The position numbers were made by a program, and so were the translations under genes. From Aquimonas sp. (GTDB lineage Bacteria > Pseudomonadota > Gammaproteobacteria > Xanthomonadales > Xanthomonadaceae): a DNA stretch of 64,000 bases. The notes under the pieces were generated by a model that was given only the letters and a program-made list of their open reading frames with translations, did no database searches and was not told the origin of the DNA. Below are positions 1 to 64,000 of this stretch, in pieces (position 1 is the stretch's first letter; each line of letters starts with the position of its first letter). The stretch lies in the NCBI GenBank assembly GCA_022241605.1, contig JAKOMQ010000008.1:62001-126000 (forward strand), in the 5' to 3' direction.

Positions 1-1
1 T

Positions 2-1021
2 GCCGGGGCCGGACATATCCATTGCGTGGACGCCAATCCGCGCCAGAACGCACTGCTGGAGCTCAAGCTGGCAGCTGTCCGTGGGCTGGAGTACGAGGAC
101 TACTTCCGCTTGTTCGGCCACGGCTTTCACCCGCGCGCAGGGGAGCTTTACGCCACTTGTCTGCGGCCGCAGCTGGGCGCGTTTGCACGCGACTTCTTCG
201 ATCGGCACTGGGGCTGGTTCTGCAGCTCGCGCGGCAGTTTCTATTTCCATGGCCTATCCGGGCTGGCTGCGCGTGGCTTCGGGGCCTGGCTGCGCCTGCA
301 GCCGCGCCTCAGCGAAGGCTTCCGCGCCCTGTTCGCCGCCGACAGCATCGAGCAGCAGCGGGAGATCTACTGGCGCGAGATCGCGCCACGCATGTGGACC
401 AGGACGTTCAACTGGATGCTGTCCCGCCAGCTGGTGATGAACCTGCTGGGGGTCCCTCATCCGCAGCGCAAGCTGGTGGAAGCTCAACATCCGGGGCGCA
501 TCGCAGGTTTCATCCGCTCCGCGCTGGAGTATGTGATCTGCGAACTCCCACTGCGCGACAACTATTTTTGGAAGGTCTACTTCAGCGGCAGCTACACGGA
601 GGACTGCTGCCCGGAGTATCTGAAGCCCGAGGGTCATGCGCGTCTGCGGGCGGGCATCGTCGACCGCATCGATTGGCACACCTGCACGGTCACCGAGTTC
701 CTGCACTCGCACCGGCGTCCGCTGGATCGGTTCGTCCTGCTCGACCACATGGACTGGATGAGCAGCTATCAGCCCGCGGCGCTTATCGAAGAATGGGAGG
801 CAATCATGGAGCGTGCCGCGCCTGGCGCCCGGATCCTGCTGCGCAGCGCGCAGTCGAAGCCTGGCTACCTCGATCGCATCAGGCTGGGCCGGCACCAGCA
901 AAGGCTGCGCGATTTGCTTGTGTTCCAGGATGCATTGGCAGACTCGCTGCAACGCGAAGACCGAGTGCATACCTATGCTGGCTTGCTGATCGCCGATTGC
1001 CCCGCCAATGCGCGGATTTGA
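2..1021 (+). CDS. btaA: S-adenosylmethionine:diacylglycerol 3-amino-3-carboxypropyl transferase (BtaA/DUF3419 family), 5'-truncated by window edge
   Basis: Reading frame is open to the window edge (AGAGHIHCVDANPRQNALLELKLAAVRGLEYEDYFRLFGHG), a typical BtaA SAM-binding region; followed by an overlapping methyltransferase. Confidence 0.85.
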   Translation, partial: AGAGHIHCVDANPRQNALLELKLAAVRGLEYEDYFRLFGHGFHPRAGELYATCLRPQLGAFARDFFDRHWGWFCSSRGSFYFHGLSGLAARGFGAWLRLQPRLSEGFRALFAADSIEQQREIYWREIAPRMWTRTFNWMLSRQLVMNLLGVPHPQRKLVEAQHPGRIAGFIRSALEYVICELPLRDNYFWKVYFSGSYTEDCCPEYLKPEGHARLRAGIVDRIDWHTCTVTEFLHSHRRPLDRFVLLDHMDWMSSYQPAALIEEWEAIMERAAPGARILLRSAQSKPGYLDRIRLGRHQQRLRDLLVFQDALADSLQREDRVHTYAGLLIADCPANARI

Positions 1022-1742
1022 AACGCTCCGCTCGGAACTTTCGGTGCTGCGCCAGTGCCTGCGCGGCATGCCGCGTCGCGGCCAGCAGGCGGGACGGCTC
1101 GATGCCTTCTATGGCCCACAGGCCGAGCAGTACGACCGCTTTCGCGAGCGCCTGCTGCACGGTCGCGCCGAATTGATCGCTGCACTGGACCTGCCGCAGC
1201 GAGCCCGAGTGCTGGAGCTGGGCGGTGGCACCGGCCGCAACCTCGAGTTCTTTCCGGAACAGCGCCGCGCCGACCTGCACTTCGAGCTGGTCGACCTTTG
1301 TGCGCCGCTGCTGGAGGTGGCGAAACACAGAACGCGCGACTGGCCAAGCGTGCGCATCACTCTGGCCGATGCCTGCAGCCACCAGCCCGACCAACCGGTG
1401 GACTGCGTGTACTTCAGCTACTCCCTGAGCATGATCCCGGACTGGGGTTTGGCGCTGGACAATGCGTTGCGCAACCTCAATCCCGGCGGCCTGTTGGCCG
1501 CGGTGGATTTTCATGTCTCCAGTGCCTGCCCCCCGCCCGGACGTGCGAGCCATTCCGCGCTCGCACGGGCTTTCTGGCCCCGCTGGTTCGGGCACGACGG
1601 CGTGCAGCTGGGCCCGGAGCGTCTCGACGCGCTGTGCAAGCGCTTGCCTCGACACGCGCTGCTGGAAACGTCTGCGCCGGTGCCCTACATGCCGGGGCTG
1701 CGCGTGCCCTACTACCGGTTCATCGGACGCAAGCCCGGTTGA
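1008..1742 (+). CDS. btaB: SAM-dependent methyltransferase, BtaB-like (betaine lipid headgroup N-methylation)
   Basis: Class I methyltransferase motif VLELGGGTGRNLEF; ORF overlaps the btaA 3' end by 14 bp. Confidence 0.8.
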   Translation: MRGFETLRSELSVLRQCLRGMPRRGQQAGRLDAFYGPQAEQYDRFRERLLHGRAELIAALDLPQRARVLELGGGTGRNLEFFPEQRRADLHFELVDLCAPLLEVAKHRTRDWPSVRITLADACSHQPDQPVDCVYFSYSLSMIPDWGLALDNALRNLNPGGLLAAVDFHVSSACPPPGRASHSALARAFWPRWFGHDGVQLGPERLDALCKRLPRHALLETSAPVPYMPGLRVPYYRFIGRKPG

Positions 1743-1808
1743 AGCGCAGAGCAGGCGCAGTCAACCCAGCGGCGCAGTCCGGCCTCTCCTCCGACGGCCC
1801 TCCCCTGC

Positions 1809-4139
1809 TCAGCGCCTGCGGCTGGCAGGGGCAAAGAAAAACTCGCCTGCCTCGTGACCGGCAAACTGGATGGGCGCGTACTGAGGGACCTGCGAGACCG
1901 GAGCATCCAGCGCTGCAAATGCCAGCGCCGAGTTGATCTCGCGATGCAGGCGACCGCCCTCGAGAACCCGCGCATTTGCCGAGAGGACGTTCAAGAAAGC
2001 CCGGGCAAAGTAGCTGTGCTCCCCACTGCCGCTGTCTGGCACCGGCTGCAAACCGCCCGAAGTGAGCGCGAGCCGCGCCTTGGATCCGGTCGCCCCACGC
2101 ACCCACACGTCCCAGTCGGCGCCCGGCTCGGTGGCAGCGTAGGTCGCGATGGACGCGCCCACCAGTGCGCCTGAGTAACAGGAGTCAGCCACCACCAGCA
2201 CCTGTCGGGCTGGCATCGCCTCGATCAGACTCGATATGGAACGGTTGGAGACCCAGCTGTCGGGACTGGCGCGGCGGCCATCGACCGGAATCCAGTAGCC
2301 CTCGCTGCCGCTGGCGGAAAGCTCGCCATGGCCTGCGTAGTAGACCAGAAGCGAATCATCCGGCTTGAGGCTATCGCGCAACTCCGCCAGCGCGGAAAGC
2401 ATGTCCAGACGATTGGCGTCGAGCAGCAGGCGCACTTCGTGGCCATAGCGCTCACGGAGCAGGCGCGCCACCGCGGTGGCGTCATTGACTGCGCTTGCCA
2501 GCGGCGGAAAGCCTTCGTCCACATAGCGATTGTTGCCAACGACAAGGGCATAGGCGCGGCCTGACTTGACGCCCTGCGGCAGGCTGCCGAGGCTGCGCGG
2601 GGCGGCGGCCTGCTGCTCCATGGGCAGCAGGCTGAAGCTAAGCTCGGCGGTTTCACCGCGACGCCCATAGGCCCGAATCTCTACCTCGGTGCCCTCGGTG
2701 GGCACCTCCAGCGTCGCCCGGAACAGTCCGTTCTCGGCAAGCACCACCGGCAGCTGGTTGACGGTCAGGCGCTCGACCATCGCCGGTCGATCGACCCTTC
2801 CGACCACCGCCTGCCGCCCACCACTGCTGCGAACCGCCGCACCGCCGCCGCTGCGGGTCAGCGCCAACGCTGGACTGATCAGCTCCAGGCTGGGCGCGTT
2901 CGCGGCCAGCATCTCGCCCTCACGCATGCGCTCCTGCTCAAGCATCGCGATCTGCATGCGTTGGTCGCGGAGCACGCTGTCACGCTGCACGAGCTGAGTC
3001 TCCAGCACTTTCATCAGGCGCCAGTCTTCGTTGGCGCGCGCGTCCAGCCGGGCCTCCAGCTCGCTGATGCGCTGGTCGTACTCATCGCGCAAGGCCTGCA
3101 GGCCGGATTCCGCCGCAGCCAATGCGGTCTCGGTGTCCGCAATCTGGCGTTCACCGGCAGCCAGTGCGGACTGCAGTCGCTGCTTCTGCTCTGCGATCGA
3201 GTCTGCGGGAGCCGCTGCAGCGTCGATCGCCGCAGCCTCGCTGATGGCTTGGTCGCGTCGGCGCTCCAGCGCCTGCTGCTGCTGCGCCAGGCGCGCGCGC
3301 AGCTGCTCAAGCTGCGCCTCCTGCGCCTCCATTTGTGAGCGCTGGGCGACCAGAGCCTGCTCAGCCGCGCCAGCGCGCTGGCGCGCCGACTCCAGTTCCG
3401 CCAGCAAGTCAGCCCGCTCCCCCTGCAGTCGCTGCAGTGCCTGACGACGCTCGCCGAGCTCCCGCTGCAGCGCCTCCACCCGTGCCTGCAGACGCGTGAT
3501 CTCGCCACGCTGGCGCTCGATCTCGGCGTCGCGGGTCGCAAGCTCCACCCGCACCACGGATGCATAGAGCAGCTCATCGCCTGCCCCGGCGGACTGCCGG
3601 TACAGGTTCAGGGCGCGCAGCGGGTCACGGCCCACTCCTTCACCCTCCTCCAGCAGCAGCGCGAGGTTGGCCATGGCTCGACGATTACCGCCGGCCACGG
3701 CGCGCTCGAACCATGACGCCGCGCGCGCAGGATCCGGCGCAATACCGAGGCCCTTGAGATGGATCTCGCCGACATAATTCTGGGCTTCGGCATCCCCACT
3801 CTCAGCTGCGCCAAGCCAGACCTGCAGCGCAGTGCGGTAATCGGCCCGATCGAAGGCTACGAACTCGCCTCCCCGGATCGCACAGTCGGCTTGGCTGGTG
3901 CGGATCGGACGGCGTGCGGCCATGAAGCTCGCCTGCCCACCAAGGCGGCGGACCTGGCCAGGCAACAGGCAGTCGACAATCATCAGGTCTTCAGCCGTGG
4001 CCACGCGCGCGCCGCGCGCTTCGGCGATGGGTGCCGCACCCGCGCCGGCCACCACCAGCACCGCGCCGACAAGGGCTGCGTAGACGCGCATGCAGTGCGC
4101 ATTCGAGAATCCGGTGCGGCTTGGGTTCATGCTCGACAT
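1809..4139 (-). CDS. Secreted caspase-family (peptidase C14) protein with N-terminal Sel1-like repeats and a long coiled coil
   Basis: Signal-like N-terminus (VYAALVGAVLVVAGAGAAPIAEA), Sel1-like repeats, Q/E/R-rich coiled coil, then caspase p20-type domain YALVVGNNRY...LLVYYAGHGEL...VVADSCYSGAL with His/Cys dyad. Confidence 0.85.
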   Translation of the reverse strand: MSSMNPSRTGFSNAHCMRVYAALVGAVLVVAGAGAAPIAEARGARVATAEDLMIVDCLLPGQVRRLGGQASFMAARRPIRTSQADCAIRGGEFVAFDRADYRTALQVWLGAAESGDAEAQNYVGEIHLKGLGIAPDPARAASWFERAVAGGNRRAMANLALLLEEGEGVGRDPLRALNLYRQSAGAGDELLYASVVRVELATRDAEIERQRGEITRLQARVEALQRELGERRQALQRLQGERADLLAELESARQRAGAAEQALVAQRSQMEAQEAQLEQLRARLAQQQQALERRRDQAISEAAAIDAAAAPADSIAEQKQRLQSALAAGERQIADTETALAAAESGLQALRDEYDQRISELEARLDARANEDWRLMKVLETQLVQRDSVLRDQRMQIAMLEQERMREGEMLAANAPSLELISPALALTRSGGGAAVRSSGGRQAVVGRVDRPAMVERLTVNQLPVVLAENGLFRATLEVPTEGTEVEIRAYGRRGETAELSFSLLPMEQQAAAPRSLGSLPQGVKSGRAYALVVGNNRYVDEGFPPLASAVNDATAVARLLRERYGHEVRLLLDANRLDMLSALAELRDSLKPDDSLLVYYAGHGELSASGSEGYWIPVDGRRASPDSWVSNRSISSLIEAMPARQVLVVADSCYSGALVGASIATYAATEPGADWDVWVRGATGSKARLALTSGGLQPVPDSGSGEHSYFARAFLNVLSANARVLEGGRLHREINSALAFAALDAPVSQVPQYAPIQFAGHEAGEFFFAPASRRR

Positions 4140-4324
4140 GATGCCCTCCAGCGGCCGATGGCCTTGGTGAATTCCGGGTGAGTATACTGATACCCGTTTT
4201 GCACCAGTGCCAAAGCATCAAGAGTCATCAGTCACGGTTGCGACCAAGGTCAACCGCGAGCGTTTGGTGGGTCGGGCGCACGAAGACAGGGGCGCGCCCC
4301 GAGAACAACAACGGGGATACCGGC

Positions 4325-7300
4325 ATGTCTGGATCGATTGTGGAATCCGCTGGGCGGCTGTGTTCGCTCTGGCTTTCGTTGCTGCTCGGATCCGCGATGG
4401 TCTGGCTTCCGCAGACAGCCTCCGCGAGCGGCTGCGCGCTGCAGTTCGTGCAGACCTCGCCCATCGCGATCGGAGCCGGTGGAACCGCCACGGTCAATCT
4501 GGCCGTCGTGGACGCGATTCCCGGCGTGTGTTCCAGCGCCTCGTTCCTCATTTCGACGCTCTCGGACACCTCCGCCGGCACGGTGATCAGCCCCCCTACC
4601 GGCACCATGAACTTTGGCGACCCGGCGGTGGCGCTGCTGATCCAGGCCCCCGCGACAGGGGGCGGCAGTGTCGAGTTCCAGGCCCTGTGCAACTCCGGCT
4701 GCGAAAGCGTCAGCAATCCCAATCCCGTGTTCACCGTCAACATCGTCACCGACGTTTACTCGATGGCTTTTTTCAGCCCGACCAGCGGCGCGGGCTTTAT
4801 CTCCGGCGGCGGCAGCCTTGATCTGTCGGTCCTGCTCTCTCGCAACGGAATGCCCGGAAATCTCGGCCCCGGCGAAGGCGAGGTCTGTTTCGATCTGCCC
4901 ATCAGCCAGAATCCGATGGGCGCCAGCCTGGCGGGCGGCGTCGGCCCCTGCGGCATCAGCGGGCGCCGCGCAGATGCCAACGTCGATGGCGTCGCTACGG
5001 TGACCCTGGTCGGAAGCCCCAACATGTGCGCGCAGACCCTGGTCACCGCGACGGCTGTGGGCTTCCCCAGCCCGCCCAGCCTTACCTTCGGCATCACCGG
5101 AACCGATGTGCTCGATATCGTCACGGTGTCAGGCGACGCGCAGCAGGCCGTCGCGCAGACGCCCTTCCCGTTGCCGCTGGTGGCCCGGCTGCAGTGCGGT
5201 ACGGCCGCCCCCACCAGCCTTGCCGGCCTGCCCGTGCGCTTTGAACGTATCAACGGCGAGACCGCGGTGATCGACGGCGGCGCGATTTCGGCGATCCGGA
5301 TCACCGACGCCAGCGGCCTCGCAAGCGTGGGCGTGGCGGCCACCAGCCTGCCCGGCGGCACGGTGTTCCGGGCCTGCCCCGATTTCGACATCGGCTGCGA
5401 TGCCAGCACAACCTTCAATCTGACGAATCTTGGCGTGGCCGATCCGGCACTGATCGTGGTCGGTGCCGCCCAGGTGGAGCTGGCACCCGGCAGCTCGACC
5501 ACCCTGCAGGCGCAGGCAATCAACGACAGCCTGCCGGCGAGCAGCGTTGCGGTCGGGTGGAGCACGGTTTCCGGGCTCGCCACCTTGTCGATGACGGGAA
5601 CAGGGACCGACGACGGCGGCTTTGTGCAAAACACTGTCACCGCACCAGCCAGCACCGGGCTGTCCGTCATCCGCGCCGAACGCGCGGATTTCCCCGGAGT
5701 AGTGGCGGAGTTCGAAGTCGAGTCGGTGGTGTACTCGATGTCCGTTGCCACTCTGCCCGTTGGCGACGCAGGTGTGCCGCTCGTGTTCGGTGCTGGGGTT
5801 GAGCGCCAAGGCGCAACCACCTCCCTTGTGGCAAACGGAGTCGTCTCGTTCAGCGTGGTTGCCGGGCCACCGGGCGCAAGTCTGACAGCGCTGGATGGCG
5901 GCCAGATCGTTGACAGCCGCGCACGATTTGAACTTCTCGCAGCAGATCCCGGCGTCTACGTGGTACGCGCGCTGTATGCGCCGCCCTCGGGGCTTCCGCC
6001 TGTGTTTGAAGACCTGCCGATCGAGTTCACGGGCGTTGCGTCCGGCCAGCTCGAGGCGCGCTTCTCGGCCCCGGATTTCCAGCTCTACAGCGATGAAACC
6101 TCAGCATCAGGCCTCCTGCTCACCGTGTCGAATACGGACACAGGCGCAGCGCAGCCGGGGCTACTGACCGAAATCCGCATCGAATCCGGCGACGCTGCGT
6201 TTGCCGGCGCAGGCGGCAGCGTGCTGCTGTCCACCGATGCCAGTGGCCAGATCCGCACGCCATCGATCGAGGTGTCCAGCAGCGTGCGTGACGTAAGGAT
6301 CGTGGCGCGGCACCAGGGCACGGTGCTGGGGGAGATCGTTCTGCCGGTAGCGGCATCGAGCTACGCGATGCAGTTCCTTCCTCCGAATCAGGCCCTTGCG
6401 CCTGGCGCGACACTCGCGGTGGGCGTGGCCATGACCCGCACCGGCAGCGGGCCCGCTGAGCCTTTCTGGGGCGCCCAGGTGGGCTGGTCCGCCCAAGGCG
6501 GAAGGCTGCAGTCCGCACAAACGTTCACCGAGCAGGATGGACGCACGTTCAACCGCCTGACCGTCGATTCCGCAATGCCGGTCGTGCTTGCCGCGTCGTT
6601 CGATCCGGGCGGTGGCCTGGTCGGCGCCAGCATTCGCGTCGAGCTGGGCAGCCAAGCCACGGGGCTGCGGATCCTGTCTGGCGATGGACAGTCGGCATTG
6701 CCCGGCTTGCCCTTGCCCAATCCGATCATCGTGGAATCGCTGCTTGGAGGCCTGCCGCAACCGGGCGTTGCGGTTGAGCTCCGCTCCGAGCCGCCGGGTC
6801 TGGCCGCAATCGATCCGCCAGTGGCGACCAGCGACAGCAGCGGTCGAGCCCGATTCACCGTGCGCCTGCTGGAGAATGCTCAGCCCGGCCTCGTGCTGGT
6901 GGCAAGCCGCCCCGATGCTCCAGAGGCACGCGCCCCGGTTCGTGTCGAGGTCGGTCAGGGCCCCGCGCAACGCGAGCTCTTAGCCCTCTCCGGTGGCGGC
7001 CAGTTCACGCAGCCCGGCACTGAATTCTCCGAGCCGCTGGTGGTGGAGGCTCGCAACGACGGCCAGCCGGCCGCGGACATCGCTGTTCGTTTCGAGGTCA
7101 ACCCAGCGGGTGCCGCCACGGTTTTGGCATCCGATGCGCGTACCGGGCTGGATGGACGTATCGAGGCACGCATCCGGCTCGGCGCCGCCGCGACCGGGCC
7201 CATTGAGGTGACGGCCGTGCGCAGCGATGAACCGCAGGCGTCGGCACGCTTCACCCTGTTCCCTGCCGTCGGCGGCGCCGAACAGCGGCTTGAGATCGAC

Positions 7301-9451
7301 TCTGGCAACCAGCAGCTCGGCATCGCCGGAACCCGCGCGCAACCGCTGGCAGTGCGCTACCTGGTGAATGGCGAGGGTGTGGCGGGTGCGCGGGTAGCTT
7401 GGCAGGTGATCAGCGGCAGCGCCGTTCTTGATGCGCCTTCCACGTTGACCGACGCTGCCGGACTGGCACTGCAGGGACTGCGCTTTGGCAGCGCGGCGGG
7501 CGAGGTTCGCGTGCGCGCCAGCATCGACAGTCTGGACGTGGTGTTCGTCCTGCAATCGCGGCCGGCCCAGTTCGAAATCAGCGGAGGCAACGCGCAGAGT
7601 GCGGCGCCCGGCCAAGCGCTTCCCGATGCGCTTCGAGTGCGCGTGCTGCCCGAGCCGATTGCGGGCCTCGGCGTGGAGTGGCGGGTGCTGAGCGGCGGTG
7701 GCCGCATGGACGGCGCAAGCAGCCTCACCGACACCAGCGGTGAAGCCCGGATGCGCTGGACACTCGGGCCTGAGCTCGGGCGCCAGACCGCGGCGGCGCG
7801 TCTTCCGGACGGTGCGGAACTGGTTTTCGAGGCGCAGGCCGTGGGCCTTGGCGACGGCCAGTTCCGGATCGTTGCCGGCAACAACCAGCAGCTCGTCCCC
7901 GGAGTGCCGAGCGAGCCGCTGGTCATCGAACTGCTTGGCACCTCTGGACAGCCCTTGGCTGGGATCCCGCTTCGCTGGAGCACCGGGCGCGGCGTGCTGC
8001 TGGGCGACGAGGCCACCAGCACCGGCCAGGACGGGCGCTCCAGTATCCGGATCCGCTTGGACCTGCCCGGCGAGTCAAGGGTGCGCGTGCAGGTGCAGGA
8101 CACCGAGCTCGCGCTCGAATTCGTGGTCAACGGCGCTATCGCGCAGTCGCTGGGCGCCAGCGGCCGCCGTCAATCTGTCGCGCAGGCGCTGGATGCGAGC
8201 TGCGATGCGCTCTCACGCCTGCAAACCCTTACCCCCATGCAGCAGGATCTGCTGGACCGGTGTCGAGAGTTCTCGGATGCCGCGAGCTCCGACGTGCCGG
8301 GCATCGGCCGCGCGCTCGACCAGCTGCCCAACGACGTTGGCCTGAGCCTCGCCCGTGCGGGTGATGAATCCGTCCGCGGCCAGGTCCAGAACGTGGACCA
8401 GCGCCTTCGGACTTTGCGCGGCGAACGCGGCGGCGCGGGCAGCAATCGCCTGCAGCTCGGCCTCGGCGTCAGTACGCCATCCGGCACCCTTCCGGTGGCT
8501 GCCCTGCCCGGCATGGCGCTGGCAGTGGACGGCGAAGCTCTGGAGCGTGAGATCGGCGAGACCTTCGAGCGTTGGGGCGCCTTCGTTACCGGCAGCATCG
8601 GGCGCGGACGCTCGCGCAGCAGCGGCGAAGCCCTTCGCTTCGACTATCGGCTGGGCAGCGTCACCGCAGGCGTCGACTACCGGCTCTCGGACCGGCTGGT
8701 GCTGGGCGCTGCGGTCGGCTTCAGCCGAGATGAAACCGAGTTCTCAGCGGGCCGCGGCACGCTGGAGAGCAGCGGCACCGCAGTGTCCGCCTTTGCCAGT
8801 TTCTGGCTGCCCCAATCGTGGTACGTCGACGCCAATCTTTCTGCGGGCCGAAACAGTTTTGATCTGGAGCGCAGTCTGGTCTACAGCTTGGTTGACCGGT
8901 CAGGTGCGACACGCCGAATCGATCAACGCGCCTGGGGCGATACCGATGCTCGACTGACGGGCGGAAGCCTGACCACGGGCCGTGACTGGCAGCGACGCAG
9001 CCTCAACATCGGCAGCTATCTGCGCGCACAGTTCAGCCGCGTCGATTACGACCCGTTCCAGGAGCGCATGCTGACCGACAGACCCGGTAGCGGCCTCGCG
9101 CTCAGCGTGGAGTCCCCGGCATGGAACAGCCTGGAAGGCGTATTTGGCGCTCGCGGAAGCTGGGTGATCAGCCGCGACTGGGGCGTGCTGATGCCCAACT
9201 TCATGCTCGAATACAGCCACGAATTCCGCGACGACCCCAGTCGGTTGAACCTGCGTTTCCTGGCCGACCCAACCGCCACGGTGTTCAGCCAGTCGGGCGC
9301 GGGGATCGACAGCAGCCACGTCAATCTTGGGCTTGGCACGTCGATCCTGCTGCCGGGCGGGCGCTCGGGCTTCGTCCAGTATGAGCGCCGCCTGTTCGAC
9401 GATCGAATCAGCCACTGGCTGCTGAGCATCGGTGGACGCTTCGAGTTCTGA
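4325..9451 (+). CDS. Large autotransporter-type surface protein with tandem Ig-like repeats and C-terminal beta-barrel
   Basis: Signal peptide after M at 4325 (MSGSIVESAGRLCSLWLSLLLGSAMVWLPQTASASG), five ~95-aa Big-like repeats (ISGGNAQ.. / VAGNNQQ..), terminal barrel region (RWGAFVTGSIGRGRSR...LLSIGGRFEF) ending in Phe. Confidence 0.85.
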   Translation: MSGSIVESAGRLCSLWLSLLLGSAMVWLPQTASASGCALQFVQTSPIAIGAGGTATVNLAVVDAIPGVCSSASFLISTLSDTSAGTVISPPTGTMNFGDPAVALLIQAPATGGGSVEFQALCNSGCESVSNPNPVFTVNIVTDVYSMAFFSPTSGAGFISGGGSLDLSVLLSRNGMPGNLGPGEGEVCFDLPISQNPMGASLAGGVGPCGISGRRADANVDGVATVTLVGSPNMCAQTLVTATAVGFPSPPSLTFGITGTDVLDIVTVSGDAQQAVAQTPFPLPLVARLQCGTAAPTSLAGLPVRFERINGETAVIDGGAISAIRITDASGLASVGVAATSLPGGTVFRACPDFDIGCDASTTFNLTNLGVADPALIVVGAAQVELAPGSSTTLQAQAINDSLPASSVAVGWSTVSGLATLSMTGTGTDDGGFVQNTVTAPASTGLSVIRAERADFPGVVAEFEVESVVYSMSVATLPVGDAGVPLVFGAGVERQGATTSLVANGVVSFSVVAGPPGASLTALDGGQIVDSRARFELLAADPGVYVVRALYAPPSGLPPVFEDLPIEFTGVASGQLEARFSAPDFQLYSDETSASGLLLTVSNTDTGAAQPGLLTEIRIESGDAAFAGAGGSVLLSTDASGQIRTPSIEVSSSVRDVRIVARHQGTVLGEIVLPVAASSYAMQFLPPNQALAPGATLAVGVAMTRTGSGPAEPFWGAQVGWSAQGGRLQSAQTFTEQDGRTFNRLTVDSAMPVVLAASFDPGGGLVGASIRVELGSQATGLRILSGDGQSALPGLPLPNPIIVESLLGGLPQPGVAVELRSEPPGLAAIDPPVATSDSSGRARFTVRLLENAQPGLVLVASRPDAPEARAPVRVEVGQGPAQRELLALSGGGQFTQPGTEFSEPLVVEARNDGQPAADIAVRFEVNPAGAATVLASDARTGLDGRIEARIRLGAAATGPIEVTAVRSDEPQASARFTLFPAVGGAEQRLEIDSGNQQLGIAGTRAQPLAVRYLVNGEGVAGARVAWQVISGSAVLDAPSTLTDAAGLALQGLRFGSAAGEVRVRASIDSLDVVFVLQSRPAQFEISGGNAQSAAPGQALPDALRVRVLPEPIAGLGVEWRVLSGGGRMDGASSLTDTSGEARMRWTLGPELGRQTAAARLPDGAELVFEAQAVGLGDGQFRIVAGNNQQLVPGVPSEPLVIELLGTSGQPLAGIPLRWSTGRGVLLGDEATSTGQDGRSSIRIRLDLPGESRVRVQVQDTELALEFVVNGAIAQSLGASGRRQSVAQALDASCDALSRLQTLTPMQQDLLDRCREFSDAASSDVPGIGRALDQLPNDVGLSLARAGDESVRGQVQNVDQRLRTLRGERGGAGSNRLQLGLGVSTPSGTLPVAALPGMALAVDGEALEREIGETFERWGAFVTGSIGRGRSRSSGEALRFDYRLGSVTAGVDYRLSDRLVLGAAVGFSRDETEFSAGRGTLESSGTAVSAFASFWLPQSWYVDANLSAGRNSFDLERSLVYSLVDRSGATRRIDQRAWGDTDARLTGGSLTTGRDWQRRSLNIGSYLRAQFSRVDYDPFQERMLTDRPGSGLALSVESPAWNSLEGVFGARGSWVISRDWGVLMPNFMLEYSHEFRDDPSRLNLRFLADPTATVFSQSGAGIDSSHVNLGLGTSILLPGGRSGFVQYERRLFDDRISHWLLSIGGRFEF
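6667..8138 (+). repeat. Five tandem ~95-aa Ig-like repeat units within the autotransporter passenger
   Basis: Units begin RILSGDGQS, LLALSGGGQF, RLEIDSGNQQ, QFEISGGNAQ, QFRIVAGNNQQ with a similar spacing and D-x-x-G-x-A/S core. Confidence 0.75.
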
Positions 9452-9460
9452 ATGGACTGC

Positions 9461-9486
9461 GGCGGCCTGTCCTTGGACAGGCCGCC
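9461..9486 (+). terminator. Strong hairpin after autotransporter gene
   Basis: Perfect 12-bp inverted repeat GGCGGCCTGTCC-TT-GGACAGGCCGCC 10 bp downstream of the stop codon; no clear T run. Confidence 0.6.
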
Positions 9487-9676
9487 CTTCCTCAGCAATT
9501 TCTCGGAACCTGTGGAAATCTGAATGCCGTAGTGACAGTACCGCGTCGCGCGTATCGCAAGGCGCGGCGCGGGAGTGCAGGCTGCCCCTGCACTCCAAAA
9601 GCCTCAAAGCCCCTGATGCGCGCCGCCGCTGCTCGCCTCCGGCTGGCCGCAAAAGGCAGAGAAGTCCCGCACAGTC

Positions 9677-10663
9677 TCAGGCCCTGTGCTGAGCAAAGGC
9701 CAGAACGTCGTCAATATTGCGCGATCCGAGCAGCTGCATCGCAAGGCGATCGACACCGAGCGCCACGCCAGCACAATCAGGCAGGCCGGCCTGCAACGCC
9801 GCCAGCAGACGCGTGTCCATAGGCAAAGCGTGATCCGCGCGCCGGTATCTGGTGGCAAGGTCTTGATCGAAGCGTCGTCGCTGCTCGTCCGCATCCGTGA
9901 GTTCGTGGTAGCCGTTGGCTAGCTCCACGCCGCCGACGTAGGCCTCGAAGCGACTGGCGCGTGCCGCACTGCCCTCGCCTTCCAGACGCGCAAGGGCAGC
10001 CTGGCTGGGTGGGAAGCCGTGCACCAGCAACAGTTCGTCGGGCGGCCTGCCGGGTTCAATGCGGTGACTCATCAGCAGATCCAGCAGGTCATCGCGGGAC
10101 AGCCCCTCGGGATCGATCGACCAGAGCGCCAGAGGCTGCAGCAGTTCGGCGCAGGAGGCCTCGAAGGGATCGAGGCCGAGCGACTCCCGGTAAAGCTCGG
10201 CATAGCTGAGGCGGCGCGGCACAAGTCTCCGCCCGACCAGGGCAAAGCAGTCCTGCAGCAAAGCTTCGACCTCATCCATCAGCTGGTGATGGTCCCAGCC
10301 GAGGCGATACCACTCCAGCATCGTGAACTCGGGGTTGTGACGGCCGCCGGCTTCGCCATCGCGGAACACCCGGCCGAGCTCATAGCAGTCACCCACGCCC
10401 GCGGCCAGCAGGCGCTTCAGGGCGAATTCCGGGGATGTACGAAGATAGCGTCGGCGGCTGCCGCCGGCCTGCGGGCCCGAGTAGTCCAGAGCGAAGCTGC
10501 GGATGTTCGGATCGGTATTGGCCGCGGCCGAGAGCACGGGCGTTTCGACCTCCAGTACCGCTCGCGACTCGAAGAACCCGCGGATGCACCGATTGAGCCC
10601 GGCGCGGAACCTCAGCGCCTCGACAGCGGCGCCGGGACGCCATTCGAAGGCCGGTTCGGTCAT
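9677..10663 (-). CDS. epmA: Elongation factor P--(R)-beta-lysine ligase
   Basis: Class II LysRS-like catalytic core without anticodon domain: ETPVLSAAANTDPNIRSF, YLRTSPEFALKRLLAAG, GGRHNPEFTMLEWYR, ALGVDRLAMQLLG. Confidence 0.92.
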   Translation of the reverse strand: MTEPAFEWRPGAAVEALRFRAGLNRCIRGFFESRAVLEVETPVLSAAANTDPNIRSFALDYSGPQAGGSRRRYLRTSPEFALKRLLAAGVGDCYELGRVFRDGEAGGRHNPEFTMLEWYRLGWDHHQLMDEVEALLQDCFALVGRRLVPRRLSYAELYRESLGLDPFEASCAELLQPLALWSIDPEGLSRDDLLDLLMSHRIEPGRPPDELLLVHGFPPSQAALARLEGEGSAARASRFEAYVGGVELANGYHELTDADEQRRRFDQDLATRYRRADHALPMDTRLLAALQAGLPDCAGVALGVDRLAMQLLGSRNIDDVLAFAQHRA

Positions 10664-10676
10664 GCCTAGCGCGTTG

Positions 10677-11480
10677 TCAGCGGATCCGGGTACCGACACG
10701 ACTGAAGTCGATGCCGTTGTCCCAGTTCATCCAGATCAAGAATGCGCGCCCGACCAGATTCTCCTCCGGCACGAAGCCCCATGCGCGACTGTCTTCGCTG
10801 TTGTCGCGGTTGTCGCCCATCACGAAAAACTGGCCCTCGGGCACCACCCAGCGGCCTTCGCCGCGGTTGGCGAAACGGATCGGCATGACCAGGATCTCGT
10901 GCTCGGCATCGGCCTCACCCAGGCTCTCGCGCTTGTGGTCGGCCCCATCCATGTCGCGGCGCTTGCCAACGCCCATGTAGCGTCCGATGCGCTCCTGGCT
11001 CAGCGCCTCGCCGTTGATGTAGACGACCTTTTCGCGGTAGACGACCTCGTCACCGGGCAGGCCGATGATTCGCTTGATGTAGTCCTGGCGCGGGTCCTGG
11101 GGGTAGCGGAACACAACGACATCACCGCGCTCGGGGCTGCCGAGCTCGACGAACTTGGTGTTCAGCACCGGCAGGCGCAGCCCATAGGTGAACTTGTTGA
11201 CGAGGATGAAATCGCCAATCAACAGGTTTGGCATCATCGAGCTGGAGGGGATCCGGAACGGCTCGGCCAGGAAGCTGCGCACCAGCAGCACGATCAGGAT
11301 CACCGGAAAGAACGAGCGAGCGTATTCGACGATGACCGGCTCGCGGATGACCTCCGCACCAGCAGGGGATGCCAGGGCGCGCTCGGCGCGGGCCTTGGCG
11401 AAGAACAGGTGGTCGATGGCCCAGACCAATCCGGTGAAGGCAGCGAGACCCACCAGTAGTGCGGCGAAATCGAAGTTCAC
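10677..11480 (-). CDS. lepB: Signal peptidase I
   Basis: Motifs IPSSSMMPNLLIGDFILVNKF, RGDVVVFRYPQDPRQDYIKRIIGLPGD, GDNRDNSEDSRAWGFVP. Confidence 0.95.
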   Translation of the reverse strand: MNFDFAALLVGLAAFTGLVWAIDHLFFAKARAERALASPAGAEVIREPVIVEYARSFFPVILIVLLVRSFLAEPFRIPSSSMMPNLLIGDFILVNKFTYGLRLPVLNTKFVELGSPERGDVVVFRYPQDPRQDYIKRIIGLPGDEVVYREKVVYINGEALSQERIGRYMGVGKRRDMDGADHKRESLGEADAEHEILVMPIRFANRGEGRWVVPEGQFFVMGDNRDNSEDSRAWGFVPEENLVGRAFLIWMNWDNGIDFSRVGTRIR

Positions 11481-11557
11481 GCGTCGGAATTCCTGAGGCT
11501 GGGGAGGTGGCGATGGCGCGTGCGGGCAGGCGCCGACGCGCGAGAATGCCGTGCCGG

Positions 11558-13351
11558 CTACTTGTTGTCGACCTGCAGCACGGCGAGGAAGGCCTCCTGA
11601 GGAATGTCGACGCTGCCGACCTGCTTCATGCGCTTCTTGCCTTCCTTCTGCTTCTCCAGCAGCTTGCGCTTGCGGCTGACGTCACCCCCGTAGCACTTGG
11701 CCAGCACGTTCTTGCGCATCGCCTTGACCGTGGAGCGCGAAATCACCTGCGCACCGATTGCGGCCTGGATGGCGACATCGAACATCTGCCGCGGAATCAG
11801 TTCCCGCATGCGTTCGCAGATATCTCGGCCTCGGCGATCGGCGTACATGCGGTGGCAGATCATCGAAAGCGCATCGACGCGGTCGCCGTTGATCAACACG
11901 TCCAGCCGCACGAACGGGCCGGCTTCGAAACGCACGAAGTGGTAGTCGAGCGAGGCGTACCCGCGGCTGACGGATTTCAGTCGGTCGAAGAAATCCAGCA
12001 CGACTTCGGCCATCGGCAACTCGTAGCTGATCTGAACCTGGCTGCCGAGATACTGGATGCCCTTCTGCGAACCGCGCTTTTCTTCGCACAGCTTGATCAC
12101 GTTGCCGACGTAGTCGGGCGGCGTGAGCACGGTGGCCAGGATGATCGGCTCGCGCACCTCTTCGATCTTGTTGACCGGCGGCAGCTTGGCGGGGTTGTCC
12201 AGCGATACGATCTCACCGTCGGTGGTCAGCACCTCGTAGATCACCGTCGGCGCGGTGGTGATCAGGTTGAGGTTGTACTCGCGCTCCAGCCGCTCCTGCA
12301 CGATTTCCATGTGCAGCATGCCGAGGAAGCCGCAGCGGAATCCAAAGCCCATGGCCTCGGAGCTCTCAGGCTCGAAGCGCAGCGCGGCATCGTTCAGGCG
12401 CAGCTTCTCCAGCGCCTCGCGCAGGTTCGGGAAGTCCTCGGCGTCAACCGGAAACAGGCCGGCAAACACGCGTGGCTGCATCTGCTGGAAGCCCGGCAGC
12501 GGATGTGCGGCGGGTTTGGCTGCCAAGGTGATGGTGTCGCCCACCGGTGCGCCATGCACGTCCTTGATGGAAGCGCACATCCAGCCGACCTCGCCCGGCC
12601 CCAGCTTGTTCTTGACCAGGCGCTTGGGCGTGAACACGCCAACCTGGTCGACCTGATGGACGCGGCCGGTAGTCATCACCAGGATCTTCTCGCCGGGGAT
12701 CAGGTCGCCCTGCATCACCCGCACCAGCGACACCACGCCCAGGTAGTTGTCGAACCAGGAGTCGATGATCAGCGCCTGCAGGCGGTCGGTGTCGCCGACC
12801 TTCGGCGGCGGGATCTTGAGCACGATGGCCTCAAGCACATCGCGCACGTTCAGGCCGGTCTTCGCGCTGATTTGCAGCGCGTCCGTGGCGTCGATTCCGA
12901 TCACCGCCTCGATCTCGCCCTTGACCTTCTCGCAGTCGGCGGTGGGCAGGTCGATCTTGTTCAATACCGGTATGACCTCAAGCCCCTGCTCGACCGCGGT
13001 GTAGCAGTTGGCCACCGACTGCGCCTCGACACCCTGCGCCGCGTCCACCACCAGCAGCGCACCCTCGCAGGCCGACAGCGAACGGCTCACCTCGTAGCTG
13101 AAGTCGACGTGGCCGGGGGTGTCGATGAAATTGAGCTGGTAGGTCTGGCCGTCGAGCGCGGTGTACGGCAGCGAGACTGACTGCGCCTTGATGGTGATGC
13201 CGCGCTCGCGCTCGATGGGGTTAGAGTCGAGCACCTGGGCCTCCATCTCGCGATCGGCAAGCCCGCCGCAGATTTGGATGATGCGATCGGCCAGGGTGGA
13301 CTTGCCATGGTCGACGTGGGCAATGATGGAGAAGTTACGGATGTGCTGCAT
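11558..13351 (-). CDS. lepA: Elongation factor 4 (LepA)
   Basis: [26 protein letters not shown] at refined start; LepA-specific C-terminus [34 protein letters not shown]. Confidence 0.97.
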
Positions 13352-13453
13352 GGTGGGGCCGCGCGGCCGTCCCGGGTCTGGAGATGACCCGCAATTATGC
13401 CACGGGCCCGCCAGCGTCCCGTGAGAGCGGGTGCCAACGGGCCAGCCCTGCAT

Positions 13454-13684
13454 TCAGCCAGCGGAGCCCGCCCAGCGCAGGCACAGACGACGGATCGGCG
13501 GCGCCAGGAAGTACAGAATTGGCAGAGCCGCGCACCATGCGGGCAACAAGGCCCGCAGCCACGCACCGGCGAACGCTGGCCCCACTCCGACATTGACTGC
13601 CGTCACCAGCGCGCTCATCAAGAGCACCATGGCGGTTCCCATAACGAATGTGAAAAGCAGGTGGGCGCGCTGTTCGCGGTTCAC
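13454..13684 (-). CDS. Small membrane protein, DUF2798-like
   Basis: GTG start overlaps the hisIE stop by 4 bp; two predicted TM segments (HLLFTFVMGTAMVLLMSALVTAVN; WCAALPILYFLAPPIRRL). Confidence 0.55.
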   Translation of the reverse strand: MNREQRAHLLFTFVMGTAMVLLMSALVTAVNVGVGPAFAGAWLRALLPAWCAALPILYFLAPPIRRLCLRWAGSAG

Positions 13685-14337
13685 GGAGCGGCTTCCGGAT
13701 TGCCCGGACTCGGCAGCTTCAAATGGCGCTGCTGCAGCAGGGCCTCGACGCCTGCGAGCGACAGCCCTCGCGCGCGCAGCAAAACCAGCACGTGGTAAAT
13801 CAGATCTGCGCTTTCGCCCAAAAGGTCCGAGTCCTCCTGTGCCACTGCCGCCAGCGCCGTTTCGACCCCTTCCTCGCCCACTTTCTGGGCAATGCGGCGG
13901 ATACCCCCCTCGAACAGCTTGGTGGTGTAGCTGCCCTCGGGGCGCTCGCGCTCGCGCCTGGCAATCAGCGCATCGAGATCGCCCAGAAAGCTTCCGGGTG
14001 CCTTCGGAAAGCAGCTGGTGCGCTGCAGGTGGCAGGTGTGGCCCTGCGGATTCGCCTGAATCAGCAGGGTGTCGGCGTCGCAATCCGTCTCGACACTGAC
14101 CAGCTCGAGTACGTGCCCGCTGCTCTCGCCTTTGGTCCACAGCCGGCCCTTGCTGCGGCTGAAGAAAGTGACGTGGCGGCAGGCCAGCGTTTTCTCCAGT
14201 GCCTCGCGATTCATATAGCCCAGCATCAGCACGCGCAGGGTCGCTGCATCCTGAACCACGGCGGGCAGCAGACCGTCCTGCTTGTCCCACGCGAGCTGAT
14301 CCAGGGTTTCCGGGCTTACGAGCAGATCCTCAGACAT
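13681..14337 (-). CDS. hisIE: Bifunctional phosphoribosyl-AMP cyclohydrolase / phosphoribosyl-ATP pyrophosphatase
   Basis: [44 protein letters not shown]. Confidence 0.95.
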
Positions 14338-15103
14338 CTCGCACCTCGATACCGTGCTGTTTGAGCGTGGCCTTCAAATCGGGAATGGCGATCGCGCCGG
14401 AGTGGAACACGCTGGCCGCAAGTGCGGCATCCGCATCGGCCTTCTCGAACACCTCAACAAAATGCTCAGGAATGCCGGCTCCTCCGCTCGCGACCAGCGG
14501 CACCCTGCACAGCGCGCGCACCTCGCGCAGCTGCTCGATGTCGTAGCCGGCGCGCACGCCGTCGGTGCCCATGCAGTTCAGCACGATCTCGCCAGCGCCG
14601 CGCTGCTGGACCTCGACCACCCAATCCAAGGTGCGGCGACTGAGCGCACGGGTCTTGCTGGGGTCGCCGGTGTACTGGCGCACCCGCCACTCGCCGTCGT
14701 CGTCGCGCAGGCTGTCGATGCCGACCACGACGCACTGCACGCCAAATGCCTCGGCCAGTTCGTCGATGAGCTCAGGTCGCTCCAGTGCGGGTGAGTTCAC
14801 CGACACCTTGTCGGCTCCGGCAAAGAGAATGGCGCGCGCATCTTCCACCGAGCGGATACCGCCGGCGACACAGAAGGGAATGTCGATCAGGCGGGCGACG
14901 CGCTCGACCCAGCCGCGATCGACGCTGCGACCCTCTGGGCTGGCAGTGATGTCGTAGAACACCAGCTCGTCGGCGCCGGCATCGCGGTAGCGCGCGGCCA
15001 GTTCCTCGATAGCGCCCATCACCACGTGATCGCGGAAGCGCACGCCCTTCACCACCTGGCCATCGCGCACATCCAGACAGGGAATCAATCGGCGACTCAG
15101 CAT
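14330..15103 (-). CDS. hisF: Imidazole glycerol phosphate synthase subunit HisF
   Basis: [45 protein letters not shown]. Confidence 0.97.
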
Positions 15104-15834
15104 GCCAGCGCCTCCGCGACGGTGAAGCGGCCATCCAGCAGCGCCTTGCCCAGCACCACGCCAGCCGCCCCGACCTCGCGCGCTGTGCGAATGTCATCCA
15201 GACCCGCAACGCCGCCGGAGGCAATCAGCTGCACCTCGGGCGCGCGCTCGATCAGCAGCCGATACAGGTCGAAGTTCGGCCCGGAGAGCATGCCGTCGCG
15301 GGCGATGTCGGTGCACAGCAGGTGCTTCAAGCCCGCCGCGCGGTAGGGCTGAAGCAGGACAAACAGTTCCTCACCGGCGCTCTCGGTCCAGCCGTGCGTG
15401 GGCAGTCGCCAGACGCCCTCGGCATCACAGCGGGTATCGAGCGCGATGCACAGATGCCCGGCGCCGAAACGCGCCAGCCAGTCAATGACAAGCTGCGGCG
15501 ACTTCACCGCCAGCGAGCCGATCACTACGCGCTCCACGCCAGCCGTGAGCAGCGCTTCGACATCGTCGGCGCTGCGCACGCCGCCGCCGCTCTGGATCCG
15601 CAGCGCGCTCTGGGCGCGCAGGGCCTTCACCAGCGGTGCGAGCGTGTAGCCGCCCGCCTTGGCGGCATCCAGATCGACCAGGTGCAGCCACTCGGCGCCC
15701 GCGCGCGCGTAATCGAGCGCCAGCTGCAGTGGATCAGCGGCGTAGCGGGTTTCCTGGGCGTAGTCGCCCTGTTTCAGCCGCACCACGCGTCCGTCGCGGA
15801 CGTCGATGGCGGGAATCGCGGTGAAGCCGGTCAT
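15097..15834 (-). CDS. hisA: Phosphoribosylformimino-5-aminoimidazole carboxamide ribotide isomerase
   Basis: [44 protein letters not shown]. Confidence 0.96.
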
Positions 15835-16430
15835 TGGCCGTCCCACTCCATGAAGTTTCTGAGCAGCTGCGCACCGACGGCAGCCGAGCGCTCGGGGTGG
15901 AACTGCGCACCGGCGACGTTGCCGCGTCGGACGATGGCGCTGAAGGCCTCGCCGTGCGTGCTCGATGCTAGCGTGTACTCGCCCACCGGCGCGGCGTAGC
16001 TGTGCACAAAATAGGCCTGCGCGCCCTCGCTGATGTTCTGCAGCAGCGCGGACTCGCGCTCGCGATGCAGGCGGTTCCAGCCCATGTGCGGCACGCGCAC
16101 GCCGGGCGACTCCTTGAGCTTCTGCACCTGCGCCGCAATCAAGCCGAGGCCCTCAACGCCGCCTTCGGCGCTGCGCTCGAACAGCAGCTGCATGCCAAGA
16201 CAGATGCCGAACAGCGGCCGCGGGAACGTGCGGATGGCATCGACAAGCTGCAGCTCGCGCAGCCGCGCCATCGCCGCACCCGCCGCGCCCACGCCGGGCA
16301 GCAGGGCGCGTTCGGCCTGGCCAAGTTGAGCAGCGCTGCGCACCAAGGTCGCCTGCACGCCGAGCCGTTCCAGTGCGTAGCAGACCGAGCCGATGTTGGC
16401 GACGCCGGAATCGATCACCGCCAGCCGCAT
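15831..16430 (-). CDS. hisH: Imidazole glycerol phosphate synthase subunit HisH
   Basis: Glutamine amidotransferase: LLPGVGAAGAAM, FGICLGMQLLFE, GAQFHPERS. Confidence 0.96.
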   Translation of the reverse strand: MRLAVIDSGVANIGSVCYALERLGVQATLVRSAAQLGQAERALLPGVGAAGAAMARLRELQLVDAIRTFPRPLFGICLGMQLLFERSAEGGVEGLGLIAAQVQKLKESPGVRVPHMGWNRLHRERESALLQNISEGAQAYFVHSYAAPVGEYTLASSTHGEAFSAIVRRGNVAGAQFHPERSAAVGAQLLRNFMEWDGQ

Positions 16431-17578
16431 CAGAGCGTCCCCTTGGTGCTGGGCAGATCGAAGCCCTCGCGCTTGATCGCCGCGCGCAGGGCGCGCGCCA
16501 CCGCCTTGAAGCTGGCCTCGACCATGTGGTGCGCGTTGTCGCCGCGCACCGACAGGTGCAGGTTCAGGCCGGCGGTCTCGCAGAGCGAGCGGAAGAAGTG
16601 CGGCACCAGCTCGGTCGGCAGCTCGCCTACGCGTTCGCGCGGGTAGTGCCCGTCGAACACGAAGTAGGGCCGGCCGCTCAAGTCCAGCGAAGCGCGCACG
16701 AGCGTCTCGTCCATCGGAATCACCAGGTCCAACGCCGCCGGCTGCGACTCGGCGGCGCCTTCCGCGCCTTCGGCCGCCCAGGCGTAGCGGCCGATGCCGC
16801 GCTTGTCGCCCAGCGCCTGCTTCAGCGCCTGGCCCAGCGCCAGTGCGCTGTCTTCGACGGTGTGGTGCTCGTCAATGTGCAGGTCGCCGGCGCATTTCAG
16901 CTTCAGCGCGAAGCCACCGTGCTTGCCGAGCTGCTCCAGCATGTGGTCGAAGTAGCCCAGTCCGGTCAGTGCGACCGGCTCGGCCGGGCGATCCAGATCG
17001 ACGTGGACCTCGATCTTCGTTTCCTTGGTGATGCGCTCCACGCTGGCCTGACGCGGCGCATCGGCCAACAGGTGGGCGATCTCGGCCCAGCTGTATTCCG
17101 GGCCCGCGCCGGCGGTGGCCTTGGCGCCGGCCGTCACCTTCAGCCGGAAGCCGCGCACGCCGAGGTTGTCGGCGAACTCGATGTCTGTGTCGCGGTCGCC
17201 CACCATCGCGCTGCCGGCGAGGTCGATGTTCCGGTCGCGCAGGTAGTGCATCACCAGCCCCAGCCGCGGTTTGCGGGTGGGCGCGTTGTCCTGCGGGAAG
17301 CTGGTGTCGATCAGCACCTCGCGGAAGGTGATGCCCTGCGATTCGAAGATCTGCATCATCAGATCGTGCGGGGCCTGGAAGTTCGCCTGCGGATAGGCCT
17401 CGGTGCCGAGACCATCCTGGTTGGAGACGATCACGAACTCGAAGCCGGCGGCCTTCAGCTTGAGCATGGCCGGAATCACACCCTCGACCAGGCGCAGCTT
17501 GGCGTAGCTGTCGATCTGATAGTCGGCGGGCTCTTCGATCAGGGTGCCGTCGCGGTCAACGAAGAGGATGCGCTTCAT
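16430..17578 (-). CDS. hisB: Bifunctional histidinol-phosphatase / imidazoleglycerol-phosphate dehydratase
   Basis: HAD domain [21 protein letters not shown] fused to IGPD domain ([28 protein letters not shown]). Confidence 0.96.
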
Positions 17579-18672
17579 GCCGCGGCCTCCTGCGTGCTGC
17601 CGGCGAATACGGCCAGGGCGGCAGCGTTCTCTTCCGGCGTGCCGATCGACACGCGCAGGCAATCGCCCAGCAGTGGATAGCGGCTGATGTCGCGCAGCAC
17701 CACGCCGGCGGCCAGCGCGCGCCGATACGTGGCCGCAGGATCGGCGCAGCGCACCACCAGGAAGTTGGCATCGGAGGGATACACGCCGAGCACGCCGGGC
17801 GCAGCCTCAAGCTGCTCACGCAGAGCCTCGCGGCCGGCGATCAGCTCGTCGACATGCGCCTGCGTCTTCGCCAGCACCTCCGGCTGCAGCGCCGCCAGCG
17901 CGTCGCGCGCGCACGGGGCCGAGATCGGATACGGCGCCATGATCGAGCGCAGCACGCGGATCAGCTCGGGTGCCGCGATCAGGCTGCCGATGCGTGCGCC
18001 GGCCAGCGCATGCGCCTTCGACAGCGTGCGCAGCACCGCCAGCTGCGGAAAGCGCTGGCGAAGACCGACCGCCGAAGCCCGCTGCATGAACTCACCGTAG
18101 GCCTCATCAACCACGACCACAGCGCGACCTTCCAGCGCTGAAGCGATGAGCTCGATCGTCTCGACAGGCAGGGCCTGCCCGGTCGGGTTGTTCGGTGTGC
18201 ACAGGAAGACCAGCTTGACTGGATTGTTGGTCGCCGCTGCGATCACTGCGTCAGCATCCAGCGCAAAGGGGCGCGCCGCGTCACCGGTGGCCGCCAGCGG
18301 CACTTCGATCAGCCCGGCGTTCTGCACGCGCGCCGCCACCGCGTACATCCCGAAGGTCGGCGGGCAGATCAGCACAGCGTCTTCGCCGGCGCGGCACAGC
18401 GCGCGCACCAGAAGATCGATGGGCTCATCGCTGCCGCGACCGACCAGCAGCTCATCGGCCTTGGCCCCGTAGAGGTCTGCCAGCGCTGCGACCAGCGCTT
18501 CGGGCTGCGGTTCGGGATAGCGGTTCAAGCCCGCGCCGCCAGCGATCTCCGGCGCCCAGGGTGACTCGTTGGCGTTCAGGAACACGCGACCACCGCTGGC
18601 CTCCTTGCGCGCCGACGAATAGCCGCCGAAACCGCGCAGGTCCGGGCGTACCAGATCGAGCAGCGTACTCAT
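17575..18672 (-). CDS. hisC: Histidinol-phosphate aminotransferase
   Basis: [46 protein letters not shown]. Confidence 0.96.
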
Positions 18673-20054
18673 GCCCTGCCCTCCGCGATCGCGGCCAAGC
18701 GACGCGTCACCGCTCGCTCATGCGCGATCAGGCCTTCGGCACGCGCCATCTCGGCGGCGTCGGGGCCAGCGATGTTCAAGCCTTCGGCGCTGACTTCCTG
18801 CACGGTGATCAGCTTGACGAAGCTGGTCACTGAGACGCCGCTGTAGGCGCGCGCCGCGCCATAGGTCGGCAGCACGTGGTTGGTGCCGCTGCAGTAGTCG
18901 CCCAGCGCTTCCGGCGCGAGTGCCCCAAGGAAGATAGAGCCGGCGCTGCGCACGCGCTCCAGCCACTGTCGCGGCTGTTCGACCTGCAGGATCAGGTGCT
19001 CGGGCGCATAGCGGTTGCTGATCTCGATCGCCTGCGGAATATCGCGGCTCAGAATCAGGCGGGCGTGGGTCAGGGCCTTGGCGAGGATCTCGCGCCGCGG
19101 CAATTCGGCGGTCTGCTTCTCCAGCTCGACGGCCACCGATTCCAGCAATGCCTGGGAGTCGGAAATCAGCAGCACCTGCGAGTCCGGGCCGTGCTCGGCC
19201 TGGCTGAGCAGGTCTGAGGCGATGAACTCGGGCGACGCATTCGCATCGGCAATCACCAGCACTTCGGAGGGCCCGGCCGGCATGTCGATGGCCGCCCCGT
19301 CGGGATCGTTCGCGACCTGCATCTTGGCCTCGGTCACGAAAGCGTTGCCGGGGCCGAAGAGCTTGTCGCACTTGGGCACGGTCTCGGTCCCATAGGCCAT
19401 GGCGGCAATGGCCTGTGCGCCGCCGAGTTTGAACACGGTGCTGATGCCACAGAGGCGTGCCGCCACCAGGACAGTGGCATCCACGCTGCCGTCCGGCTTG
19501 GGCGGCGTGCACAGCACAACCTCGGCACAGCCCGCGATCCGCGCGGGCACGCCAAGCATGATCGCAGTCGAGGGCAGTGGCGCGCTGCCGGCAGGCACAT
19601 ACAGCCCGACCCGTTCGATGGGGCGAATCACGCGCTCGCAGTTCAGACCGGGCTCGGTTTCCAGCGCATAGCCGCGCGGAGCGCCGGCCTCGTGGAACTT
19701 GATGAGCCTCCCTATCGCGTTGGCAATGGCCTGCTTCAATGCCGGTGCGACCTGGGCTTCGGCCGTCTCGAACTCGTCCTCGGTGACGCGGAAGCTGGCG
19801 AGCTCACAGCCGTCAAAGCGACGGGTCAGGGCACGCAGGGTGCTGTCGCCGTCGGCTCGGACCTGGCTGATGATTCGCTCGACGTTCTCGGCGAGCACCG
19901 CACGTGCGCCTTGAGCGGGGCGGCGCAGGGTCATGCGCCGCTGCGCATCGTCGAGACCATTCCAGTCCAGCATGTGGAGCTCGCGCGCGCGAAGGGGTAG
20001 CGAACGCGTCTCTGTGGTCAGTTCCGTGGCGGTGTTTTCGGTCGCGGTATTCAT
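18669..20054 (-). CDS. hisD: Histidinol dehydrogenase
   Basis: [66 protein letters not shown]. Confidence 0.97.
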
Positions 20055-20950
20055 GTCAGCATCTGCTCCACCGGCAGCACCAGCAGACGCCGTGCTCCGG
20101 CTTTCTTCAAGTCTTCAAGCTGCTGCCAGGAAAGGCTGCCCTGACAGACGGCCTGGACGCCCACCCCGGTAGGCTGGCCATCCAGGCTGAGAATCGAGGG
20201 GCGTTCATTGCTGGGCAGCAGGCGCAGCACCTCGTCGAGACAATCGCGCTCGGTTTCAAGCATCAACAGGCGCGCATCGCGAACCTGCAGTACGCCATCG
20301 AGACGGCGCAGCAGCTGGGCGGCGATATCGCCGCGCTCGTCCACCAGCAGCTCGGCCGGGCCAGCCAGAACGGCCTCGCTTTCGTGGATGACCACCACCT
20401 CGCGCAGCTGGTTGGCGGCAAGGGTTCCACCGGTCGAGACGAGGTCGCAGATGGCCTCGGCCTTGCCCAGGCGCGGCGCAATTTCCACCGACCCCGACAG
20501 GATCACAACCTCGGCGCGAGCGTTGTGTCGACGCAGCCAGTCCTCTAGCAGCGCCGGATAGCTGGTGGCAATGCGCAGGCCGGACAGGCTCTGCGGGCCA
20601 TCCCAAGCCATGTCCAGCGGAAGTGCGATCGACAGGCGGCAGCGGCCGAATCCCAGCGCGCGCACCTCCTTGAACGCGGGAGGCAGGCCGCGGGCGATGC
20701 GATCCAGCGCCTGCTCGTCCAGCACGTTGCGTCCGACGATGCCGTAGTCGCAGGTACCTTCGGCGATCAGGCCGGGGATGTCGTCATCGCGGACGAGCAG
20801 CAGATCCACGGGCTGCGATTCGCCGAAGCAGAACAGGCGATCACGGCTTTCGCGAAAGCTGAGTCCGGAGCGAGCCATCAGCTCGCGGGCGGGTTCGGAC
20901 AGACGTCCGTTCTTCTGCGCAGCGATGCGCAGGCGGTCACGATTCTTCAC
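20051..20950 (-). CDS. hisG: ATP phosphoribosyltransferase (long HisG_L type)
   Basis: [49 protein letters not shown]-terminal regulatory domain present. Confidence 0.95.
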
Positions 20951-20985
20951 GGGGAGGGGCTCGAAGCGGAAGGAGAAGGGGCTGC

Positions 20986-21336
20986 TCAGGACGTTGCGGA
21001 CGCAATCCTGGCCGGGTCGTGCAATTTCAGATGTCGGGCCGCGGCGCGGTAACCACCGGAGCCATGGGTCAGGCAGCGCGCCACCCGCCCGACGGTGGTA
21101 ACGCTGACCCCGGTAAGGTCATGGATATCGCGGTACGTCCGACCTGCCAACAGCAGCGGAACCACCCGCCAACGATCGACAAGGGCCTCCAGCTCAGCAG
21201 GCGTGCACAGATCTTCCAGAAAGGCATGAATCTCGACGGGATCGCGCAAGCGCGCAAGGGCCGCGCACAGCGCTTCGATGGGCGCTTGGGTGCTGGCAGG
21301 CGGCGGCGGGGGGCGGGCTCCGAGGCGACGTTTCAC
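20986..21336 (-). CDS. TrpR-superfamily (YerC/YecD-like) regulator, first gene of his operon
   Basis: LCTPAELEALVDRWRVVPLLLAGRTYRDIHDLTGVSVTTVGRVARCL matches TrpR/YerC helix-turn-helix layout; GTG start; 35 bp before hisG. Confidence 0.85.
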   Translation of the reverse strand: MKRRLGARPPPPPASTQAPIEALCAALARLRDPVEIHAFLEDLCTPAELEALVDRWRVVPLLLAGRTYRDIHDLTGVSVTTVGRVARCLTHGSGGYRAAARHLKLHDPARIASATS

Positions 21337-21356
21337 GGCAGGCTCATGTGATAGCG

Positions 21357-21372
21357 TGCTGATACATTAGCA
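21357..21372. promoter_or_regulatory. Candidate operator for the TrpR-like regulator
   Basis: Near-palindrome TGCTGATACATTAGCA (TGCTnAT-nn-ATnAGCA) 20 bp upstream of the regulator GTG. Confidence 0.45.
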
Positions 21373-21467
21373 GGCTATGTTCGGCGCCTCAAGTATTTCC
21401 TTCCAAGGCCTGATCCGAACTGGGCCTGTCCTACGGTTAGGATGCGCCCTCCACGGGGGACGATACG

Positions 21468-23852
21468 ATGAAAAAATTCATTCTTGCCGGGCTGGCGCTG
21501 GCCATGTTCCTGCTGCTCGCCGTTCCGCTGGCCGCTTGGATGGCGCTGCAGGCAAGCGTGCCGCAGATCGAAGGGCGAGCCGCACTGCCCGGCCTTGGCG
21601 CCGAGGTGCGCATCGAGCGTGACTCGCTTGGTGTCGCAACCCTCCACGCGAACAGCGCAGCCGATGCAGCCCGTGCACTCGGCTTTCTGCACGCGCAGGA
21701 AAATTTCCTCGGCATGGATCTGGCTCGTCGTACCGCAGCAGGCGAGTTGGCCGAGCTGCTGGGTCCGATGGCGCTGCCCCGTGATCGGGAAAACCGTCCG
21801 CACCGGCTGCGCGCGCGCAGCGTTGTTGCATTGGACGATCTCAACGAAATCGAACGCAGCGAGCTCAGGGCGTATGTCGAAGGCGCAAACGCAGGGCTTG
21901 CTGCCCTGCGCGCACGGCCCTGGCCCTACCTGATCCTGCGTAGCCGGCCCGAGCCCTGGCGCGAAGAGGACAGCCTGCTGGTGGGTTTGGCGATGTTCTT
22001 CGAACTGCAGGACGCGCAGAACCGTCGCGAGCTGAGGCTGCTCCAGCTGCGCGCGCACCTGCCGGATGCGCTGGTCGACCTGCTGGCAAGCCCCGGCAGC
22101 GAGCTCGACGCACCTCTGTTCGGCAAGCCCTGGCCGGCGCTGAGCCCGGAAGCACTGGCCGCTGCTCTTCGCGGCCAAGCAGCCGACGCAGCGCTGCAGC
22201 TGCCCGATGAAGAAGCCGCGTCCCTCGAATCGCCCTCGCCCGGCAGCAACAACTTCGCGGTGGCCGGCAACCTCACTGCCGACGGGCGTGCCCTGGTGGC
22301 CGATGACATGCACCTCGGGCTGCGCGCGCCGGGCTTCTGGTACCGCGTGCGCCTGATCTATCCGGATCCGCGCGGCGTTGATGGCCGGGTCGATGCCAGC
22401 GGCGTCAGCCTGCCGGGCGTGCCCGCCATCGTGGTCGGCAGCAATGGCCATGTGGCCTGGGGCTTCACCAACAGCTACGGGGATTGGCATGACTGGGTCG
22501 CCATCGACTGGATCGACGCCGAGACCGGGCGCTATCACACTCCCGAGGGCATGGCCGAGGTCGAGCTGCACCGGGAGACGCTGGCCGTGCGCGGCGGCGA
22601 ATCGGAAATCCTCGAGGTCCGCCAGACCCGCTGGGGCCCGATCCTTGCCCGCAGCCCTGACGGACAGGACCTGGCCCTGCTGTGGACGGCCCACCGTCGG
22701 GGTGCCATCGATCTGGGCATGGGCGCATTGCTGCACGCGGCTGACATCGATCAGGCGCTGGATATCGCGCAGCGCAGCGGCACACCCGTGCAGAACTTTG
22801 TCGGCGGTGACGCCAGCGGCCGTATCGGCTGGACCTTGATGGGCCGCCTGCCGCAGCGCCTTGGCGACTGTGACCCGCTGCAGCCGCTGCGGCCTCTGCA
22901 CGGCTGCGACTGGGCGCCAGACTGGCTGGACCCGTCGCTGGCGCCAATCCTTGTTGATCCGCCGCACGGCCGTCTGTGGACCGCCAATTCGCGAGTGGTC
23001 GACGACGCAGGGCTTGCCCTGATCGGCGATGGCGGCTACGACCTGGGCGCACGCCAGCGGCAGATCAGAGACGCCCTGTTCGCACGTGAGCGCTTCTCCG
23101 AAGCCGACCTTCTGGCGCTGCAGCTGGAGGACCGCGCGGTCTTCATGCAGGGCTGGTGGGAGCGTCTGCGCAGCGTGCTGGAGCGGCCCGATCGCGCGCC
23201 CGAGCTGGCGGCGCTGGAGGCCGCCACCCGCGAGCGTCCAGATCGCGCCAGCGTGGACTCGGTGAGTTACCGCGCCGCGCGCGGCTTCCGCGCCCTGCTG
23301 ATCGATGCGCTGCAGGCGCAGCTGTACGCCCCCGTGCGCGAAGCCTTGGACGACGAATTCGCGGCGCCGCGCACCCCACAGTTCGAATCCGTGCTGCAGG
23401 CCTACCTGCAGCTGAGCGAAGAAACCCTGCCGGAGGGATGGCCACTGCCGGAGGACCTGCAGGCCAGCGCGGCCGCAGGGCTGGCAGAGGACTGGCAACG
23501 CCAGGGATCAGACTTCTCGCAGCGCAACTGGGGGGAGCGCAATACAAGCGTGGTCTGCCACCCGCTGGCGGATGCCCTGCCGGAACCCCTGCGTGCGCAG
23601 CTGTGCATGCCAGGCGGGCCCCTGCCGGGTGACAACCACGTTCCCCGCGTGCAGGGCCCGCGCTTCGGCGCCAGCCAGCGCATGGTGGTGGCGCCGGGAC
23701 GCGAAGCAGAAGGCATCTTCCACATGCCGGGCGGCCAGAGCGGCCACCCGCTCTCGCCGTTTTGGGGCGCGGGGCACGGCGACTGGGCGGCGGGTCGGCC
23801 AAGCGCGTTCCTGCCCGGGCCGGCTCGGCATGTGCTTGTGCTGCAGCCCTGA
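21468..23852 (+). CDS. Penicillin acylase family (Ntn-hydrolase) protein
   Basis: Signal/TM N-terminus; alpha-chain start (VRIERDSLGVATLHA...ALGFLHAQENFLGMDLARR), beta-chain nucleophile motif GSNNFAVAG, WGFTNSYGDWHDW. Confidence 0.9.
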   Translation: MKKFILAGLALAMFLLLAVPLAAWMALQASVPQIEGRAALPGLGAEVRIERDSLGVATLHANSAADAARALGFLHAQENFLGMDLARRTAAGELAELLGPMALPRDRENRPHRLRARSVVALDDLNEIERSELRAYVEGANAGLAALRARPWPYLILRSRPEPWREEDSLLVGLAMFFELQDAQNRRELRLLQLRAHLPDALVDLLASPGSELDAPLFGKPWPALSPEALAAALRGQAADAALQLPDEEAASLESPSPGSNNFAVAGNLTADGRALVADDMHLGLRAPGFWYRVRLIYPDPRGVDGRVDASGVSLPGVPAIVVGSNGHVAWGFTNSYGDWHDWVAIDWIDAETGRYHTPEGMAEVELHRETLAVRGGESEILEVRQTRWGPILARSPDGQDLALLWTAHRRGAIDLGMGALLHAADIDQALDIAQRSGTPVQNFVGGDASGRIGWTLMGRLPQRLGDCDPLQPLRPLHGCDWAPDWLDPSLAPILVDPPHGRLWTANSRVVDDAGLALIGDGGYDLGARQRQIRDALFARERFSEADLLALQLEDRAVFMQGWWERLRSVLERPDRAPELAALEAATRERPDRASVDSVSYRAARGFRALLIDALQAQLYAPVREALDDEFAAPRTPQFESVLQAYLQLSEETLPEGWPLPEDLQASAAAGLAEDWQRQGSDFSQRNWGERNTSVVCHPLADALPEPLRAQLCMPGGPLPGDNHVPRVQGPRFGASQRMVVAPGREAEGIFHMPGGQSGHPLSPFWGAGHGDWAAGRPSAFLPGPARHVLVLQP

Positions 23853-24133
23853 AAGAATCTCAAGAAACCATCCGCCTGCTTCGGCCGCCGCTGTACGCCC
23901 TCGCTGCAGCATCTGGGCTTTTTCACACGCTCTGAGGTCAGAGCGGCGCCTGTTCCGGTCGATCATTGCCAGAGACGGGCGAAATCTGACATCCTCACGC
24001 ACGGCGTCGGTCAAAATGTGACCGCAGGCGTCGGAAAATCCCCTACATCGAGGCATACTGCGCCGCACTGAACGTGGCGCGGAGGTGGCGCTACGGACGG
24101 CCTGTCGAAGCACTGCACGATCCCGGAGCACCC

Positions 24134-24556
24134 ATGAGCCTGCTGATCAAAGCCCTGTCCTTCACCCGTTTTCTGACCCTGCGCCGCCAGCTTCGGGAAA
24201 TGCGCAAGCTGGTCGAAGGCCTCTCCCCGAGCGCGCGCTCGGCGGTCGCCACATTGACGATGGGCGAGATCCAGAATGCCGCCCGGGCGCCGGTTCCACA
24301 CCTCTATGGCAGCAGCGAAGTCCACCGCTATCAGCCGTGGGGCGACGCCGGCGGCCAAGCCTTCCAGCGCGCCCGAAGCAGCGTGGCCCAGCTCAAGCTG
24401 CGCGGCATCGCGCTGTGGCTGGCGGTGGTCTACCACGAAACCCGCGACATTCCGCATGAAGGGCTGGCTGGCATCCATCGCGAAGTGCTTGGCTTGCTGG
24501 GCCTGCTAAAGGGCACCTATGCCAACCCCGGCCGGGTTTCCGAGCGCACCGCCTGA
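24134..24556 (+). CDS. Hypothetical protein
   Basis: Open frame with consistent coding composition; MSLLIKALSFTRFLTLRRQLREMRKLVEGL; no recognised domain. Confidence 0.5.
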   Translation: MSLLIKALSFTRFLTLRRQLREMRKLVEGLSPSARSAVATLTMGEIQNAARAPVPHLYGSSEVHRYQPWGDAGGQAFQRARSSVAQLKLRGIALWLAVVYHETRDIPHEGLAGIHREVLGLLGLLKGTYANPGRVSERTA

Positions 24557-24652
24557 GGGCATCTGAGAATACTCTGCGTGGTGAGATGGTCACTGGGCGA
24601 CCTCGCCACGCCATTGGTCTTTCTCAAAAACGCCAGTGCCAAGGCCGAACGC

Positions 24653-24678
24653 AAACGGGCGCCACACGGCGCCCGTTT
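24653..24678. terminator. Bidirectional hairpin between convergent genes
   Basis: Perfect inverted repeat AAACGGGCGCC-ACAC-GGCGCCCGTTT. Confidence 0.75.
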
Positions 24679-24699
24679 GGGTTACCTCAACCCGAAGGA

Positions 24700-25827
24700 T
24701 CAGCCCAGGCAGCGACGGGCGATGTCCTCGAACAGCGCCGGCAGCCGGTTCAGTTCGTCCACGGCCACGCACTCGTCGACCTTGTGGATGCTCGCATTGC
24801 GCGGCCCCAGCTCCACTACCTCGGCGCCCAGCGGCGCGATGAAGCGCCCATCTGACGTGCCGCCGCCGGTGTTTTCGTCCGGCACAAGATCCAGCTGGTC
24901 CCCCAGTGCGCCGCGCACGGCCGCGCGCAGCCGTCCCTCACCGGTGTGGAAGGGTTCGCCCGAACGGTGCCAGTGGAACTCTGCCGGCACCTTGGCGACG
25001 CTGAACGCCTGCTCGATGTCCGCGATCAGTGCGTCTGCGCTCCAGCGCGGCGAATAGCGCAGATTGAACTGAACTGCAGCGCGGCCAGGGATCACGTTGC
25101 TGACGCCGGTGCCGGCGTTGAAATTGGCGATCTGGAAGCTGGTGGGTGGAAAGTCCGGCCAGGGCGCGCCATCCCAGTCGCGCGCCGCGAGTGCGGCCAG
25201 GAGCGGCAGCGCGCGGTGAATCGGGTTGTCGGCCTTGTCCGGGTAGGCTACATGCCCCTGCACGCCGAGCACGGTGGCAGTGCAGGTCAGCGAACCGCGG
25301 CGCCCGATCCGCACCACGTCGCCCAGCCGCTGCGAGGACGAGGGCTCGCCAACCAGGCACCAGTTGATCCGCTCGCCGCGCCCGCGGAACAGCTCAGCGA
25401 CCCGGCGAACGCCGTCGATGGCGTCGCCCTCCTCGTCAGACGTGAGCAGCAGACCGACCCTGCCCTGCCAGTCGCGGCGTGCGGCCAAGGCCTCCAGCGC
25501 AAGCACGAACGCAGCCACGCTGCCCTTCATGTCGGCGGCACCACGCCCACGCAGCATGCCGTCTGGCGTCAGCGTGGGTTCGAAAGGCGGACTGCTCCAG
25601 GCCTGCTCCGGCCCCGGCGGCACCACGTCGGTATGGCCGAGGAAGGCAAAGGTCGGGCCGCTCTCACCCAGGGTGGCCCAAAGGTTGTCGACCTCGCCAA
25701 AGCGCAGATGCTCGACGTGAAACCCGGCCGCCTGCAGCCGCTCCGCGATCAGGGCCTGGCAGCCGGCATCGGTCGGCGTGACCGAAGCACGTCGGATCAG
25801 CTCGGCGGTGAGTTCGACGACATCCAT
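24700..25827 (-). CDS. dapE: Succinyl-diaminopimelate desuccinylase
   Basis: M20 peptidase motifs [54 protein letters not shown]. Confidence 0.96.
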
Positions 25828-25834
25828 GGCAGCC

Positions 25835-26182
25835 TCAGGCGCCAAAACGCAGGCCGAACTGCTTTTCGCTGAAGCCCACCGAGACGGCGTCCTCGGTGAC
25901 CACCACCGGGCGCTTCACCAGCGCGGGGAACTCCTTGACCAGCGCCAGCCAATCGGCGTCGCTGCTGGCCTGCTTGCGCGCGTCCGGCAGGTCGCGCCAG
26001 GTGTAGCTGGCGCGGTTCACGAGCTTTTCCCAGGTCAGCGTCTTGGCCCAGGCCTTCAGCAGCTTGGGATCGATGGGGTTGTCGCGATAGTCGATGAAGG
26101 TGTGGGCAATCCCGCGCGCGTCCAGCCAGGCGCGGGCCTTGTCGCAGGTGCTGCACTTGTCGAGACCGTAGAGGGTGGGCAT
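25835..26182 (-). CDS. ArsC/Spx-family thioredoxin-fold reductase-like protein
   Basis: [33 protein letters not shown]; ArsC/YffB-type length and layout. Confidence 0.88.
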
Positions 26183-26191
26183 GGTTTGGGC

Positions 26192-26353
26192 CGGGATTCG
26201 TGGTTGGAGATTCGGGGTTCGCAACTTCACCAGTTAGCGCGTCGCGGGATTGCGAGAGACAGCTTCGAGGCGGCACGACGAAGCATGGAGCGAGACAACC
26301 CGAGTCAGGGTCGACCTTCGGCGAATCCCGAATCCCGAATCTCGAATCCCGAT
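26192..26353. repeat. Inverted GGGATTC-heptamer arms bounding a ~100-bp core
   Basis: Left CGGGATTCGTGGTTGGAGATTCGGGGTTCG; right CGAATCCCGAATCCCGAATCTCGAATCCCGAT. Confidence 0.7.
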
Positions 26354-26359
26354 CGGCAG

Positions 26360-27226
26360 CTACTCGCCAGACCTCAACAACTCATTGATGCTCGTCTTCG
26401 CCCGCGTCTTTGCATCCACCTGCTTGACGATCACCGCGCAGTAGAGCGAGTGGGTGCCGTCCTTCGCGGGCAGTGAGCCGGAGACGACCACGCTTCCGGC
26501 CGGCACGCGGCCGTAGCTGATCTCACCGGTGGCGCGATTGTAGATGCGCGTGCTCTGGCCGATGAAGACGCCCATGCCGATCACCGAGCCACGCTCCACG
26601 ATCACGCCTTCCACCACCTCGGAGCGGGCGCCAATGAAGCAGTCGTCCTCGATGATCGTCGGCGCTGCCTGAAGCGGCTCCAGCACGCCGCCGATGCCGG
26701 CGCCGCCGCTGATGTGCACGCCGCGCCCGATCTGGGCGCAGCTGCCCACCGTGGCCCAAGTGTCGACCATGCAGCCATCGCCGACATAGGCGCCGATGTT
26801 GACGAAGCTCGGCATCAGCACCACGTCGCGGCCGAGGTAGGCGCCGCGACGCACCACCGCGCCCGGCACCACGCGCACGCCCTGCTCCGCCGCCCAGTTG
26901 CTGTCGCCGGTTTCAATCGCGCGCAGCGGGACCTTGTCCCAGGCCTGCAGCAGGCTGCCGGCCGGGTCGTGCGCCGGCTCGGGCATCAGGCGGTTGCCGC
27001 TGCAGCGGAACGACAGCAGCACTGCCTTCTTGATCCACTCGTTGACCTGCCAGCCGCCCGCGGCCGGCTCGGCCACGCGCAGCTCGCCCGACTCCAATGC
27101 CGCCAGCACCCGCTCGACCGCAGGGCGGGTGGAGCCCTCGATTTCGCCAGGGGTGAGCGTGGCGCGGCGCTCGAAAGCGCTTTCGATGACGGGTTTGAAT
27201 TCAGGCGTGAGCGCGCTGGCCGACAT
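26360..27226 (-). CDS. dapD: 2,3,4,5-tetrahydropyridine-2,6-dicarboxylate N-succinyltransferase
   Basis: Left-handed beta-helix hexapeptides: [61 protein letters not shown]. Confidence 0.96.
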
Positions 27227-29882
27227 GCGGGGTGTCCTTGTCCATGGTGTCTGAAAGTGCATCGATCAGGGCCGCGCGCAGGGGCTCCAGCCGGTCTGGA
27301 TCAGTGATCGGCCGATCCTGCTCGTCGCTGATCTGGAAAAAGTCCTCGACCCGTTCGCCGAAGGTAGCGATTCGGGCGTCGTGCAGGCGCACGCCGTGCT
27401 CGCGCAACACCGCAGCAGCGCGCGCCAGCAGGCCGGGGCGATCCGTGCAGACGAGAGTCAGGCGGGTGCGGCCCTGAGCCGGATCGGCGCTGAACTCGAT
27501 CTGCACCGGGATCCGGAAATGGCGGAGCTGTCGCGGCACGATCCGGTTGGGCGGGCTGACCTCCGCGCCGATATCGGCAAGTGCCTCACGCAGGGACGCG
27601 GCCACGGTCGCCGCGCGACGCTCGGGCGAGACAAACTCCATGCCGGCGTCGAGCACCTGGAAGGTGTCGAGGCTGTAGCCGTTGGTGGAGGTGACGATGC
27701 GCGCCTCGGCAATGGACAGGCCGAGACGGTCAAGGGTGGCGGCCGCCACCGCGAACAGGCCATCGCGATCCGGCGAGTAGACAAATATCTCCAGCGCGCC
27801 GGACCGCGAGTGCGGACGGGCCAACACCAGCGGCTCGTGATCTCCCGTCGCGCCGCGCTGGGCGATGCCGCGGGTCTGCCAGGCGATCTGCTCCGGGCTG
27901 TAGCGCAGGAATCCCTCTGGCGGGAAGCCGGCCCACACGCGTTCGATTTCAGCCGCGTCAATGCCAGCCTCCAGCAGCCGCTCAAGCGCGGCAGCGCGGG
28001 TCTCGGCGATGCGCTCATCCGCATAGACGCGATTCTCCAGCCCACGTCGCAGCGCGAAGCGGGTGGCGCCGTGCAGGTCGGCCAGCAGGCGGTCCTTCCA
28101 TGCGTTCCACAGCTTGGGGCTGGTGCCAGCGATGTCCGCAACGGTCAGCAGATAGAGGTAATCGAGCCGTTCACGCTCACCGACCACGCCGGCGAAACGG
28201 GCGATCACCTCGGGGTCGGAGATGTCCTGGCGCTGGGCGGTGATGGACATCGAAAGGTGCTGGCGCACCAGCCATGCCACCAGGTCAGCGTCGGCGGTGG
28301 ACAGCCCGTGCTCGCGACAGAAGGTCAGCGCGTCCTCCGCTCCCAGGCTGGAGTGGTCCCCACCGCGGCCCTTTGCAATGTCGTGGAACAGCGCGCCAAG
28401 CAGCAGCAATTCGGGCTTGCGCAGGCGCGGCCACAGCTCGTGCGCCAATGCGAAGCGCTGCTTCGATTCCGGCTCGGAAAAACTCTCGATGTTCCGCAGC
28501 ACCATCAGCGTGTGCTGGTCCACGGTGTAGACATGGAACAGGTCGTACTGCATGCGCCCCGAGACGTTGCCGAAAGGCGGCAGATAGCGGGCCAGCACGC
28601 CGAGTTGCCACATCCGCGACAGCGTGGCCACCGGCTGTGGGCCGCGCAGCAGACGCATGAAGGCGGCCCGAACTTCGGGACGGGCGCGGAAGTCGTCATC
28701 GACCCGAGGCAATGCCTCACCCAGCGCACGCGCCGTGCTGGAATGCAGGCCCTTCAGCGAGGGATTGGCCGCCCACACCCGGAACAGCGCCAGAATCTTC
28801 AGCGGCTCGCTGCAGAACGCGGTTTCATCGAGCAGACGCAGATAGCCGCCGCCCGCCGCAAAGTCCTCGTCTAGCGGCTCGATGGCCGGCTCGCCCGTGA
28901 GGGATTCCTCGAAACGCTGCAGCAGGCGCGCATTCAAACGCAGCACCACCGCCACGCTGCGGAAGTAGCCCTGCATCAACTGCTCCACCGCGAGGTTGTC
29001 GGCGTGCTCGTCCTTGAAACCCAGCCGCTCCGACAGCGGCCGCTGGAAGTCGAACAGCAGGCGTTCCTCACGACGGCCGGAAACCAGGTGCAGGCCATAG
29101 CGCAGGTGCGAAAGCGCACGGCGCTCGCGTTCGAAGGCAATGAACTCGTCACCGCCAATGGCACCCAGCGGTTTGAGCTCGGCGATCTCGCGCACCCCAT
29201 AGATGCGCTGGGCCATCCAGGCCAGGGTGTGCAGGTCGCGCAGGCCGCCCGGACCCTCCTTGAGGTTGGGCTCCAGGTTGTAGGCGGTGTCGTTGTAGCG
29301 CGCATGGCGGGCGCGCTGCTCGGCGCGCTTGGCCTTGAAGAAGTCTTGCGGGCTCCAGAAGCCCTCGCTGCGCACGGCACGCGACAGCTGCTGGGCCGGT
29401 GCCGGGTCGCCGCAGATGAAGCGCAGCTCGCTGAGCGCGGTCGCTACGGTCGCGTCCTTGCGGCCTTCCTCCAGACACTGCGCGGTCGATCGCACCGCGT
29501 GCCCGGGCGCCAGGCTGGCGTCCCACAGCCGGGTCAGGAAGCGCTCGATGCTGGCCTGGCGCTCGCTGCAGATGTCGCCTTCGCAGAGCAACAGGATGTC
29601 CACGTCCGAATGCGGGAACAGCTCCCCGCGGCCAAAGCCTCCGGTGGCAAACAGGGCCAGCCCAGCGGTCGCGCCGAAGTCGCGCCGGTAGGCATCCGCG
29701 AGCAAGGTGTCGACCTGGGCGCTGCGATCCGCCAGCAGGCGATCGACGTCGATGCCGGCGTCGAAGCCGACCGCTCGACGGACATCGCCGGCCGCCAGCT
29801 CGGCCTTGGCAAGCGCCTGCCATGCGTCATCGCCAACCGCTGCGAGGCGCTGCCCCAGCCCGGCCAGCTCGCCCGTGCTCAC
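27201..29882 (-). CDS. glnD: Bifunctional uridylyltransferase/uridylyl-removing enzyme
   Basis: [19 protein letters not shown] nucleotidyltransferase, HD domain [18 protein letters not shown], two C-terminal ACT domains. Confidence 0.96.
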
Positions 29883-30655
29883 GCCGGCATCCGCCCCTTG
29901 TCACCGAGCGTCAGCACATCGAAACCGGTCTCGGTGACCGCGATCATGTGCTCCCACTGTGCCGACAGCGAGCGGTCCTTGGTGACCACGGTCCAGCCAT
30001 CTGGCAGCAGGCGCGTATGGCGGGCGCCGGCGTTGATCATCGGCTCGATGGTGAAGGTCATGCCCGGCTTCAGCACGAGCCCGGTGCCCGGGATGCCGTA
30101 GTGGAGCACCTGCGGATCCTCGTGATACACCTGCCCGATGCCGTGCCCGCAGTACTCGCGCACCACCGAGAAACGCTCGGACTCCGCATAACTCTGGATA
30201 GCGTGGCCGATATCGCCCAAGGTGGCGCCCGGCCGCACCGTGCGGATTCCGCGCCACATCGCCTGGAAAGTGACATCGACCAGGCGCTTGGCCAGCACCG
30301 AGGGCTGGCCCACGAAGTACATGCGGCTGGTGTCGCCGTGCCAGCCATCCTTGATGACGGTGACATCGATGTTGATGATGTCGCCGTCCTTCAGCACCTT
30401 GGATTCGCTGGGGATGCCGTGGCAGATGACGTTGTTCACCGAGGTGCAGAGGGTCTTCGGGAAGCCGCGATAGCCCACGTTGGCCGGGATCGTGCCCTGC
30501 ACCTTGACGATGTGCTCGTGGCAGATCCGGTCCAACTCCTCGGTGCTGACGCCGGGGCGGACATGCGGGGTGATGATGTCGAGCACCTCGGCGGCCAGCC
30601 GGCCGGCCTCGCGCATCTGCTCGATCTGCTCTGGGGTCTTGACGGAAATGGCCAT
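29879..30655 (-). CDS. map: Methionine aminopeptidase type I
   Basis: MAISVKTPEQIEQMREAGRLAAEVL; INIDVTVIKDGWHGDTSRMYF; EYCGHGIGQVYHEDPQVLHYG. Confidence 0.97.
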   Translation of the reverse strand: MAISVKTPEQIEQMREAGRLAAEVLDIITPHVRPGVSTEELDRICHEHIVKVQGTIPANVGYRGFPKTLCTSVNNVICHGIPSESKVLKDGDIINIDVTVIKDGWHGDTSRMYFVGQPSVLAKRLVDVTFQAMWRGIRTVRPGATLGDIGHAIQSYAESERFSVVREYCGHGIGQVYHEDPQVLHYGIPGTGLVLKPGMTFTIEPMINAGARHTRLLPDGWTVVTKDRSLSAQWEHMIAVTETGFDVLTLGDKGRMPA

Positions 30656-30662
30656 ACGGCGA

Positions 30663-31345
30663 TTATCGGCCAGCACGGCCTGCGGGGGAAACTGCCAAAC
30701 GGACTGGTTCGGGCGTGATCCGAAAGGAGCGGCAGGCGCCCCACCATGTGACGCGGGCTAGCGGCTTCCGACAGGGCAACGCTGGCAGCACCCCAAGCTC
30801 GGGGTCGTTGACGCGACCGCCCATGTGGACCAAGCCCACCGAGTCCAGCTGCTCGTGCCCGGTGAAGCCGCGCGTGGTGTACGGCGGAATCACGAAGGCC
30901 GCCGCGCTGTTCCAGTCGTTGCCGTTGCGACGACCGCCGTGCGGATCGAAGCTCATCCGCTGCAGCACCGCGCCGGTGGCGCTGGCGATCACGCCTACCG
31001 AGCCCAGCGCATCGGTGAACAGGTACTGCTTCAGCGGCGCGCTGCCGTTGCTGTAGCGCGTTTCGATCAGCACGCCGAGCTGGCGGCGGTCCTCCACCAC
31101 CCCGTCGGGACGGGTGACCTCCTCGACGCTGCCAAAGGTGCGGGTGACTGTGATCTGCCCGTTGATGGTCTCGCGCCGCAGGTAGCGGCTGCCGTCGGGG
31201 GCGTAGGAGAGCTCCAGGTGGGCCGACGAAGATCGAATTCAAGGGCGGCATGCGGGCTGGCGTAACGCCCCACCCGGAGCTCCTGGCTGTCACCCAGGTA
31301 CGTGTTCGGCGGGGATCTGACACTTAGCGGTCTGTGTTGCTGCAA
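30663..31345 (-). pseudogene. Decayed RHS core fragment (copy B), lacking N-terminus and toxin tip
   Basis: Broken frames: TYLGDSQELRVGRYASPHAALEF then (shifted) ELSYAPDGSRYLRRETINGQITVTRTFGSVEEVTRPDGVVEDRR...FTDALGSVGVIASATGAVLQRMSFDPHGGRR...YTTRGFTGHEQLDSVGLVHMGGRVNDPELG, after which RHS similarity stops. Confidence 0.8.
30793..31104 (-). repeat. Direct repeat copy B of ~312-bp RHS core
   Basis: Near-identical to 32978..33289 at constant offset 2185; about 7 amino-acid differences over ~103 residues. Confidence 0.85.
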
Positions 31346-31800
31346 GCCAAGGCTATTCGACCCATGATCAAGCTAAACGCCTCTGGAGACACCGATGAGT
31401 CGTTACCTCGCTCGGTCATGCGCGACAGGTCCAAACCGTCAACAAAAAGACCTGTGCCATTCCTTCGACCGATAAAAACCCCACCAACCGATCCGTCATT
31501 ACCAAAATAAATAGGGCGAACTTCAGCCCCTCTTAATACGGTCGGCAACCCATCATCGAGAACCGATCGACGAATAGCTCCGTGCCACCCTGGAAACACA
31601 AGCCTCCCTAGCGTTCTTTCCTCATTGATCAGAATTCTTCCAAGGATCTTCTCGTCCGCCCAATCAAGCACGTCCTCTCTTACTCGATCGTTCTCCAAAA
31701 GCTCGCGCCAGTATGCGCACTCTCTGGCGTCGGAATGCTCATGACTGCACCCCACGAACATGAAGGTGATGCACGCAATCAAGAAAGGCCGACAGCACAT
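31324..31800 (-). CDS. Small predicted lipoprotein, candidate immunity protein for adjacent RHS tip
   Basis: MCCRPFLIACITFMFVGCSHEHS lipobox-like N-terminus; its ATG is 1 nt after the toxin-tip TAA; lower GC than flanks. Confidence 0.6.
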   Translation of the reverse strand: MCCRPFLIACITFMFVGCSHEHSDARECAYWRELLENDRVREDVLDWADEKILGRILINEERTLGRLVFPGWHGAIRRSVLDDGLPTVLRGAEVRPIYFGNDGSVGGVFIGRRNGTGLFVDGLDLSRMTERGNDSSVSPEAFSLIMGRIALACSNTDR

Positions 31801-31801
31801 A

Positions 31802-32749
31802 TTATCGCCCTCGCCTGTTGTAGAAATCGTAGCCGTATGCCGTCCACCTCAATCGATTCGGTATTCGGTCAGCCCCCTTAAATGCCAGATTGTAGGTAAC
31901 GACTGAGTTGTATGCGGTGCTAAAGTGGTTGCCGCGAGCGGCGTGGAGCATACCTTGATAAAGATAGTTTATGTCTCCGCCCACTTGAATTGCAGACAAC
32001 CCACCCGGCGCACCAACTATTCGAAACTGATCTCCGCCATAGCGCCCATAAAATACGCTATCGCCAGTAGCGTTTACGCCCCAAAGCACTTCTGAAAAGC
32101 GATTCAGCGACATATTTCGATAGCCTCCGGCTGCGGAAGATCGCATATCCAACATGCGCGCCTCCGTCTCCATTATGTAATGCAGCTCGTCCACGGTTAT
32201 TGATTTAACCCCATCCTCGCCTGCAGGCCGCTCAAGAATACCGCGAACACTGTCAAGACGCGAAGCCAATTCGTCAGACCAGAATGGCTCTTCTTGCTCC
32301 CTGCGGCTCGCTTGGGAGGCCCCCTCATGCGCCATCGTATTAAACGCAAACGACATCGCCGCAGTCACCGCCCCATTGGCAAACTTCCCTCCGCTCAAGC
32401 TCGATGCCGTGCCACCGATCATGGCATGCACCACGCCGCGGGCGGCTTGGGTCTCAATGCCCTGGGTCAGTGGGCCGGCGGCTTCGGAGAAGCCTGCGCT
32501 GGCAAAGCCATGCGCGAACTTGCCGCCCTGCAGGCTGCTGGTAATGCCGCCTGCGCTGCCGTGGGCCACGATCTTGCTGACCCGGCCGATGGTGTTGAGC
32601 TTGTCGCCTGTGCGCGCCCAGGCCGACGCCTGGGTGCCGGCATCGAAGTAGCTGCCGATCCCGAAGAACAACGCCCCTGAAAAGGCCCCGTACAAGCCGC
32701 CCTTCAGGCTGCCGCTCTGCACCGCACCGGCCGCGAATCCGCCGGCCAC
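31802..32749 (-). CDS. RHS protein C-terminal region with pretoxin segment and variable toxin-like tip (frameshifted from RHS core)
   Basis: Gly-rich pretoxin AGGFAAGAVQSGSLKGGLYGAFSGALFFGIGSYF; variable tip after NTMAHEG: RREQEEPFWSDEL...GGDINYLYQGMLHAARGNHFSTAYNSVVTYNLAFKGADRIPNRLRWTAYGYDFYNRRGR. Confidence 0.65.
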   Translation of the reverse strand: MAGGFAAGAVQSGSLKGGLYGAFSGALFFGIGSYFDAGTQASAWARTGDKLNTIGRVSKIVAHGSAGGITSSLQGGKFAHGFASAGFSEAAGPLTQGIETQAARGVVHAMIGGTASSLSGGKFANGAVTAAMSFAFNTMAHEGASQASRREQEEPFWSDELASRLDSVRGILERPAGEDGVKSITVDELHYIMETEARMLDMRSSAAGGYRNMSLNRFSEVLWGVNATGDSVFYGRYGGDQFRIVGAPGGLSAIQVGGDINYLYQGMLHAARGNHFSTAYNSVVTYNLAFKGADRIPNRLRWTAYGYDFYNRRGR

Positions 32750-33285
32750 CGTGACCGCAAAGGCTTGGCCGGTGCCGAGCGTCGTTCCCCAAATGCCGCC
32801 GGCCCAGCCCCCCCCGTGTACACCGTGATCGCCACCGCCACCACCGTGCGCAGCAGCTGGCCCAGCGACAGGTAGCCGCTGGGGTCGGTCAGCGCCAGCG
32901 GGTTGTTCAGCACATAGCTGTAGCGGTTCAGGCCCTGCAGGCCGGCATCCAGCATCGGGTCCGGCTGCAGGAAGCGCCCAAGCTCAGGGTCATAGACGCG
33001 AGCGCCCATGTGGACCAAGCCCACCGAGTCCAGCTGCTCGTGCCCGGTGAAGCCGCGCGTGGTGTATGGCGGAATCACGAAGGCCGCCGCGCTGTTCCAG
33101 TCGTTGGCGTTGCGACGGCCGCCGTGCGGATCGAAGCTCATCCGCTGCAGCACCGCGCCGGTGGCGCTGGCGATCACGTCCACCGAGCCCAGCGCATCGG
33201 TGAACAGGTACTGCTTCAGCGGGGCGATGCCGTTGCTGTAGCGCGCTTCAATCAGCACGCCGAGCTGACGGCGGTCCTCCATCAC
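32704..33285 (-). pseudogene. RHS core fragment (copy A), frame lost in a G7 tract before the toxin tip
   Basis: FTDALGSVDVIASATGAVLQRMSFDPHGGRR...RVYDPELGRFLQPDPMLDAGLQGLNRYSYVLNNPLALTDPSG; removing one G from the C/G7 run at 32809-32815 joins it to 31802..32749. Confidence 0.8.
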
Positions 33286-33289
33286 CCCG
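32978..33289 (-). repeat. Direct repeat copy A of ~312-bp RHS core
   Basis: Partner of 30793..31104. Confidence 0.85.
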
Positions 33290-33594
33290 CCCGGCCCTGC
33301 GCTCCTTCACGCTTCTGGAGCTCCGGGTGACCGTGGTCTGGCCTGCGGGTTTGCCAGGCAGGAGCCCATGGGCTATGCTTCCAAGGCTTTGTCGGCCATT
33401 TCGGTGGCCTGCATAGCCGCCCACGCCGGGCGCACCGGCGAATTCACACACAGGCAGCACCCCGTCCGACGGGGTCCCGCAGGTAGCCTCCAGGCTGGCT
33501 GCGGGCGTCGGGCGCGAGCCCTGTGGAGGCCCAACCCCAGGACCTTTCTCCGCCCTATATGTCGGCGGATTGGTTCGTATTTCAGGAGCACACC

Positions 33595-34434
33595 ATGCCT
33601 CAGGTCACCATGCGTCAGATGCTGGAAGCCGGCGTTCATTTCGGCCACCAGACCCGTTACTGGAACCCGAAGATGGGCGAGTACATCTTCGGCGCGCGCG
33701 GCAAGATCCACATCATCAACCTCGAGAAGACCGTGCCGCTGTTCAGCGACGCGATGAACTTCCTCTCGGGCATCGCCCAGAAGCGCGGCACCGTCCTGTT
33801 TGTCGGCACCAAGCGGTCCGCCCGCGAAGCCATCAAGGAAGAAGCCACCCGCTGCGGGCAGCCTTTCGTGGCGCAGCGCTGGTTGGGCGGCATGCTGACC
33901 AACTTCCGCACCGTGAAGGGCTCGATCTCGCGCCTGAAGGAGCTGGAAGCGGCCGCCACCGACGGCACCTTCGAGAAGCTGGTCAAGCACGAAGTGCTGC
34001 AGCTGCAGCGCGAGACCGACAAGCTGGAAGCCTCGATCGGCGGCATCAAGAACATGGGCGGGCTGCCTGACGCGCTGTTCGTGATCGATATCGGCCACGA
34101 AAATATCGCCATCCTGGAAGCCAAGAAGTTGGGCATCCCGGTGGTCGCCGTGGTCGACACCAACTATGACCCGAGCCTCGTCGACTACCCGATCCCGGGC
34201 AACGACGACGCCATCCGCGCCGTGCAGCTGTACACCCGCGCGGCTGCCGATGCCGTCCTCGAAGGCCGCGCCGCGGCCCCGCAGAGCGCCCGCATGGACG
34301 ACGAGTTCGTCGAGCTGGACGCCGAGGGCAACCCCGTCGCGAAGAGCGACGACGAGCGCAAGCCGGCCCGTCGCCCGGCCCCCGGCAACAAGCGTCCCGG
34401 CGGCGGCCAGCGCCGCGGCCGCGACGGCGAGTAA
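33595..34434 (+). CDS. rpsB: 30S ribosomal protein S2
   Basis: [46 protein letters not shown]. Confidence 0.98.
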
Positions 34435-34443
34435 GCCTGTCGC

Positions 34444-34468
34444 GAACCCCGCGTACCGCGCGGGGTTC
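34444..34468 (+). terminator. Hairpin between rpsB and tsf (attenuator/terminator-like)
   Basis: GAACCCCGCG-TACCG-CGCGGGGTTC perfect stem. Confidence 0.55.
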
Positions 34469-34569
34469 ATGCGCCTGCAATGCGGGGCAGACACTCTGCC
34501 CCGTTCGGCGCTTTCCATCACGGGCATGGCGGAGTCCCCGCTGTGCCCAGCAACCTTGAAAGGATCCCC

Positions 34570-35448
34570 ATGGAAATCACTGCCAGCCTGGTGAAGGAAC
34601 TGCGTGAGCGCTCCGGCGCCGGCATGATGGAGTGCAAAAAGGCCCTGGCCGAAAACGCCGGCGACATCGAAGCGGCGATGGAACACCTGCGCAAGACCGG
34701 CTTGGCCAAGGCTGACAAGAAGGCGGGCCGCGTGGCTGCGGAAGGCCGCATCGGCGTCGCCCAGGACGGTGCCAACGCGGTGCTCGTCGAGGTCAACTGC
34801 GAGACCGACTTCGTAGCCAAGGACGAGAACTTCCTGACGTTTGTCGACACGGTTGCCCAGGCCGCCCTTGCCTCCGGTGCCGCCGACGTGGAAGCGCTGA
34901 AGGCCGCCAAGCTGGCCGATGGCGCCAGCGTCGAGGAAACTCGTGCGGCGGTGATTGCCAAGGTGGGCGAGAACGTGCAGGTGCGCCGTATGGTGCGCTT
35001 CGAGAGCAGCGACAACATCGCGGCCTACATCCACGGCGGTCGCATTGGCGTGCTGGTGGAGCTCAAGGGCGGCGACGTCGAGCTGGCCCGCGGCATCGCC
35101 ATGCATGTAGCGGCGATGAACCCGCCCTACAACAAAGCCAGCGACGTGCCGGCCGACTTCCTGGCCAAGGAGAAGGAAATCGAGCTGGCCAAGATGTCCG
35201 ACAAGGACCGCTCCAAGCCCGCCGAGATCCTCGAGAAGATCATCAGCGGCAAGGTCAACCGTATCGTCAACGAGGTCACCCTCTACGGCCAGCCGTTCGT
35301 CATCAATACCGACCAGAGCGTCGAGGCCGCTGTAAAGGCCGCCGGCGCCGACGTGGTGCGCTTCGAGCGCCTCGCCGTTGGCGAGGGTATCGAGAAGGTG
35401 GTCGAGGACTACGCGTCGGAAGTGATGAAGGCCGCGGGTCTGGCCTGA
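34570..35448 (+). CDS. tsf: Elongation factor Ts
   Basis: [59 protein letters not shown]. Confidence 0.98.
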
Positions 35449-35475
35449 TACGTCTACCGACGGCTTTGAAAACGA

Positions 35476-35507
35476 CAGGGCGCGGCCACTCGGCTGCGCC
35501 CTGTTTC
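35476..35507 (+). terminator. Rho-independent-like terminator after tsf
   Basis: CAGGGCGCGGCC-ACTC-GGCTGCGCCCTG followed by TTTCGTT. Confidence 0.75.
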
Positions 35508-35768
35508 GTTACGCGGGCTTTTTACGCCACGGCGAACCCTCGCACGGCTGAACACGCCCCCGCCCGCTGCGCGTCCCGGCCTAGGGCATCTGAGAGCATG
35601 TGAGCAAACCATCCGCCTGCTGCGGCCGCCGCTGGACACTCGTGCCGGCGGCTGGCGGCGACGGGTGGCTCGGCCCCGACCCGACCCGGCCGAAGGCAGG
35701 CCCGCATGGCATAATCCCGCCGCCCGGGCGTCCGCCGGGGCATCTCCACGATTTCCCGGGAGCCCGGC

Positions 35769-36377
35769 ATGACGATCGCCATTCGCGACGTTGGCGAGCA
35801 CGACCTTGATTCCGTCCTCGCGCTCAACAACAGCGCTGGGCAGAGCATCCTTCCACTCGACGCCGAGCGCGTGCGCTTTTTCATGCGCCACGCCGATTAC
35901 TTCCGCGTCGCCGAGGTCGACGGTCAGATCGCAGGTTTTCTGATCGCGCTGCGCCCGGGAACGCCCTACGGCAGCTCCAACTACCGATGGTTCTGCGAGC
36001 AGTTCGAGGAGTTTCTCTACATCGACCGCATCGTAGTGGCCGGATCGCGTCGCGGCGCTGGCCTCGGCCGGGTGTTCTACGCCGACGTGACCAGCTACGC
36101 CGAGGTGCGGGTGCCGATCCTGGCCTGCGAGGTGTTCCTTGAGCCGCGTAACGACGCCGCCCTGCTCTTCCACGGCACCTATGGCTTCCGCGAGGTCGGT
36201 CAGCACCTCATGGCCGAGTCGGGTCGTCAGGTCAGCCTGCTGGTCAAGGATCTGCCGAGCTTCGCGTTCGTACGCGACAACTACCTCGGTGCGGGTGGCC
36301 TGCCCGAAGAGCCCTGGCTGATCAGCCGGACGCGGCTCGGCGATGTCCCCGCGGCCATCCGAGCCAGCGCAAGCTGA
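35769..36377 (+). CDS. GNAT-family N-acetyltransferase
   Basis: [48 protein letters not shown] acetyl-CoA motif; 1-nt overlap with minC start. Confidence 0.85.
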
Positions 36378-37153
36378 TGGCCGTCGCGCCCAGCTTCGAG
36401 CAGGCCGGTGAGCTCAAGATCGGTCAGGTCGGAATCGCCAACCTGCGTATCCGTGAACTGGACACGCCGCGTCTGGTGGCCGAGATGCGCGAGCGCGTCG
36501 AGCGCGCGCCCAAGCTTTTTGCCCGCGCGGCGGTGGTGGTGGACTTTGGCTCCCTGAGCCAGTGCCCGGCCGAAGACGAGGCACGCGCCCTGATCGATGG
36601 GCTGCGTTCGGCCGGCGTGCTGCCCGTAGCGCTGGCCTTTGGTACTCGCGAGGTCGATGCCCTGTCCGAGCGTCTCGGCCTGCCGCTGCTGGCGAAGTTC
36701 CGCGCCCAATACGAAACCGGCCGCGAAACCAGCGCCAGCGCCACTCCTGCCCCGCCCGCCCCGGCTCCTCCCGAGCCTGCACCGGCGCCTGCGCCCGCGC
36801 CCGCCGCTGCGACATCCCTGCCCGCCACGAGCCTGCTGCATGCAGCGCCGGTGCGTTCGGGCCAGCAGGTCTACGCGCAAGGCCGCGATCTCACGGTCTG
36901 CGCCATGGTGGCCAATGGTGCCGAGGTGATCGCGGACGGCAGCATCCACATTTACGGCAACCTGCGCGGCCGCGCGCTGGCGGGCGCCCGTGGCGATGTC
37001 AACGCGCGCATCTTCTGTCGCGAGTTCAATGCCGAGCTGGTCGCAATCGCCGGCAACTACAAGGTGATGGAATCCATTTCGGAGAGTCTGCGCGGCAAAC
37101 CGGTGCAGATCTGGCTGGAAGACGACAAACTGCAGTTCGCAGCCATGGCCTGA
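36377..37153 (+). CDS. minC: Septum site-determining protein MinC
   Basis: C-terminal beta-helix [49 protein letters not shown]; upstream of minD. Confidence 0.95.
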
Positions 37154-37210
37154 GGCCCGGCTGTCATTCCTGTTCACTCATTCGCAGCACACGCAGATGG
37201 AGTAAGTGCC

Positions 37211-38020
37211 TTGGCAGAAATCATCGTCATCACCTCGGGCAAGGGTGGGGTCGGCAAGACCACCAGCAGCGCCAGCATCGCGGTCGGCCTGGCCCGCCAG
37301 GGCAAGAAGGTGGCGGTCATCGACTTCGACGTCGGCCTGCGCAACCTCGACCTGATCATGGGCTGCGAGCGTCGCGTGGTGTACGACTTCGTCAACGTCA
37401 TCCAGGGCGAGGCCACCCTCCGGCAGGCCCTCATCAAGGACAAGCGTTTTGACAACCTGCATGTGCTCGCCGCCTCGCAGACGCGCGACAAGGACGCGCT
37501 GACCCGCGAAGGCGTGGAGAAAGTCCTGAATGATCTGGCTGCCGAGGGCTTCGATTTCATCCTCTGCGACAGCCCGGCCGGCATCGAGAAGGGTGCCTTC
37601 CTCGCCATGTACTTCGCCGATCGCGCGGTGGTGGTGGTCAATCCCGAGGTCAGTTCGGTGCGCGACTCGGATCGCGTGCTCGGCCTGCTGGCCAGCAAGA
37701 CCCGCCGCGCCGAGCGCGGTGAGCGCGTGCAGGAGTACCTGCTGCTGACGCGCTACAACCCAAGGCGCGTCGAGGCCGGCGAGATGATGAGCATCGCCGA
37801 CGTCGAGGAAGTGCTCGGATTGAAGGCCATCGGGGTGGTGCCGGAATCGCCGGACGTGCTGTCCTCGTCCAACAAGGGCGAGCCGGTGATCCTGGAGGAG
37901 ACATCCGCCGCCGGCCAGGCCTACACCGACGCGGTGGCTCGTCTGCTCGGCGAGGACCGCCCCATGCGCTTCACCCAGGTCGAGAAGAAAGGCCTGCTGC
38001 AGAAACTCTTTGGAGGCTGA
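37211..38020 (+). CDS. minD: Septum site-determining ATPase MinD
   Basis: TTG start; MAEIIVITSGKGGVGKTTSSASIAVGLARQGKKVAVIDFDVGLRNLDLIMG; C-terminal amphipathic KKGLLQKLFGG. Confidence 0.98.
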   Translation: MAEIIVITSGKGGVGKTTSSASIAVGLARQGKKVAVIDFDVGLRNLDLIMGCERRVVYDFVNVIQGEATLRQALIKDKRFDNLHVLAASQTRDKDALTREGVEKVLNDLAAEGFDFILCDSPAGIEKGAFLAMYFADRAVVVVNPEVSSVRDSDRVLGLLASKTRRAERGERVQEYLLLTRYNPRRVEAGEMMSIADVEEVLGLKAIGVVPESPDVLSSSNKGEPVILEETSAAGQAYTDAVARLLGEDRPMRFTQVEKKGLLQKLFGG

Positions 38021-38026
38021 CGGCCC

Positions 38027-38298
38027 ATGGGATTCCTCGATTTCCTGAAAGGCAAGCCGAAGGCCACGGCAAACATCGCCAAGGAGCGCCTGCGCATCAT
38101 CGTCGCCCAGGAGCGCAGCGCCCGCGGCGGCCCGGACTACCTGCCACTGCTGCGCCGCGAGCTGCTGGAGGTGATCCGCAAGTACGTCAACGTCGACGTC
38201 GACGCGGTCAAGGTCGACCTCGTCAAGGAAGGCGAGCACGACGTGCTGGACATCTCGGTCGCACTTCCCGAGGGCGAGGCGCGCGCGGGAAACCCCGA

Positions 38299-38302
<4 letters not shown>
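38027..38302 (+). CDS. minE: Cell division topological specificity factor MinE
   Basis: [31 protein letters not shown]. Confidence 0.97.
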
Positions 38303-39448
<1,146 letters not shown>

Positions 39449-39449
<1 letters not shown>

Positions 39450-39889
39450 TGTCCACACCCTTGCCTGCCCGCCACGAACGTCTGTTCGACGAAAACGACA
39501 GCCCGGTGCCTGATGAGATCGGTCTTCTCGCTCATCGCATCGGCGCGATCGCGCTGTTCGCCCTGATCGCCATGCAGTTCATCTGGCATCTCGCCTGGCT
39601 ACCGCCCGAGCGGGTGCCGGTGGGCATCGTCCTTGCGCTGATGGTGATACCGCTGGCAGTCCCGGCCTTTTTCCTGCTGTTCGGCGCCAAAAAGGCCCTG
39701 TTCTGGGCAGGCTTCATCGCCATGCTGCACTTCTGCCACGGCGTGATGGAGGCCTGGAGCAGCTCCACGGCGCTTGTGCCCGGCCTCATCGAAGCCACGC
39801 TGGCAGCCATTGTCTGCTGTGCTGCCGGCTGGCACGGGCTGGCGCGCCGCGTTTACTGGCGCAAGCTGGTGAACCAGGCCTCGGAGTAG
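39449..39889 (+). CDS. DUF2069-like integral membrane protein
   Basis: Four hydrophobic segments (IGAIALFALIAMQFIWHLAWLPP...), follows wrbA directly. Confidence 0.7.
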
Positions 39890-39939
39890 CAAGCCAACAC
39901 GGTATACTTTGCGGCTGTCCCGTCCCCGGCTGCCTGCGC

Positions 39940-40428
39940 ATGGACCAGCTCTGCATCGTCACCACCGGTGGCACGATCGACAAGATCTATTTTGACGACA
40001 AGTCGGACTACCAGATCGGCGACCCGCAGATCGGCCGCATCCTGGAAGAACTTGGCGTGGCCTTCCGCTTCTCGGTGATCCCGATCCTGCGCAAGGACAG
40101 CCTGCACATCACCGAGGCCGACCGCGCCCTGATCCGTCAGGCCATTGCCGCACAGCCGGCCACGCATGTGCTGGTCACCCACGGCACCGACAGCATGGTC
40201 GAAACCGCACGCGTGCTGTCCGACCTCGAGGGCAAGACGATCGTACTGACCGGCGCGTTGAATCCGGCGCGCTTCCGCGGCTCGGATGCCGAGTTCAATA
40301 TTGGCACCGCCGTCGGCGCCGTGCAGTGCCTGCCAGCGGGCGTCTATATCGCCATGAATGGCCGGATCTGGGATCCGGCGCGCGTGCGCAAGAACGTTTC
40401 CGCCAACCGCTTCGAGGCCGCAAGCTAA
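39940..40428 (+). CDS. Single-domain asparaginase-like protein
   Basis: CIVTTGGTIDKIYF and VLVTHGTDSMVETARVLSD plus IVLTGALNPARFRGSDAEFN motifs, but only 162 aa. Confidence 0.8.
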   Translation: MDQLCIVTTGGTIDKIYFDDKSDYQIGDPQIGRILEELGVAFRFSVIPILRKDSLHITEADRALIRQAIAAQPATHVLVTHGTDSMVETARVLSDLEGKTIVLTGALNPARFRGSDAEFNIGTAVGAVQCLPAGVYIAMNGRIWDPARVRKNVSANRFEAAS

Positions 40429-40530
40429 ACCGCCCGGCGCGCCAGGCCCAGGGCCCGCGCTCCGAGCATCCCGCCCACCTGTGCGGGCGCGACACCCGCC
40501 CCTACCAAACCCCAGCCCCAGGAGCCCGCC

Positions 40531-41892
40531 ATGGCCGAATCCAGCCGCCAGGACAAGGCCGCGCGCCAGCTCAAGCTGCTCTCCGATGCGCTCGACTCCG
40601 GCCGCCTGGGGCCGGTGCGGCGCATGGTCAACTCGCTGAGCCCGGCTGAGATCGGCAACCTGCTGGAATCGCTGCCGCCCGCCAAGCGCACCATCGTCTG
40701 GGGCCTGGTCGACGCCGAAGACGATGGCGAGGTGCTGGTCCACGTCGGCGAGGAGGTCCGCGAGGGCCTGCTGGCGGCGATGGACACCGACGAGATCGTC
40801 GCCGCCGCCGAATCGCTGGACATCGATGACCTGGCCGAGCTCATGGAGGACCTGCCAGACCAGGTCATCGATGAAGTGCTGCGCTCGATGGACCGGGAAA
40901 ACCGCGAGCGCCTCGAGCAGGTGCTCAGCTATCCGGAGGACAGCGCCGGCCGTCTGATGAACCCGGACGTGGTCACCGTGCGCGCGGATGTCACGGTGGA
41001 GGTGGTGCTGCGCTACCTGCGCCTGCGCGGCGAGGTGCCTGACAACACCGACCACCTGTTCGTGGTCGGCCGCCGCCGCCAGTACCTCGGCCGCATCCCG
41101 CTGACAGCGCTGCTGCTGTCCGAGCCGGGCAAGCCCGTCAACCAGTTGATCGACGAGGACGACCAGGGCGCGATCGCGGTCGATACGCTGACCGCCGAGG
41201 TCGCCAAGCAGTTCGAGATCCACGACTGGATCTCGGCGCCGGTGGTCGACGAGAACAACACCCTGCTCGGCCGGATCACCATCGACGACGTGGTCGACAT
41301 CATCCGTGAGCAGGCCGAGCACCAGGTGATGTCCGCGGCCGGCCTCGATGAGGAAGAGGACATGTTCAGCCCGGTCCCGCGCGCAGCGCGTCGACGCATC
41401 ATCTGGCTGGGCATCAATCTCGGCACCGCGTTTCTGGCTGCCAGCGTGGTCGGCCGCTTCGAGGCCACCATCGAACAGGTCGTCGCGCTGGCCGTGCTGA
41501 TGCCGATCGTGGCGGGCATGGGCGGCAATGCCGGCACCCAGGTGCTGGCGCTGATGATTCGTGGCCTCGCGCTGGGCCAGGTCAGCTCTGCCAACGTGCG
41601 CGTGCTGCTTTGGAAGGAGTTCCGCGTGGCCCTGCTCAACGGCCTAGCCCTCGGCGCGCTGCTGGGCTTTATCGTCTGGCTGTGGTTCAGCAATATCGCG
41701 CTGTCGGGCGTGATCTTCGCGGCGCTGGTCATCACGCTCTGCTGCGCCGCGATCGCAGGTGTGGCGGTGCCCTTGGCGCTGCGGAGGATGGGCTTCGATC
41801 CGGCGCTGGCCAGCAGCATCTTCCTGACCACGGTGACCGATGTGATGGGCTTCTTCGCCTTCCTTGGCCTCGGCACCTGGCTGTTGCTGTAA
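40531..41892 (+). CDS. mgtE: Magnesium transporter MgtE
   Basis: MgtE N domain, CBS pair (GRLMNPDVVTVRADVTVEVVLRYL), membrane part PIVAGMGGNAGTQVLALMIRGLALGQ. Confidence 0.96.
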   Translation: MAESSRQDKAARQLKLLSDALDSGRLGPVRRMVNSLSPAEIGNLLESLPPAKRTIVWGLVDAEDDGEVLVHVGEEVREGLLAAMDTDEIVAAAESLDIDDLAELMEDLPDQVIDEVLRSMDRENRERLEQVLSYPEDSAGRLMNPDVVTVRADVTVEVVLRYLRLRGEVPDNTDHLFVVGRRRQYLGRIPLTALLLSEPGKPVNQLIDEDDQGAIAVDTLTAEVAKQFEIHDWISAPVVDENNTLLGRITIDDVVDIIREQAEHQVMSAAGLDEEEDMFSPVPRAARRRIIWLGINLGTAFLAASVVGRFEATIEQVVALAVLMPIVAGMGGNAGTQVLALMIRGLALGQVSSANVRVLLWKEFRVALLNGLALGALLGFIVWLWFSNIALSGVIFAALVITLCCAAIAGVAVPLALRRMGFDPALASSIFLTTVTDVMGFFAFLGLGTWLLL

Positions 41893-41957
41893 CGAGCCGG
41901 GATTGGGTATTGGGGATTCGTAGAGCTTACTGCGGCGAGACCGCCGTGCCGCGCGCT

Positions 41958-41990
41958 TTCTGCAGGAGCCTGCTTGCAGGCGACCGCAGC
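41958..41990. repeat. REP-like palindromic element
   Basis: TTTCTGCAGGAGCCTGCTTGCAGGCGACCGCAG containing CCTGC-TT-GCAGG; resembles GTAGGAGC-type REPs of gammaproteobacteria. Confidence 0.45.
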
Positions 41991-42062
41991 CTGAGCCGTG
42001 CCTCCGTGCCCGTGTCGCAAACATGCTCGGCGCCGAGCAGGAGTCCCAGCTTCAGCGAATCA

Positions 42063-43727
42063 TCAGCCCACCCAACAGGACGCCAGCAGCTTCGCCACGG
42101 GTGCGCCGGACGGCAGGGTGCCGAGCGCGCGACCGCCCTCGCCGCCCAGGCGCGTCGCGCAGAAAAGCGCGGCGATGTCCGGATCCGACGCCTCCAGCAG
42201 CAGCCGCGCCTGCAGCAGCAGGGCGAGGCGCTCCACGCCCCAGCGCGCCCGGAACTCCTGCACCTCCGGCGGTGAACCCAGCCACCCGCTGATCTCGGCA
42301 AGCGCGCGGTCGTAGTCGGCATGCGCGCCACGCGCAGGCTCCAGCTCACGCCGCAAGGCTTCAGCACAGGCCGGCTCGCGCGCCAGCGCACGCAGCACGT
42401 CCAGGCACTGGATGTTGCCGCAGCCTTCCCAGATCGAGTTCAGCGGCGCCTCTCGATAGAGCCGCGCCAGGATCGACTCCTCGACGTAGCCTGCGCCGCC
42501 CAGACATTCCTGGGCCTCGTTGACCACCGCAGGCGCTCGGCGGCACACCCAGTACTTGCCGATGCCGGTGGCGACGCGCGCCAGCGCGGCCTCATGCGCG
42601 TCGCTGCCGCTACGGTCAATGGCGGCCGCCACACGCAGCGCCAGTCGCGTCGCCGCTTCGGACTCCAGGGCCAGCTCGGCCAGCACGTGCGCCATCAGTG
42701 GATGCTCGATCAGGCGCCGGCCAAAGCTGCGTCGGTGGCGGGCATGGTGCAGGGCTTCGACCAGGGCGCGGCGCATTTCGGCCGCCGAGCCCAGCATGCA
42801 GTCCAGCCGCGTCAGGGCCACCATCTCGATGATCGTGGCCACGCCGCGGCCGGGCGCGCCCAACCGATGCGCCCAGGCGCCCTGAAACTCCACCTCGCTG
42901 CTGGCGTTGGCCCAGTTGCCCAGCTTGTCCTTGAGCCGCTGCAGCCGGATCGCGTTGCGGCGGCCGTCGTCCAGCACCCGCGGCAGCAGGAAGCAGGACA
43001 GCCCGGCTTCGCCCTCCTGCGCCAGCACCAGGAAGGCATCGCTCATTGGCGCGGAGAAGAACCACTTGTGCCCGACCAGGGCGAACTCGGCACCGCCCAG
43101 CGCATGCGCGCGAGTGCTGTTGCTGCGCACATCCGAGCCGCCCTGCTTCTCGGTCATGCCCATGCCCAAGGTCAGCCCGCGCTTGTCGGCAAGCCCCGCC
43201 AGTCGCGGGTCGTACTCGGCGCTGCACAGTGTGCTCAGCCAGCGCGGGTCAAGCCCGGGCTCGGCCGCGAGCACCGCTGCACCGGCATGGGTCATGGTCA
43301 GCGGGCAGCTGGAGCCGGCTTCGGCCTGATGGTGCAGGTAGCTGAGCGCGGCCCGCGCCACCTGTCGACCGGGCGCCTGCGACTGCCAGCTCAGCGCGTG
43401 CACACCGTGCGCGATCGCGGTGCGCATCAGCGCGTGGTAGCTGGGATGGAACTCCACCTCGTCCAGCCGATGCCCGTAGCGGTCAAACAGGCGCAGCTCG
43501 GGCCGGTGGCGGTTGGCGAGGAAACCATGCTCCAGCAGCTCGCCGCCGACCAGGCGCCCGTAGTCGCCAAGCCGGCCATCGAAGCCGGCCGCGCCGTGGC
43601 GGGCCACGCAGTCGCGCAGCACCGGGTCGCTGGCATAGGCGTCATAGCCCAGCAGCGGCGGCGGCTGGTTGTCGACCGCGTGGGTGCTGAAGCGCTCGGG
43701 CTGGAAGGGCGAATCGGTGGCGGTCAC
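42063..43727 (-). CDS. aidB: AidB-like acyl-CoA dehydrogenase
   Basis: THAVDNQPPPLLGYDAY, LTLGMGMTEKQGGSDVRSNSTRA, LVGHKWFFSAPMSDAFLVLAQ, RNAIRLQRLKDKLGNWANASSEVEF, NSIWEGCGNIQCLDVLRAL. Confidence 0.92.
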   Translation of the reverse strand: MTATDSPFQPERFSTHAVDNQPPPLLGYDAYASDPVLRDCVARHGAAGFDGRLGDYGRLVGGELLEHGFLANRHRPELRLFDRYGHRLDEVEFHPSYHALMRTAIAHGVHALSWQSQAPGRQVARAALSYLHHQAEAGSSCPLTMTHAGAAVLAAEPGLDPRWLSTLCSAEYDPRLAGLADKRGLTLGMGMTEKQGGSDVRSNSTRAHALGGAEFALVGHKWFFSAPMSDAFLVLAQEGEAGLSCFLLPRVLDDGRRNAIRLQRLKDKLGNWANASSEVEFQGAWAHRLGAPGRGVATIIEMVALTRLDCMLGSAAEMRRALVEALHHARHRRSFGRRLIEHPLMAHVLAELALESEAATRLALRVAAAIDRSGSDAHEAALARVATGIGKYWVCRRAPAVVNEAQECLGGAGYVEESILARLYREAPLNSIWEGCGNIQCLDVLRALAREPACAEALRRELEPARGAHADYDRALAEISGWLGSPPEVQEFRARWGVERLALLLQARLLLEASDPDIAALFCATRLGGEGGRALGTLPSGAPVAKLLASCWVG

Positions 43728-43759
43728 GGGCGCTCCACGCAGATGGCGGGCGCCTGAAG

Positions 43760-44113
43760 CTAGCGCCCCCGCTTCGGCCTGCCAAGCGTATCGCCGCTCT
43801 CGGCCGCGCGCAGCCGCCGGGCGTCCTTGGGATCGATCAGCAGCGGCCGGTAGATTTCCACCCGATCACCGCCCCGCAAGGGCCGGTCCAGCGCGCACGG
43901 ATGCGCGTAGATGCCGAGCTCGGGCGCGGCCTGCGCAAGCTCGGGAACGCGCTCTCGCAGGCCGCTGGCCTCAAAGGCTTGCAAGGCGGTGCTGCCCGCC
44001 GGCAGACGCAGCCTCACTCGCCAGGCGCGCTCCGGCAGCGCAAAAATCACCTCGACCTCGATCAGGTCCGCGGCCGGAGCGGGATCGGCCTCAACCACTG
44101 CGCTGGGCCTCAA
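43760..44113 (-). CDS. rnfH: RnfH-family ubiquitin-like protein (RatB)
   Basis: IEVEVIFALPERAWRVRLRLPAGSTALQAFEASGL...LGIYAHPCALDRPLRGGDRVEIYRPLLIDPKDARRLRA. Confidence 0.93.
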   Translation of the reverse strand: MRPSAVVEADPAPAADLIEVEVIFALPERAWRVRLRLPAGSTALQAFEASGLRERVPELAQAAPELGIYAHPCALDRPLRGGDRVEIYRPLLIDPKDARRLRAAESGDTLGRPKRGR

Positions 44114-44538
44114 ACACTGCGCTGGGCCTCGCGCACGAAGTCATCGACCATGCGGTCAGCGACGCTCTGGAAGCCCAGCGCCAGCGCCCCGCCCACCAGG
44201 CGCCCCGCGGTTTCAAAGTTGAGATCCAGCGCCACCTTGCAGGCGTCCTCGGCCAGCGCCGTGAACTCCCAAACCCCGCTCAGCTTGGTGAACGGCCCCT
44301 CGACCAGCGCCAGCTCGATACGCTGCGGACGCTGCAGCCGGTTGCGTGTGGTGAACGCCATGCGCAGCCCCCCCATTTTCAGCTCCAGCCGCGCCAGCAT
44401 CATTTCCTCGCTGCGCTCGAGGATCTGCGCGCCCTCGCACCAGCCGAAGCGGCGCGGGTAGTCCTCGACCTCATTGACCAAGTCGTAGAGCAGCGCGGCG
44501 GGGCGGCGCACCAGGGCGCTGCGGGCGATCCGGGACAT
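44110..44538 (-). CDS. ratA: RatA-type SRPBCC/START-like protein
   Basis: [37 protein letters not shown]; adjacent to rnfH and divergent smpB as in other gammaproteobacteria. Confidence 0.92.
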
Positions 44539-44612
44539 CAGGCGGACTCTCCGGGGCTCGCCGCAGCCGCCCGCGTAGGCCACAATCGCGGGTTCGAGCT
44601 TGGGACGAGGCC

Positions 44613-45104
44613 ATGAGCAAAAAGAAGACCAGCAAGGATAGCGGATCGGGCACCATCGCCCTCAACAAGAAGGCACGCTTCGAATACTCGCTGGAAGACC
44701 GCTTCGAGGCGGGGATTGCGCTGCAGGGTTGGGAGGTCAAGGCCCTGCGCGCTGGCCGCATCAACTTCAACGAGAGCTACGCCATCGTCCGCGGCGGCGA
44801 GCTGTTCCTGTTCGGCGCGCAGATCACCCCGTTGATCAGCGCCTCCACCCACGTCATCACCGACGACCGCCGCACCCGCAAGCTGCTGCTGCACAAGCGC
44901 GAGATCAGCAAGCTCATCGGCGCCGTCGAGCGCGAGGGCTACACGCTCATCCCCACCGCCCTGTACTGGAAGAACAACCGGGTGAAGTGCGAAATCGCGC
45001 TGGCCGAAGGCAAGAAGGCCCACGACAAGCGCGCCGCCAGCAAGGAGCGCGACTGGCAGCGCGACAAGCAGCGAGTGATGCGCAGGCATAATCCAGCGGC
45101 GTAG
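44613..45104 (+). CDS. smpB: SsrA-binding protein
   Basis: [55 protein letters not shown]. Confidence 0.97.
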
Positions 45105-45121
45105 CGGGCGGGCTGCGCACG

Positions 45122-45303
45122 CGGGATTCGGGATTCGGGATTCGGGATTGGGGATTCGTGGACTTCGTTGGCTCCCGCGACGGCGCGATGGCTGACTGAC
45201 TTGGTAGGCTCGGCGTCTGCTAGAGACGACCATCGCCAGCTGGGACGGCAGCGCATCACGGACTCCCGACGCGGGAATCCCGAATCCCAACACCCGAATC
45301 CCG
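45122..45303. repeat. Inverted GGGATTC-heptamer arms bounding a ~110-bp core
   Basis: Left (GGGATTC)n array CGGGATTCGGGATTCGGGATTCGGGATTGGGGATTCG; right GGGAATCCCGAATCCCAACACCCGAATCCC. Confidence 0.75.
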
Positions 45304-45429
45304 GCGCCCCAGGCGCCCAACCTGAACCCGAGGTCCAAGTTCGGCTTGTGGCCGCTGCCCCCGTCTCCATATACTGGCAAGACGCGTAGCACAGGCTGAT
45401 CGAAGGCCCGCCACGTAGCGGCAAACCCC

Positions 45430-45784
45430 GGGGGCGACCAGGCTTCGACGGGGGTGTGAAACCGGAGGTGCGTGTCGAGGGGGCAGCTTTCCTCGTTAAT
45501 CCAGCGGCAACCAAGCTAGTTGCGAACGACGACAACTACGCACTCGCCGCCTAAGTAGGCGAGTCCGACCCCCATCGGTGCCTGTAACGGTGGATCGGTC
45601 GGTCATATTTACGGGATCGTCCGAAGGCTGCTGTCTGACAGCCAAGGCCTAAAACTTCCAGACTGGTTCCGGGGTGTTCTTGGTGTGCTGTGTTGCCCCG
45701 GCCGAGAACTGACAGCGCACTACACACGTAGATCCAAAGACGTAATGCCTTCGGACGGGGGTTCGATTCCCCCCGCCTCCACCA
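45430..45784 (+). ncRNA. ssrA: tmRNA (SsrA)
   Basis: 5' GGGGGCGACCAGGCTTCGACGGGG, tag ORF GCG AAC GAC GAC AAC TAC GCA CTC GCC GCC TAA (ANDDNYALAA) at 45522-45554, 3' GGGGGTTCGATTCCCCCCGCCTCCACCA; acceptor ends pair. Confidence 0.97.
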
Positions 45785-45791
45785 ACACCAG

Positions 45792-45820
45792 AAGGGCCCG
45801 GATGATCTCCGGGCCCTTTT
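45792..45820 (+). terminator. Rho-independent terminator after ssrA
   Basis: AAGGGCCCGGA-TGATC-TCCGGGCCCTTTT. Confidence 0.85.
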
Positions 45821-45862
45821 CATTGCTGAGCGCGGCGGCAATCCGCGGCTCCCCGCTTGCCC

Positions 45863-46465
45863 TCACCGCAACAGCTGCACTGCCTGCAAGAGGCTCGCCA
45901 TCACGAAGCCGGCGAGGAAGAACAGGTAGGACAGGCGCAGGTACCGGTACTTGTAGCGGGAGAGGTAGTAGCCGAGGCCGTAGAGGTCGCGGGCCATGGT
46001 GCGGTAGACCGAGCCGTCGGCGCGCATGGCCTGGCTGACCTCGCGCTCGAAGCGCTCGGGCTTGAGCTCGGCGAAGTGGCCGAAGAACAGCAGGTTGAAG
46101 CCGCGCGGCAGCGGGGCATCCGGGTCCTTCAGGCGCAGCGGGCGGTACTTGGGCAGCACCGCAAGGACGGCCAGAAACAGCGCGAACAGGGTGAAGCCCG
46201 ACAGCACCGACATGGCCAGGCGCAGTTCGGGATCGGTGACCTGGCGCAGGCTGACTGTGAGCACGATCGAGGACACCGTGATCAGGATGTTGGCCTTGAT
46301 GTCGGCCATGGTGGAGAGCTGCACGTGGTGCTGCTGGGCGGTGCGCAGCATCACATCGCCGGTGTTGCGCTCGGGCACCGCGGAGAACAGGGCGCGCCCG
46401 GCCTCGGCCGCTGCGTCTTCGCCGTGGGAGTCCTGCACTTCGGGTGGCGGCGGCGGCGTGCTCAT
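45863..46465 (-). CDS. PycTM/DUF5706-like membrane protein (Pycsar-effector-like)
   Basis: TAQQHHVQLSTMADIKANILITVSSIVLTVSL, second TM pair, C-terminal hydrophobic hairpin; layout of PycTM-type proteins. Confidence 0.7.
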   Translation of the reverse strand: MSTPPPPPEVQDSHGEDAAAEAGRALFSAVPERNTGDVMLRTAQQHHVQLSTMADIKANILITVSSIVLTVSLRQVTDPELRLAMSVLSGFTLFALFLAVLAVLPKYRPLRLKDPDAPLPRGFNLLFFGHFAELKPERFEREVSQAMRADGSVYRTMARDLYGLGYYLSRYKYRYLRLSYLFFLAGFVMASLLQAVQLLR

Positions 46466-46468
46466 GGG

Positions 46469-47230
46469 TCAGCTCTCGAACTGCTCGGCGAGGATGCGTT
46501 CCTCGAGGTTGTGCTCGGGGTCGAACAGCAGGCGCACCGTGCGGTCTTGGGCCTGGCGCACGCGCACTTCCACCACATCGCGGATCTCGGTGGAATCAGC
46601 GGTGGCGCTGACCGGGCGCTTGTAGTGATCGAGGATCTCGAAGCTCACTTCCGCATCCGAACGCAGGATGGCGCCGCGCCAGCGGCGCGGCCGGAACGGG
46701 CTGATCGGGGTCATCGCCAGCACCTCGCTGTCCAGCGGCAGGATCGGCCCGTGTGCGGACAGGTTGTAGGCCGTGGAGCCGGCCGGCGTTGCCACCATGA
46801 TGCCGTCGCAGACCAGCTCCGGCAGGCGCACCGAACCGTTCAGGTCGATCCGGATCTTGGCCGCCTGCTTGGTCTGGCGCAGCAGCGAAACCTCGTTGAA
46901 GGCGAGCGCACCGGAAGAGGCGCCGGAGTCGGAGATGGCGATCATCTCCAGCGGGCGCAGTACCGCGGCCTGGGCCGCGCGGATGCGCTGATCCAGACCA
47001 TCGGTACGGAAGGCGTTCATCAGAAACCCGACGCTGCCGGTCTTCATGCCGAACACCGGCACGCCCAGCGACTGCGTGCGGTGCAGGGTCTGCAGCATGA
47101 AGCCGTCGCCGCCGATGGCGACCACCGCCTCGCACTCGTCCAGCGGCACCGTAGGGTGAACTGCTTCCAGCTCCGCCCGCGCCGCCTGTGCCTCCGGCGC
47201 GCGGCTGGCAAGGACGGCGAGACGGAGCAT
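46469..47230 (-). CDS. nadK: NAD kinase
   Basis: [53 protein letters not shown]. Confidence 0.95.
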
Positions 47231-47232
47231 GC

Positions 47233-50200
47233 TCAGGCGCCCCCGGCCGAAGCCAGCTGCGCGAGGCGCCGCACCGCCACCGAAACGGTGGGATAGTCCA
47301 TGGTCAGCTGGCTGCGCATGTCGGCAAACATCCCCAGGGTGAACTTCAGCGCAGCGTCATCGCGGCCGAGCCAGCCGGACAGGCGCTGGCCGACGTCGCC
47401 CTTTCCGTGGCGCAGCACCTGGGCCACAAGTGCGCCCTGCTGCTGCTGCATCTCGTCACGCATGCTGCCACGCGCCAGCGCATGCCAGCGGCCATCGACG
47501 GGGAGTTCCTCGATCCGCTGCAGCAGCCACTGCAGGTGCAGGGCCTCGCCAAGGCCGGAGTAGACGCGCGCCACGTCCGTCACCGACAGCTCATGCGCCA
47601 CGCCGACTTCGATCACGTCCAGCGCCGAGTACAGCATCGACAGCGAAGCCAGCGCGGTCGCGAGGCCTTCCGGCAAGCCGGCTTCGATCCAGCGTTCGCG
47701 GGCCGCCGCATGGCGCTCGCGGTCGGTCTCCGACAGGATGCCCGGCAGCGCCGCTCGCAGGGCCTCGATGCCCGGCTGGTAGCGCTCCACCGCCTCGGCG
47801 ATATCGAAGCGATCACCGGGGCGGTTCAGCAGCCAGCGCGTCATTGCGCGCAGCAGGGTCCAGATCTCCAGCAGGGCGTCGACCTGGGCGGTCTCGGGCA
47901 CCTTGAGGTCGAGCGCGTCAATCTCCGCCCACAGGGCGCGCGCGTCCAGCACTTCACGGGCGATGCTGTAGGCCTTGGCGATCTGCGCCGGATTGCGGCC
48001 GGTGTCCTCCTGCATGCGCATCATGAAGGTCGCGCCCATGCGGTTGACCATCGAGTTGGTCACCGCGGTGGCGATGATCTCCCGGCGCAGCCGGTGGCGC
48101 TGCATGTGCTCGGCATAGCGCTCCTGCAGGGCCTGCGGGAAATAGCGCGCCAGCTCCTTGGAGAGGTAGGGATCCTCCGGCACATCGGACTCCAGCAGCT
48201 GCTGGAAGGCCACGATCTTGGAATACGACAGCAGGATCGACAGCTCCGGTCGGGTCAGGCCCAGACCGCGCGCCTTGCGCTCGGCGAACTCGGCGTCCGA
48301 GGGCAGGTACTCAAGCTGGCGGTCGAGCAGGCCCTGGCTTTCCAGCGTGCGGATGAAGTGCTGCTTGGAGCCGAGCCGATACACGCTCATCCGCTCCATC
48401 ATGCTGATCGACTGGTTCTGCCGATAGTTGTCGAACAGGACCAGCTGCTCCACCTCGGAGGTCATCTCCGCCAGCAGGGCGTTGCGATCGGCCAGCGGAA
48501 GCTCGCCGCGGCCCACCGCATCGTTCAGCAGGATCTTGATGTTGACCTCGTGGTCCGAGGTGTCGACACCGGCCGAGTTGTCGATGAAATCGGTATTGAG
48601 CAGCACGCCGGCGTGCGCGGCCTCGATGCGGCCCTTCTGGGTCATGCCCAGATTGCCGCCCTCGCCCACCACGCGGCAGCGCAGCTCGTTGCCGTTGACG
48701 CGGATGGCGTTGTTGGCGCGGTCGCCGACCTCGGCGTGGGTCTCGCCCTCGGCCTTGACGTAGGTGCCGATGCCGCCGTTCCAGAGCAGGTCAACCGGCG
48801 CCCGCAGGATGGCCGACAGCAGCTCGTTGGGCGACAGCGCGGTCACGCCCTCTGCCAGCCCGAGGCATTCGCGCACCTGCACGCTGATCGGGATCGATTT
48901 CAGGCTGCGCGGGTAAACGCCCCCGCCAGCGCTTATCAGCGACTTGTCGTAGTCGTCCCACGACGAGCGCGGCAGTTTGAACATGCGCTCGCGCTCGGCG
49001 TAGCTGATCGCGGAATCAGGACTCGGATCGAGGAAGATGTGGCGATGGTCGAAGGCCGCCAGCAGGCGGATCTGCCTCGACAGCAGCATGCCGTTGCCGA
49101 AAACGTCGCCGGACATGTCGCCGACGCCGACGCATGTGAAGTCAGTGCTCTGCGAGTCGCGGCCCATGGCGCGGAAGTGGCGCTTGACCGACTCCCAGCC
49201 ACCCTTGGCGGTGATGCCCATGCCCTTGTGGTCGTAGCCCACCGAACCGCCGGAGGCGAACGCATCGCCCAGCCAGAAGCCGTGCTCGGCCGAAATCGCG
49301 TTGGCGATATCGGAGAAGGTGGCCGTGCCTTTGTCCGCCGCGACCACCAGGTAGGGGTCGTCGAGGTCGCGACGCAGCAGATCCTGCGGGTGGATGACGC
49401 CCTGCTCACCGAGGTTGTCGGTGATGTCCAGCAGGCCGTTGATGAACAGCCGGTAGCAAGCGATGCCCTCGGCCAGGATGGCGTCGCGATCGCCGCCGAG
49501 CGGCGGTCGTTTGGCATAGAACCCGCCCTTGGCGCCGACCGGCACGATGACGGTGTTCTTGACCATCTGCGCCTTGACCAGGCCCAGCACCTCGGTGCGG
49601 AAGTCCTCGCGCCGGTCGGACCAGCGCAGGCCGCCGCGGGCCACCGGGCCGTAGCGCAGGTGCACGCCCTCGACGCGCGGGCCGTACACGAAGATCTCGC
49701 GATAGGGCCGTGGCTTGGGCAGGTCCGGCACCTCGCTGGGATCGAACTTGAAGCTGATGTAATCGCGGTGGTGGCCGCCCGGGCGCTGGAAGTAGCTGGT
49801 GCGCAGGGTGGCCTTCATCACGCCGAGGAAGCTGCGCAGGATGCGGTCCTCATCCAGGCTGGAGACGTCCTCCAGCAGGCCGCTCAAAGCGTCGTCGCAG
49901 GCATCGACCAGGGCGCCGGAATCGAGGCCGCGGGCCTCGACCACGGATTCCACCAGCGACTGCGCCGGCGCCGAGGGCTCATTGCCGGCAATGTCCATCA
50001 GATCGGCACGCAGGCGCTGCGCGGCCTCCGCACGCTCGGCCTCGGTCTCCGCGCCGCGGAAGGGATCGAACAGGCCGTGGAAATACTCCACCATCACCCG
50101 CGCGATCAGCGGGTAGCGGATCAGCGTGGCTTCCATGTAGGCCTGCGAGAACGGCGCCTGGGCCTGCAGCAGGTACTTGCTGTAGCCGCGCAGCATCGAC

Positions 50201-52173
50201 ACCTGCCGCCAGTCCAGCCCGGCCGACAGGATCAGGGCGTTGAAGCCGTCGTTCTCGGCGTGCCCGCGCCAGACTTCCTCGAAGGCGTTCTCGAAGCGGC
50301 CGCGCAGCGCGTCCACATCGATCGATGCAAAACCGATCTGCTCCTGCGAGCTGACCACCTCGAAATCCTGGATGAAGATCGACTCCGTGCCGATCACCAT
50401 TTCGAAGGGATGCTCGGAGAGGATGCGCAGGCCCATGTTCTCCATCATCGGCAGCGCGTCGGAGAGCACGATCGGGCTGCCGTAGCGGAACAGCTTGAAG
50501 CGCAGGCGCGAGCCGGTCTCGCGGCTGCTGCGATACAGACGCAGGCGCAGATCCTCGGGCCCGTGCAGGGCGGCGGCCTGCTCGACGTCGGCTGCGGCCA
50601 CCTCGGGAGAGGCCTGTTCGATGTAGCCCACCGGCAGCGACTTTCCGTACCGCTGGGTCAGCTTGAGCCCACGCTCCTCACCGTGCTGGCTCACCAGCAG
50701 GTCGCGCAGCTCGTCGTGCCAGTTGCGCACGATCTGCGCCAGCCGGGCCTCGATCGAAGCGGTGTCCACCTGCACCGGCTCGCCGGCGCGCGGGCGCACG
50801 ATCATGTGCAGCTGGGCCAGCGGCGAGTCAACCATCTGCACGTTGGTATCAAGCCGCTCGCCGTGCAGCGCTTCGCGTAGCAAAGCCTCGGTGCGCAGGC
50901 GCACCTCGGTGTTGTAGCGATCACGCGGAATGTAGAGCAGCGCCGAGTAGAAGCGGCCGTAGCGGTCGCGGCGCAGGAACAGGCGCGTGCGGGCGCGTTC
51001 CTGCAGCGCCAGGATGCCCATTGCCGTGGCGTAGAGCTCGTCCTCACCAGACTGGAAAAGCTCGTCGCGCGGCAGGCTCTCAAGGATGTGCCTGAGCGAC
51101 TTGCCGCTGTGGCTGTTGGGAGCCAGGCCGGAGGTGCGCATCACATACTCATAGCGCTGACGAACCAAAGGGATCGTCCATGGCCGGGATGCATATGCGC
51201 TGGAGGTGTACAGACCGAGGAAGCGATGCTCGGCCACGGCGCGGCCCGTCTCATCGAACACGAGCACGCCGATGTAGTCCATGTAGCCAGGACGATGCAC
51301 GGAACTGCGCGCGTTGGTCTTGGTGAGGATCAAGGCCGCCATGGCGCCGGACTGGGGCATCTGGGTCGCCGCCAGGGTCTTCAGCGGGCGCGGTTTGGCG
51401 GCGGCATCCTTGCCGGCCAGAATGCCAAGTCCCGTTCCCTGCACCGCATACAGCAGATCCTCGCCGCTGGAATCGTCGCGCCGATACTCGCGATAGCCAA
51501 GGTAGGTGAAGTGCTCATCGACCGCCCAGCGCAGGAACTCCTGCGCTTCGCGTCGGCCGTCTTCGCTGACCGGCATCGGCCGTGCCGCGAGATCCGACAC
51601 CAGCGCGGTCATGCGTTCCCGCATCGGCGACCAATCGCGCACGCAGGCGCGGACATCGGAAAGTGCATTCAGGATGGCTTCCTGCACGCGCCGCAGGTCT
51701 TCGGGCTCCGCGAGTCGGTCGATCTCAAGGTGCATGACCGACTCATCGCCGCCCTGCCCGCCAAGCGTCAGCACATGCCCGCCCGGATCGCGCTGTACCG
51801 CCAGCACCGGATGGATGACCGCATGCAGCTGCAGGTCACAGGCCGCCACGGCCATGCTGACCGAATCCACCAGAAAGGGCATGTCGTCATTGACGATCTG
51901 CACCACCGTGTGCCCGCTGTCCCAGCCCTCGGCGGCACGCGTATTGAAGATGCGCAACTTGGGCGCGCCGGACCTGCGTTCGCGCATGAATTCGATGAGG
52001 TCGGCGATCAAGGCCGCCCACAGCTCGGGCGAGCGCCCCGCCAGTTCGTCCTCGGGCATGCGGCCGAAAAAACGCCGCGCAAACATGGCGGCATCAGCCT
52101 GGCGCGGCGCCGGCAGGCGTGCATTGAGAGCGTCCAGGATGGGATCGAGCAGGGTGCTATCGATGATCGACAT
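47233..52173 (-). CDS. NAD-specific glutamate dehydrogenase, large (GDH-180-type)
   Basis: 1646 aa; [76 protein letters not shown]. Confidence 0.96.
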
Positions 52174-52598
52174 GGCCTTGTGGGAATGGCTCGGGGGGCG
52201 GAGCCGTTGGTGTGGCGTGAATTGTAGTGGGGTGAGGGCCGGGATTGGGGATTTGGCCGTGCCGAGTCACACTCGCGCAGGGCGCCTTGGTGCACCGCAA
52301 AAGAAAAGGGCTAGGCTCTCGCGAGCCCCGCCCTGTCGTGATGCGGGCAAGTGGCCGCGTCGCCCGCGCGACCGCGTCGGTCAGCTCAAGACCACCAGCC
52401 AAGATCGCCAGACTGGACACGGACCCACAGCCGCCCCGACGCCTGTCCGGACGCGGGTGGGGCATGCTCCGATTGCGGTCAACGCAAACGTCCTTGGCTC
52501 GACCGCGCAGGGACCAGTGCCTGCCGCCGGATGACGCGCCCCCAGTGAGGGCGCGCGGTCATTGGCTCGCGAAGCCGGGATCGGCTAACGTCCTTCGC

Positions 52599-53168
52599 AT
52601 GCACTCAGACCCGCCCCAGACCGAGCCCGCACGCAGCGCTGCTGCCGAGTCCGCCGACAGCACGGACGCGGTCTGGACCACGTCGCTGATGCCCCTGCTC
52701 GAGCGGATCGCGGAAAAACATCTGCGCGGTGAGCGCGAAGCAATCACGCTTGAGGCCGGCGATCTTGTGCAAGAGGCCTATCTGCGCCTGTCGGAGCTGG
52801 AGCTGCCGATCCGCAGCCGCCAACATTTCCTGAGCCTCGCATCTACCGCCATGCGCCGCGTGCTGGTGGACCATGCGCGCCGCAAGCAGGCCGGCAAGCG
52901 CGGCGCGCGCCCGATCAAGGTTACCCTGCGGGCCTGCGATGACGGCCTCGCCGGCAGTGGTGCCGTCCAGCTGCTTGATCTGGATGAACTGCTCAATGAC
53001 TTGGCGCGGCTGGATGCCCGCAAGGCGCAGCTGATCGAGCTGCACTACTTCGGAGGACTCTCGCGCGCCGAGATGGCCGAGGTGACAGGGCTTTCGCCCG
53101 CCACGCTCGGGCGCGAGCTGAGCTTTGCGCGGAGCTGGATCCTCGCCCAGCTGGAGACCAGCGGATGA
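52599..53168 (+). CDS. ECF-type RNA polymerase sigma factor (kinase-associated type)
   Basis: LEAGDLVQEAYLRLSELE region 2; RKAQLIELHYFGGLSRAEMAEVTGLSPATLGRELSFARSWI region 4; ATGA overlap with downstream kinase. Confidence 0.9.
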   Translation: MHSDPPQTEPARSAAAESADSTDAVWTTSLMPLLERIAEKHLRGEREAITLEAGDLVQEAYLRLSELELPIRSRQHFLSLASTAMRRVLVDHARRKQAGKRGARPIKVTLRACDDGLAGSGAVQLLDLDELLNDLARLDARKAQLIELHYFGGLSRAEMAEVTGLSPATLGRELSFARSWILAQLETSG

Positions 53169-55918
53169 GCACTACCGGGGCCGACCCGGCGGAGCAGGCG
53201 GCCGCCCACCCTGCGCCTGCGGGCGACCTGTCAGCGCTTGAGGCGCTGTACCACGAAGCGCTGAGCGTGCCGCTCGCCGCACGCGCCGAGTGGGTCGCCG
53301 CGCGCCTCGGCCACGATCCGGCCCAGGGCCGCCTGCTGCTGCGCATGCTTGCGCATGCCGAGGACGAAACGACGGGTCTCTCCAAGGCCATCCACAGCGT
53401 GGTGCGCGAGACCTCGGCTCCGCGCGACAGGTCCGGCGAGCGGATCGGCCGCTATCGCCTGATCGCGCGCATACGCCATGGCGGCATGGCCGAGATCTAC
53501 CGGGCCGCGCGCGACGACGGTGAGTTCGATCATGAGGTCGCGCTCAAGATCGCTCGCAGCGATCTCGCCAGCCCCGACCTCAGCACCCTGTTCGCCGCCG
53601 AGCGCGCGCTGCTGGCGCGGCTCAAGCATCCGAACATCATCGAGATCTTCGACGGCGGCACCACGCCCACGGGTGAAGCCTGGTTCGTCATGTCGCTGCT
53701 CGACGGCTTGCCCCTGCTCGCCGCGCTGGGTCAGCACACACTCGACAGCCATCAGGTGCTCGGCCATCTCATCGACCTGTGCGCCGCGGTCGGGCATGCC
53801 CATGGCCAGCTCATCGTCCACCGCGACATCAAGCCGGAGAACATCCTGCTCTGCCGTGCCGGCGACGGCCTGAGCCTCAGGCTGCTGGATTTCGGCATCG
53901 CCGCGCAGCTGGCCGGCGGCGTCCATGTCACGCGCGGATCCGACAGCGAGAAACCGGGCTGGCACAGCCCCGGCTACGCCGCGCCGGAGACCCGGGCGGG
54001 CCGGCCTAGCGGCGCCGCAACCGACATCTACTCGATCGGCCGCGTGGTGCTCGACTGCATCGACCAGGTTGCTCCCCGCTTTCGCGAAGAGCTGCGGGCG
54101 ATTGGCGAGAAAGCCAGCCGCGAAGATCCCGCCGAACGCTATGCCAGCGCCTCCAGCCTGGCCGAAGACCTCGAACGCATGCGCCGGCGCGAGCCCATTT
54201 CGCTGTTCCGGCATCGCCGCCTGCATGTGATCGGCCGCGCGCTCGAACGTCATCGCTGGGCGACGGCCGCGGGTCTGGTGCTGGTGCTGGCTGGCGGAAC
54301 CTGGGCGGTGCGGGAATCCCAGCTGCGCACGGAAGCACTGCAGGCGACCGTACGCGCGGAAGCCGAACGCGACCGCGCGGCAGCCATGCGCGACTTCCTT
54401 CTGAACATTTTCGACAGCGGCAATCCCGCGCTGAATCGCGGTGAGGAGCCTCGCGTTTCGGAACTGGTGGTCGACCAGCTGGATCGCCTGCAGGGCGCGC
54501 AGAACCTCGACCCTGCCTCGCACTACCAGCTGCTGCGCAGCTTCGCCAGCCTGCTGCTGCAGCTGGACCGCCGCGCGCTGGCCGAGCGAGCATTCGTGCA
54601 GGCACAGGACCTCGCCGCGGCGCAGTTCGGTCAAGGAAGCACGCCCTGGATCGCCGTGCTCGCACGACGCGGCCAGCTGGCCAGCCGAGATGCACGCTTC
54701 GAGGATGCCGAAAACCTGTTCCAACAGGCCAGTACCGCGCTGGATGCGCTGCCGCTGTCGGTTGAGGCCGCGCGCGAGGGCTCGGTTCTGTACTCCTCGT
54801 GGGGGGCGCACGCCCAGCGCCAGGGCAGGCTGGAAGAGGCCGAACGCCTGATCCGCATGGGCCTCGGCTACAAACCGATGCTGAAGGCGGCCGGCGACGC
54901 GGCCGGCGACGACACCTCGATGCGGGTCACCCTGGGCGCCATTCTGAGCGCGCGCGGTGATCTGGCCGGCGCACTGGAGACCTTCGAGGCCGCCTACCAG
55001 GACCACCTCGCCGCGGGGCGCAGCCAGACGCTGGAGCATCTCGCCCTGCTCGGCTGGCTTGGTATCAGCTTTGATCGCAGCGGCCGCGGCGCGGAGGCGG
55101 AGCCCTATCTGGTCGAAGCCGTCGAGCTGGCCGAAAAACTCTTCCCGGAGGCGAACAGTCGTCTCAGCGGCGCGTACGCCAATCTGGGTCGGCTGTATCT
55201 CAACCAAGGGCGCCTGGGCGAGGCGCGTCCCCTGCTGATCCAGTCGCTGGCGGTGTCGGAGGCTGCGGGCGACGGCGGCACACCCAACCACGCGCTGCGC
55301 CTGAACGCGCTCGGGCTGCTCGCGCTTGAGGCCGAGCAGTTCGGCGAGGCTGTCGCCTACCTGGAGCAGGCCCTGCAGCTGTCGCAGGCCACGCTCGGCG
55401 ATGGCCACCCGCGCACGCAAGCGACGCGCTTGGCGCTGTTGACCGCGCGCGTGGAATCGGGCGGTCGCGTGGCGCTGACGCGCGAGTTCGATGCACTGCT
55501 GGCGGTCACCGCGGACGCTCCGTTCCGCATCGAGCTGCTGCTGCTTGCGACCCGCGTGGCCGCCGAAGCGGGCGACACGGAGCGCGCCCAAACCCTTCAG
55601 CAAGAAGCGGCCCCACGCCTGGCCGCGCTCGAAGCGGACGCGCCCGAGACACCGCACCGACGCTGGCTTCAGGCGCAGACACAGCTCGCCCTGGGCCAGG
55701 CCGACACCGCCCGCGACGGCTTCCTGACGGCTGCCGCCCACTACCAGAGCTCGGGCCGGAACCTGCACCCGGGCCGCGGCAGGGCGCTGCTGCGGGCTGC
55801 TCTGCTGCACCCGCCCGGCAGCGCCGAACGCATTCTGCTTGGCGACGAGGCGCGGGCCCTGCTCGCGGCACAACTGCTGCCTCCAGCGCCTTCACTGGCC
55901 CTGCTCGAAACGCTCTGA
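53165..55918 (+). CDS. Transmembrane serine/threonine protein kinase with C-terminal TPR domain
   Basis: RYRLIARIRHGGMAEIYRA, HRDIKPENILL, LDFGIAA, TM WATAAGLVLVLAGGTWAV, then multiple TPRs. Confidence 0.93.
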   Translation: MSTTGADPAEQAAAHPAPAGDLSALEALYHEALSVPLAARAEWVAARLGHDPAQGRLLLRMLAHAEDETTGLSKAIHSVVRETSAPRDRSGERIGRYRLIARIRHGGMAEIYRAARDDGEFDHEVALKIARSDLASPDLSTLFAAERALLARLKHPNIIEIFDGGTTPTGEAWFVMSLLDGLPLLAALGQHTLDSHQVLGHLIDLCAAVGHAHGQLIVHRDIKPENILLCRAGDGLSLRLLDFGIAAQLAGGVHVTRGSDSEKPGWHSPGYAAPETRAGRPSGAATDIYSIGRVVLDCIDQVAPRFREELRAIGEKASREDPAERYASASSLAEDLERMRRREPISLFRHRRLHVIGRALERHRWATAAGLVLVLAGGTWAVRESQLRTEALQATVRAEAERDRAAAMRDFLLNIFDSGNPALNRGEEPRVSELVVDQLDRLQGAQNLDPASHYQLLRSFASLLLQLDRRALAERAFVQAQDLAAAQFGQGSTPWIAVLARRGQLASRDARFEDAENLFQQASTALDALPLSVEAAREGSVLYSSWGAHAQRQGRLEEAERLIRMGLGYKPMLKAAGDAAGDDTSMRVTLGAILSARGDLAGALETFEAAYQDHLAAGRSQTLEHLALLGWLGISFDRSGRGAEAEPYLVEAVELAEKLFPEANSRLSGAYANLGRLYLNQGRLGEARPLLIQSLAVSEAAGDGGTPNHALRLNALGLLALEAEQFGEAVAYLEQALQLSQATLGDGHPRTQATRLALLTARVESGGRVALTREFDALLAVTADAPFRIELLLLATRVAAEAGDTERAQTLQQEAAPRLAALEADAPETPHRRWLQAQTQLALGQADTARDGFLTAAAHYQSSGRNLHPGRGRALLRAALLHPPGSAERILLGDEARALLAAQLLPPAPSLALLETL

Positions 55919-56831
55919 GCGTCGGCCGGTGCGCCCGCGAGCGCGCCTCGTCTGCGCAGGCCGAAAGCGCGGCTGCGGCGAGAGCAACGGACCCGAATCG
56001 CCGGCACAGATCCGGGCGCACACCGCCAGAATCGAACTGGCCCCGGAAGCCGGTAGGGGCGTGTGCATTCTCAGCGTCACCGGGAGATTCGAAGATCTCG
56101 GCTCTGCGGTCAGCGGCGCCGGTGACATCAACGGCGATGGCATTGACGACCTCATCGTTGGCGCCCCCGGCACCTCCGGTCAAAACGGCGCTGCACAGGT
56201 CGTGTTCGGCGCCATCGGCGAGCAGCCCATCGACATGCTTGCGTCCTCCCGCCTTTTCGGTGGGCTGGATGGCCGCAACGGCTTCAGCGTATGGCCCGAC
56301 TTCTATGAGAATTTCTTCGGCAATGCGGTCAGTCGACTCGGCGACTTCAGCGGCGTCGGCGTGGATGACATCGTCATCGGCGCGCGCAGCAGCAACCAGC
56401 AACCCGGCAGACCGGGCCGCGCGATCGTAGTGTTCGGCGGCCTCACCGGTCCGGGCGAAGTGCCCGTGGCGGGCCTGTCGCAGACGGCGCTGGATTTCGG
56501 CGACGTAGTGCTCGGCCAGACCTCAGCGGCACAGACCATCACGCTGACCAACACCGGCTGCCTGCACGCCCTCGAACTCGGCGCACTCGCGCTGAGCGGC
56601 GCCCATGCCGGCGACTTCAGCGTGAGCAACGACAGTTGCTCGAATCGGACACTGACGCAGGGCGCGACCTGCAGTTTCCAGATCACGCTCAGCCCGAGCG
56701 CGCCGGGTATGCGCAGCGCAGTGGTGGACATCCCGTCCAACGCGCCCTCGGGGCCCGACGTGGTGACGCTGGACGGCGTGGGCGAAGCCCTCGCCGATGC
56801 GGTGTTCAGCGATGGCTTCGAGGGCGATTGA
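55839..56831 (+). CDS. FG-GAP repeat / choice-of-anchor-D-like protein, possibly N-terminally truncated
   Basis: GDINGDGIDDLIVGAPG and GDFSGVGVDDIVIGARS FG-GAP repeats; LDFGDVVLGQTSAAQTITLTNTG; C-term VFSDGFEGD. Start uncertain: the upstream part overlaps the kinase end and looks non-native. Confidence 0.6.
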   Translation: MATRRGPCSRHNCCLQRLHWPCSKRSERRPVRPRARLVCAGRKRGCGESNGPESPAQIRAHTARIELAPEAGRGVCILSVTGRFEDLGSAVSGAGDINGDGIDDLIVGAPGTSGQNGAAQVVFGAIGEQPIDMLASSRLFGGLDGRNGFSVWPDFYENFFGNAVSRLGDFSGVGVDDIVIGARSSNQQPGRPGRAIVVFGGLTGPGEVPVAGLSQTALDFGDVVLGQTSAAQTITLTNTGCLHALELGALALSGAHAGDFSVSNDSCSNRTLTQGATCSFQITLSPSAPGMRSAVVDIPSNAPSGPDVVTLDGVGEALADAVFSDGFEGD

Positions 56832-57218
56832 TCGCGGAGCTGCGAAGCCTTCGTGGACGATGCCGAAGCCCTTTTCGGGACTCGTCCCGAGAGCAAGTGC
56901 CACCGGCTCAGGGGCTTGGGCAGCAACCCGAGCCCCGGGGCGTCAGCGGCCCGAGTGGATAAAGGTCCGATGTCGGGGCCCAACGGATCCCTGCCGCCCA
57001 GACTAACGTCACCCTGACGCCCTCAGTCACGCCGCTGGCAGCGCGGCGAGCGGGCGCGGCGAGCGGGCGCCCGGCCGCGATCACTTCGCGTCGCTTTTTG
57101 CGCCTTTACTCGAAAGGGTCGATTCGCCGACTCTTCAATGGCGCACGCCCAGGCGTCCAGCACGGCCGGCCACCCCGATGCGGAGCCTTGCGCGCTCTCG
57201 ATCCAGCAAGGAACCCGA

Positions 57219-60200
57219 ATGCACCCGACTCCCTGTCGTCCGAACCGCCATCCACGTCCGGCCACGCCATCGGGAGCTGCGCTGTGTGCGCTCGCGATCC
57301 TGATCGCAGCCCCGCTGCCTCAACTGGCGCACGCGGCCACCCTCACGGTCACCTCGACCGCTGCGGATCGCGGCAGCTTCACCGAGCTGCAGTGCCTGCC
57401 GCCGGGCAGCGACGTGGATCCAGGTCCGGGCGCGGCCACCGGCACCGGCGGCGCCACTCTGGCTGCGGCGATGGCCGATGGGGTGGTCACCCTGCGCGAG
57501 GCGATCTGCGTCGCCAACAACACGCCCGAGCCGGACGTGATCGTGCTGTCGCCGGCGACCTACACATTGAGCGTGGCCGACAACTACTGGTACGGCCCGA
57601 ACGCGCTGCCGCCGATCGCCGATGACATCACGATCGAGGGCAATGGTGCGGTGATCCGCCGCAATCCGGCCAACAGCGATGCCGTGCTGAGCCAGCGATT
57701 CCGCTTTTTCTTCGTCCCGCGCAAGACCCTGACCGATGGCATTGCGATCCGCGGCGGCGTCGACCGTGGCCGGCTGGTCCTGAGGGACCTCACCCTGCTC
57801 CAAGGCCTCGCCCAAGGCGGCTCGGGCGAAACGGGCGGCGGCGGCGCGGGAATGGGCGGGGCGATCTTCAATCAGGGGCGGGTCGACCTTGAGCGGGTCT
57901 CCTTCATCGGCAACACCGCACGCGGGGGTGCCTCGGGACCCGGAATCCTCGTCAACACCGGTCGCGGCGGCGGCATGGGCCAGAATGGTCCGGCCGGCGG
58001 TGGCTTCGGGCCGGGCCAGTTCGGTGGCGCCCTTGGCGGGACGTCCCTGTTCCAGCCTGGCGTCGGAATCGACACCCTCACGTATGGCTGCGGTGGCGGC
58101 GCAGGTTTTGGGCTTGGCGCCGGTGGCAATGCCTCCGTGCGGGAGCTCGTGCCGGGAGCGACCATGGTCTTCGGCGGCTCGGGCGGCGGGCTCGGCAATG
58201 TGGGCGGTTCGGTCACAACGTTTTGCGCCTTCGACGATCTGACCGTGTGCTCGGGCAAAGGCCGCGACGGCGGTGGCGGTGGCGTCGGCGGCGCCAACTC
58301 CACCGATGGCAGCGGCGCCGGCGGTGGCTTCGGGGGTGCCGGCAGCACGGCGACCACCTGCGGCGGTGGCGGCGGGGTTGGCGGTGGCGGTGGAGAGGGA
58401 AGATTCAACGCCGACTTCATCGGCGGCGCCGGCGGATTCGGTGGCGGCGGAGGCAGCACATTCGCGGGCACGACCACCCCCGCCACGCCCTTCGTTGGGG
58501 GCGACGGAGGCTTCGGCGGAGGCGGCGGTGCCGGTTATCACCCCAGCGAGCCGCTGTTTGGTCGGGGCGGTTTCGGTGGTGGCGATGGAGGCAACATCGG
58601 GGGAGGCTTCCCCAGCGGCGGCGGCGGCGCCGGAATGGGCGGCGCGCTGTTCAACCACGGCGGCGAGGTGATCGCCAGCAACACCTCATGGAGCGGCAAC
58701 AGCGCTGTCGGCGGTGCGGCGATCGTGGCGCGCTCGGCGGCGCCGGGCGCCGGCATGGGCGGCGCGATCTTCAATCTGGATGGCATCCTGGACATCCGTT
58801 TCTGCACGCTGTCCGGCAACCGCGTCTCTCGGGAAGTGCCCAATGTGTTCGAGGACCCGGCCCCCGCTGGCGGCGCGATCTACAACCGCGTGCAGAACCC
58901 CGCGATCTACGGTTTCGCGCCGAGTGTGTCCATTCGCGCCTCGATCCTGGCGAACTCGCTGGATGAGGACGATCTGCCAATCTCCGACTGCAACCACTCC
59001 GCGCATCCCGACGCTGGCCTCAGCTCACAGCTTGCGGTTTCGGAACAGAATCTGTTCGAAAGCTCTTCCACCATCGCCAACTCACCGGTCGCACACAGCG
59101 CCTGCGCGCTGGGTACCGGCAGTGTGCTGGGCGATCCGCAGCTTCTCCCCATCGCCAACAACGGCGGCCTGACCGAGACGATGGCGCTGGACCTCGGCAG
59201 CCCGGCCATCGATGCCGCCAGCACCTGCACGCAGCCTGCGACCGACCAGCGCGGCGTGCCGCGGCCACAGGGCGCCGCCTGCGACGCCGGCGCGTTCGAG
59301 CGCGAGCTTCTCTTGTGTCCGGCGGGCGGCGTTCTCCACGTCGACGCCCAGGCCGCCAGCGGCGGCGATGGCCTGAGCTGGGCCACGGCTTTCGCCGACC
59401 TGCAGGACGCACTGGCCGTGGTGGACGCCTGCGAGGTCTGGGTGGCGGCCGGCGTCTACCGGCCCACCGCGGACTCCAGCGAGCGCAGCGCCAGCTTCGT
59501 CCTCAAGAACGGCGTGGCCGTCTACGGCGGCTTCGCTGGCACGGAAACCGCCCGTGATCAGCGCGACCCGCTGGTGAACCTGAGCGTGCTCTCCGGCGAC
59601 ATCGACAACAACGACAGCACCGACGCGAACGGTGTCGTGGTCAGCGCAGACGACATCGTCGGCGCCAACAGCCATCACGTCATCGTGGGCGACGCCATCG
59701 ATGCCACGGCCATCTTCGACGGCTTCACCATCACCGCCGGGCTGGCCGACGGGGCCGCCACCGCCGATAGGCGCGGCGCCGGCATGACGCTCGCGAACGC
59801 CAGCCCCTTGCTCAGCCGGATCGACTTCGTCGGAAACCGCGCTGCTTCGTCGGGCGCTGGCCTGTACAGCAGCGGCACCGGCACCAGCCCTACCCTGAGC
59901 CACGTCCGTTTTCGTTCGAACGTCTCCGGGGCGACCGGGGGCGGGTACTTCAACCAGTCCGGCAACCCCGCGCTGAGCGATGTGGAATTCAGCAGCAATC
60001 GCGCCGCCAACGGCGGTGGCATGCTGAGCCAGCTGGGTGCCCCAACCCTGAACAATGTCAGCTTCATCAACAATCGGGCCGTCTCGGGCATGGGCGGTGG
60101 GATGGCGAACAATTTCTCCGACCCCGTGCTGACCAACGTCAGCTTCATCGGCAATTCCGCCCAGGCAGGCGGCGGTGGGATGCGGATCGATCGGGGCAAC

Positions 60201-61700
60201 CCGGTGCTGACCAATGTCAGCTTCATCGGCAACCTTGCCTCGTCCGGCGGCGGGATGCGGCTTGATCAGGGCAACCCAGTCCTCACCAACCTCAGCTTCA
60301 GCGGCAATCGCGCCACGGGCGAGGGCGGCGGCGGCGGGTTGCTGAGCTTCCGGGTGCTGCAGCCGCCCGGCGCCACCTTGCTGCGCAATGCGGTGTTCTG
60401 GAACAACCAGGACAACAGCGGCACCGGCACGCAGACGGCATCGTTCCGTTATGTCAGCTTGGACGATGGGGTGCCCGGCATCGCCTACAGCTTGGTGCAG
60501 GGCTGCAATCCGGGCGGTGGCTGGGTCAACGCCTGCGGTGTCGACCGCGGCAACAACCTGGCCGACGCCGACCCCGTGTTCGTTGCCCTGCCCGATCCCG
60601 CGACGGCGCCCAGCGCAAGTGGCGACCTGCGTCTTCGGGCGCGCTCGCCGGCGGTCAATACCGGCAACAGCAGCCTCAACGCTACGGACCTCGACCTCGC
60701 AGGCAACGCCCGCGTGTTTGGCGGCACCATCGATCTGGGTGCGTTTGAAACGCCGTATCTGGGCATCAGCCTGAGCGCGGCCGGCGGCGGCTCCGGCAGC
60801 GCGGGCCTGGTGTCCCCGCTGCCCGGGCGATTCGATGCTGGCGAGGACGTGACGGTGTCCGCCACGCCAGCCGCGGATTCCGACTTCGCCGGCTGGAGCG
60901 GCGATCTCACCGCTTCGGCGAATCCGCTGACGTTCGCCATCAGCGGCGACACGACGCTGATCGCAAACTTCGCGCTCAAGACCTACGTGGTCACCGCCAG
61001 CAGCAGCGGCCAGGGCGGCATCACCCCGGCCAGCCAAAGCGTGGTCATCGGCGGGACGGCCAGCTTCGCCGTGACACCCGCTGTCGGCTGGGCACTCGAC
61101 AGCGTCAGCGGCGACACCTGCACGCCGGCCGATCAGGGCTCAGGCAGCTGGACCGCCGCGGGCATCAGCCAGCCCTGCGCGGTGCTGGCGGAATTCGTGC
61201 CGGTGTCCGCCGACCTGCAGGTCGCCAAGGACGCCGGCGTCGACTCGGCACTCAACGGCCAGGTGCTGGTCTATGCGATCACCGTGGCCAATGCCGGCCC
61301 GGCCGCGGTGACCGGTGCCCAGCTTGCCGACACCCTGCCGGCCACCCTGGTAGACGCCGAGTGGGCCTGTCTGCCGGCCGCGTCCAACGTGCCCTGCCCG
61401 CCCGCGCCCTTCGACGCCGGCAGCGGCAACCTCTACGCCGAGATCGACCTGCCGGCCGACGGCTTCCTGCGCTATGACCTTTCCGCGCGGGTCCAAGCTG
61501 CCGCAGGAACCGTGGTGGCGAACACGGCCACGGTGACTCCGCCTGCGGGCATCGACGAGCTCGACCCGTCCAACAACAGCGCCAGCGACAGCCTTCAAGT
61601 CGTGCCGGTCGGAATGTTCGGCAACGGTTTCGAGGCCGGGCCCAGCCCGCTTACCGTGCCGGCGGCGGCCAAAGCGCAGCGGGAGGCTTCCGGGAGGTAG
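57219..61700 (+). CDS. Large secreted parallel beta-helix protein (choice-of-anchor-Q-like) with InlB-like and DUF11-like C-terminal domains
   Basis: Signal peptide MHPTPCRPNRHPRPATPSGAALCALAILIAAPLPQLAHA; Gly-rich section; repeated (N/D)PVLTNVSFIGN rungs; AGEDVTVSATPAADSDFAGWSGDL; DLQVAKDAGVDSALNGQVLVYAITVANAGP; C-term MFGNGFEAG. Confidence 0.85.
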   Translation: MHPTPCRPNRHPRPATPSGAALCALAILIAAPLPQLAHAATLTVTSTAADRGSFTELQCLPPGSDVDPGPGAATGTGGATLAAAMADGVVTLREAICVANNTPEPDVIVLSPATYTLSVADNYWYGPNALPPIADDITIEGNGAVIRRNPANSDAVLSQRFRFFFVPRKTLTDGIAIRGGVDRGRLVLRDLTLLQGLAQGGSGETGGGGAGMGGAIFNQGRVDLERVSFIGNTARGGASGPGILVNTGRGGGMGQNGPAGGGFGPGQFGGALGGTSLFQPGVGIDTLTYGCGGGAGFGLGAGGNASVRELVPGATMVFGGSGGGLGNVGGSVTTFCAFDDLTVCSGKGRDGGGGGVGGANSTDGSGAGGGFGGAGSTATTCGGGGGVGGGGGEGRFNADFIGGAGGFGGGGGSTFAGTTTPATPFVGGDGGFGGGGGAGYHPSEPLFGRGGFGGGDGGNIGGGFPSGGGGAGMGGALFNHGGEVIASNTSWSGNSAVGGAAIVARSAAPGAGMGGAIFNLDGILDIRFCTLSGNRVSREVPNVFEDPAPAGGAIYNRVQNPAIYGFAPSVSIRASILANSLDEDDLPISDCNHSAHPDAGLSSQLAVSEQNLFESSSTIANSPVAHSACALGTGSVLGDPQLLPIANNGGLTETMALDLGSPAIDAASTCTQPATDQRGVPRPQGAACDAGAFERELLLCPAGGVLHVDAQAASGGDGLSWATAFADLQDALAVVDACEVWVAAGVYRPTADSSERSASFVLKNGVAVYGGFAGTETARDQRDPLVNLSVLSGDIDNNDSTDANGVVVSADDIVGANSHHVIVGDAIDATAIFDGFTITAGLADGAATADRRGAGMTLANASPLLSRIDFVGNRAASSGAGLYSSGTGTSPTLSHVRFRSNVSGATGGGYFNQSGNPALSDVEFSSNRAANGGGMLSQLGAPTLNNVSFINNRAVSGMGGGMANNFSDPVLTNVSFIGNSAQAGGGGMRIDRGNPVLTNVSFIGNLASSGGGMRLDQGNPVLTNLSFSGNRATGEGGGGGLLSFRVLQPPGATLLRNAVFWNNQDNSGTGTQTASFRYVSLDDGVPGIAYSLVQGCNPGGGWVNACGVDRGNNLADADPVFVALPDPATAPSASGDLRLRARSPAVNTGNSSLNATDLDLAGNARVFGGTIDLGAFETPYLGISLSAAGGGSGSAGLVSPLPGRFDAGEDVTVSATPAADSDFAGWSGDLTASANPLTFAISGDTTLIANFALKTYVVTASSSGQGGITPASQSVVIGGTASFAVTPAVGWALDSVSGDTCTPADQGSGSWTAAGISQPCAVLAEFVPVSADLQVAKDAGVDSALNGQVLVYAITVANAGPAAVTGAQLADTLPATLVDAEWACLPAASNVPCPPAPFDAGSGNLYAEIDLPADGFLRYDLSARVQAAAGTVVANTATVTPPAGIDELDPSNNSASDSLQVVPVGMFGNGFEAGPSPLTVPAAAKAQREASGR
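59802..60345 (+). repeat. ~25-aa beta-helix rung repeats
   Basis: SPLLSRIDFVGN / SPTLSHVRFRSN / NPALSDVEFSSN / APTLNNVSFINN / DPVLTNVSFIGN / NPVLTNVSFIGN / NPVLTNLSFSGN, each ending in a GGGM-like turn. Confidence 0.8.
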
Positions 61701-61836
61701 GTAAGGCGCGCCATCAGAGCCTGTGAATAACCCGGGCGCCGCGCAAGAGGCGATGGAGGCGCCTCTGCAGCACGTGGCGTCACGCCTTATGGCCCCAACC
61801 CGAACCAAGACATCCGGCGTGAGTCAGTGACGACCT

Positions 61837-63618
61837 TCAGGCGGCGCGCTCTTCCTCGGGGTCTGCATCGCCGGCGACCACGAGGCGGTCCCGTCCAGAC
61901 TCCTTGGCCCGATACAGGGCCTGATCGGCACGACGGTACAGCTGCTCGGGACTCTCGCCTTCCCGCCGCGAGGCCAGTCCGGCGCTCAGGCTCAAACGCA
62001 ACCCCTGTGCATCGACCAGAGCGGAGCGATAGTCGCGTGTCGACTGCAGGATGCGTTCGGCCAGCGCCTGCGCGGACGCAAGGCTGCAGTCCAGCAGCAG
62101 CACGGCAAACTCCTCGCCGCCGATTCGGGCAACACACGCAACTTCCGGCGCTTCGCGCCGCAGCAGCTCCGCCAAATCGCGCAGCACGGCATCGCCGACG
62201 GGATGCCCATGGCGATCATTGATGCGTTTGAAATGGTCGAGATCGAGCACCAGCAGGATGGGCTGCGAGCCTTCGGACGCGGGCTTCCGGCAGGCCAGCT
62301 CGAAGCGTTCAAACAGTGCGCGACGGTTGTCGAGGCCGGTCAGGGGGTCGGTACGGGCAAGCCGCGCCAGTTCGGCCGCCTGGGCGCGCTGCTGGCGCAG
62401 CAGCCGCCACAGCAAGGCTGCAACCGCCAGCACGCTCAACGCGCCAAGCAGGACAAGACCGAGCGCCAGGCGCTGGCGCTGCAGCGATTCCTGGCTGCGC
62501 TCGAACTCGGCGCGCGAGGCTTTCAGCTCCAGTGACTTGATCAGCCCCTGCTGGCGGAGTTCTTCGATCTCGCGCTCACGCTCGGCTGCGGCGTAGCGGG
62601 CTTCCAGTTCGGCCAGCGCTCGCCGGGTCCTCTCAGCGCTGTGTCCCTCCAGCCATTCGACGTATTCGCGCGCCGCCGCCAGCGCGCCTGCAGGTCGCCC
62701 GGCGGCCTCAAGCGCTTCGAGCAGGACGGGCAATGACGAGCCCAGCACCGCGTCGGAAAGCAAGTCCCGCCCCTCCGCGACGCTGCGTTCAGCGGAGCTG
62801 GCCGCCTCCTGCGGGCGCCCGAGCTGGATAAGTGCGCGCGCGACATTGGCATGGGACAGGGCCGCGTGTTCGCGCCGACCGCTGGCCTCCTCCGCGGTCA
62901 GGGCACGCCGTGAGCGCAGCAGCGCCTCCTCCGCGCGGCCCAACTCCAGCAGCAGGCGCGCCAGATTGTCGTCCATGACCGAAGCGAAGGTGACCAGGCC
63001 CGCGTCGACCGCGAGGGCCTGGGCCCGCTCGCCGTGGGCGACGGCCTCCTCATAGCGATCCTGATGGAAACGCTGCACCAGACGGAGGTTCTGCACGCGC
63101 GCCCGTTCGTATGCGAGAGCGACCGTATCGGCGAGGGTTTCGGCGCGGGCACAGTCGGCTTCCGCGCGGTCCGCATGGCCGGTGTCGGTCAAAATTTCGC
63201 AAAGACCCGAGGCCCCGCGCAGCCTGAGCAGCGGGTCTTCCGCGTCTCGCAGGTGGTCGCCGGCCCGGAGCACCGTTTCCATCGCAGACGGGTAATCGCC
63301 GTCCAGCATCTTGAGGCTTGCCTCAGCCAGCAGTGCGTAACCCTCTGCCCCATCTGCAGCCTGCCTCTGCTCAAGCTCCCGCAGGCGCTTGATGGCCCAT
63401 TCCACCTCTGCGCGCCTCGACAGCAGCTGGGCCGCGCGAACCATGTCCAACAAAAGTTCGCGCTGATGGGCGGCCGTAGGCGCATCCGCTTCAATCAGGG
63501 CCCGCCCTTCGCTCAGGAGCTGCCTGGGCGCCTCCAGCGAGCGTCGGATCGACTCGGCAGCATCGAAGGCCCAAGCAGAAGGCGTTAGCAGCAGGGCGAG
63601 CAGGCAGACAGATCGCAT
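61837..63618 (-). CDS. Diguanylate cyclase with periplasmic TPR-type sensor domain
   Basis: Signal MRSVCLLALLLTPSAWA; TPR-like repeats; TM ALGLVLLGALSVLAVAALLWRLL; TDPLTGLDNRRAL and RIGGEEFAVLLLD. Confidence 0.92.
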   Translation of the reverse strand: MRSVCLLALLLTPSAWAFDAAESIRRSLEAPRQLLSEGRALIEADAPTAAHQRELLLDMVRAAQLLSRRAEVEWAIKRLRELEQRQAADGAEGYALLAEASLKMLDGDYPSAMETVLRAGDHLRDAEDPLLRLRGASGLCEILTDTGHADRAEADCARAETLADTVALAYERARVQNLRLVQRFHQDRYEEAVAHGERAQALAVDAGLVTFASVMDDNLARLLLELGRAEEALLRSRRALTAEEASGRREHAALSHANVARALIQLGRPQEAASSAERSVAEGRDLLSDAVLGSSLPVLLEALEAAGRPAGALAAAREYVEWLEGHSAERTRRALAELEARYAAAEREREIEELRQQGLIKSLELKASRAEFERSQESLQRQRLALGLVLLGALSVLAVAALLWRLLRQQRAQAAELARLARTDPLTGLDNRRALFERFELACRKPASEGSQPILLVLDLDHFKRINDRHGHPVGDAVLRDLAELLRREAPEVACVARIGGEEFAVLLLDCSLASAQALAERILQSTRDYRSALVDAQGLRLSLSAGLASRREGESPEQLYRRADQALYRAKESGRDRLVVAGDADPEEERAA

Positions 63619-63844
63619 CGGGGCAGTCTAGCGGTAGGGCCACTTTCCCGGGCGGACCAACACTCCGGCATGCGACACCCGCAGCGATCCCGCCCATGGT
63701 TGGGTAACACCAGACGTTTGGGGCCGGGCATTGCATGCCCTCAAGGGCGTCCGGCGAGCTGAAGACCGCAGTCATTGCACGGCGGGCTGCCTGCTGCGGG
63801 CGCGCAGCGGCGCCCGCAGCAGGCGGCAAGTTGCTCGCGTGCGC

Positions 63845-64000
63845 TCAGGCCGCCTCGTCCCGATAGTCCTCCGGGCTCGGACAGGTGCAGATCAGGTTGC
63901 GGTCGCCGTAGACGTTGTCGACGCGGCCGACCGGGCACCAGTACTTGTCGGTGCGTGCGACGCCGGACGGGAACACCGCCTCCTCGCGCGAGTACGGGCG
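63845..64000 (-). CDS. gcvP: Glycine dehydrogenase (decarboxylating) C-terminus, truncated by window edge
   Basis: Reverse-strand translation [51 protein letters not shown] matches the GcvP C-terminal signature. Confidence 0.92.

What the first reader, a model, noticed from the sequence alone, without database searches (positions are those of the whole stretch)
31324..32314. Candidate new RHS toxin tip with a lipoprotein partner
The C-terminal variable region (RREQEEPFWSDEL...INYLYQGMLHAARGN...GYDFYNRRGR) is lower in GC than its surroundings. Its TAA is separated by one nucleotide from the ATG of a small predicted lipoprotein, a typical toxin-immunity arrangement. I cannot assign the tip to a known toxin family. 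A lipoprotein immunity would suggest a periplasmic or membrane target.
Basis: partly seen in the sequence, partly recalled or inferred. Interest (0 to 1): 0.6.

Follow-up and report, generated by a model that had tools for sequence, protein, structure and literature searches.

The report
Orphaned RHS toxin tip with lipoprotein
A stretch of DNA in a Lysobacter-family bacterium encodes an unnamed antibacterial toxin end-piece plus the exported protein that probably protects its owner; the pair recurs in at least four other bacteria and probably acts on the cell envelope, but here it sits on a broken carrier gene.

Summary
A low-GC cassette (52.6% against 67.5%) carries the C-terminal tip of an RHS protein and, one base after its TAA, a small lipoprotein. 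The tip matches no Pfam, NCBIfam, PHROG, PADLOC or PDB entry. It is a real family: intact relatives lie at the ends of RHS proteins in Lysobacter, Luteimonas, Pseudoxanthomonas and a more distant gammaproteobacterium, plus a broken copy elsewhere in the family. Each is followed by a homologous or similar partner with a lipobox, signal peptide or N-terminal membrane anchor. Sister RHS genes keep the same core and linker but end in unrelated tips, and all five inspected also have exported partners. This supports a polymorphic toxin-immunity pair acting outside the cytoplasm. Only its last ~320 residues survive, core and tip are in different frames, and a second, 95% identical core copy follows the immunity gene, so this is an orphan cassette. 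A distant relation to Ntox44 (PF15607) is hinted at but not established. Peptidoglycan hydrolysis is the most likely activity and is inferred only. New toxin family of a known kind.

The parts
32820..33285 (-). C-terminal fragment of the RHS core (RHS-associated core); everything upstream of it is missing
   Evidence: NCBIfam TIGR03696 Rhs_assc_core, 77 bits over a cut-off of 32.5; 61-65% identical to a same-genus RHS protein; its frame differs from that of linker and tip
32330..32749 (-). Linker between core and tip, conserved among RHS proteins with unrelated tips
   Evidence: 64% and 52% identical to linkers of two same-genus genomes (L103, L104), 35-47% to others; weak DUF637 similarity below cut-off
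31802..32329 (-). Toxin tip (175 aa) of an unnamed family; conserved in all intact members: G.DINY...G...A..G, N147, W162, G166
   Evidence: Relatives; alignments; no family match
31324..31800 (-). Predicted lipoprotein, putative immunity protein; family has conserved Cys28, Trp47, Asp49, Arg148, Cys153
   Evidence: Lipobox-like start, one base after the tip's TAA; homologs beside homologous tips
30663..31320 (-). Second, degenerate RHS-core fragment without a tip, downstream of the immunity gene
   Evidence: 300-bp direct repeat, 95% identical, 30792-31091 vs 32977-33276; 92% protein identity
32977..33276 (-). Upstream arm of the 300-bp direct repeat that flanks the tip-immunity cassette
30792..31091 (-). 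Downstream arm of the 300-bp direct repeat that flanks the tip-immunity cassette

Best explanation
An orphaned polymorphic-toxin cassette: the exchangeable C-terminal toxin domain of a Sec-exported RHS protein, with its cognate lipoprotein immunity gene. Shown: the tip belongs to a recurrent family of tips on RHS proteins, and is always followed by an exported or membrane-anchored partner. Shown for this copy: the carrier is reduced to a frame-disrupted C-terminal remnant inside a repeat-flanked cassette. Inferred: in intact relatives the RHS shell carries the tip out of the cell, the tip damages the envelope of a neighbour from the periplasmic side, and the immunity protein, held at the membrane, blocks it there. 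Inferred with less certainty: the target is peptidoglycan. In the window strain the toxin is probably no longer delivered; what may remain useful is the immunity protein (protection against kin) and the cassette as recombination material.
For: Tip relatives at 24-37% identity end RHS ORFs of about 990-2400 aa in Lysobacter sp. yr284 (L002/L010), Luteimonas endophytica (L003/L012), Pseudoxanthomonas sp. Root630 (L004/L011) and a genome of another family (L014/L023). Partners: lipobox (window, L002, both copies in L005), N-terminal TM (L003, L004), signal peptide (L014). Where the start is in hand the carriers have Sec-type N-termini: L022 MSAPQ...SANSWAQA with Ig domains; L020 and L023 SpvB/FG-GAP/RHS. 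Same-genus and related RHS proteins share core and linker but not the tip, and five of five inspected have exported-looking partners. GC drop and adjacency. Repeat arms and missing upstream gene. Peptidoglycan: only by analogy with Ntox44, see the report.
Against: No toxicity or binding data. The fold could not be modelled well (pLDDT 56, pTM 0.39), and Foldseek gave nothing. The exported partners could partly reflect the carrier class rather than this tip, because unrelated tips on the same carriers have them too. No catalytic residue is established. The 75%-complete assembly may lack an intact RHS gene, and an assembly error in the frame cannot be excluded.
Confidence: 0.75

Rival explanations
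1. The tip is specifically a peptidoglycan hydrolase, a far-diverged relative of Ntox44, and Ntox44 itself is a cell-wall toxin rather than the RNase it is annotated as.
For: hhalign of the tip family against 27 Ntox44 sequences: score 28.6-29.8, P 3-5e-4, against a maximum of 19.3 and 21.8 in 300 column shuffles of either side. The aligned stretch is GN.NYG..G.AAG ~ DINY..QGM.WAA.G, followed by helices ending in AQ and GY.YY, in the same helix order as in the confident Ntox44 model. By hydropathy 22 of 23 Ntox44 partner genes have a hydrophobic N-terminus. One Ntox44 protein is fused to two PG_binding_1 domains and followed by a lipoprotein gene.
Against: With 34 sequences the score falls to 22.9-25.0 (shuffle maximum 21.9), with the viral set alone to 16.8 (P 0.07), and an unrelated E. 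coli protein reaches 24.2. The Ntox44 DxK motif has no counterpart in the tip. One PG-binding fusion is thin evidence.
Confidence: 0.3
2. The tip attacks the membrane (pore former or lipid-head-group enzyme), with immunity at the membrane, as for Tse5-type RHS tips or lipocone toxins.
For: Two partners are N-terminally membrane-anchored. Lipocone toxins also pair with TM or lipoprotein immunity (PMC12419801), and an RHS pore-forming tip exists (PMC10684867).
Against: The tip is rich in polar invariant residues (D119, N121, N147, W162), which looks enzymatic. No long hydrophobic helices are obvious in the tip sequence (not computed).
Confidence: 0.25
3. A cytoplasmic toxin (e.g. nuclease) whose immunity protein intercepts it in the periplasm on its way in or out.
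For: The carriers appear to pass through the producer's own periplasm, so periplasmic interception is conceivable. Ntox44 is annotated as a predicted RNase (PMC12165300).
Against: In the A. baumannii survey, immunity proteins of nuclease effectors are predicted cytoplasmic, and those with signal peptides go mostly with peptidoglycan hydrolases (PMC6833914). No nuclease motif was found in the tip.
Confidence: 0.12
4. A decayed pseudogene of no present function.
For: Truncated carrier, frame disruption, degenerate second core.
Against: Tip (175 codons) and immunity gene (158 codons) are both free of stops and keep the family's conserved residues. This does not exclude recent decay.
Confidence: 0.35

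Closest known systems
RHS polymorphic toxin systems with orphan tip-immunity cassettes (Zhang et al. 2012, PMC3482391)
   Same: Conserved RHS core and linker, exchangeable low-GC C-terminal tip, immunity gene directly downstream, displaced core fragments in the same orientation
   Different: The tip belongs to no listed family; here the main RHS gene is missing
Ntox44 / Bacterial toxin 44 (PF15607)
   Same: Possible alignment of the C-terminal three helices; exported immunity partners
   Different: No Pfam hit; the DxK motif is absent and the profile match is not robust
Tox-JAB-1 with lipoprotein immunity Imm65 (PMC3482391)
   Same: Polymorphic toxin tip with a lipobox immunity protein; the 2012 survey called this exceptional
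   Different: No JAB motif in this tip; the lipoprotein shows no family match

Membership tests
RHS polymorphic toxin | RHS core with RHS-associated core signature before the tip | tested here: met
   TIGR03696 at 77 bits, core fragment only
RHS polymorphic toxin | Same core and linker with unrelated tips in relatives | tested here: met
RHS polymorphic toxin | Cognate immunity gene directly downstream | tested here: met
   One-base gap; homologous partners beside homologous tips
RHS polymorphic toxin | Full-length carrier with secretion route in this genome | tested here: not met
   Carrier truncated and frame-disrupted. No other close core copy. No T6SS VipA found; assembly 75% complete, so absence is weak evidence
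Ntox44 (PF15607) | Score above the Pfam cut-off of 24 bits | tested here: not met
   No hit for the window tip or two relatives
Ntox44 (PF15607) | Motifs DxK, GNxxxG, DxxxD (Zhang 2012) | tested here: not met
   G.DINY..QG takes the place of GNxxxG; DxK and DxxxD are not conserved in the family
Ntox44 (PF15607) | Significant profile-profile match | tested here: inconclusive
   P from 3e-4 to 0.07 depending on the alignment
Ntox44 (PF15607) | Same fold | tested here: inconclusive
   Ntox44 model good (pLDDT 86), tip model poor
Lipoprotein immunity protein | Signal peptide with lipobox cysteine | tested here: met
   By eye and hydropathy only: MCCRPFLIACITFMFVGC, 15-residue mean 2.04; no SignalP run
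Lipoprotein immunity protein | Neutralises the neighbouring toxin | not testable with these tools
   needs bench work

The most novel reading that the evidence does not exclude
The tip founds a new family of envelope-degrading toxins that shares a so far unsolved all-helical fold with Ntox44. Together they would form a superfamily of periplasmic, probably peptidoglycan-cleaving toxins, overturning the 'predicted RNase' label of Ntox44.
Probability: 0.2. Interest if true: 0.6.

Novelty: new member of a known kind. Interest (0 to 1): 0.4.

Why it matters
It adds an unnamed toxin-immunity family to the polymorphic-toxin catalogue, with a prediction that can be tested: the toxin works only from the periplasm and is blocked there. 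It suggests that one class of Sec-exported RHS proteins in Lysobacterales is specialised for envelope-acting tips, since every partner inspected looks exported. It also exposes a likely misannotation of the widespread Ntox44 domain.

Tried and rejected
Pfam, NCBIfam, PHROGs and PADLOC gave no assignment. Direct and profile searches of PDB sequences gave only low-scoring or designed-protein artefacts. The AlphaFold model of the tip was too poor to use, and its Foldseek matches are noise. The good Ntox44 model has no match in PDB or BFVD. Plasmids and viral contigs hold no detected relative of the tip. An AHH control for partner export was too small to use. The first profile comparison, with four Ntox44 sequences, was null. 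T6SS delivery in this strain was considered and not supported.

Full report
WHAT IS THERE. On the minus strand between map/glnD (27.2-30.7 kb) and rpsB (33.5 kb) lies an RHS remnant (gene names from my reading of the translations). Read 5' to 3' it is: RHS-associated core (33285 to about 32820; TIGR03696, 77 bits), linker (32749-32330), tip (32329-31802), TAA, one base, lipoprotein gene (31800-31324), then a second core fragment (31320-30663).

WHAT WAS MISSED. Core and tip are in different frames, and nothing of the RHS gene upstream of the last ~150 core residues is left. The two core fragments share 300 bp at 95% identity in the same orientation, so the tip-immunity pair sits between direct repeats. 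No other close copy of the core was found in the 75%-complete assembly, nor a T6SS VipA gene. This is the anatomy of an orphan tip cassette whose main gene is gone, not of a working RHS gene. Whether the frame change is real or an assembly error cannot be told here; intact copies exist in relatives.

THE TIP IS A FAMILY. No curated library names it. A search of 299 genomes of the family gave clear relatives in three (E 6e-14 to 3e-10) and a broken one in a fourth (2.7e-5; L005, with an in-frame stop). Contig lengths identify the three as Lysobacter sp. yr284, Luteimonas endophytica and Pseudoxanthomonas sp. Root630. A profile search of 369 genomes of the class added one from another family (L014, E 7e-10). 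Matches weaker than 1e-3 (L006-L009) fall in genes that look unrelated and were discarded. All five intact tips conserve G117, D119-I-N-Y122, G126, A130, G133, N147, W162 and G166. The family is rare: a profile search of 399 genomes of the phylum found only the window itself.

THE PARTNER. Each tip is followed by a small gene whose product starts with a lipobox (window, L002, two in a row in L005), a single N-terminal membrane segment (L003, L004) or a signal peptide (L014). Six of them align with invariant Cys28, Trp47, Asp49, Arg148 and Cys153; L014's partner was judged similar by eye only. Two conserved cysteines fit an oxidising, periplasmic place (inference).

CONTROL FOR THE CARRIER. The core and linker continue at 52-64% identity in RHS proteins of two same-genus genomes and at lower identity elsewhere, and stop at the tip. 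The tips there are unrelated, some with HE..H or H.HP motifs reminiscent of peptidases (motifs read by eye, no Pfam support). All five inspected partners also look exported. So export of the immunity protein is a property of this carrier class as much as of this tip. Where visible, carriers of the tip family start with Sec-type sequences and have SpvB/FG-GAP/TcdB-middle or Ig domains. The simplest reading is that these shells deliver toxins that work outside the cytoplasm.

NTOX44. The C-terminal half of the tip resembles Ntox44 by eye. Against 27 Ntox44 sequences hhalign gave scores of 28.6-29.8, above all 300 shuffles on either side. But with 34 sequences it dropped to 22.9-25.0, with the viral set to 16.8, and one of 36 unrelated E. 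coli proteins reached 24.2. I therefore call the link suggestive, not shown. Ntox44 was chosen by eye, which further weakens the P-values. The Ntox44 model (pLDDT 86, pTM 0.81) is all-helical with no PDB or BFVD match.

NTOX44 IS PROBABLY NOT AN RNASE. The 2012 survey lists no immunity family for it, and later papers repeat the ribonuclease label. By Kyte-Doolittle scan 22 of 23 candidate partner genes have a hydrophobic N-terminal stretch at the 1.7 level (18 at 2.0; the one failure, L018, is probably a wrong ORF choice beside a lipoprotein-like start), against 19 of 45 genes in an E. coli segment (a region rich in envelope genes, and scanned over 60 rather than 75 residues). The same holds by eye for most loci in viral contigs. 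One protein joins two PG_binding_1 domains to Ntox44 and is followed by a lipoprotein gene. The loci are not independent samples.

MECHANISM. Most likely: an exported toxin domain, probably an enzyme, acts on the envelope from the periplasmic side and is blocked by a membrane-held immunity protein. Peptidoglycan is my first guess for the substrate (about 0.3-0.4), lipid or membrane next. In the window strain delivery is probably lost and immunity may persist.

VERDICT. New toxin family, known kind of system.

Noticed in passing
G000:C39:27847-28182 (L015): The same genome has a true Ntox44 tip (81 bits) whose stop overlaps the start of a lipoprotein-like gene (MRRAAILALTCVLTAC...), a second tip-lipoprotein pair.
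   Followed up: partly
L015-L018, L029-L053, L060-L088: Ntox44 (PF15607), annotated as a predicted RNase, has partners with hydrophobic N-termini or lipoboxes at nearly every locus, which argues for a periplasmic or membrane site of action.
   Followed up: partly
L086:1766-2812: Ntox44 fused to two PG_binding_1 domains in a Gram-positive-looking contig of the viral collection, followed by a lipoprotein gene.
   Followed up: partly
L063, L064, L066: Stand-alone Ntox44 genes directly after an Hcp-like gene, with the partner start overlapping the toxin stop by 23 bases.
   Followed up: no
L103, L104, L094, L096, L100: RHS proteins with the same core and linker end in unrelated tips, some with HE..H or H.HP motifs, and all have exported-looking partners.
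   Followed up: partly
L005/L024: A broken tip of the family (in-frame stop) with two immunity homologs nearby, suggesting that immunity genes outlive their toxins.
   Followed up: no
window 4178-9451 (+): A 1757-aa autotransporter with Big_1 Ig-like domain and C-terminal beta-domain.
   Followed up: no
window 57138-61700 (+): A 1520-aa protein with DUF11 and InlB B-repeat-like domains near its C-terminus.
   Followed up: no
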